A stretch of 36,169 bases of DNA from Candidatus Thorarchaeota archaeon. Lineage in GTDB: Archaea; Asgardarchaeota; Thorarchaeia; Thorarchaeales; Thorarchaeaceae. A model generated the notes under the pieces. That model saw only the letters and a program-made list of their open reading frames with translations. It did not search any database and had not been told where the DNA came from. Below are positions 1 through 36,169 of this stretch, piece by piece. Numbering within the stretch: position 1 is the stretch's first letter; each line of letters opens with the position of its first letter. Both the position numbers and the translations under genes were made by a program. The stretch covers positions 1-36,169 of the forward strand of contig JAUWOU010000017.1 of NCBI GenBank assembly GCA_030612005.1. The letters run 5' to 3'.

Positions 1-268
1 AATAAAATAACCTTTGAATTAAGCTTCATCTTTTGAAACTGGAATAGTATATTATAACCTGTATTAATCACTTTTCAAGCCTCATTTTGCACAGATTTGT
101 TTCTTTTCTGCTATCTATCAGAGCATAAACCATGCGGTGTGAACGCAGCACGAAATATAATTCATGTTCACCCCGGTCCCAGTGTCGTTTCTGGGCGGAC
201 TGCCTGATGTCCAGGTTTGTCTAGTTTACAATAAACGGTGTAGAGTTTTGTGTGAACGCAGTTAATAC
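1..268. other. Left-edge intergenic region, no gene seen
   Basis: No convincing reading frame was found here. The first ~120 bases are AT-rich. Bases ~130-235 are visibly richer in G and C and contain a short potential stem (CCCAG near 178-182 with CTGGG near 191-196). The 11-mer TGTGAACGCAG occurs twice in the same orientation, at 138-148 and 251-261, the second copy just beyond the end of the crotonase gene. The region should hold the 3' end of the crotonase transcript. A small RNA is possible, but I could not fit it to tRNA or a C/D-box RNA. Confidence 0.4.
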
Positions 269-991
269 TTATCTTTCGCGAAGCCACTCATCGAGATATG
301 CGGTTTCTAGTTCATCTGCTTCTTCAAGGTCTTTCCCGGTCATAGTATCTACAAGAGTCTTTGTTCTCATGAGTATCTTTGGATCTTTCTGCAATAGTTC
401 TTGGACAAATTCAATGGCTTTTTCCATTATCTCATCTTGCTTGACCAACCTGTCTGCTAGTCCTATGTGTTTAGCCTCGTCTGCTGAAACCTTTCGACCC
501 GTCAACAGTATATCTTTAGTTCGTGAAGGTCCTACCAAGTGATAAAGATTGGACGTTGCTCCAGCTCCCGGAAAGATAGCTAGGTCCACCTCAGGAAGGT
601 GAAATATTGCATTCTCCGAGAATATCCTAAAATCACAAGCAATTGAAACCATTGCACCAAATCCAATGGCATATCCATTAACAGCTGCTACAGTAATGCA
701 AGTTCTATTCTGTCTGATAAGTCGAATTGTGCGTTCAAGTAGCTTAAAGAAATCTGTCGCAGCTTGTCCCTCAAGTCCCGTAACCGTTTCAAGGTCAAAA
801 CCAGCTGAGAAGGCCTTTTCGCCCTCTCCTGTGAAAATAATCGCTCTAATTTTGGGGTCATTAGCAATAGCTGATACTTTTTCACTGAATGACTCAAGCA
901 TATCCTTAGTGACCGAGTTTAGCTTGTCTGGTCTTGATATCTTTACTATTCCAAATGAATCTTCAATGGTTACTATGATTTCTCCGTTCAC
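269..991 (-). CDS. Enoyl-CoA hydratase/isomerase (crotonase) family protein
   Basis: This is a crotonase-fold protein of 240 residues, a little short of the usual ~260. Family members act on acyl-CoA thioesters as hydratases, isomerases or hydrolases, using an oxyanion hole. Visible motifs are FSAGFDL (residues 61-67) and NGYAIGFGAM (105-114), the two oxyanion-hole loops, and LPEVDLAIFPGAGAT (132-146). Aligned to rat mitochondrial hydratase, the Glu164 equivalent is present (Glu134), but the Glu144 position is Met114. This argues against a classical hydratase and fits an isomerase-like or other crotonase activity. The start is GTG, with GGTGAG five bases upstream. It lies 59 bases downstream of the HTH regulator on the same strand and may be co-transcribed with it. 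Confidence 0.9.
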   Translation of the reverse strand: MNGEIIVTIEDSFGIVKISRPDKLNSVTKDMLESFSEKVSAIANDPKIRAIIFTGEGEKAFSAGFDLETVTGLEGQAATDFFKLLERTIRLIRQNRTCITVAAVNGYAIGFGAMVSIACDFRIFSENAIFHLPEVDLAIFPGAGATSNLYHLVGPSRTKDILLTGRKVSADEAKHIGLADRLVKQDEIMEKAIEFVQELLQKDPKILMRTKTLVDTMTGKDLEEADELETAYLDEWLRER

Positions 992-1050
992 TTGTTCTCA
1001 CCCTGAGATAGCTATCACAGGATTGTCACATTCGGATAAAACCTTCGTTA

Positions 1051-1539
1051 TTACATATCACATGCACTACATTTGTCTTTACCTTTGACATGCGAGGAGA
1101 ATTGTCGATGGAATTCACACATTGTTCCGTCGTTTCGAATTACTCTGATCATTCTGTTGATTTCGCGAGTCATGACTTCGAACATGTCATCATTTGTCGA
1201 CTTCTTCTCATATTGCTCTATCATTGCATCTGCAGACTTTTCAAGTTCTACTAGGAATTTTTCAGGTATGGTTACTTGGTCTCCTCTAGACCTGCGCCCC
1301 TTCTTCTTCAGAAGATACTGAGTAATAGCGGGCTCTGTTACCCCGAGCATCTTTGCAATTTCTTTTTGAGTGATTTTATGTTCTTTCTTCTTTCCGTCTT
1401 CTCCCACCCTTGGAACAGTCTTAGTCTTCATCATCTTTGCTAGTTCACGCCTGAGTGCCGGAAGGACGTACCATACCTCGACCTCTTGTGGCATCATCCA
1501 CGTTCTTCTTTTGGTTTGCTTCTTCTCAGTTGTCGACAT
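1051..1539 (-). CDS. Archaeal HTH (XRE-type) transcriptional regulator with C-terminal Cys motif
   Basis: A 162-residue DNA-binding protein resembling the COG2522-type archaeal predicted regulators: a conserved N-terminal segment (PQEVEVWYVLPALRREL), then a helix-turn-helix (ITQKEIAKMLGVTEPAITQYL, roughly residues 56-76), then a helical tail ending in C-x2-H and C-x2-C-like residues (CEFH and CSAC) that may bind metal or an Fe-S cluster. A Lys/Gly-rich insert (around residues 38-55) separates the N-terminal helix from the HTH. The ATG is preceded by GAGGG six bases upstream. It is divergent from the sirtuin gene and upstream of the crotonase gene on the same strand, so it may control either; the target is unknown. 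Confidence 0.8.
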   Translation of the reverse strand: MSTTEKKQTKRRTWMMPQEVEVWYVLPALRRELAKMMKTKTVPRVGEDGKKKEHKITQKEIAKMLGVTEPAITQYLLKKKGRRSRGDQVTIPEKFLVELEKSADAMIEQYEKKSTNDDMFEVMTREINRMIRVIRNDGTMCEFHRQFSSHVKGKDKCSACDM

Positions 1540-1667
1540 TATAATCCCTCATTAAACACGTTCACAATAGTTATTCTTTCATAGAAATCACCTAATAAGA
1601 TTGCTGGCGCTGGCATCATTAAATTAACGAACAGTCTTAAGTTACAATATGTAAGAGGCGAAAGTGT

Positions 1668-2411
1668 GTGATGATGGAAGATACGGCGCTTCATTCAGTC
1701 ATTGATGTCATTGCCAATGCGGACCATATGGTTGCGTTAACTGGCGCGGGTATATCAAAGGAGTCCAATGTGCCAACATTTCGTGGTGAGGATGGTTTAT
1801 GGCGAAATTACGATGCTATGGAATTAGCAACTCCTGATGCTTTTAGACGAGATCCTTCTCTGGTATGGGAATGGTATGCCTGGCGACAAGGTTTGATTGC
1901 AAATTGTAATCCCAACCCAGCTCATCTTACTTTAGTAAATTGGGAACAAAAAGGAATCTTGAAGTCTCTGATCACACAGAATGTTGATGGTCTTCACATT
2001 AGAGCAGGCTCTACTAATGTTCATGAAGTGCATGGAGACCTTTGGGCGCTGAAGTGTGTTTCATGTGATTACATAGGTCGTTTAGATGTCCCAGCAGAAG
2101 GAATTCCACCATGTCCGAAATGCGATAATAATCTACGACCCGATGTGGTATGGTTTGGGGAAAGTTTGGATCGTGATACCATATCAAATGTTTATCAAGA
2201 ATTGGAGAAAGCAGATGTTTGTCTAGTTATCGGAACTTCTTCCCTTGTCCAACCAGCTGCATCTTTTCCTCTCATTGTAAAGCAGAGCGGTGGTCTAATA
2301 ATAGAAGTGAATATTGAACGAACACCGCTCACCTCTGCAGTTGATTATCACTTATCCGGGAAAGCTGGTGAGATTCTACCACAACTCGACTTGTTGCTTA
2401 CTCGTCAGTAA
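1668..2411 (+). CDS. NAD-dependent protein deacylase, Sir2 family (class III-type)
   Basis: A complete sirtuin of 247 residues that removes acyl groups from lysine using NAD. The motifs are GAGIS (26-30), QNVDGLH (104-110), catalytic His122 in HGDLW, a zinc ribbon with Cys130, Cys133, Cys149 and Cys152, GTSS (189-192) and EVN near 213. Tyr70 and Arg73 form the YxxR pair that, in SIRT5 and bacterial CobB, reads the carboxylate of succinyl- or malonyl-lysine, so desuccinylase activity is plausible (inference from the family). A GAGG at 1655-1658 lies nine bases before the GTG at 1668; in-frame ATGs at 1671 and 1674 are alternatives. It ends one base before the convergent TPR gene. Confidence 0.93.
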   Translation: MMMEDTALHSVIDVIANADHMVALTGAGISKESNVPTFRGEDGLWRNYDAMELATPDAFRRDPSLVWEWYAWRQGLIANCNPNPAHLTLVNWEQKGILKSLITQNVDGLHIRAGSTNVHEVHGDLWALKCVSCDYIGRLDVPAEGIPPCPKCDNNLRPDVVWFGESLDRDTISNVYQELEKADVCLVIGTSSLVQPAASFPLIVKQSGGLIIEVNIERTPLTSAVDYHLSGKAGEILPQLDLLLTRQ

Positions 2412-2412
2412 C

Positions 2413-3585
2413 TTACTGGATTCCTTCGTTACGAGCAACTCCTGCACGTCTTCTGGATTCCCTGGCTTCACTTGGTCTATTTAATCTCTCAAAAGCACCA
2501 GCCATTCGTTCAAACATTCCAGGAGGTAAACGTCCCAGATTTAGGAGTTTGAGGTACAGACTTAATGCATGTTTCCTATTTCCACGTCGTTCCATACACA
2601 TTGCCAGATAGAATAATGCATCCTTGTGATTTGGAGAAATTCTCAAAGTTCTTAGCAGATTTTTAGATGATTCCTGAAATAGACCTAAATGAAATTCTGA
2701 TAAGCCCAGTAACATCCAGTAATCTGGATTATTCCGTTCAAGTTTAATGGCATTCTTTATTGGTTGAATTGCCTGCTTCCATTTGTTCAATTTCTGAAAG
2801 CAATACCCCAGTTGATACCATGCTGCAGAATTTGTTGGCATTTGCTTGGTTGCAACTTCTAATGCATCTATTGCTTCATCATACTTGTGCTTTCCCATCA
2901 ATAGACTACTGACCCTAAGCCAAGCATCTCCATTATTCGGGTCTATTTGTAATCCCCCGAGGAAAGCCTTTTCCGCTTCCACAAGGTTTCCTTGTTTTAA
3001 GAAAGTTTCAGCAGCTAAGAACCATACTAAAGGATCGTCTTGTTCTGATGACCCATCAACTATGTCTGATTCTTTTGATGTGCCATCAAGTAATTGTTCG
3101 AATTTGCTCGATTCATTTTTCTTGATTGGCTCTTCTTCAAATGTGGTGATTTCATCAAGTTCTTGTTGACTAGCTTTGCTTAGAATTGAGAGAAGGTTTC
3201 CCCATTTCGAACTTGTTACAGCTTCAATAACGACTCTACGAGGATCCTTCCAACTTGCTCCTCTGATAATTGCATTGGAAATGATAATTGTCCTCATTTT
3301 AGGCCATGTCATCTTGAGCCCTGCACACTGTGAGATTGCATTCTTTCCAGCTTGCTCAGCATCAGTTTCACTTCCCCTTGAAAGTAGAACTGCACTCAGT
3401 ATAGCCCAAGCAATAGGAAATTCAAATTGTAAGTCCAAAGCAATTTTGAGAGCTCGTTCTGCTTTAGCAGCTTTTCCTTTGGATGCTAGAAAACATGCTA
3501 GTTTGAACCAACCCTTAGCTGAATCATCATCCGGTGTTATACTAGTAAGGTCCATTTCTGAACCTGCACTCCGCTCCTGTTCCAC
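2413..3585 (-). CDS. Tetratricopeptide-repeat protein
   Basis: A 390-residue soluble protein made mostly of TPR helices. The C-terminal half (about 185-375) holds around five consecutive repeats with the usual W/Y, G, A and P positions, for example WFLAAETFLKQGNLVEAEKA and WYQLGYCFQKLNKWKQAI. A less regular repeat pair lies at residues 20-95, and the middle (about 130-180) is acidic and probably disordered. No enzyme domain, signal peptide or membrane segment is seen. TPR proteins usually act as scaffolds; the partner here cannot be told. It starts with GTG. The start overlaps a short palindrome (TTGGTACACCAA) that faces the SDR operon. Confidence 0.85.
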   Translation of the reverse strand: MEQERSAGSEMDLTSITPDDDSAKGWFKLACFLASKGKAAKAERALKIALDLQFEFPIAWAILSAVLLSRGSETDAEQAGKNAISQCAGLKMTWPKMRTIIISNAIIRGASWKDPRRVVIEAVTSSKWGNLLSILSKASQQELDEITTFEEEPIKKNESSKFEQLLDGTSKESDIVDGSSEQDDPLVWFLAAETFLKQGNLVEAEKAFLGGLQIDPNNGDAWLRVSSLLMGKHKYDEAIDALEVATKQMPTNSAAWYQLGYCFQKLNKWKQAIQPIKNAIKLERNNPDYWMLLGLSEFHLGLFQESSKNLLRTLRISPNHKDALFYLAMCMERRGNRKHALSLYLKLLNLGRLPPGMFERMAGAFERLNRPSEARESRRRAGVARNEGIQ

Positions 3586-3701
3586 GTTGGTACACCAATC
3601 TTCATTTCTTATTGTACGCGAGGCTATATTAGACTTACAGTCCTTGAGTGGAGTAAGAGATAAATGGGAGATAACTTGGACCTTCTAAGAGGTTGAGTTC
3701 T

Positions 3702-4697
3702 TTGAAGGTTCTAGTTACTGGAGCGACTGGTTTCCTAGGTGGAAAAACCATTGAGCTGATTCTTAAGGACGGTCATGAAGCTGTTGCTCTTGTCCGGTCT
3801 ACAAGCAACACAGAAGGTCTTCCTAAGAATATTGAAGTTCGAGAGGCTGACTTTTTTGATGTAGCAAGTCTTGAAAGCGCAGTTCAGGGTGTAGACGCAG
3901 TAATCCATTTTGCTGCATATTTTGACTTCTATCCACGCGATGAAAAACTCATGTTCAAAGTGAATGTAGAGGGTACAAAGAATCTGATGAATGCATGTGT
4001 TGGAACACAAGTCCAACGTTTCATTTACTGCTCGACCACTGAAACGATGGGACCTATTAGGTTCCCTCCAGGTACAGAGGATACTGAGCTTGTTCCATCT
4101 TTTAGTTATGGTGAGAGCAAGATTCAAGCTGAGAATGCAATACGTGAAATCTCAAAAGACACTGATCTGCCGCATATCATTCTACGACCTACTGGCGTAA
4201 TGGGTGAAGGAGACCTCTATGTTATGTTAGAGGTTGCAGAACAACTCAACGAAGGCAAAGTGTTTGCACTTCCAACTGATCTCAGTGGGCAAATTATGTA
4301 CACTCATGTTGACGACATTGTGGCCGGGTTTGTTGCAGCTCTTACCCCAATGTCCGCATTAAACAACACCTTCATACTCTGTCCCGATGAGTCAGTTAGT
4401 TGGGAAGAGTTTGTTGAAGTAGTGACAACACGTCTTGGAGTTAAACCCCCTAGATTGCGAGTGCCAGCAATATTCGCAAAATTTGGAATGGTTCTTCTAA
4501 GCCCATTTAAAAATAGAAAGAAGAATTCATTCTTTTGGCAAGGAAAGTCGGTTGATATTATGATGACTGATAGAGTCTATTCAAATGATAAAGCGAAGCG
4601 ACTTTTGGGTTGGACTCCTAAGGTAACAATGGTTGAGGGTTTCCAAAGAGCAATAGATTGGTATTTTGAAAATGGTTATCTCAAGAAGAGGTCATAG
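3702..4697 (+). CDS. NAD(P)-dependent epimerase/dehydratase-like SDR
   Basis: An extended short-chain dehydrogenase/reductase. The N-terminal Rossmann motif is VLVTGATGFLGG, and the catalytic Tyr-x3-Lys lies in SYGESK (Tyr136 and Lys140 from the start chosen), with Ser in CSTTE. The family includes nucleotide-sugar epimerases, dihydroflavonol reductase-like and 3-beta-hydroxysteroid-type enzymes; the substrate is not readable. Two TTG starts exist, at 3693 and 3702. AAGAGG at 3687-3692 leaves no spacing for the first and nine bases for the second, and family members usually begin MKVLVTGATG, so 3702 is preferred. The stop is three bases before the permease start, so the two form an operon. 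Confidence 0.88.
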   Translation: MKVLVTGATGFLGGKTIELILKDGHEAVALVRSTSNTEGLPKNIEVREADFFDVASLESAVQGVDAVIHFAAYFDFYPRDEKLMFKVNVEGTKNLMNACVGTQVQRFIYCSTTETMGPIRFPPGTEDTELVPSFSYGESKIQAENAIREISKDTDLPHIILRPTGVMGEGDLYVMLEVAEQLNEGKVFALPTDLSGQIMYTHVDDIVAGFVAALTPMSALNNTFILCPDESVSWEEFVEVVTTRLGVKPPRLRVPAIFAKFGMVLLSPFKNRKKNSFFWQGKSVDIMMTDRVYSNDKAKRLLGWTPKVTMVEGFQRAIDWYFENGYLKKRS

Positions 4698-4700
4698 ATA

Positions 4701-6431
4701 ATGGAGCCCTTCATTGGATTCATCCTTATTATCTTGCCAATTATCTTGGCATTAGTGCTCTTGGTGTTTTTACGAAAGGCTGCAGACGTCACTGGGGTCA
4801 TCGTTTGGTTCGCTACTATTGTCATTGCTATCTTTGCGTTCCAGACTGATGCAATTATTGCCATCACTGCAAGTGTTGCTGGAATTGTCAAATCATTTCC
4901 AATCTCACTGATGGTTTTAACTTCGATATTCATGATGACTTACATGCAATCAACTGGTGCTCTCCAGCGGCTCATAGTCTTTTTCAAAACTCTCGGAGGC
5001 GGTAGCAAACCTATGCAGATCTTGATGATCAGTTTTGGTCTCGGTCTCTTTCTCGTCGGAATTGGAGCAACACCAGTTTCGATGTTACCCCCTGTAATGT
5101 TGGCACTTGGATTCAATCCTATGGTCGCTGTTGCTCTTCCCGCGATAGGTTATGATCCTCTTACAACATTTGCTCTTCTCGGAGTTCCAGCTGTCGTCTT
5201 CACTGGAGAGTACTCTGCTTGGGGTGCAACAATTTCACTTCAAGAAGCAGGTTCAGTATTTGCATGGTTTATGCCGGTCGTAAGTCTTGGTATAGCAATT
5301 TCTATGCTCTGGATCGCAGGAGGACGGAAACTTCTCATGAGTAGAGATGGGCTTATTCTTGCATCCATCTGTGGATTAACAGCTGGACTGATGGCTATCG
5401 TTTGCAATGTTATTTTTCCACTTACAACATTGACTAATGTGTTTGCTGGTGCTGCTGTACTTCTTGTTCTCTTTCTTTTCAACAAAGTACGGAACAAACC
5501 AATTATCGATAGAAATACACTTGATGAGAAGGATCATGAAATTGAAGCAGGAATGAGCCTAAGACGTGCGAGCATTCCTTGGGTTGTCCTCGTAATTCTC
5601 AGTCTTACGACAAATATGATTCCTCAAGTATTTCAATTCTTATTCCATGACCTTGCATTTCCTGTAGCCATTGGTGCATATCCTATGGTTCTCAATACAA
5701 GATTTCTATGGCAAGCATATACATTGATGCTGATTGCAACAATTGTATCAATGCCATTTTTGAAGACCGACCGAGATGTTTTGAAAAGAACTTTTAATGG
5801 TTTCAAGAAAAGAGCTCCTCGACCAGTATTGGCAGCAGCTATCTTCTTTGCAATGGCTGAGGTCATGAACTTCAGTGGATGGGTTGTTGATGGTACTGGA
5901 ACGTGGCTTAATCCAACCGATCTTGCTAATGGCCTTGACCCAGCAAACAACATGATTTTTCTACTTGCCAGCATGACTGCAGGATTAGGATTGCTTTATC
6001 CCATACTGGCACCTTTCTTAGGACTCTTAGGCGGCTTCATCTCTGGTTCGGAAACATCCGCAATAGCTATGTTCACAAAATATCATGTTGAAACAAGTAC
6101 AGCGGTTGGTGCTAATTCATTGGTTGTGGCCGCATCAAGTGGCATTGGTGGTGGTCTTGCTAGTGTTCTGAGTCCTGCAAAGATACAAAATGCTGCAGCT
6201 GTGATAGATGAGATTGGAATTGAAGGACAAGTGATACGATATGGATTAGTTGTAGCGCTCCTGATGACATGGGCTACAGCAATCATGACAATGCTTCAAG
6301 CTTTTGCATTAACAGTAGTGACGCTTTCAATTGTAGGTATAATGATTGCATTACCCGTCGTGATTGGGATAATCCTCTTCTTCAAAGGGAAAAATTCTGA
6401 AGAAACATTAACGTCGAATGATTCTGAGTAA
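4701..6431 (+). CDS. L-lactate permease (LctP) family transporter
   Basis: A very hydrophobic protein of 576 residues with at least twelve predicted membrane segments, close to the ~550 residues usual for the lactate permease family (TC 2.A.14). Family-like stretches are the N-terminal ILPIILALVLLVFLRKAA and the late signature PFLGLLGGFISGSETSAIAM, which corresponds to the conserved GGF(L/I)SGSxTS region of LctP proteins. Lactate or a related 2-hydroxy acid is the likely substrate. It is the second gene of an operon with the SDR, which might process the imported acid, but that link is only positional. Confidence 0.85.
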   Translation: MEPFIGFILIILPIILALVLLVFLRKAADVTGVIVWFATIVIAIFAFQTDAIIAITASVAGIVKSFPISLMVLTSIFMMTYMQSTGALQRLIVFFKTLGGGSKPMQILMISFGLGLFLVGIGATPVSMLPPVMLALGFNPMVAVALPAIGYDPLTTFALLGVPAVVFTGEYSAWGATISLQEAGSVFAWFMPVVSLGIAISMLWIAGGRKLLMSRDGLILASICGLTAGLMAIVCNVIFPLTTLTNVFAGAAVLLVLFLFNKVRNKPIIDRNTLDEKDHEIEAGMSLRRASIPWVVLVILSLTTNMIPQVFQFLFHDLAFPVAIGAYPMVLNTRFLWQAYTLMLIATIVSMPFLKTDRDVLKRTFNGFKKRAPRPVLAAAIFFAMAEVMNFSGWVVDGTGTWLNPTDLANGLDPANNMIFLLASMTAGLGLLYPILAPFLGLLGGFISGSETSAIAMFTKYHVETSTAVGANSLVVAASSGIGGGLASVLSPAKIQNAAAVIDEIGIEGQVIRYGLVVALLMTWATAIMTMLQAFALTVVTLSIVGIMIALPVVIGIILFFKGKNSEETLTSNDSE

Positions 6432-6441
6432 ACTGAATTTA

Positions 6442-6792
6442 CTACGATTGTAATTCGTCAATCTTAGCTGCAACTATGAAGTCATTATCAAATAACCCAT
6501 TGATTGCGTGTGTCCATGCAGTGAGAGTCACTTCATTCCAGTGGATAAGAATATCTGGATGGTGATCTTCTTGTTCAGCAATTACTGCGACTTTGTTTAC
6601 GAACTCCATGGATTCCTTGAAATCCTTGAACTTGTATGTTTTAGCTATCTTATCCACTGAACCATATACCTTCTTCCAACCTGGAATAACGTCGAGCATG
6701 AGTTTCACCTTCATCGCATCTAATGGTGGAATTCCTCCTCTACAAGGGATGCAGGTTTGGGAAGCGAGTTCTTTTCTTGTCTTTTCTGCCAC
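6442..6792 (-). CDS. 4a-hydroxytetrahydrobiopterin dehydratase (PCD/DCoH family)
   Basis: A protein of 116 residues, the usual size for pterin-4a-carbinolamine dehydratase, which dehydrates 4a-hydroxypterins and recycles pterin cofactors. The N-terminal CIPCRGGIPPL segment and the core EDHHPDI...WNEVTLTAWTHAI are the family signatures; the paired His residues are the catalytic ones. No aromatic amino-acid hydroxylase is in this window, so the pathway partner is unknown; in archaea a molybdopterin-related role has been suggested for the family. It is convergent with the permease gene and divergent from the radical SAM gene. Confidence 0.9.
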   Translation of the reverse strand: MAEKTRKELASQTCIPCRGGIPPLDAMKVKLMLDVIPGWKKVYGSVDKIAKTYKFKDFKESMEFVNKVAVIAEQEDHHPDILIHWNEVTLTAWTHAINGLFDNDFIVAAKIDELQS

Positions 6793-6930
6793 TTTAGTTC
6801 ACAGTTTATGATATACATCTACTAAAATAACTATAGCTAAGTGTGCATTTTGTCATAATCCTCGAAGATATCTTCCGACCGTTTCGACAGTATTAAATGG
6901 CATGGGCGATGATTTACCGTTTGAAGGTTG

Positions 6931-7578
6931 ATGTCAGAGTCCAATCTAACTTACTGGAGAGGGACAAGTTTCTACATTAATCCGACCTCTCGTTGTACAA
7001 ATAATTGTCTTTTTTGTGTTCGTCAATTTTCAGATGGAGTATATGGTTTCAATTTGGAGTTAGCTGAAGACCCAACTCCTGAGGCACTTGTCAATGAAAT
7101 TGAAAAGACATGGACTGATGAGTTCGATGATGTTGCCATTGTTGGTTTTGGTGAACCTACAATCAATATTGAAGGAACCTTAGCGGCGATTAGAAAGATC
7201 AAAACCCTAAGTGATGTTGCTGTCAGAATGAATACAAATGGATTGGCACTTCTCATTCATCCCGAGAGAGATATCGCTGCTGAGCTAGCTGCAGCTGGTC
7301 TTGATCGAATTCAAATCTCACTCAATGCCCCTGACCCTGATACCTACCTGCAGTTATGCCAGCCAAGTTTTGGTAGAATGTCATATGACTCGATATTGGA
7401 GTTTGCAGAAATATGCAAACCTTTGATGCGAGTTGAATTGTCAGCAGTTGATATTCCTGGAGTGGATATGGACGCCTGTAAAGGGATTGCTGACAGGTTA
7501 GGAGTTGAATTTCGTGTTCGTATCTTCAAGGGCCCAGACGGAAAACTCGATGGGATTCTTCGAACGCTTACAACATGA
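6931..7578 (+). CDS. Radical SAM protein of the TatD-linked type
   Basis: A compact radical SAM enzyme of about 215 residues. The cluster motif CTNNCLFC (C-x3-C-x2-C) lies near residue 21, and GFGEPT, RMNTNGLA and ISLNAPD follow in order, matching the family known as TatD-associated radical SAM proteins. The radical chemistry performed by this family is not established. An in-frame TTG directly precedes ATG 6931; GAAGG at 6923-6927 sits just upstream, and I use the ATG. No TatD nuclease gene occurs in this window, unlike the linkage the family is named for. The next gene, 46 bases on, is a metallo-beta-lactamase-fold hydrolase. Confidence 0.87.
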   Translation: MSESNLTYWRGTSFYINPTSRCTNNCLFCVRQFSDGVYGFNLELAEDPTPEALVNEIEKTWTDEFDDVAIVGFGEPTINIEGTLAAIRKIKTLSDVAVRMNTNGLALLIHPERDIAAELAAAGLDRIQISLNAPDPDTYLQLCQPSFGRMSYDSILEFAEICKPLMRVELSAVDIPGVDMDACKGIADRLGVEFRVRIFKGPDGKLDGILRTLTT

Positions 7579-7624
7579 TTCTTCAGTGGACAACTATATC
7601 TACAAGATACAGTAGCGTGTTGAT

Positions 7625-8464
7625 ATGGCTCTAAGAAAACTTATCGACGGAATATTTGTTAGTGATGATGGTACTAACGGTGGAAATCATGGAGCCATAG
7701 TACTTGATGATGAAGTAGTCATGATAGATGCAGGAATGATACATCCAAAAAGTGCAGAAATTAAGAAGTTCATTGAAACGGAAACCGGACTACCTATTCT
7801 CAAACTAATCTTCACTCATTCGCATGGCGATCACGTGTTTGGTGCCCAAGCTTTTCAACCTGTAAATCTAATCGCTTCTGAACCAATGCTTGATCGGTGC
7901 AAAGATAATCTTCAGAATGACTGGAAGCTTGAAACCTTGAAGAAAAGATATTCAGAGATGAAGGATGAACGTCCTGAACTCTGGGCAGCTGTGCAAACCC
8001 TGTCGATTAAACTTCCTGATATCATTTTTGAAGATCAATTCACAATTGGAAATAATAATGAGGTCACAGTTAGACTTCTCGGAGGTCATACCTCTGGGTC
8101 ATCAATTGTCATTTCCCATCCACACAATACTGTATTTGTGGGAGATCTCATTTTCAATGGTCAATTTCCATATGGTGGTGATCCCTCCTGTGATCCTGAT
8201 AGATGGATATTCGCACTTGAGGAGATTCATGCCCTTGAGCATGAAATTATAATTCCTGGTCACGGTCCTGTTTGTGGGCAGAATGAACTGACTGGGTATG
8301 TGGAAGCTCTCTCAGAATTGCGTGAAAATGTGAAAGAAGCTATTCAAACGGGACTCTCAGTTGAGTCCTTCATCGCACGCGAAATGATTCCACAACCCAT
8401 CACTACAGGGCTTGAGAGATTTGCAGAAGTTACTTTGGATCATTGGTTCAGTTTCTATGGGTAA
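7625..8464 (+). CDS. MBL-fold metallo-hydrolase
   Basis: A metallo-beta-lactamase-fold protein of 279 residues. The metal motif HSHGDH is at residues 65-70, a third-ligand histidine follows in GGHTSGSS, the bridging aspartate in VGDLIFNG and the last histidine in IIPGHG, so a two-metal hydrolase site appears complete. The C-terminal helical part resembles soluble hydrolases such as SoxH-like and glyoxalase II-like proteins; the substrate is unknown. It is only three bases upstream of the FadH-like gene and probably co-transcribed with it, so a thioester or lactone substrate linked to that pathway is a reasonable guess. Confidence 0.85.
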   Translation: MALRKLIDGIFVSDDGTNGGNHGAIVLDDEVVMIDAGMIHPKSAEIKKFIETETGLPILKLIFTHSHGDHVFGAQAFQPVNLIASEPMLDRCKDNLQNDWKLETLKKRYSEMKDERPELWAAVQTLSIKLPDIIFEDQFTIGNNNEVTVRLLGGHTSGSSIVISHPHNTVFVGDLIFNGQFPYGGDPSCDPDRWIFALEEIHALEHEIIIPGHGPVCGQNELTGYVEALSELRENVKEAIQTGLSVESFIAREMIPQPITTGLERFAEVTLDHWFSFYG

Positions 8465-8467
8465 GGG

Positions 8468-10387
8468 ATGAGAATGACACTGTGGGAACCAATCTCAATA
8501 GGCAATATGGATTTAGAAAACCGTCTAATCTTTCTTGCAACTCATCTGGGGTACTGTGGAGAAGATGGAATTGTAACGGATAAACTCCTTTCATTCTATA
8601 ACGCGCGAGCAAGATACTGCCCTGGATTGATTATTGTTGGAGGCTGTTATACTGAACATCTAGGAATGGGCGGCCCTACAATGATTGGCATTTCTCGAGA
8701 TGAACATATCAAGGGTCTCAAACAACTTGTTGACACAGTACACTCATTCAAGGTTCCTGTAGCCGCACAATTATATCACGCTGGTCGATATGCCCACTCA
8801 GTAATCCTTGGTCAACATGCAGTTTCAGCATCAGCAGTAAAATGCAGACTTACAAGAGAGACCTCACGTGAGCTTACATTGGATGAGATTCAAGAAACTA
8901 TTTCTAATTTTGGAACAGCAGCTAAACGTGCCAAGAAAGCAGGTTTTGATTCAGTAGAGATAATTGGCTCTGCTGGTTATATTATCAATCAGTTTCTTGC
9001 TAAAGCAACTAATCAGCGAACTGATGAATATGGTGGAGACCTCGAGTCTCGGTCAAGGTTCCCTCTTGAGATTGTTGAAACTATCAAAAAGGCAGTGGGT
9101 AACAATTATCCAATCATGTACCGAATGAGTGGTGAGGACTTTGTCCCTGATGGGCTGACCTTGGAAGATAATCAGAAACTTGCACCACGGCTTATGGAAG
9201 CTGGTGTGGATTGTTTTGATGTTACAGGTGGCTGGCATGAAACGCGTGTTCCTCAGATTACGATGGATGTTCCACGAGGACACTATGCATACTTAGCTGA
9301 AGGTATCGCTGAAGTTGTAGATGTCCCAGTTGTTGCTGGTAATAGGATAAACAGTGTATCAATAGCTGAGCATATTCTGAAGAGAGGAAAAGCACAACTC
9401 ATCGGAATGTCAAGGGGGTTTATTGCCGATCCAAAACTACCGCAAAAAGCGCGAGATGGGATGCAATCTCTAACCCGACCGTGCATTGCATGTAATCAGG
9501 GATGTCTAGACCACGTATTTATGATCGAACCAGTGATGTGTGCAATTAATCCTCTAGCTGGTTATGAAGGGACAAAATTGTTGGGTACTCAAAGTTATGG
9601 TAAGATTGCAGTGGTTGGGGGTGGACCCGCGGGGATGGAGGTTTCTTGGGTTTTAGCTATGAGAGGGTTCCGTGTCACTTTGTTTGAAGAGCAGGATTGT
9701 TTAGGAGGCCTTCTAAATTTAGCTGCAAAGATACCCGGACGCGGTGAATTCGCTGCCTACGTGAGTTACATGATTCGTGAACTCAAGAAACTCAATGTTA
9801 GTATCCGACTCAACGTTCATGCCAATTCTAGTACGATTGCAGGTGAAGGTTTTGATTATACTATTTGTGCAACTGGAACAGTAGCAGGTGCACCCTCGAT
9901 TGAAGGTGTAGAAATGTCTCATGTAACCAGTGCCTATGATGCAATCGCCCTTAATCCTGATGAATTGGGTGATGTTGTCGTGTTAGGCGGTGGGGCACTG
10001 GGTTGTTATGCTGCACTATATCTCTCTTCGAGTTCTAGTTCTATTCAGATTATTGAGGCTGATGAAGCTCTTGGAGTAGATCTTGGCCGAACTACACGTT
10101 GGGTAATTCTAAAGGCACTGAAAGAGAGGAATATTACTAGTCACCTGAATGCAGAGGCAACTACGATTGATAGCATGAAAGTTACAGTTCTTCAGGATGA
10201 AAAATATCAGCACATCAAAGCAAAGACAGTCATACTTGCAACACGACCTCAACCAAGAGATCGGCTAATCAAGCAACTAGAGAAAAAAGGTTTGAAATAT
10301 GAGAGAGTAGGTTCTGTCAAGAAACCTATGGATTTATTGGATACTATTCATGGTGCATTTGAGTTTGCAAATAGTTTTGAACTGTAG
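8468..10387 (+). CDS. NADH:flavin oxidoreductase / 2,4-dienoyl-CoA reductase-like flavoprotein
   Basis: A 639-residue enzyme with the three-part architecture of bacterial FadH and related reductases. It has an old-yellow-enzyme TIM barrel binding FMN (about 1-335), a 4Fe-4S site CIACNQGC...C (about 341-362) that matches the FadH pattern, an FAD domain beginning VVGGGPAGMEVSW near 380, and an NAD(P)-binding domain with VVVLGGGALGCYAA near 498. It reduces C=C bonds, typically in 2,4-dienoyl-CoA or other enoates. An AAGGG just before the first ATG sits better with the second in-frame ATG at 8474. It is in an operon with the MBL hydrolase and convergent with the beta-helix gene. Confidence 0.92.
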   Translation: MRMTLWEPISIGNMDLENRLIFLATHLGYCGEDGIVTDKLLSFYNARARYCPGLIIVGGCYTEHLGMGGPTMIGISRDEHIKGLKQLVDTVHSFKVPVAAQLYHAGRYAHSVILGQHAVSASAVKCRLTRETSRELTLDEIQETISNFGTAAKRAKKAGFDSVEIIGSAGYIINQFLAKATNQRTDEYGGDLESRSRFPLEIVETIKKAVGNNYPIMYRMSGEDFVPDGLTLEDNQKLAPRLMEAGVDCFDVTGGWHETRVPQITMDVPRGHYAYLAEGIAEVVDVPVVAGNRINSVSIAEHILKRGKAQLIGMSRGFIADPKLPQKARDGMQSLTRPCIACNQGCLDHVFMIEPVMCAINPLAGYEGTKLLGTQSYGKIAVVGGGPAGMEVSWVLAMRGFRVTLFEEQDCLGGLLNLAAKIPGRGEFAAYVSYMIRELKKLNVSIRLNVHANSSTIAGEGFDYTICATGTVAGAPSIEGVEMSHVTSAYDAIALNPDELGDVVVLGGGALGCYAALYLSSSSSSIQIIEADEALGVDLGRTTRWVILKALKERNITSHLNAEATTIDSMKVTVLQDEKYQHIKAKTVILATRPQPRDRLIKQLEKKGLKYERVGSVKKPMDLLDTIHGAFEFANSFEL

Positions 10388-10401
10388 CGATTAATTCTTA
10401 G

Positions 10402-12267
10402 CTACTTATTCTGGGTGTTGAATTTTACAATTCTTACTATTACTAGTCCGATTATAATGAACGAAAATCCCGCTGATAGCATGATGGTAGCTGCGGTAAT
10501 CGATATCAAACTTGAAGATGTTCCATTTGGGAACCTATCCACACATCCTTCATTACCTGGTACATTGTAAACACCAACGCCACTCCAATCTCCCCAATAA
10601 TTTCCAGTGTCTATTCCATTGTCCCATTGATTACCTTCACCATCACTACGACCATTACCTTCAGGATTCCCAGATAATAGGTTCAAGTAGAGAGTATTGT
10701 TGGATCCATACGAATGTACCCAAATTCCATATCCGTGATTGTTTGTCACATTATTATTTGTGATTTGGCAATTACTTGCATATATTATGATGCCTGCGTA
10801 ATTAAACGTGATGCCCCAATGAGTATCTACTACTGGTGTTGCGCAACCTGATACCGTATTATTTTCCACAATGCAATAATGTGAATCAATTGTTATCCCG
10901 TGCGTAGACACATCTATGACCTTGTTATTTTGAATTAAAGATTCAAATGAAAAATAACCTATGCGGATGCCTATTATAGTTTCGCGAATTGTATTGTTAT
11001 TAATTTGACATTCTGGTGAGCTTCTACAATCTATTCCGATAGAACCACCAGTAATAATAGAATTGTGAACTTCACTTTTATTGGAATGGTCAATGACAAT
11101 AGATGAACAAACAACTTCAGATATAACACAGAATGGAGAATATAGGATGTTTATACTTGGTGCCGATTCGCTTACATCAATCTGACTAAGAGAAACCCGG
11201 TTTGAGTTGACTACGAAGATTTGCCCATATTCTGTATTGGAATAGGTTGTATCTGATTCGTTTACCACGAAGAGTAATGGTTTTGAATTAACAGAATTGT
11301 TTGTTACACTATGGAGGACATCAGATAGACCTCCAATCAGTGATAATCCCTTTGAACCAATCTCATTTCTCTCAAGTATGAATGCAGTAGAACTCAACAA
11401 TGCAAGTCCCGAATTGAACGTATTGTCACCAAGCTCATTTTTGTTACAATATGTGAATGTTGCCTTATATCCATTGTATTCTTCAAAATTACTATTAATT
11501 TCCGAGTTATTTGTGCGATGACAATAGATAGCGTAACCTATGTTGTTGGAAATAGTGTTGTCATATATGAAACACATTAAGGAATCCTTGATGTGTAATC
11601 CTCCCCCGCTAGGATAGGAGTATTGTGACATATCGAAAGAGGATGCGTGAATTTCCGGTGATGATGATGCCATAGCCATAATGGGCGTGACATAATTTAA
11701 CATACCACAATTAGAAATCCTATTCCTTCGTATAGTGCAATTTGTTGATCCTTCAATATTCAGACCATATTTTGTGGATTCTCTTATGATGCAATCCTCA
11801 ACTGTTATGTTTGTGGATAATCCGATAAACAGAATATCCTCGGAGATTTGATCTATTGGAGATCTTTCGAAGGTAACATTTGATATCATCAAATTAGAAC
11901 AATCATCGATGAAGAGTCGGTCATTGAAAGTTGAATATTCTATTATGCCATTAATCGTTTGATCAATGTACACCTGAACATCACAACTACAATTCCGAAC
12001 CTCAAAGAATACGGTAGAATAGTGAATATCGAAACTGGTTAGAGTCATATTCTCAACCAAATAAGGTGAAATTTCAGTACCATTGCCTGGCCAACCTTGT
12101 AGTTCCCAATCCTCATCCTCCCATATAGTTAGTGAACCCTCATCCAGTGATATAATCGCAGTTTGGGTTTCTTCAACGAATCCTGTATCGGTTATTAGAT
12201 ACGGTAGTAATATTCCGGAACTAAGCAGTGCAAATAGCGCGAGAATCTTTATCCTTTCATTTCCCAT
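10402..12267 (-). CDS. Secreted right-handed beta-helix (NosD-like) surface protein
   Basis: A 621-residue exported protein. The N terminus has a basic start and a hydrophobic stretch (residues 7-26) that is a signal peptide or anchor. The body is rich in short repeats of the form NxI.xNNxIxNxxx.GI with many Asn and Ser, typical of parallel beta-helix proteins of the NosD/pectate-lyase type. One hydrophobic C-terminal segment (about 590-612) followed by a basic end anchors it, so most of the chain faces outside the cell. It probably binds carbohydrate or forms part of the cell surface; no catalytic residues are recognised. The gene is AT-rich and transcribed alone. Confidence 0.85.
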   Translation of the reverse strand: MGNERIKILALFALLSSGILLPYLITDTGFVEETQTAIISLDEGSLTIWEDEDWELQGWPGNGTEISPYLVENMTLTSFDIHYSTVFFEVRNCSCDVQVYIDQTINGIIEYSTFNDRLFIDDCSNLMISNVTFERSPIDQISEDILFIGLSTNITVEDCIIRESTKYGLNIEGSTNCTIRRNRISNCGMLNYVTPIMAMASSSPEIHASSFDMSQYSYPSGGGLHIKDSLMCFIYDNTISNNIGYAIYCHRTNNSEINSNFEEYNGYKATFTYCNKNELGDNTFNSGLALLSSTAFILERNEIGSKGLSLIGGLSDVLHSVTNNSVNSKPLLFVVNESDTTYSNTEYGQIFVVNSNRVSLSQIDVSESAPSINILYSPFCVISEVVCSSIVIDHSNKSEVHNSIITGGSIGIDCRSSPECQINNNTIRETIIGIRIGYFSFESLIQNNKVIDVSTHGITIDSHYCIVENNTVSGCATPVVDTHWGITFNYAGIIIYASNCQITNNNVTNNHGYGIWVHSYGSNNTLYLNLLSGNPEGNGRSDGEGNQWDNGIDTGNYWGDWSGVGVYNVPGNEGCVDRFPNGTSSSLISITAATIMLSAGFSFIIIGLVIVRIVKFNTQNK

Positions 12268-12327
12268 ACTCGTCTACCTACCAACCATCGATTTTAAATT
12301 TTACATAATTTTTAATTACATCAATCT

Positions 12328-12351
12328 ACTTGTGGGACAGGATACACAAGT
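12328..12351. repeat. 7-bp inverted repeat in divergent promoter region
   Basis: ACTTGTG at 12328-12334 and CACAAGT at 12345-12351 form perfect 7-bp arms around a 10-base spacer. It lies between the beta-helix gene and the site-2 protease gene, upstream of both, so it could be an operator. Confidence 0.35.
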
Positions 12352-12375
12352 GAATTAGTACAACTCTGCCTGAGC

Positions 12376-12416
12376 GGATATTCTTATAATGCTACAAATG
12401 AAATTTACGAATATCC
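12376..12416 (+). promoter_or_regulatory. TATA-like element flanked by 8-bp inverted repeat upstream of the site-2 protease gene
   Basis: GGATATTC (12376-12383) and GAATATCC (12409-12416) are perfect inverted arms. A TATA-like TTATAAT (12384-12390) sits directly inside the left arm, and the transcription start expected ~25 bases downstream would fall near the right arm. This layout suits a repressor site at the protease promoter. The gene's GGAG at 12427-12430 and GTG at 12442 follow. Confidence 0.4.
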
Positions 12417-12441
12417 TTGAAGATTCGGAGACCAGATAATA

Positions 12442-13614
12442 GTGGCTTTTGAAGACGAACAAACCAGCGTCATTACATATCCAACCTTTGCAGAACTCAG
12501 CGAGATTCTAGCAGGGAAATTCGATATCAAGATGAGCGTTCTTGAATACGGAATGCCTACATTTGTTGTACAATGGGCACAAGGCTTTGTTCCAAGTAAT
12601 GATGAGCAGGAAGCCGTCTTCCAGGAAATTACTAAGAGCACCGCATCGTTGAAAGTCTGGCCTTTTGTGAAATGGCGAAACGAGAAAGAAGGGGAGTATC
12701 TAATTCGTTTTATTCCCAAACAGAGGTCCAAGCCAAGCAACAACAAGATCAACTATGCGCTCTTCATTGCTACACTTGCTAGCATTGCTATAGGTGGATT
12801 CCTTCAGGCATCTAGTCCAATCTTTCTCGCATTGTTCTATCCTGCTGGTTATACCGTCTGGGATATTGCCTTTACAACCATCATCTTCATTGCTTCTCTC
12901 ATGGGAATTATATTCACTCATGAAATGGGCCATTACAAAATGAGCCAACGGTTGGGAATTGAGGCATCGCTACCTTACTTCCTTCCGGGTCTACCTCAGA
13001 TTGGTGGGACCTTTGGTGCTTTCATCGTACAGAAGAGTCCTCCAGCATACCGAAGAGATTTACTTGACATGGGTCTCGCAGGACCCCTCGCAGGATTTGC
13101 AGTTACACTTGTTGTACTAGTAGCTGGATTCTTGATGTCTGTCCCCGTTACCGCAGAGCAATTGATTGCAATCGACCAAGCCTTTCCAGGACAATCTGGA
13201 TCGCTACCAGTTCCAATTCTGTTCATTTTGATGGAATACTTATTCATGGGTTTCATACCTGTTGGTGGAACAATTTATCTACATCCAGTAGCGTTTGCAG
13301 CTTGGGTGGGCATGCTAGTTACTGCTCTCAACCTATTTCCAATTGCTCAGCTTGACGGTGGTCACGCCCTCAGAGCAATAGTCAGTCCCCAGCGACACAA
13401 GCAGATAGGATGGGCTGGAATTCTGGTCATGCTTTTGTTAGGTTACTACATGATGGCAATCCTGATTCTTGTATTATCCTCAGGTGGAAGCCATCCAGGA
13501 CCTCTCAATGACACAGTCAAGGTTTCAAAGAGTAGAATTGCACTGTTCTTGGTATGCATGGCAATTCTTGTTTTGTGTATCCCACCATTATATGAGATGT
13601 TTAGTCTGTTTTAA
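12442..13614 (+). CDS. Site-2 protease, peptidase M50 family
   Basis: A membrane metalloprotease of 390 residues that would cut substrates within the bilayer. An N-terminal soluble domain (1-100) with an acidic/aromatic pattern is followed by several membrane segments from about 103. The zinc motif HEMGH is at 160-164, and the third-ligand motif NLFPIAQLDGGH ends at 308 (Asp305 in LDGG). The overall order, with an extended N-terminal domain and a hydrophobic core of about seven segments, resembles archaeal, cyanobacterial and plant EGY-type proteases. It starts at GTG, with GGAG eleven bases upstream. The substrate is unknown; no obvious membrane-bound transcription factor is adjacent. Confidence 0.9.
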   Translation: MAFEDEQTSVITYPTFAELSEILAGKFDIKMSVLEYGMPTFVVQWAQGFVPSNDEQEAVFQEITKSTASLKVWPFVKWRNEKEGEYLIRFIPKQRSKPSNNKINYALFIATLASIAIGGFLQASSPIFLALFYPAGYTVWDIAFTTIIFIASLMGIIFTHEMGHYKMSQRLGIEASLPYFLPGLPQIGGTFGAFIVQKSPPAYRRDLLDMGLAGPLAGFAVTLVVLVAGFLMSVPVTAEQLIAIDQAFPGQSGSLPVPILFILMEYLFMGFIPVGGTIYLHPVAFAAWVGMLVTALNLFPIAQLDGGHALRAIVSPQRHKQIGWAGILVMLLLGYYMMAILILVLSSGGSHPGPLNDTVKVSKSRIALFLVCMAILVLCIPPLYEMFSLF

Positions 13615-13701
13615 TCAGATGAATATCAAATCGAATAAACGCTGAACGAATTCTCGGAAGCCTTAACAGGTCTTTTGCATCGTGGCACGAAGGTCATCAC
13701 A

Positions 13702-14832
13702 ATGGGTAAGGCAAGATTTCTATTACCATCATTCATGTTTACAGCTGGAACATTAGTTGCTCTTCAGCTAATTAATACAGTTACAACCAATGTTCCATCA
13801 ACACATTTGTTCCCGGAAACCATGAGTACGACACTTGGAACGGATATTGCAACAATCATGGCGATTGCAATTCCCATTATCGTTATCGAGTATATGTTAT
13901 TCGCCGTACCTATTGCTGTTATCATTCTCTTGATTACCAAGGTTGTAAAGTCCGCTCGCTATGAAATGAATATCATGGATATTGGTCGTGAGTTTGGTGG
14001 CACTCAAATAATTCGCCGAGCTGCAGCTCCTGCTCTCTTCAGTGTAGCTTCAGCACAGATGTTTAGTGGAATCATTCGCGACTATCTATTCGGTATTGGT
14101 TACACTCCAACCTCAGAGATAGCACCCCTATTCAATGCAAGCCTTTCTCTCATGGCGGCACTTCTCTTTGTTCCAATAGCCCTTTTGCTATTCATGCCGA
14201 CTTGGGTTCTAAATGATGCAGGAGTTGTGACTCATCTCAAAACTGACAATTTAGAAATGAGACATTGTCCAGATACACAAGGTGTAGGACGATGGATTGC
14301 AAATATGCTAGGTGGATATGCTCTACTTGCCTTTCCAATAACTATGTTTGTTAGTCAATTCTACAACCCGATAATCCTTCCAATTATGAGTGGCGTTGAA
14401 TTTGGACAAACTGAATTAATCTACCAGACTACTCTTGCTCTGCTATGGACTATTGGTCTACCATTCTTTGTTATGGCTTACATATTGCCATTTGTAATGT
14501 TCAATGAAGCTATGCAATCTCGCTCAACCGTTCGCATCCTCAAACTTGCAAGACGTCTAGGTGCAAAGATGGTTCGTAAAGAAAAGATTCAGGAGATCAA
14601 ACGGCTGAGTTACGCATACGATGAGGGACAAAAAGGAACTGTTGAACTCTATGCTGCCGCAAGAGACCAGGAGATTATATCAACTCAGAAGAGTATCAAA
14701 GCGAAGCGTGAGAAGCAGAAAAAGGGAAATACTAAGAGTAATGTGAAGAAGAGTAATGTGAAGAAGAAATCCGCTCCTAAGAAAAAAGGATCTTCTAAAA
14801 AAGCAACAAAGAAGAAACCTAAGAAAAAATGA
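13702..14832 (+). CDS. Polytopic membrane protein with Lys-rich C-terminal tail, unknown
   Basis: Not recognised. From the ATG at 13702, which has GAAGG eight bases upstream (a TTG at 13675 is also in frame), the product is 376 residues. About six hydrophobic segments are visible (near 7-27, 50-80, 110-133, 140-166, 195-220 and 245-268). After a helical basic region the last ~45 residues are almost only Lys, Ser, Asn, Pro and Ala. Within the tail, a 15-base unit coding for S-N-V-K-K is present twice in tandem. The tail is probably cytoplasmic and could bind nucleic acid, ribosomes or acidic lipid. It follows the site-2 protease gene on the same strand with an 87-base gap. Confidence 0.75.
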   Translation: MGKARFLLPSFMFTAGTLVALQLINTVTTNVPSTHLFPETMSTTLGTDIATIMAIAIPIIVIEYMLFAVPIAVIILLITKVVKSARYEMNIMDIGREFGGTQIIRRAAAPALFSVASAQMFSGIIRDYLFGIGYTPTSEIAPLFNASLSLMAALLFVPIALLLFMPTWVLNDAGVVTHLKTDNLEMRHCPDTQGVGRWIANMLGGYALLAFPITMFVSQFYNPIILPIMSGVEFGQTELIYQTTLALLWTIGLPFFVMAYILPFVMFNEAMQSRSTVRILKLARRLGAKMVRKEKIQEIKRLSYAYDEGQKGTVELYAAARDQEIISTQKSIKAKREKQKKGNTKSNVKKSNVKKKSAPKKKGSSKKATKKKPKKK

Positions 14833-14896
14833 AATCAATTTTCAAAAAGAATGAAGTGGCTCCTGTGGACTATTTTCCCGGGAACCATTAATCTAT

Positions 14897-15505
14897 TTAC
14901 CAGTCTTCATCATCGTCTGATTCGTTTTGACCCCAGTCCTCACCCTCTGGGATTCGAATGACGTTGAGTTCAAGTAGGCGGTCTCTCACTTTTACTGCGG
15001 CTTCAGGAATCTGAGGTTCAAACTTAGCACCTGTGATAACAAGCTTACCTGATCCGAATAGAAGGATTACGACCTTGGGGTCTCTCATTCTGTATATCAG
15101 ACCTGGAAATTGTTCTGGCTCGTATAGAGTGTTTTCAAGCTTCATAGCTGCAAGCTCAAGATTGAGTTCAGCACCAAGGCTAGCACTAGCAACAATATTT
15201 TGGACAGTGATCTCTGGCTTGCTGGAAATCTCTATACCTGCTTCCTTGATGTTCTTTACAATCTTGTGAACTGCACGTTTTGCTTCTTTCTCGCTCTTAG
15301 CACCAGTGCAGACCATTTTGCCTGAATTGAAAATAAGGGTGGCTGTCTTGGGTTTCTTGAGACGATACACAAGACCCGGGAATTGTTCAGGATCAAATTC
15401 CACGTTAGGCATCGTGGCTGCAATTTCATCAAGGTCAAGTCGTTGGTTCAGAACAACTGAAGCAACAACATTTTCTATTTTAGTATGAGGTTCTGGCGCT
15501 GACAT
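14897..15505 (-). CDS. tbp: TATA-box-binding protein (TBP)
   Basis: The general archaeal transcription factor that binds promoter TATA boxes and recruits TFB and RNA polymerase. Its 202 residues consist of two imperfect direct repeats of about 90 residues, visible as FDPEQFPGLVYRLKKPK...LIFNSGKMVCTGAK and YEPEQFPGLIYRMRDPK...LLFGSGKLVITGAK, the saddle halves. The last 16 residues are strongly acidic (ESDDDEDW), as in many archaeal TBPs. The ATG is preceded by a GGAG nine bases upstream and a clear TATA element. It is transcribed alone, facing the membrane-protein gene. Confidence 0.97.
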   Translation of the reverse strand: MSAPEPHTKIENVVASVVLNQRLDLDEIAATMPNVEFDPEQFPGLVYRLKKPKTATLIFNSGKMVCTGAKSEKEAKRAVHKIVKNIKEAGIEISSKPEITVQNIVASASLGAELNLELAAMKLENTLYEPEQFPGLIYRMRDPKVVILLFGSGKLVITGAKFEPQIPEAAVKVRDRLLELNVIRIPEGEDWGQNESDDDEDW

Positions 15506-15514
15506 CTACTCTAT

Positions 15515-15550
15515 CTCCTGTGTATTGTATTGTCTTTATATAGTATATAA
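15515..15550 (-). promoter_or_regulatory. TBP gene promoter and ribosome binding site
   Basis: On the minus strand, GGAG (15515-15518) lies nine bases before the ATG. Further upstream, TTATATACTATATAA (15536-15550) is a near-perfect 15-base dyad of two TATA-like halves around one C. Its distance places the transcription start near 15515-15520. The symmetry could allow TBP to bind in both orientations at its own promoter. Confidence 0.6.
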
Positions 15551-15613
15551 GGAATACACCGTTTTTATTTAATCGCCTTTTAAATGTGAGCAATAGTGAA
15601 TGAAAAATCCCGT

Positions 15614-15991
15614 TCAACACTCGCAATCGTCGCCCTTGGCCACAACGATTTTGACTTTTACTTTGATATCTTCTGCAATATCCCCAAAGGCTTGAAGGAA
15701 ATACCTTGAAGATTCAGCTAATCCTTTTTCTCCAGCAGGTGTCAAATTGTAAACAATCTGTCTTCCTATTTTCTCTCCTGCAATGAAACCCCCGTTTTTC
15801 AACTCTTTCAACGCAGGATAGATTGTACCTGGGGTTGGTTTTGTTCCTCTCCTTGTAGCGATTTTCTCAGCTATCTGTTGCCCATTCATTTCTTCTCTGT
15901 CAAGTTCCCAAAGGATCTGAAATGTAAGAAGTCCTCTCATGTCGCAACAATCAGGTGGACAACATGGTGCAACTTCGATCTTCTTACTCAT
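15614..15991 (-). CDS. PadR-family regulator with Cys clusters, likely metalloid or metal sensor
   Basis: A winged-helix repressor of 125 residues. The PadR core is at about 18-92 (LLTFQILWELDREEMNGQQI, then KPTPGTIYPALKELKNGGFI and a wing). Unusually it carries vicinal cysteines at both ends: Cys10, Cys11, Cys15 and Cys16 in the N-terminal CCPPDCC, and Cys123 and Cys125 in the C-terminal CEC. Such clusters suit binding of As(III) or a soft metal. It is divergent from an ArsM-like methyltransferase unit with repeated operator-like boxes between them, a role normally filled by ArsR-type repressors. TATA spacing suggests an almost leaderless transcript. The ligand is inference; the PadR fold is clear. 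Confidence 0.85.
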   Translation of the reverse strand: MSKKIEVAPCCPPDCCDMRGLLTFQILWELDREEMNGQQIAEKIATRRGTKPTPGTIYPALKELKNGGFIAGEKIGRQIVYNLTPAGEKGLAESSRYFLQAFGDIAEDIKVKVKIVVAKGDDCEC

Positions 15992-15998
15992 ACTAATC

Positions 15999-16069
15999 TA
16001 TTGGGTGTCCGATACATTTAAATGTATATATAGGATGCCCAATACTAACAAATATTGGACACCCAATAT
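15999..16069. promoter_or_regulatory. Divergent promoter with three operator-like boxes (padR / arsM unit)
   Basis: Three related boxes are present: TATTGGGTGTCC (15999-16010), GGATGCCCAATA (16033-16044; its complement matches box 1 at 10 of 12 positions) and the dyad ATATTGGACACCCAATAT (16052-16069), whose right half repeats box 1 in reverse orientation. Between boxes 1 and 2 lies a perfect 16-base palindrome, ATACATTTAAATGTAT (16012-16027), running into TATATATA, which can serve as TATA box in both directions. Box 1 would cover the leftward start site, and boxes 2 and 3 the rightward one. This is a textbook layout for repression of both the regulator and its target. Confidence 0.65.
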
Positions 16070-16082
16070 AGTTGGTGATTGA

Positions 16083-16217
16083 ATGACTGACGTAAAACCA
16101 TGTGAAGAGAAATGGAATCTACAACTCAAAAGTTGCGAGCCAGTTCTGAAAATCCAATCGTTCGGGTGCAATGATAATCTAGAAAATACTAATCCGATGA
16201 AAACGGTGATTGTATGA
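16083..16217 (+). CDS. 44-residue peptide with evenly spaced cysteines, coupled to the methyltransferase
   Basis: A short frame easily missed because of its size. ATG 16083 is preceded by GGTGA four bases upstream. The peptide has 44 residues with Cys7, Cys18 and Cys29, spaced exactly eleven apart, and a mixed charged sequence beginning MTDVKPCEEKW. Its TGA stop (16215-16217) overlaps the methyltransferase ATG (16214-16216) in an ATGA junction, which implies translational coupling. It directly follows the operator boxes, so it is the first frame of the transcript. It may be a three-thiol metalloid-binding peptide that delivers substrate, or a leader that only couples translation. No homologue is recognised. 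Confidence 0.6.
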   Translation: MTDVKPCEEKWNLQLKSCEPVLKIQSFGCNDNLENTNPMKTVIV

Positions 16218-17029
16218 CAGAAATGAAAAAAGTAAGTGAAATGGAACCTGATGAAATAAAGAAAGCAGTAAGAGACGCATATTCCAAAGTGGCCACTGGA
16301 GAAAATCCTGAAACCGGAATCATATCTAGCTGCTGTGATGAACCAGCACAGAGCCAATCAAGTTGTTGTGGTCCAGCTCCCGAAGCAGCCAAGATTACAA
16401 GAGTGAACCTTGCAGACGCACTTGGATACGATACTGAAGGAATGCCAATATCTGCAACCGAATCATTTGCAGGTTGTGGAAATCCTGTTGCGCTTGCCAG
16501 TTTAAAGGAAGGTGAAATTGTACTTGATCTCGGAAGCGGTGCAGGACTCGATATGTTTGTTGCTAGTAAGAAAGTTGGTGAAATAGGTAAAGTCATCGGT
16601 GTTGATATGACCCCTGCGATGATTGAGAAAGCCAAGAAGAATGCTAAAGAGCTTGGAATAACTAACGTAGAATTTCGGTTTGGCGATATTGAGGATATGC
16701 CTGTGGACGATAATTCAGTTGATGTAGTGATCAGTAATTGTGTGATCAATCTGGCTCCTAACAAAGGCAAGGTGTTTCAAGAAGCTTTCCGTGTTTTGAA
16801 ACCTGGTGGTCGTGTTATGGTGTCAGATATCGTTCTCTCCAAACCATTGCCAAAGGAAGTTAGTGATGAGGTTGTGACATACACAGGTTGCATTGGTGGT
16901 GCCATACTTGATAAGGAGTATCTACAGCACATGCGCGATGCAGGATTCGCTGATGCTAAGATTGCAAGTAAAGCTGGTGAAAGTATTCATGGCGCTTACA
17001 GCGCTTATGTCACAGGCACCAAGCCCTGA
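16214..17029 (+). CDS. arsM: Arsenite methyltransferase-like SAM enzyme (ArsM family)
   Basis: A class I SAM methyltransferase of 271 residues with ArsM features. These are ESFAGCGNP (Cys88), the SAM motif VLDLGSGAG (103-111), GVDMTP, the late SNCVINL with Cys176, FRVLKPGGR, and GCIGGA with Cys226. The three cysteines Cys88, Cys176 and Cys226 correspond to the As(III)-binding set known in ArsM enzymes, which methylate arsenite to mono-, di- and trimethyl forms. The N-terminal insert has two extra vicinal pairs, Cys40-Cys41 and Cys51-Cys52. It is translationally coupled to the 44-residue Cys peptide and controlled, by position, by the divergent PadR. Confidence 0.88.
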   Translation: MTEMKKVSEMEPDEIKKAVRDAYSKVATGENPETGIISSCCDEPAQSQSSCCGPAPEAAKITRVNLADALGYDTEGMPISATESFAGCGNPVALASLKEGEIVLDLGSGAGLDMFVASKKVGEIGKVIGVDMTPAMIEKAKKNAKELGITNVEFRFGDIEDMPVDDNSVDVVISNCVINLAPNKGKVFQEAFRVLKPGGRVMVSDIVLSKPLPKEVSDEVVTYTGCIGGAILDKEYLQHMRDAGFADAKIASKAGESIHGAYSAYVTGTKP

Positions 17030-17046
17030 GTAAAGTAGTGATATAG

Positions 17047-17856
17047 ATGGAAAATGAAGTCAAAATAGAAATTGAAATGGGTCATGTCAAGATTCCAGTT
17101 AATGTGAATGGTCAAGGCCCATTCAACTTTGTTTTGGATACAGGTGCTTCTTTCACAACACTCTCTACGAGATTAGCTGATAAGCTTGGTATTGAATCAC
17201 GCAAAGACGATCGACCTGATGCACGTGGAGTAGGTGGTGGAGTTCCCACTCTTTTTGCCGATGCTGAAATTGGTGTAGGGTCACTTGTGTTCGACAAAGA
17301 CGAAGTCTACGTTCTTGATCTTGATGCTATCCTTCGAGTTCCGGGTAGTCGTGATGGCGCATTAGGTTATACCACTCTCAAGCATTGCACCATGTCACTA
17401 AGTTATAGCAAACAAAATTTGAAGTTACACAAGGGTAAATCTTCTCGAGACCTAGATTGGATTCCATTTGAATACCTCAACGATTCACATCTCATTGGCA
17501 TCCCTGCATATATCAACGGCAAAGGACCTCATAACTTCGTACTTGATACAGGTGCAGGAAATACCGTAGTAACACCCGAAATGGCTACTAAGTTAGGTCT
17601 TAATCCTCAAGCTGTTCAGGGTATTGCACGTGGTGTGGGTGGAGATGTTCAGCTTGAACTTGCTCCAGTTGACACTCTGTCAGTTGGATCTGTTCAGATT
17701 TCCAGTAGTCAAGTAGTTGTTATCGATTTGAGTAAGGTTTCTCCAAAAGGAAAATTAATTGAAAATGGAATTATTGGGTATGATTTTCTAAAGAACTTTG
17801 AAACGGTCATTGATTATCCCCAAAAGAAACTTTCATTCATAGACGAACGTAGCTAG
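17047..17856 (+). CDS. Single-chain tandem retropepsin-like aspartic protease
   Basis: A 269-residue protein with two similar halves, each a clan AA retropepsin-type domain. Half one has VLDTGASFTTLS (Asp31) and the later GALGY motif (104-108). Half two has VLDTGAGNTVVT (Asp167) and GIIGY (241-245). Each half thus has the catalytic D-T-G-A and the following hydrophobic-hydrophobic-Gly element of the fold. Retroviral-type proteases are homodimers; here both lobes sit on one chain, the arrangement seen in pepsin. No signal peptide is seen, so it acts inside the cell. It follows the methyltransferase by 17 bases on the same strand; a functional link to metalloid handling is not evident. Confidence 0.87.
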   Translation: MENEVKIEIEMGHVKIPVNVNGQGPFNFVLDTGASFTTLSTRLADKLGIESRKDDRPDARGVGGGVPTLFADAEIGVGSLVFDKDEVYVLDLDAILRVPGSRDGALGYTTLKHCTMSLSYSKQNLKLHKGKSSRDLDWIPFEYLNDSHLIGIPAYINGKGPHNFVLDTGAGNTVVTPEMATKLGLNPQAVQGIARGVGGDVQLELAPVDTLSVGSVQISSSQVVVIDLSKVSPKGKLIENGIIGYDFLKNFETVIDYPQKKLSFIDERS

Positions 17857-17924
17857 CTAAACCGTGATGATAGAAACGTCAGTCTTATTTGTTGGATACA
17901 AATCCTAGACATTGTGTTTCAATT

Positions 17925-18806
17925 ATGAAAGTCAAGACTAACGAAGATAAAATCGTGAAAATCTCTGTTATGGGTGAGATTGCTAGTCCTGTAGCAAGGT
18001 CTGCCTACCGCATTACTTATGATGGAAGACCTGTAACGCTCCCGGGTACTGGAGGTATTACGTATAATCTCCGTGTTGGAGACTTGGCGACTGGATGGAA
18101 AGCTGACCACGTTGAGCCAAGTGTAAGCATAGAAAACAAGGAGAATGATGCTCGATTCAAAACCATGGCAAACACCTCCTTGAACGTTCTCTCATGTATT
18201 GGTAATCAAGCGAAAGTAGTGACTGGGGATGCAAAGGGTGAGATTGGTACAGTTGTTGGGAAACATGGCGGAATCGAACATGTTATGGTTGATTTCTCTG
18301 AAGAGGTCATGGAGCAACTTGTCATCGGAGATAAGCTGATGGTCAAAGCCTATGGACAAGGATTAGAACTCCTTGAGTATCCCGAAATTAAAGTCATGAA
18401 TACTGATCCGACCTTTTTGAACGAGATAGATTTTCGTGAAGAAAATAGTAAACTGGCAATTCCGGTAACACACAAAATTCCAGCAAAAATCATGGGTTCT
18501 GGTCTTGGAGCTGATCAAGTATCCTCGGGTGATTATGATATACAACTCTTCGATGATAAAACGAACAAAGAGTTTGGCCTAGATAATTTGAGATTTGGTG
18601 ATCTTGTAGCTATCTTGGATGCAGACCATTCATTTGGTAGAATATACAAAACGGGATCTATTTCCGTTGGCATTGTTGTACATAGTGATTGCGTAATTTC
18701 AGGACACGGACCTGGTGTAACGACTCTCTTCACTTCAACAAAAGGCATGATTGAGCCAATGATTGATTCCGAAGCAAATATCGCATCGATTCTCAAACTT
18801 AGGTAA
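17925..18806 (+). CDS. DUF4438 domain protein
   Basis: This matches the DUF4438 family, whose Thermotoga member (TM1086) has a structure but no assigned function. The start MKVKTNEDKIVKISVMGEI aligns with the family N terminus, so I prefer ATG 17925 over in-frame TTGs from 17889. Other family-like stretches are GTGGITYNLRVGD, a KGEIGTVVGKHGG turn, and the C-terminal SVGIVVHSDC and SGHGPGVTTL. No membrane segment or classical catalytic triad is seen. The stop is five bases from the next frame, so it is probably in an operon with the alpha/beta hydrolase. Confidence 0.8.
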   Translation: MKVKTNEDKIVKISVMGEIASPVARSAYRITYDGRPVTLPGTGGITYNLRVGDLATGWKADHVEPSVSIENKENDARFKTMANTSLNVLSCIGNQAKVVTGDAKGEIGTVVGKHGGIEHVMVDFSEEVMEQLVIGDKLMVKAYGQGLELLEYPEIKVMNTDPTFLNEIDFREENSKLAIPVTHKIPAKIMGSGLGADQVSSGDYDIQLFDDKTNKEFGLDNLRFGDLVAILDADHSFGRIYKTGSISVGIVVHSDCVISGHGPGVTTLFTSTKGMIEPMIDSEANIASILKLR

Positions 18807-18811
18807 AAAAA

Positions 18812-19717
18812 ATGTGGAACCCAGAGTTCGAAAGACAAATAGGTGACAATATCATAGCACAGTATAGCTGTGTGATACTTATGTCAAGTAAAGAAGAACA
18901 ATATTCCGGACATGATGGGACGATAATGCTACTTCGAGTTTGGAAACCTGAAGGACCGCCTCGTGCCGTTATTATAGGATTCCACGGGCTCGGGTCACAT
19001 AGCGGACTTCTCGAATTTATCGCTAATCAATACACATCGAAAGGTTTCATGTTTTATGCTCCTGATCTAAGAGGATTTGGAACATTTCCAGGTAGGAAGG
19101 GACATGTGGATAGCTATGATGAGTATGATGAAGATCTGAATTTACTTATTGAGCAAGTAAGAGAAGGCCATCCTGATGAGAAGTTGTTTTTGTTTGGACA
19201 TTCCCTTGGTGCAGTTCATGCTATTAGATATGTCTTCAAATATCCAAATTCTTCTATTGATGGGTTTATCCTTGTATGCCCCGCAGTTTCTGAACAACTG
19301 AAGGTTAGTAGCGCAACTAGAGCAATTGGTTCACTCTTATCAAAATTCAATGCTAAAACATACATCGACAATGGGCTTGATTTTGATATCCTTGCAAGGA
19401 ATCCAGAAGTGATAAAACTATACAAAGAAGATCCCTTACGTGTTGACAAGGTGACTCCTAGATATGCAATTGAGGGTCTGAAAGCGAGTAAAGACACATT
19501 CGAGTCCGCATATAGAATCAAGCATCCTGTTCTCGTCCAACAAACAGGTGGGGATTTGATTGTGATACCTGAGAAGAACAAGGAATTCTACGATAGAATT
19601 TCCTCCGAAGATAAAACTTGGAAACTTTATCCAGACCTATACCATCAACCTTACGAAGATGAGGGTGGTGAAATGGTTCTAGCTGATATGTTCACTTGGA
19701 TTGAGGAGAGATTGTAG
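18812..19717 (+). CDS. Alpha/beta hydrolase, monoglyceride-lipase-like (serine aminopeptidase S33 type)
   Basis: A serine hydrolase of up to 301 residues. The oxyanion region is GFHGLGSHSG (56-65), the nucleophile elbow GHSLG has Ser131, the acid is Asp248 in QTGGDLIV and the base is His278 in LYHQPYED. The sequence pattern follows the Hydrolase_4 group that includes lysophospholipases and monoacylglycerol lipases. The family usually begins close to the ...GHDGT strand, so an internal ATG at 18881 may be the true start (278 residues). It follows the DUF4438 gene directly. A hairpin covers its stop codon. Confidence 0.85.
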   Translation: MWNPEFERQIGDNIIAQYSCVILMSSKEEQYSGHDGTIMLLRVWKPEGPPRAVIIGFHGLGSHSGLLEFIANQYTSKGFMFYAPDLRGFGTFPGRKGHVDSYDEYDEDLNLLIEQVREGHPDEKLFLFGHSLGAVHAIRYVFKYPNSSIDGFILVCPAVSEQLKVSSATRAIGSLLSKFNAKTYIDNGLDFDILARNPEVIKLYKEDPLRVDKVTPRYAIEGLKASKDTFESAYRIKHPVLVQQTGGDLIVIPEKNKEFYDRISSEDKTWKLYPDLYHQPYEDEGGEMVLADMFTWIEERL

Positions 19718-19732
19718 CCATTCTACAATCTT
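19708..19732 (+). terminator. Hairpin over the hydrolase stop codon
   Basis: GATTGTAG (19710-19717) and CTACAATC (19723-19730) form eight perfect base pairs around a five-base loop, and A19709-T19731 extends the stem. Moderately T-rich sequence follows. It includes the TAG stop. It fits a transcript-end hairpin, though archaeal termination often needs only a T-run. Confidence 0.4.
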
Positions 19733-19938
19733 ACTCTTCATACCGTTCATTGTTAGTTGTACAACCTTGGACACCGGAATGCTGTACGTCCATAAACGGC
19801 AATGGACTAACTCCGTGAGGTCATTATGCGTCTGGTCAACCTCACATTTGTGTGGTCATCTTTTGATATATAAAGACCAACAATTTCTCTCAGTTCATTC
19901 AACCAGTTATCTAAGTAATGTTCAACTTCGGCAAAGTT
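19733..19938. other. Structured intergenic region without a gene
   Basis: No supported frame lies between the hydrolase and the hemerythrin gene, which are convergent here. The stretch holds a perfect 10-base palindrome (GTTGTACAAC), perfect 7-bp arms GTGAGGT (19815-19821) and ACCTCAC (19839-19845), and a TATA-like GATATATAAAG near 19866. A small RNA is possible but unproven. Confidence 0.35.
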
Positions 19939-20361
19939 CTAGGTAGCTGCTTCATATCCTTTCTCACGTAGAATCTCTCCTAGCTCTGTATCGATTCCCT
20001 TGATATGATTGACGAGCCAATTAGTGAGATAAGTAGTGATTTCCTGACTTAGGGCTGGTGTTGCACCATCTTCTTCGAAATCTTCAACCATCTGATTAAG
20101 TCTAGCTTTGAAGTCCTCGTGTAATTTCTGGTGTTCAACTAACTTTGGATAATCATTATCAATCATGACCTTCTCTTCTGCTGAGAAGTGGAAATCTGTA
20201 TATTCGATCATGAAGCCGAGCGTCTGGAGTATCTTCTCAAGACCCCGTTTCATCTCGACTGCTTCTGCAATCGCATTAGTACGCTCTATCAGCATTTTAT
20301 GCTGTTCATCGATGAGACCAATGCCAACGGAAAGGTCATCATTCCACTCTATGCTTGGCAT
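19939..20361 (-). CDS. Bacteriohemerythrin
   Basis: A single-domain hemerythrin of 140 residues that binds O2 at a non-heme di-iron centre. All seven iron ligands are visible: His21 (DEQHK), His58 and Glu62 (HFSAEE), His77 and His81 (HQKLH), and His119 and Asp124 (NHIKGID). The N-terminal MPSIEWNDDLSVGI is the standard family start, so I choose this ATG over one nine codons upstream. The protein may store or deliver O2 or protect O2-sensitive enzymes in an anaerobe or microaerophile. It is transcribed alone and convergent with the hydrolase. Confidence 0.95.
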   Translation of the reverse strand: MPSIEWNDDLSVGIGLIDEQHKMLIERTNAIAEAVEMKRGLEKILQTLGFMIEYTDFHFSAEEKVMIDNDYPKLVEHQKLHEDFKARLNQMVEDFEEDGATPALSQEITTYLTNWLVNHIKGIDTELGEILREKGYEAAT

Positions 20362-20553
20362 AAGCTTGTATCTTCGTATCCATATCATAAGGATTACTGT
20401 TAAGCAAAGTACTTTGGTACGGAGGTAGGACTAGAGTAACTAACATCTGAAAAATCTGGACGAAGTTGGATATTGATCATTTATCGGTCTAAGATAACAG
20501 TTCGAGATTTGAATGTCCTTATATCTTCCAGTCAATACTACATTCTGACTCTC

Positions 20554-21783
20554 ATGTTGGTCCATAAAGCCTACAGGTATGAACTCGATCCCAACAACCA
20601 GCAAAGAACCTCCCTTCTTCAACATGCTGGAATTGCACGTTTCACTTACAACTGGGGGCTTGACCAGAGGATCAAATTGCACAAGAACAATCAAGGTAAT
20701 GACCGTTTCACAGACCCTATGAAACAACACAAACTTCTGAACCGCCTGAAAAAGACTCAATTCCCATGGATGTATGAATGTTCCAAATGTGCACCTCAAG
20801 AATCTCTAAGAGACCTCGGTCGAGCTTTCAAGAACTTCCGACGTGGATTGAAGGAAGGAAAGAAAATTGGATTTCCAAGGTTCAAGAGTAAGGGCATGCA
20901 CGACAGTTTCAGACTATATGGAATAATAAGGTTTGAAGGGCGAAATCTCCAACTTCCAAGGATTGGAAAGATACGAATCAAGGAAAGAAGAAGAATCTAT
21001 TACAAAGGCAGGATACTATCAGTAACTGTGAGAAGGAGAGCGAACAGATGGTTTGTATCGGTCAATGTGGAAGAAGATATCGCAGACCCGAAACCCATCG
21101 TCAGTTATGCAGTAGGAGTAGACCTTGGGATAAAGACCCTAGCAACTCTTTCTGATGGAATCACATTTGTTAATCCATGCGCCCTAGGAAGTCAAATCAA
21201 GAAGTTGAGGAAACTATCAAAGAGTCTGTCCAGAAAGAAGAAAGGAAGTAGGAACCGAGAGAAGGCCAAACTCAGACTCGCCAGGATGCACCTGAAATTT
21301 TTCAACGTTCGACAGGATACACTTCACAAGTTGACTACATATCTTGCCAAGAGCCACAGTAAGATAGTGATCGAAAATCTGGGAGTGTCGGGAATGATGA
21401 AGAACCGAAGGTTGGCAAGGGCAATCTCAGATGTTGCAATGTACGAGTTCCGAAGACAGCTAGAGTACAAATGCCAGTGGTATGGTTCAAAGCTACATGT
21501 AGCAAAAAGAACGTTCCCTTCATCAAAGAGGTGTTCGAGCTGTGGACACAAGAAGAAGGAACTATCACTCTCAGAAAGAGAGTATGAATGTGAAGAGTGT
21601 GGATTGAAAATCGATAGGGACCTTAATGCCGCACTCAATCTAGTCACCGTCAGTTTGCCGGAGACTCTAAATGCCCGTGGAGAGGACGTAAGACGTAGCA
21701 AATCTTCTGGATTTGCAATGCAGATCTCGGTGAAGCAGGAACCGAAGTGGACCGATGGACCTAGCTGTCCAAGTTCGTCCTAG
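20554..21783 (+). CDS. tnpB: TnpB (IS200/IS605 family), solitary and apparently intact
   Basis: An RNA-guided nuclease of transposon origin, 409 residues from the ATG at 20554 (MLVHKAYRYELDPNNQQ, a usual TnpB start; in-frame TTG upstream is less likely). The N-terminal wedge/REC part is at about 1-175. RuvC residues are all present: Asp190 in GVDLGIKT, Glu274 in IVIENLG and Asp354 in IDRDLNAA. The zinc ribbon has Cys327, Cys330, Cys346 and Cys349. No tnpA transposase is nearby, so it cannot move by itself. In this family the guide RNA comes from the 3' end of the gene and the right end, which here would lie between about 21600 and 21850. Confidence 0.94.
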   Translation: MLVHKAYRYELDPNNQQRTSLLQHAGIARFTYNWGLDQRIKLHKNNQGNDRFTDPMKQHKLLNRLKKTQFPWMYECSKCAPQESLRDLGRAFKNFRRGLKEGKKIGFPRFKSKGMHDSFRLYGIIRFEGRNLQLPRIGKIRIKERRRIYYKGRILSVTVRRRANRWFVSVNVEEDIADPKPIVSYAVGVDLGIKTLATLSDGITFVNPCALGSQIKKLRKLSKSLSRKKKGSRNREKAKLRLARMHLKFFNVRQDTLHKLTTYLAKSHSKIVIENLGVSGMMKNRRLARAISDVAMYEFRRQLEYKCQWYGSKLHVAKRTFPSSKRCSSCGHKKKELSLSEREYECEECGLKIDRDLNAALNLVTVSLPETLNARGEDVRRSKSSGFAMQISVKQEPKWTDGPSCPSSS

Positions 21784-21850
21784 TTTCGGGGAACGGCTGC
21801 GGAATGTGTGTATCAGTCTGCCCTTACTTCGCGCTAAGTTATTGAATGAA
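20554..21850 (+). mobile_element. IS605-type element carrying only tnpB, ends uncertain
   Basis: The tnpB gene plus ~70 bases of downstream sequence fit a non-autonomous IS200/IS605 element. A TTGAT, a motif used as target in related elements, occurs at 20473-20477, 80 bases before the gene, and could mark the left boundary. The right end has only weak short stems (for example CTTA...TAAG near 21825-21840). I cannot fix either boundary without a second copy. Confidence 0.45.
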
Positions 21851-21858
21851 GATGGGAT

Positions 21859-23052
21859 TCAAGAGTCCTGTGCTTGTAGCTGAGCAATCTTCTCTCGTAC
21901 CTTATCCAACTCGCTTATTCGTTTCTTCAATGCATTTTCAGATTTGGAGATATTCTTCCCGACACTTTTGATACGACTTTCAAGAGAGGAGATCTCTTTC
22001 TTTCGTTTTTTCTCTACTCGCTCGTACTCTTTCTTTGCACTTTCGAACTCTTTCTTTGCAAAACGCATCTGTTCATTTACACTTTCATAATGAATTCTCT
22101 TGATCTCTGAATCATTTAGGCAACTTCGAACAAATTCATCAAGACGCGCAGAAATACTAGTCAAATCAGTTTTCACCTGTCTTAATTCTGCATGCTGATG
22201 GGTTAAGTTGGCAACATAATCCTTGATCTTACTATCTTGAAGGTCTTCAGGCTCAGAAACTTGAGCCAATACATCTTCAATCTCAGGAACTCTCGTATCA
22301 AGAGAGATGGATGCTGCAGAAGTTGCTATGGGTTCTTGTGGTTTTACTTGTGTTTTAGGTGCAGGAGGAGGGGGAGTTTCTTCAGAAGGTGTTGGTTTTA
22401 CAACTGGGGGTTCTAATTTGTTTGTAGAAGGAGCAGGAACAGGAGCGACCTTGGGTGATACTTCAGGTACTACCTCAGGTGCTACGTCAGGTACAGGAGG
22501 AGGGGTAGTAACAGGAGGCGCTGCTGGTGTGGGTTCTGGGCTTAAAGGTGGAGGAGTAGCTACAGGGGGTACAATTGGAGTAACAGGTGCTGGAGAGGGA
22601 GCAGGTCTAGCTTCAGGTTGAACGGGAGGTGCAGTTTCTTGAGGTATCACTGCTTCCTCACTCATCAGCTCACGGAGTTCACTTGCCCGAAGCATTCGTG
22701 GTTCTACAATACCAGAGCCATCAGCCTCTTCAATCCCAACAGTTTCAGCTTTTGCAAAAACCTCCATTGCCTTTTCCATCTCAGATTTACCACCACTAAG
22801 AGAACCAGTCCGCACCCTATCTCGAGAGATTTGACTCGGGCGAACCCATTCATCATCAGTCGTTACTTTGGCAGAGTCCGATGCAACGTATTTTTCTTCA
22901 GATTGCACATCAGGAATCTTTGTTTCTGTGACGATACTTGATGGAGTCGGACTTGGTTTATCGGCTTTTACTGATAGGAGCAACTTCCCACAACGGGTAC
23001 AATATTTTCGTATGGGATTGTTTGCCTTACCACAACTAGCGCAAGTTCTCAA
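21859..23052 (-). CDS. Zinc-ribbon, Pro-rich linker, coiled-coil protein
   Basis: Function not recognised. The 397-residue chain has a zinc ribbon at the N terminus (Cys4, Cys7, Cys18, Cys21 in CASCGK...CTRCGK), a polar acidic stretch, a long Pro/Ala/Thr/Val-rich linker (about 140-245, many PxP and APP units), and a C-terminal coiled coil (about 280-395) rich in Lys, Glu and heptad hydrophobics. It starts at TTG, with GGAG eleven bases upstream. The build suggests a flexible tether between a small zinc head and an oligomerising rod, such as a scaffold or structural factor. No membrane segment is visible. Confidence 0.8.
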   Translation of the reverse strand: MRTCASCGKANNPIRKYCTRCGKLLLSVKADKPSPTPSSIVTETKIPDVQSEEKYVASDSAKVTTDDEWVRPSQISRDRVRTGSLSGGKSEMEKAMEVFAKAETVGIEEADGSGIVEPRMLRASELRELMSEEAVIPQETAPPVQPEARPAPSPAPVTPIVPPVATPPPLSPEPTPAAPPVTTPPPVPDVAPEVVPEVSPKVAPVPAPSTNKLEPPVVKPTPSEETPPPPAPKTQVKPQEPIATSAASISLDTRVPEIEDVLAQVSEPEDLQDSKIKDYVANLTHQHAELRQVKTDLTSISARLDEFVRSCLNDSEIKRIHYESVNEQMRFAKKEFESAKKEYERVEKKRKKEISSLESRIKSVGKNISKSENALKKRISELDKVREKIAQLQAQDS

Positions 23053-23155
23053 TGAACATTCAACTCCTCAATTTCACGCGTTGTGTTAATAACAATACGT
23101 CTCCTGTAAAGGTTTTCTACTTGATTTGTAGAGGATGTGTTACATTATTTCCGTG

Positions 23156-24592
23156 CTAGTCATCTAATCCAGCTGCTTTTCTCGCCATTTCAAGTGGTGG
23201 TTTGACATCTTTGGGAACTGGTGAAATGTAATTCCGTCCTGCTTTCCTTTCCTTAAACTCGTCTTTGGTTTTCTTTAGCAAATCCGGTTTAGTAAGTAGA
23301 TCAATCGCTGAACCAGCCATAGTTCTAGCTGCAAACAAGAGTGACTTGTGACCAATTCCAGCACCACTACACGCAACTACTTGCCATGAATGACCTCCAA
23401 TTCCTAGCACAAATGTTGAAGTGGTAAACTCCATTGTTGGTACAACCCAACTCACATCACCAACATCAGTAGATCCGGGCCATACAATATCTTCGTCCCA
23501 GGGGTCCATGATTTCGGTATCAATCGTTTTGTCAATCAATTCTTGCCACCGAGGTCTCTTGGTCAACCTAAGTTCCGAGAGTTTTTCCTCTTTTGATACG
23601 GTCTCAGCTATCCCATCTGCAAATTTCATGTCATCTGCAGAATACTCAGGTACACCTACCTCTCTCATATTAGCTGTGACAATATCACTCAGAGCCTTGT
23701 TGGCGAGAACATTGTAACATCCCTCAACAAACTCCATTTCATGAGTGGTTCGAGCCATCAGGTCAGCACCATCTGCAATCTTCTGAACCCACTCGGAGAG
23801 TTCCCTGACTTGTTCCCTTTCAGGAGCTCGAATGTAGTACCAGCTTCGAGCATAGGGAGGTACAACATTAGGTTGCATTCCACCATCTTCGATGACATAG
23901 TGAATTCGTGCTTCTTGGATAATGTGCTCACGCATGAAGTTGACCCCAGTATTCATGAGTTCCATTGCATCAACAGCACTCTTGCCTAGAAATGGTGTGA
24001 AGGCAGCATGTGAAGAAACTCCGTGAAAATGAAACTTAACAGAATCTACTGAAAGGCTACTACCAATACCTGCAACATTATGGCTTCCTGGATGATGACT
24101 GAGTACGGCATCGACATCATCGTAATGTCCATCACGAACCATGAACATCTTCCCACTATAGTTCTCTTCTGCGGGAGTACCATAGAATCTAATCGTTCCA
24201 TTGGTACCATTACTTTCCATTGCAACCTTCACTGCGATTGCAGCAGCCACAGCGGTCATACCATGGATATTGTGTCCACAACCATGTCCTGGGGCACCAT
24301 CTACCAAGGGTTCTCGTGTTGCTGAAATTTTCTGTGATATTCCCGGAAGCGCATCATATTCTCCTTGCACTCCGATGATGGGACCACCTTTTCCCCATGA
24401 TGCGATGAAGGCAGTGGGCATATCTGAAACACCCATCTGCACATTGAACCCATTCTCCTCAAGAATATGAGCAAGAAGTTCTGCGGACTTGTACTCTACC
24501 AGTCCTAGTTCAGCAAAGTTCCAAATCTTATCACTGGCTTCGATGATTTTCGATTCATTATCTGAGATCCATTTCCATGCGTCGTCCTTCAT
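23156..24592 (-). CDS. M20-family amidohydrolase, p-aminobenzoyl-glutamate hydrolase subunit B-like
   Basis: A metal-dependent peptidase/amidohydrolase of 478 residues, the length of AbgB proteins. The metal-binding motif PGHGCGHNIHG, the catalytic GTPAEE with the family's Glu pair, and the dimerisation-domain segment FHFHGVSSHAA are all in order. AbgB-type enzymes cut p-aminobenzoyl-glutamate or similar N-acyl amino acids. A TTG at 24607 is in frame, but GGAG lies nine bases upstream of ATG 24592, which I choose. No AbgA or AbgT partner is adjacent. It stands alone between unrelated genes on the same strand. Confidence 0.88.
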   Translation of the reverse strand: MKDDAWKWISDNESKIIEASDKIWNFAELGLVEYKSAELLAHILEENGFNVQMGVSDMPTAFIASWGKGGPIIGVQGEYDALPGISQKISATREPLVDGAPGHGCGHNIHGMTAVAAAIAVKVAMESNGTNGTIRFYGTPAEENYSGKMFMVRDGHYDDVDAVLSHHPGSHNVAGIGSSLSVDSVKFHFHGVSSHAAFTPFLGKSAVDAMELMNTGVNFMREHIIQEARIHYVIEDGGMQPNVVPPYARSWYYIRAPEREQVRELSEWVQKIADGADLMARTTHEMEFVEGCYNVLANKALSDIVTANMREVGVPEYSADDMKFADGIAETVSKEEKLSELRLTKRPRWQELIDKTIDTEIMDPWDEDIVWPGSTDVGDVSWVVPTMEFTTSTFVLGIGGHSWQVVACSGAGIGHKSLLFAARTMAGSAIDLLTKPDLLKKTKDEFKERKAGRNYISPVPKDVKPPLEMARKAAGLDD

Positions 24593-24699
24593 TTGCTTCA
24601 ACTCCAAATTGAAAACTGTGTGAATTCTCTACAAGCTTGTCTTCACTGTTGACAAATCCCACTCATAAATGTAAGTGGATGAGCAAAGATCCTAAGAAA

Positions 24700-26115
24700 T
24701 CAGGATGACTTACGCGGAAGTGCTATTTTGAAAGTTGTTCCTTTTCGTTCTTTGTTTGAAATATATTCGATTTTTCCACCATACACTTCGACAACTTTCT
24801 TCGATAGGTATAATCCATATCCACCACCAGTAGTGGACACGCCTTTTTCGAATAACTTGGACTGAATCTCAGCAGATATACCTGGTCCATCATCGCTCAG
24901 AGTGATGTAGATGTAATCATCCTGACACGTAATCTCAATTGTAACCGTGACATCTTTCTCTGCATATTTAGCAGCATTACGCAATAGATTATCAAAAACC
25001 ATAGGAATAAGTCGTGCACTGCGAACTTCAGTTTCTTCTGTGTTAACATCAATCTTCACAGTTAAATTAGGATGAGCTTTTTCTGCTTGAGATTTTGATT
25101 TTTCAAGAATTCGCGTGATATCCACTTCGTCAACCTCTGCAGGACGACCAAATATATCAAGTAAATTCACCATTCTTTCTGAGGCGGCTTGTACAATCTT
25201 AATGTACTCAACGGCACGAGATTCACCTTCTATCATCATGAGCGCGGCTTCTGCATGACTCATGAGTACTTGAAGGTCGTTTCTCAGGTCATGTTGAAGG
25301 AATGAAGCATAGAGCTCAAGATCCTGATGTGAGAGATGCAATTTCTCTTCTGCAATTACATTTCTAGTGATATCTTCCTTAACTCCAACGTAGTGAGTTG
25401 CTTTACCATCTAGACCGAAGATTGGAGAGATCCATGCCTCTTCCCAGTAAAGCTCGCCATTCTTCTTCCTGTTAACAAATCTACCGTGCCAGACTTTGCC
25501 AGATGTGAGTGTGTTCCATAGGTCAGCATACGTTTCTGAAGAAGTTCGGTCAGATTTCAAAATACGAGGATTCTGTCCCACAATTTCATCCGAGGAATAA
25601 CCTGTGAGCTCGGAGAATTTCGGATTCACATATTCAATTGTCGCTTCAAGATCAGTGATCACTACAGATGTGGGACTTGCCTCGATTGCACCGGATAGTT
25701 TCAGGAGCTCCAACTCTTTCTCTCGTTCTGCTGTTATATCTATAACAACAGCCATCGTCCCGATCACGTTATCATTTTCATCGCGTCGTGGTACACCTGA
25801 AACTCGAACGATTATCTCGCCACCATCTTTCCGAATCATTGTCATATTGTATCCAGAAGATACTCCTATCGTTCGTCTTGCAGATTCTCCTTCTAACAGA
25901 AGCTTCTCACGCTCAGGGATTAGATCGAATATATTCATTCCGAGTAGTTCTTGATACTCATAGCCGAGCATAGCAGCAAATTCATCATTGACAAAGACGA
26001 GATTTTCATCCAAGTCGGTAATTCCAACACCTTCTGGAAGATAAATGAGAAGTTCCCTGTAATGCTTTTCATCAAGCCTGAAGTCGTCCCTGTTCAGTTG
26101 CTTGTCTTTCGGCAT
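24700..26115 (-). CDS. PAS-PAS sensor histidine kinase
   Basis: A soluble two-component sensor kinase of 471 residues. The first PAS domain is at about 16-130 and the second at about 138-252 (with the common GQNPRILKSDR segment, lacking the LOV cysteine). Then comes the phosphoacceptor His275 in LQHDLRNDLQ. The ATPase domain has the N box DNLLRNAAKYAE (375-386), the G1 box DDGPGI (408-413) and the G2 box GGGYGLYL (430-437), so it should be active. No membrane segment is present, so it senses a cytoplasmic signal. No response regulator lies in the window, making it an orphan. It is divergent from the NYN gene. Confidence 0.93.
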   Translation of the reverse strand: MPKDKQLNRDDFRLDEKHYRELLIYLPEGVGITDLDENLVFVNDEFAAMLGYEYQELLGMNIFDLIPEREKLLLEGESARRTIGVSSGYNMTMIRKDGGEIIVRVSGVPRRDENDNVIGTMAVVIDITAEREKELELLKLSGAIEASPTSVVITDLEATIEYVNPKFSELTGYSSDEIVGQNPRILKSDRTSSETYADLWNTLTSGKVWHGRFVNRKKNGELYWEEAWISPIFGLDGKATHYVGVKEDITRNVIAEEKLHLSHQDLELYASFLQHDLRNDLQVLMSHAEAALMMIEGESRAVEYIKIVQAASERMVNLLDIFGRPAEVDEVDITRILEKSKSQAEKAHPNLTVKIDVNTEETEVRSARLIPMVFDNLLRNAAKYAEKDVTVTIEITCQDDYIYITLSDDGPGISAEIQSKLFEKGVSTTGGGYGLYLSKKVVEVYGGKIEYISNKERKGTTFKIALPRKSS

Positions 26116-26249
26116 TCAGGTTTCCCTCTTGATTCTGGAAAAAATAGCGCTGATTTTCACAGATTTTATTGACAATATTTATTCAAAATGGCGGAAACCA
26201 TGGTAAAGACCTTTCCATATGTTATAATGATTGAATTTTCAGTAAGCTC

Positions 26250-26298
26250 TTATACTGCCCAGCTTCAAATAACAACATTCGGAGAGATGATTCTGATG
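26250..26298 (+). promoter_or_regulatory. Promoter and start region of the NYN gene
   Basis: A TATA-like TTATAC near 26250-26255 predicts transcription from about 26277. GGAG at 26281-26284 follows, then ATGs at 26287 (two-base spacing) and 26296 (eleven-base spacing). This excludes the longer frame that begins at 26188 and supports 26296. Confidence 0.45.
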
Positions 26299-27627
26299 AC
26301 ATCAGAGGCAAAACAACAGTTAGCAATATTCTGGGATGTCGAGAATGTTTCAGATGAATCGTCAACGCATAAAGCAATGACTCTGAAGATTCAACAATCA
26401 GGACATGTAGTGAAAGCTTATGCTTTTGCAGATTGGGACCCTCGACGTGCTATGGCTGAAGATCTCTACGCACTTGGTTACGACCTCATCCACGTGCCAG
26501 ATGACAAGGATAATGCAAGTGACTACAAGATGGCCTCATATATTTTAGACCACCTTATTCGCTACCCTAAAACTACAAGGTATGTGATGATTACTGGAGA
26601 TGGTGACTTCAAACTCATTGTAAATTCGCTCAAAGAGCGAGGTGTTGAACTATGGCTCATCAGCAATCCTGTAATCACTGCATCAGAACTTCCTGAACTT
26701 GCTACAATGTATAGTGATATCTTTTCATTCAGACCATCTTTGGATTGTGTAGATCCTGAAGATTGCGATGAATCAGTACAGAGTATAGTGAAACAGAGAC
26801 ATATAGTGGGAGTTCAACTGCAAGATGTCGTTCGAATAATCACAAAAGCAGGTAGTAAGCCAGGCATTGGCCATGTAAAACATGTAATGAACTCGCTCAA
26901 TCCAGAGTTCGATGAAGGAGAATTAGAATTTAGTAGTTGGAATGATTTCTTGGATTGGGCAGAGGCACAGAGATACATAGACCGCGAAGGAGAATTACCA
27001 AGTACTGTTCTCGCGCTTCCAAAGGAGCTTACACCTAAATCAGTTAAGATATCCAAAGAAGTGAGTGAGGCTTTTGATTTTCTAGCGTTGGTTACTGAGG
27101 AAGATCTTAACCTAGGGGCTCCACCATCACTCAGGGATTTCGGTGTGAAACTTAGAGAGCGAGGATTGGATTTTGAAAAGATTGGGTATCGTAGGTTTTC
27201 TGATTTTGTCCTTTCTGCAGAGAAGAGAGGTCTCATTAGAATCATGCCCTCAGAGGAAGGTAATGAGGCGGCTGTTGTTCTGCCAGTATACAGTCTTGAA
27301 AGGATGAAATCCTGGTTTGAGAAGAATGTAAAACGTGTATTTGGTGATGCAGTTAATATACCGAAAGCAGCTTTCATGAAGAAAATCTCAATGACTCTTC
27401 TTGAATCACAAATCACTCTTCAGCAATTGGAATCCTATTTACTGGATGAAAAGGTAAGAGGAGAGTATGAAAAAATCCTCGAAGCAAGTGGAATTCCGTT
27501 CCTTCCACCCTTTCAGATGTCCCTAGCACACATTCGGATTGGAAAGGGATTAGAATGTGATGACGTTATCGCGGAGGTAAACTCTGAACTTAGCCCATTG
27601 GGTATCAAACTCAGCTGTCCTGTATGA
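26296..27627 (+). CDS. NYN-domain (PIN-like) ribonuclease with OST-HTH/LOTUS-like domains
   Basis: The N terminus is a NYN/LabA-like nuclease domain with the acidic site residues Asp14 (FWDVEN), Asp76 (SDYKMA), and Asp102 and Asp104 (TGDGDF). These domains cut RNA. Two or three helical modules of about 70-80 residues follow, resembling OST-HTH/LOTUS domains (near 170-240, 255-340 and 350-440); these bind RNA or protein partners. The length is 443 residues. A nuclease followed by LOTUS repeats is the plan of eukaryotic MARF1-type regulators and of some bacterial proteins. It is divergent from the PAS kinase and 49 bases upstream of the ferredoxin gene. Confidence 0.83.
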   Translation: MTSEAKQQLAIFWDVENVSDESSTHKAMTLKIQQSGHVVKAYAFADWDPRRAMAEDLYALGYDLIHVPDDKDNASDYKMASYILDHLIRYPKTTRYVMITGDGDFKLIVNSLKERGVELWLISNPVITASELPELATMYSDIFSFRPSLDCVDPEDCDESVQSIVKQRHIVGVQLQDVVRIITKAGSKPGIGHVKHVMNSLNPEFDEGELEFSSWNDFLDWAEAQRYIDREGELPSTVLALPKELTPKSVKISKEVSEAFDFLALVTEEDLNLGAPPSLRDFGVKLRERGLDFEKIGYRRFSDFVLSAEKRGLIRIMPSEEGNEAAVVLPVYSLERMKSWFEKNVKRVFGDAVNIPKAAFMKKISMTLLESQITLQQLESYLLDEKVRGEYEKILEASGIPFLPPFQMSLAHIRIGKGLECDDVIAEVNSELSPLGIKLSCPV

Positions 27628-27676
27628 GCAATCAAATAGAAGCATTCTTCAAGAGGAATGTAAAACTCACCAAGTT

Positions 27677-28768
27677 ATGACAGACACGAACCCGTATGAA
27701 CAGCTGGCAGCAGTACTTGATACGATTCCCAATGGGTTTCCAGCTGCTAAGGATGGAGCACATCTGCGTATTCTAGAATGGATTTTCACTTCAGAAGAAG
27801 CAGCTCTGACAAGTCAATTGAAACTTCGCGGTGAAACTTCTGAAGAAATTGCCACACGAATAAATCGTCCTGAGGAAGAGATAGAGACCCTCCTAGATAT
27901 CATGAATTCCAAGGGTCAAATCAATTCGTGGATGTCGAAGAGTGCAGGTCGTCGGAAATATGGTCTGATGCCATTTGTTGTAGGTATCTACGAAGAGCAG
28001 TTGAATCGTATGGATGAAGAGTTTGCTCAGATTGTTGAACCATATGTAGATCATGAATTCAAGAAAATCTCAGCAGGAGAACCAGTTATCTTCCAAGTGA
28101 TACCTGTCAATCAGAGTATCAATGCTGAGCTTGAAATCCACCCGTATCAAAAGGCAGAGCAGATGATTGAGTCCTCAAGTTCCTGGGGGGTCCGTGAATG
28201 TATCTGTAAGAAGCAGAAATATCTCATAGGAGAGCCCTGTTCATATCCAACAACTGTTTGTCTCGTATTATCTCCAAGAAAAGAAAATGCGTTTGATGAT
28301 CACGAGCTTACAAAATCAATAACCAAAGAAGAATCGCTAAAGCTTCTGAAGGAATCAGAAGATGCTGGACTTGTCCATTGCACATACAATGTTCAAGAAA
28401 ATTTCACCTACATCTGCAATTGCTGTGTCTGTTGTTGTGGAGTTCTAAGGGGAATTGAATCGCTTGGCAAACCTCGTGAATTCATCAAAACAGATTTTGT
28501 AATGACGGTTGATGCAGACCTATGTACAGGATGCGAAAGTTGCCTTGAACGCTGCCAGTTTGGGGCTTTAAGTATCCCAGAGGATGTCTGCGTTGTTGAC
28601 CCTGAACGATGTATTGGGTGTGGTGTTTGTGCAATAGTTTGTCCAGAAACAGCAATGGAGATAATAAAATCAGAGTCACCAGAAAAACCAGCATCACCTG
28701 AGAATCAGATAGACTGGATGACTCAACGAGCAATATCTCGGGATGTAGATCCATCAGACTTGCTGTAA
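27677..28768 (+). CDS. Cys-rich dicluster ferredoxin with N-terminal helical domain
   Basis: A 363-residue electron-transfer or Fe-S protein. Two classical 4Fe-4S motifs are at Cys283-x2-Cys286-x2-Cys289-x3-Cys293 and Cys312-x2-Cys315-x2-Cys318-x3-Cys322. Before them are CIC (175-177), Cys188, Cys195, Cys235 and a dense CNCCVCCC block (247-254), a pattern shared by a widespread uncharacterised ferredoxin family. The first ~100 residues look like a winged-helix or helical domain (SEEIATRINRPEEEIETLLD). The C-terminal tail ends RDVDPSDLL, and a near copy of that tail is found 1.5 kb downstream. The partner enzyme is not in the window. Confidence 0.85.
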   Translation: MTDTNPYEQLAAVLDTIPNGFPAAKDGAHLRILEWIFTSEEAALTSQLKLRGETSEEIATRINRPEEEIETLLDIMNSKGQINSWMSKSAGRRKYGLMPFVVGIYEEQLNRMDEEFAQIVEPYVDHEFKKISAGEPVIFQVIPVNQSINAELEIHPYQKAEQMIESSSSWGVRECICKKQKYLIGEPCSYPTTVCLVLSPRKENAFDDHELTKSITKEESLKLLKESEDAGLVHCTYNVQENFTYICNCCVCCCGVLRGIESLGKPREFIKTDFVMTVDADLCTGCESCLERCQFGALSIPEDVCVVDPERCIGCGVCAIVCPETAMEIIKSESPEKPASPENQIDWMTQRAISRDVDPSDLL

Positions 28769-29081
28769 CTCAAGAAATTTCAGGTCTAGCAAGGAGCGCT
28801 TCACTATTCGAAGTTTGACTATTAATCTGATAACCATGAATGAACCCTATACTCCAATCTAATCTCAAACCCAAGAAGAGGTTATGGGTTGAGAGAATCG
28901 GTGCTATAGGTGACAGTATCTATGAAATGCGAACGATATGCCCGCCCATCAATGGAGTGAAGGGACAGTGGCTCACAGAATGTAGCTCCACTGTCAACAC
29001 CATCTGGGAGGTCTGCGTACAGATGAATCTAGCCCAGCCGTCTTTATTTTTCAAAAGGTCTAGAACAATATTCAGGATTAG
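28769..29081. other. Gene-free patch with a GC-richer segment and hairpin
   Basis: No clear gene. A frame of 81 codons (28840-29085) is open but has no start signal, no recognised domain, and overlaps the end of the next gene by a few bases. Within it, 28935-29040 is richer in G and C than its flanks and holds perfect 8-bp arms, GACAGTGG (28964-28971) and CCACTGTC (28988-28995), around a 16-base loop. The frame's ...GAIGDS... segment vaguely recalls the tail of TnpB proteins, so a decayed transposon end is one explanation. Confidence 0.35.
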
Positions 29082-29750
29082 TTAGACCATTCTCATTAGA
29101 ACCTGCTCTTTTGATTTCGGCATTGTTTCCCTCTTTTCGATGTATCTCTTTTCAAGAATGTAGAGCATTCTGGATTCATCAAGCTCGTAGAAGTCACGGC
29201 GTCGTTGCTTGATGAGTTCACCAGCTACTATTCTGAACTCAAACTCGTGAAGGATTTCTTGAACTCTCTGGATTAGTTGGATGGCTCGATCTACAGTACG
29301 ACGAGTCAGAAGGGTTCTCTTACTCAATTCAAGAATGGATATCTCATCTCGATATTGCAATGCTATTTTCACTCTTTCAATAGCCTCTTCAAGGGAGGTC
29401 CGCTTCTTCTTCTTATCAATGAACATAGACCTAACTGACTCGGTGCTATACTCCAACTTGTCAATCTTGAAAAATTCTGAAGCAAGGAACCAGTCCGCTA
29501 CTGCGCGAGGTAACTTTGTCATTCGAATTCGAAGGTCTAAAACAACTAGCTTTCTGTTTGAGGACTTTATCACGTATAACTCATAGGCATCACAAAATGA
29601 CTGTAATGAGGTCACTATTTGAGTTGCGCGATCTGCTAATTTCCAACTCACGTTCGCTCTCTCAGAGAGTCTGTTGATAGTATGAAAAACATCCTCCTCC
29701 ATTGATAGAATTCTATCTAACGCTAACTCAACTGATTGTCGTTCCGTCAT
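29082..29750 (-). CDS. Tandem winged-helix protein, likely transcription regulator
   Basis: A 222-residue protein with two similar helix-turn-helix units: residues ~1-75 (ERANVSWKLADRATQIVTSL) and ~118-190 (SKRTLLTRRTVDRAIQLIQR), each followed by a short wing-like strand pair (YELYVIKSSNRKLVVLDL and FEFRIVAGELIKQRRRDFY). The halves look like a duplication, joined by a polar Lys-rich linker. No ligand domain is visible. It is divergent from the 79-residue HTH gene, and two perfect palindromes occupy the shared promoter region. The family is not recognised. Confidence 0.7.
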   Translation of the reverse strand: MTERQSVELALDRILSMEEDVFHTINRLSERANVSWKLADRATQIVTSLQSFCDAYELYVIKSSNRKLVVLDLRIRMTKLPRAVADWFLASEFFKIDKLEYSTESVRSMFIDKKKKRTSLEEAIERVKIALQYRDEISILELSKRTLLTRRTVDRAIQLIQRVQEILHEFEFRIVAGELIKQRRRDFYELDESRMLYILEKRYIEKRETMPKSKEQVLMRMV

Positions 29751-29779
29751 GTTTGGTCACTACTATTTGGCGCTGAATT

Positions 29780-29832
29780 GGTATACAAGTATACCACTCA
29801 TATAACTATAGAACTATAGTTCTTTATAAATA
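29780..29832. promoter_or_regulatory. Divergent promoter with two palindromic operators
   Basis: GGTATACAAGTATACC (29780-29795; 7-bp arms, 2-base centre) and the perfect 14-base palindrome AGAACTATAGTTCT (29810-29823) lie between the two winged-helix genes. TTTATAAATA (29823-29832) and, on the other strand, TATAGTTATA near 29800 are TATA candidates. The first palindrome falls between the leftward TATA and its expected start site. Confidence 0.6.
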
Positions 29833-29883
29833 TGTATCCATATTATCCTATTACCTAGGATGTTTCTACTATTGAGCATCAAC

Positions 29884-29917
29884 TATAAAAGGTACATAAG
29901 GCATTTATTGTAGTGTT
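29884..29917 (+). promoter_or_regulatory. TATA box of the 79-residue HTH gene
   Basis: CTATAAAAGG (TATAAAAG at about 29884-29891) lies about 26 bases from the expected transcription start near 29914, four bases before ATG 29918. There is no ribosome binding site, so the mRNA is probably leaderless. Confidence 0.45.
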
Positions 29918-30157
29918 ATGACTCTGAAAGAAGAAGACATTCAATTGCTGAAATGTCTATTTGACCATGGTATCTTTCTTGCACATCATAAGAAGATGGT
30001 TACAATTCAGAGAATGTGTCACGATAATGTTAGGAAGGGTCTAAGAAAGCGGTTGAGGCGTCTTGAGAGTTTAGATTATGTGAGATCAAAAGGCGCAGAC
30101 CACTTCTCAGTTACGCATGAGGGGCGTGATTACTTGATTAATCTAGGTGTGATCTAG
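29918..30157 (+). CDS. Small winged-helix DNA-binding protein
   Basis: A 79-residue single-domain winged helix. Helices include EEDIQLLKCLFDHGI, the recognition helix region GLRKRLRRLESLDYVRS is very basic, and the wing is DHFSVTHEGRDYLINLG, the common archaeal pattern ending in ThxGxxyL. There is no room for a sensor domain, so it is likely a simple repressor. It is divergent from the tandem winged-helix gene and shares its palindromic promoter region. The next intact gene on this strand is the DNA methyltransferase, after a 183-base gap that holds a gene remnant. Confidence 0.75.
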   Translation: MTLKEEDIQLLKCLFDHGIFLAHHKKMVTIQRMCHDNVRKGLRKRLRRLESLDYVRSKGADHFSVTHEGRDYLINLGVI

Positions 30158-30240
30158 CATCAGGTGACAAACATGTTTAAAGAAATTATGCATCCTGGGA
30201 AAATGGAGGATTTCAACTTAATCGGACCTTTGTACATTGA

Positions 30241-30291
30241 TGGTTTCAACGGGCAATATCTCAAGATGTAGATCCTTCCGACCTGTTATGA
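30241..30291 (+). pseudogene. Remnant of a second copy of the dicluster ferredoxin C-terminal tail
   Basis: Read in frame, bases 30241-30291 code W-F-Q-R-A-I-S-Q-D-V-D-P-S-D-L-L-stop, almost the same as the end of the ferredoxin at 28720-28768 (...Q-R-A-I-S-R-D-V-D-P-S-D-L-L-stop). Most base differences are at synonymous positions, so this is a tail of a diverged paralogue and not a recent copy. Directly upstream the frame is closed by TGA (30238-30240), and nothing else of the ferredoxin is recognisable. Confidence 0.7.
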
Positions 30292-30340
30292 AAAAAATAT
30301 GACCAATCTTAAGAAGAAGTAAGCAATCCTAGGATTGTTC

Positions 30341-31309
30341 ATGACCGATGATACTGACTCCAGCAGAAGCGGGACCAAATCAAAGAAGCGCAGATCCAAA
30401 CCATATATTCCACACCTAGCTGAATTCTTTTTCGAACCAACGGAAGATTGGAGTTATGATAAAGCAAAGCAGCTTTACTCAAAGATTGCCTATTCTCTCA
30501 ATGACTACGAACTAGATACTGTACAATACACTGAATGTATTGCGGGAATGAAAACACTACCAAAATCTTCTATTGATTTGATTGTTGCAGACCCACCCTT
30601 TGGAATTGGTTTTGATGGTAAAAGTGGTGTTTACAATCGTGATGAAACCCTAGTGATTCCGGGATATAGAGAAGCTCAAGGTTCATACGCAGAATTTACG
30701 AAAGACTGGATTGCACAGCTTCCGCGAATCATGAAAAAGGATGCCTCGGCATACATCTTCAGCGGTTGGACCAATCTTGATGCTATCCTCAATGGTGCCA
30801 GCGAAGCAGGACTTACAACACTAAACCATCTGATTTGGCACTATCCATTTGGAGTTTACACAAAGAGGAAATTTGTAACAAGTCATTATCACGTCGTGTT
30901 ATTGGTTAAAAACGCAAAATCATACTATTTCAATAAAATCGAGAATTATCCGGAAGATGTATGGATTGTGAAACGAAAGTATAGAGCTGGTAAAGAAAAA
31001 AATAGCACAAAATTGCCCCTTGAAGTTGTATCAAAGTGTATAGATTTCTCATCCAGACCTGGAGATGTTGTTCTTGATCCGTTCATGGGAAATGGTACCA
31101 CTGCGGTAGCAGCAAAGGCGGCATTCAGACATTTCATTGGATTTGAAATCAATAATCAACTGAAATCACTCTTGAAGAAAGAAATTAACTCTGTTACTCC
31201 GGGGCAGTTCTTCAAATCATACAAAGAGCGATTGCCAACCATTGAAGAGCTGGCAGAAAAATATCCAAGAGCCTATCGTGAATATCTGAAGCAGAAGGAG
31301 CTCAAATAA
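30341..31309 (+). CDS. DNA methyltransferase, beta class, probably N6-adenine
   Basis: A SAM-dependent DNA methyltransferase of 322 residues. Motif IV, DPPFGIGF (84-91), comes before the SAM motif I, DPFMGNGTTAVAA (246-258), which is the beta-class order. The DPP(F/Y) form is usual for adenine-N6, while cytosine-N4 enzymes mostly have SPP(Y/W). The region between (about 95-235) contains the probable target-recognition part. The N terminus is basic. ATG 30341 is used; a TTG two codons upstream is in frame. No restriction endonuclease is adjacent, so it is an orphan enzyme. It lies 32 bases before the MCM-like gene and is probably co-transcribed. Confidence 0.9.
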   Translation: MTDDTDSSRSGTKSKKRRSKPYIPHLAEFFFEPTEDWSYDKAKQLYSKIAYSLNDYELDTVQYTECIAGMKTLPKSSIDLIVADPPFGIGFDGKSGVYNRDETLVIPGYREAQGSYAEFTKDWIAQLPRIMKKDASAYIFSGWTNLDAILNGASEAGLTTLNHLIWHYPFGVYTKRKFVTSHYHVVLLVKNAKSYYFNKIENYPEDVWIVKRKYRAGKEKNSTKLPLEVVSKCIDFSSRPGDVVLDPFMGNGTTAVAAKAAFRHFIGFEINNQLKSLLKKEINSVTPGQFFKSYKERLPTIEELAEKYPRAYREYLKQKELK

Positions 31310-31341
31310 GGAATAGAACAGATAATAGACGTGACTGAAAC

Positions 31342-32781
31342 ATGGATTCTGAAGACCTACTTGTGAAACACGGTTCGGAGTTTGATCGTCTCGCAGACGC
31401 AACGAGCTCAGCTGATGTCTTCAGCAGACAATTTGGAACCGAACTTACAAAGTGGGAATCCACCTTTATGCGCCAATTCAGTGAACGAATTTCTGGGCAG
31501 AAATTTCGCTATCGTGGTTTTGTAAGACATACCCGGGATACATCGTTAATCCTACTGACTCCAAGTCCGTGGTTGATGATAGGTGAGTTCATTATCTTCG
31601 GTAGAGAACAGAATCTACCAGACGATGGATCATATGTGGAAATCACAGGAAAACGTGTTGCAGTACCCAGTATTCTCCAAGAAACTAAAGTCGTTCAGCG
31701 AGCAATTACAGCAGATTCATGCCAAGAATTACCAATGGATTTCACTTCAGAAATCACTCCCCCAATGAGTCTCAAGGAATTATCCCGTATTCTTTTTGAA
31801 CGGGTTGGAATGGCGGAAGCAAGTAAGAGGGTGTTTGCCAGACTCTTTGTATCAAGTCCACCTTATCAGGAATCAGTTGGTGGATTAACTACGGGGATTC
31901 AGGCCATTGCGTCTCAAACAAAGGTTAGACAATTTCTTTCATTTACACGACGAGTACTTCCTCCATCAATGAGGAAACAAACAACAGCTCTTCATAATGT
32001 AAGAGGTATCAAGGTTAGAACACCAAAATTGTTCAGAGTCGATATTGGGACAGTATCAAAAACTAGATTGGAAAATATCTGTGTTAATCGGAAAGACCCC
32101 TCAGGATTTAGAGAGGTATCAATAGGAACTCTAACAGACACTGTTAACGCGGCATTACCTGATATCCCTCTCGTTCTAACCTCAGAGGATTTTTGGGTGG
32201 AAACTGGTAATCCAACTGAACTGCAGCTCCCAATTTTGAAGTCAGCAATAACTTACCAATTGATGACTCCCACTGTTTCTGCACGTAGTATCGAGTCCAG
32301 TACAAAGCATGTCTTAACCCGACTTGAAACATTGCAAGAGAGTTTTGGACTTGATGAGAGTGCTTTGGCTCGGGGACAGGTTCTCGATGCAGATGCGCTG
32401 GGAAAACCAATGAGCGTACTCAAGCTTACTCGTTCTACTGCACGTGCATCATGGAAAGAGAAGATCACTGCCAAGGAGATAAAGCATGCTTGGGATAGAA
32501 TTCTTGAACCAGCACTCAAGGAGTTCATAGAACTCTCTGACCTAAAGAAAACTTCTGAGAAAGATTGGGGAAAGGGAAGTCGCATTGATAAATTCAATAC
32601 TAAGGTTCTCAAAGCAATTCGAAAATTAGATTCAGGAAAATCAGGGTCTCTAGGACCAACTCTAACTGAGATTGCTCAAGAAGCTGGTGTTGAGAAACAC
32701 GTTGCTGCAGAAACCCTAGCACGGATGAAGGACAGTGGAGTCCTCTATGAACCGCGCTCTGGTTATTACAGACTGGTATAA
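31342..32781 (+). CDS. Putative MCM-like protein lacking ATPase motifs
   Basis: Not firmly recognised; 479 residues. The last ~75 residues form a winged helix (LTEIAQEAGVEKHVAAETLARMKDSG) ending LYEPRSGYYRLV, much like the C-terminal winged helix of archaeal MCM helicases. The segment at ~355-400 (MSVLKLTRSTARASWKEKITAKEIKHAW) resembles the MCM AAA lid, and residues 60-120 look like an OB-type beta barrel. ERVGMAEASKRVFARLF near 160 recalls the MCM segment that precedes the ATPase core, but no Walker A GxxGxGK(S/T) or Walker B is present. It may be a degenerate MCM paralogue; the match is by eye only. Confidence 0.6.
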   Translation: MDSEDLLVKHGSEFDRLADATSSADVFSRQFGTELTKWESTFMRQFSERISGQKFRYRGFVRHTRDTSLILLTPSPWLMIGEFIIFGREQNLPDDGSYVEITGKRVAVPSILQETKVVQRAITADSCQELPMDFTSEITPPMSLKELSRILFERVGMAEASKRVFARLFVSSPPYQESVGGLTTGIQAIASQTKVRQFLSFTRRVLPPSMRKQTTALHNVRGIKVRTPKLFRVDIGTVSKTRLENICVNRKDPSGFREVSIGTLTDTVNAALPDIPLVLTSEDFWVETGNPTELQLPILKSAITYQLMTPTVSARSIESSTKHVLTRLETLQESFGLDESALARGQVLDADALGKPMSVLKLTRSTARASWKEKITAKEIKHAWDRILEPALKEFIELSDLKKTSEKDWGKGSRIDKFNTKVLKAIRKLDSGKSGSLGPTLTEIAQEAGVEKHVAAETLARMKDSGVLYEPRSGYYRLV

Positions 32782-33075
32782 TCATACTCTCTATCTGAAA
32801 TTAGTCAGATTTTCATTTACATGCTAGTCCATATAATTTCTCTTTCTAATCGCTCTTTCCTGCAAAATGCGTCTTTTTTGATGTGCGAAGTCAAACATGG
32901 ACCTCACTTGGGTTCAGAATATGTGGTCATAGGGCTATTTTGGTAATTTGAATATGCTAATCCCCTGAGAATTTGATTTCCAATACTGGTGTTTGAGTTC
33001 TAACTTTCTGGTAAAGTATCTATACATTTGTTGTATAGAATATACCATGACAGAACTAGAAACGGTCCTGATGTA
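32782..33075. other. Intergenic region with 7-bp inverted repeat before the acidic gene
   Basis: No gene is seen. The sequence is AT-rich. TCTATAC (33019-33025) and GTATAGA (33033-33039) are perfect inverted arms with a seven-base spacer, located about 40-55 bases before ATG 33076 and overlapping TATA-like sequence. They could be an operator or simply the promoter. Confidence 0.4.
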
Positions 33076-33708
33076 ATGAGAGAAGATGAATCACTGGATG
33101 AGGACCCATTAGCCTTCAACCCCACATCAACCCATTTCGATGAGAAGGATAAAGTGTTACTCAGAGAGATGCAGGGAGGTGCCATCGATATTGATCTTGA
33201 TTGGTATCCAGAACAATATGAGGGTCCGGAACTTGAAGACAGGGAAGTCACAATACTAGACCGAGAAACCTTAGAGTGCCAAGCAATGGCATGTGAATGT
33301 ATGAGTGAAATTGAAAAAATGGACGATGTATCGGGTTATGAGAAGATGTCATGGAATCAAGAGATGGCATACCAGACAGTCATGCTTGTTCCTACAGAGA
33401 TTCATATGGTTCAGGGTCCAACAGGAAACTATCCGCGGTTCTGGGGTTACATCTGTCAGTATTATCCCGAAGCTGAATGTTGGGGGGTCAAGAAGGCAAC
33501 AATATCACTACCCTCTAGTCTGTCCAAACGAATTACGACATTCAATGAGAATATGCTAAACAAGAGAGCTGACCCTCTTGAAGACCTGAAGGTCCATATG
33601 ATCTTCTCGACATATCATGGTCTGGAAGAGTTCGAGGTCAATGAAGAAAAGAGGAAAGCACACAAGTTCTGGAACACTATGCTCATTGAGGGACATCGGT
33701 CCCCTTAA
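33076..33708 (+). CDS. Acidic protein of unknown function
   Basis: I do not recognise this 210-residue protein. It is acidic throughout (starts MREDESLDEDP) and has no signal peptide or membrane segment. Several alternating hydrophobic stretches, such as YPRFWGYICQYYPEAE, KKATISLPSS and LKVHMIFSTYHGLEEFEV, suggest a beta-rich fold. Cysteines cluster in LECQAMACECM. A TTG 16 codons upstream (33028) is in frame, but it would place the start inside an inverted repeat, so the ATG is preferred. Its last 26 bases overlap the end of the convergent large gene. Confidence 0.65.
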   Translation: MREDESLDEDPLAFNPTSTHFDEKDKVLLREMQGGAIDIDLDWYPEQYEGPELEDREVTILDRETLECQAMACECMSEIEKMDDVSGYEKMSWNQEMAYQTVMLVPTEIHMVQGPTGNYPRFWGYICQYYPEAECWGVKKATISLPSSLSKRITTFNENMLNKRADPLEDLKVHMIFSTYHGLEEFEVNEEKRKAHKFWNTMLIEGHRSP

Positions 33709-36169
33709 TGAAGGTAAATGTTTGTTTTTCACCCTCTCGTCGTTTCTTCATGAGCTTGATTATCGCTGTGTGACCGGGTGCAAAGTTCTGCAGTGGAATT
33801 CCACGATATTCCCTCGATAACTCTCTCATAACTTCACTCTCGTTGAAGACGAGTCGGTCATCATCATCCGAACCGTGATCAAACACAATAGCTATTCGTC
33901 TGTCACTTATCGACTGAGCCAACCTTTGCATACCTTCCAATACCTCTATGTCCGTGAGATAATGTTCAGTGTCTACTAGATTAAGAAACTGTTTTTCTGA
34001 GAGTCGATCCACTCCCCAGCATGAATCATGGTCACGACCCGTTTTTGCAACAAGGGGACATTGAGTCGGATAATGCAGAATGGTGATCTGTATTACTCTG
34101 TGCTTAAAGGCAGTGTCCATGATGCCTGGTGAGAGGACCATTCTCTCACTCTTTGTTAGGGATATGAGTAGGGGTTCTAGAAACTTGAAGTCCTCTCCAA
34201 AATCTATGTCTGGACTTGGATGTGAGAAGTCATGGAACAGGTCCCATGTCACAAGCAGGTCGTCGCTGAGTCGCAATGGTCTACATTCTGTCATTGGCCA
34301 GCGTAAAAGACCTATGATATCAGCTGTATTCCTCATTTTCAATGAATGCACAGTCTTTCCACTCTGAGAGTCCAAGAACCAGATAATGCACTCCTTTCCA
34401 CTCATTTCCAATTTTAGTTTCACATACTTCACATGACAGAATTGTCTGGAGAATCTATCAATGGCTTCCTGAATTATTTCCTTCATCTTATCCAGAAACT
34501 CCACAGCTGGAATGGACACGCTTGATACATCATGACCAGACTTTAGACCAAAGGCTCTGAGACTGGTCTTGCTAGACGATGAGCGTAAGACGTGGTCATG
34601 GAGTCCTGCGGAGGTCCACTCCACGTCTCCCTCCAATCTACTCCACGCAAACCATTGTGACTCCTCAGGTCTTTCACTCTTGCTGTACTCAGGGTTGCGT
34701 CTGAACAAGAACTCGGTGACTTTACCTTCAAACCTATCCAGCTTTCGCCCCATCTTACTGATGATGTCTAATCGACTTGTAGACCACTCTAGACTCGCTT
34801 GAGCTTCTTCTTTGATTTTGAATAGTCCAATTTTGAGAGGTGAACTGACATTGGGATCGACAACAGCCCGCCATTCATATCCCGAATCGTCACTTGATAG
34901 TATCAGTCCAAACCGAATGTCTGAGAGGTCACTCAGCTCCTCTTGTACTTGAGAAGAGGATGATTCAACCAATGTCTTTGGTTTTGTCCTTATCCGCCTC
35001 AACCTACGGTATAATCTCTGTGAGTTGATGATATTCAGAGTCACTGGTAGAAATGACTTACCACCTCTTGTATGTTCGGGACGAAACCGGACACGTTCCA
35101 GGAGAGTGGGTTCTTTTCCAATATCACCCTGGAGTATTCTGGATTCAAGGGATATGTGTTCCCTCTCAATCATATATCTAGAGGTCTCTTGTTCATACCT
35201 CTGTCTTACTGTACCATATCCATGACCTGCATCTAGTTTCTGGTTTGGCCAGAGTCTTACAATCCAAGGGATCAGTGAGAGGGCAAGGATCTCTATCCTC
35301 GCCCTTACAGATGCATCGGGTACTGTCTGGTCAATTTCAATATCAGAGGTCACCTCACCGAAACCCTCTGCCCTGAACCTCTTCGACCAGTCAGTTAACG
35401 TAGGAACCAGGACTGATTCCATTGAGAATCCTACTCGGTCCTGCGTGATAATCACTCTGATGTCGTCATGGTAAGGGGTCTTAGCAAGCGTAGGCAATAG
35501 CCAATTGTCTGGATCGGCATCGTACCCTGAAACCACAGGGATATTCCACACAATCTCGTTCACCTCTCCGCACAGTACGGATGACTCGTAGAATGGTAGG
35601 AGGGCGCGGCTGGAGTATGCTGGTGAATAGGTTTCATCAGGGACGGGAGAATCAAACCAGAGAACTGTCACAGACCTGTGATTGGGAAGCCTTGAAACAA
35701 TACCTGAGAGGAGAAGGTCCAACCTCCATCGATACGACTCGGGCGTCGAGTTTCTGATGGTCTCCATTCCACTCACTACTATCAGGCAGTCATCTTGCGG
35801 GAGTTGGTCGAGTCGAGTCTGAATTGAGGAGATGGACTTGCCTTCGAACAGGAAACTGTCAACATCACTGAACAGACCCATGACAGGTATTGATTCGAAG
35901 AGTTGTCGTATGTCCTTCTTGTGACTTCTCCGAACATCTTTCTCCCTATTGGAATGAGGTCTCAGATACAGACGAGCCTCGGCAAGCTGCGGGTCAACAA
36001 ATTGGTCAGCAAGGTCTATCCAGACCATATTGGTCTTCTTGTCTTTTCCAGCAATCTCTTTCATCAGATGTAAACCGTGGTGGAACTTTGATATCCACCC
36101 TGCAGACGCTCCAGATGATGTGGGAGACTGACCATCCAGGTACAGGATAAATCGACGTTCGTTCGAGGC
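33683..36169 (-). CDS. Very large unknown protein, partial at right edge, possible RecA-fold N-terminal domain
   Basis: At least 828 residues; the frame stays open to the right edge, so the start lies outside and the internal Met at 36064 is not the start. The first visible residues follow a RecA/P-loop pattern: strand RFILYLDG, loop GQSPTSSGASAG where Walker A would be, a helix, then strand TNMVWIDLADQF. Later come DDCLIVVSGME (Walker B-like position) and SVTVLWFDS. The GK(S/T) of Walker A is absent. The rest is unrecognised, basic to mixed, with no membrane segment. The base composition is more GC-rich than the genes to its left. It overlaps its convergent neighbour. Confidence 0.75.
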   Translation of the reverse strand, partial: ASNERRFILYLDGQSPTSSGASAGWISKFHHGLHLMKEIAGKDKKTNMVWIDLADQFVDPQLAEARLYLRPHSNREKDVRRSHKKDIRQLFESIPVMGLFSDVDSFLFEGKSISSIQTRLDQLPQDDCLIVVSGMETIRNSTPESYRWRLDLLLSGIVSRLPNHRSVTVLWFDSPVPDETYSPAYSSRALLPFYESSVLCGEVNEIVWNIPVVSGYDADPDNWLLPTLAKTPYHDDIRVIITQDRVGFSMESVLVPTLTDWSKRFRAEGFGEVTSDIEIDQTVPDASVRARIEILALSLIPWIVRLWPNQKLDAGHGYGTVRQRYEQETSRYMIEREHISLESRILQGDIGKEPTLLERVRFRPEHTRGGKSFLPVTLNIINSQRLYRRLRRIRTKPKTLVESSSSQVQEELSDLSDIRFGLILSSDDSGYEWRAVVDPNVSSPLKIGLFKIKEEAQASLEWSTSRLDIISKMGRKLDRFEGKVTEFLFRRNPEYSKSERPEESQWFAWSRLEGDVEWTSAGLHDHVLRSSSSKTSLRAFGLKSGHDVSSVSIPAVEFLDKMKEIIQEAIDRFSRQFCHVKYVKLKLEMSGKECIIWFLDSQSGKTVHSLKMRNTADIIGLLRWPMTECRPLRLSDDLLVTWDLFHDFSHPSPDIDFGEDFKFLEPLLISLTKSERMVLSPGIMDTAFKHRVIQITILHYPTQCPLVAKTGRDHDSCWGVDRLSEKQFLNLVDTEHYLTDIEVLEGMQRLAQSISDRRIAIVFDHGSDDDDRLVFNESEVMRELSREYRGIPLQNFAPGHTAIIKLMKKRREGEKQTFTFIKGTDVPQ

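Follow-up and report, generated by a model that had tools for sequence, protein, structure and literature searches.

A selected, cysteine-rich small open reading frame overlaps an arsenite methyltransferase gene in Thorarchaeota

The window analysed here is a 36,169-nucleotide stretch of Candidatus Thorarchaeota DNA (contig G000:C62) and, like the rest of our material, consists of MAG sequence in draft contigs. It carries a gene for a PadR-family repressor on the minus strand (15614-15991; Pfam PadR, 2e-10), divergent from a series of genes on the plus strand. These are an open reading frame (ORF) for a 44-residue cysteine-rich microprotein (16083-16217), an ArsM arsenite methyltransferase gene (16214-17029) and a gene for a two-domain clan-AA (retropepsin-like) aspartyl protease (17047-17856; Pfam Asp_protease_2, 3.8e-34). 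The protease gene starts 17 nt past ArsM and probably shares its operon in the genus. Every same-genus locus that extends this far has it after ArsM, whether the small ORF is present or absent. Near the operon, at 20473-21783, a long frame resembles by eye an IS200/IS605-type TnpB transposon protein (DRDLNAALN and CxxC motifs).

The small ORF translates as MTDVKPCEEKWNLQLKSCEPVLKIQSFGCNDNLENTNPMKTVIV, with Cys7, Cys18 and Cys29; SCEPVLK and IQSFGCNDNLENTNPMK would be among its tryptic peptides. A plus-strand Shine-Dalgarno (SD) sequence, GGTGAT (16074-16079), lies 3 nt before its ATG, and a second GGTGAT (16205-16210, plus strand), which serves ArsM, is located within the small ORF near its C-terminus. 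The two genes meet in an ATGA overlap, where the ArsM ATG at 16214 runs into the small-ORF stop codon TGA (16215-16217). The frame, the three cysteines, the ribosome-binding site and the overlap are thus all present as given in a preliminary description of this DNA.

Between the repressor gene and the small ORF are three palindromes, TATTGGGTGTCCGATA (15999-16014), TATAGGATGCCCAATA (16029-16044) and TATTGGACACCCAATA (16053-16068). The first and third match the operator consensus TATYGG-RYRY-CCRATA perfectly and the second has one mismatch. Shuffled sequences give 0.19 copies per window, which bears out the earlier impression of a strong operator region. Perfect matches in the whole assembly occur at this locus only, and a search for a PadR regulon elsewhere in the genome returned no second perfect operator, the one-mismatch site at C8:36709 being without a recognisable arsenic gene nearby. 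The A+T-rich TATA element or elements TTTAAATGTATATATA (16017-16032) probably constitute an archaeal promoter with a putative transcription start, given their sequence and the genus-wide conservation of CATTTAAATGTATATATAGG.

The repressor belongs to the Pfam PadR superfamily (41 bits, cut-off 27), and its match to the NCBIfam equivalog of Rv3488, a PadR metal sensor, is weak and below the cut-off (28.9 bits, cut-off 140). Two cysteine clusters are conserved, CCPPDCCDMRG at the N-terminus and DDCxC at the C-terminus. PadR adjoins ArsM in 16/16 same-genus loci, in the majority of same-family loci and also in f12, a second family of the phylum, and it is likely a metalloid-sensing repressor of the operon. 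Across Thorarchaeota and the second family the N-terminus CC(P/A)P(D/E)CCDMRG is nearly invariant and is usually accompanied by a C-terminal Cys pair. From their sequences, these divergent PadRs form a candidate metalloid-sensing subfamily with its own operator, TATTGG-RYRY-CCAATA. In two loci, L004 and L005, the C-terminal cysteines are altered, with GDDSTF and GDDSSC instead of DDCxC.

The downstream enzyme scores 305.5 bits against NCBIfam PRK11873 (cut-off 263). Its SFAGCGNP, ISNCVINL and TGCIGGA segments align to cysteines in the ArsM structures 5evj and 4kw7. ArsM uses three cysteines for iAs(III), which in CmArsM are Cys72, Cys174 and Cys224 (PMC3877260), and equivalents of all three catalytic-site positions are present here. 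The "ArsM-like enzyme" to which the small ORF had been said to be coupled is therefore an arsenite methyltransferase. Its N-terminal tail carries four additional cysteines (SCC...SCC).

An ArsM search of 47 family genomes yielded 16 loci of the same genus that have both PadR and ArsM; in one genome (G023) ArsM is divided between two contigs. In 13 of the 16 a small ORF occupies the equivalent position, between the PadR-controlled promoter and ArsM. These ORFs are 39, 40, 43, 44, 45, 46, 47 (six loci) or 53 codons long. The distance from the small-ORF start to the next start codon is 116, 128, 131, 134, 137 or 140 nucleotides and equals 2 mod 3 in 12 loci, where the next start in L006 and L012 is counted as that of an extra ArsM N-terminal copy (see below). 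An ATGA or GTGA overlap ends the small ORF in 11 of the 13; an in-frame TAG cuts the L008 ORF short, and that of L016 finishes upstream of ArsM. An SD of GGTGAT or a close variant occupies the same place in 11 of the 13. With leave-one-out profiles, ten of the 13 members score above all 1000 composition-preserving shuffles, and the small ORFs of L007, L014 and L016 are too divergent for certainty from sequence alone. A profile search of the 47 genomes gave no credible further copy of the peptide, its 13 strong matches being the profile's own members. Comparison of the 44-mer with Pfam and NCBIfam, ArsD and metallothionein profiles included, gave no family match; no report of the peptide was found in open-licence papers, and no obvious link was seen between the small ORF and the presence of an ACR3 efflux pump.

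The 13 ORFs, with the start and the last five codons removed, were compared with dinucleotide shuffles. Tests for selection omitted the C-terminal KTVIV, whose conservation is due in part to the ArsM SD that it encodes. Frame 0 contains no stops where 33 are expected (at least 18 in each of 2000 shuffles), and the other two frames contain 16 and 59, although this count is partly circular because the loci were picked as ORFs. Frame 0 also encodes 42 cysteines, compared with 16.5 +/- 3.5 in the shuffles; the other two frames encode 4 and 13. The circularity does not extend to the codon-model and simulation tests that follow. Codon models give an omega of 0.40 for the small ORF over 12 aligned loci and 0.59 over six ungapped 47-codon copies, with 2*delta lnL against omega=1 of 28.8 and 4.7, respectively; ArsM has an omega of 0.063. 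Alignment bias is not the cause of the value of 0.40, since omega came to 0.89-1.53 when 20 neutral simulations were re-aligned at the protein level.

The cysteine content was also compared with neutral simulations run on the same trees as the observed loci. The 12 aligned peptides contain 37 cysteines (11.6 +/- 5.2 under neutrality), and their best cysteine column, that of Cys29, is kept in 11 of 12 (neutral mean 3.9); none of 300 simulations reaches either value. In the six ungapped copies the cysteine count exceeds all 300 simulations and the best column exceeds 96% of them. At Cys29 the codon alternates between TGT and TGC among species, a mark of selection on the amino acid. On these comparisons, purifying selection on the peptide and selection on its cysteine content are well supported, and the product is a fast-evolving small protein kept by natural selection. 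The synonymous switching and the low omega agree with the coding potential predicted in the preliminary description, and the same-genus homologues that bear the ORF are free of frameshifts and maintain their cysteine number, where frameshifts or lost cysteines would have counted against it. A conserved frame, an omega below 1 beyond alignment bias and homologues at the same place mark a genuine conserved coding gene. We conclude that the frame at 16083-16217 is real and is very probably translated.

The arrangement of the cysteines is another matter. Each peptide carries two to five, with three in nine of 13 and only two in that of L008. The exact 11-residue spacing pointed out in the preliminary description is shared with one relative only (L007, Cys 6/17/28), and equal spacing of three cysteines arises by chance in ~3.6% of random placements; this spacing is therefore not the conserved feature. 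What the alignment indicates as conserved is the number of thiols together with the last cysteine of the aligned core. The other cysteines are not fixed in position, and a defined site is therefore not conserved.

Mapped on the ArsM tree, the small ORF occurs throughout the genus, its earliest branch (L016) included, indicating that it is ancestral to the genus and was lost at least twice, in L004/L005 and in L011. In these three loci only ~80 bp separate PadR from ArsM, and ArsM takes the promoter-proximal SD itself. PadR and ArsM are retained in all three genomes, so the peptide is facultative. The small ORF is absent from PadR-operator-ArsM loci outside the genus, including those of the second family. 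The L004/L005 lineage has an extra cysteine in the ArsM N-tail (a VDCSEG insert), which represents one event only. In another genus, one locus (L019, genome G006) has an unrelated-looking 48-codon ORF before ArsM, ending in GGRCCG and without significant homology to the ArsM N-tail; it is possibly a convergent gain.

The reading that we somewhat favour is that the small ORF encodes a disordered, thiol-rich microprotein that is translationally coupled to ArsM and would bind trivalent arsenic as a buffer or accessory. On this reading the small ORF opens an arsM operon under PadR control, and its leading position and the ATGA overlap mean that peptide and enzyme should be made together on release of the repressor. 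Its thiols, usually three, may bind As(III) or methylated trivalent arsenicals, so that the peptide could act in trans beside ArsM as a small buffer or accessory supplementing the enzyme's own Cys-rich N-tail. It might also hand arsenic over to ArsM, and the cell might benefit. AlphaFold2 models the 44-mer with a pLDDT of 53 and no secondary structure, consistent with a peptide that is probably disordered, although a model drawing on only 11 sequences is weak evidence. There is a precedent in AfArsR, in which a short disordered three-Cys peptide binds As(III) and becomes ordered on binding (PMC11212059). The preliminary description had proposed either a substrate-handing peptide or a metalloid buffer for ArsM. 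An obligate substrate carrier is hard to reconcile with at least two losses and with the lack of the small ORF outside the genus, and a facultative As(III) buffer or accessory would fit the distribution better.

Alternatively, the small ORF might act only in cis, with its translation bringing ribosomes to the overlapping ArsM start or tuning ArsM output (perhaps via Cys-tRNA supply) while the peptide itself is inert. We regard this as possible but unlikely. Such a role is consistent with the overlap in 11 of 13 loci, with the ArsM SD embedded in the small ORF and with the fast evolution of this ORF (omega 0.4-0.6). However, a pure coupler needs no cysteines, whereas these occur at about three times the neutral expectation and one cysteine column is kept with synonymous switching. 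Where the small ORF is lacking, ArsM starts directly from the promoter-proximal SD, and there is no run of Cys codons of the amino-acid attenuator type. In L008, L009 and L015 the ArsM SD is more paired than it is with shuffled upstream sequence, but the window's copy shows no such sequestration and the folding-energy z-score signal is absent in 11 of 13 loci. A reading based on RNA structure or attenuation was rejected because of this null result and the restriction of SD sequestration to those three loci.

A regulatory role is more doubtful still. Here the peptide thiols would take As(III) from PadR (CCPPDCC), or pass it to PadR, and so tune induction or reset repression. PadR is the other Cys-rich partner at the locus, and the two peptide-less loci L004 and L005 show changed PadR C-terminal cysteines as well. 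This is one coincident event, though: L011 lacks the peptide yet has a normal PadR, and family-wide the repressor and its cysteine motif occur without the peptide.

It is very improbable that the small ORF is a decaying tandem duplicate of the ArsM 5' end that is open by chance, even though ArsM N-tails with their thiols do get duplicated in this genus. In L006 and L012 an extra truncated ArsM N-terminal ORF with a CC motif (54 and 56 codons; offsets 284-448 and 220-390 after the PadR start) lies between the small ORF and ArsM. Over 90 nt the L006 copy shares 90% identity with the ArsM of its own locus; the L012 copy is more diverged, and the two copies are apparently separate or converted duplications. 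Small-ORF and ArsM starts also have GGTGATTGxATGACxGA in common, and a test for duplication of the start region was significant for L003, whose small-ORF start resembles its own ArsM start (p=0.002), and marginal for L006 and L007. Nevertheless, most small-ORF copies fail to beat shuffles against the ArsM N-tail HMM. A profile-profile comparison of the small ORF with the ArsM N-tail is not significant (hhalign probability 0.75%), and the window's small ORF does not clearly exceed shuffles against the N-tail HMM (82/1000 reach its score). Neutral decay is excluded by the omega and the cysteine excess, and the frame persists in 13 lineages without premature loss. Birth by duplication followed by new selection is possible. 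Finally, that the frame is a chance opening in the leader region and no gene is scarcely credible, for although it is short and matches no Pfam or NCBIfam family, its homologues, stop-free frame, profile recovery, omega and cysteine excess all speak against this.

Returning to the favoured reading of an arsenic-binding microprotein, we tentatively consider a broader version, itself rather less probable, in which the small ORFs represent a lineage-specific family of Asgard arsenic-handling microproteins. The disordered peptide would fold on As(III) and act in trans with ArsM, selection would maintain how many thiols each chain has and not where most of them lie, and lineages would supply the ArsM transcript with extra thiols in different ways, such as a new cistron or duplicated ArsM N-tails. 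Most archaeal microproteins go unrecognised, and for few of them is there a function that can be tested. Here the genetic partner is clear (ArsM) and trivalent arsenic is a likely ligand; three genomes, which stand for two losses, serve as natural knock-outs, and the peptide is short enough to be synthesised. If the reading is true, small thiol peptides can be recruited by arsenic methylation systems, and the number of cysteines can be kept under selection even as their positions drift.

Several known systems resemble the proposed microprotein in part. ArsD, which serves the ArsA ATPase, is folded and has ~120 residues, whereas the peptide here is probably a disordered 44-mer beside ArsM without a family match or a fixed Cys motif. 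Both are small arsenic-operon proteins that might hand arsenic over to a partner enzyme, and ArsD is among the proteins with three-Cys As(III) sites (PMC11212059). Like metallothioneins and other small Cys-rich metal-binding peptides, the microprotein is small, Cys-enriched, probably disordered when free and fast-evolving except at its cysteines. Unlike them, it has only two to five cysteines, is tied by overlap to a metalloid methyltransferase gene and matches no family; in place of a dense CxC/CC/CxxC array, the window's copy has three cysteines in 44 residues, spaced by 11. The Cys-rich N-tail of ArsM is likewise a thiol-rich segment next door in the same operon, with truncated copies in L006 and L012, but the small ORF is a separate cistron without detectable homology to it. 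In the As(III)-binding loop of AfArsR the three cysteines lie in one short segment of an ArsR repressor and not in a free peptide; the likeness is in the three cysteines, the short disordered stretch and the order that As(III) induces in it (PMC11212059).
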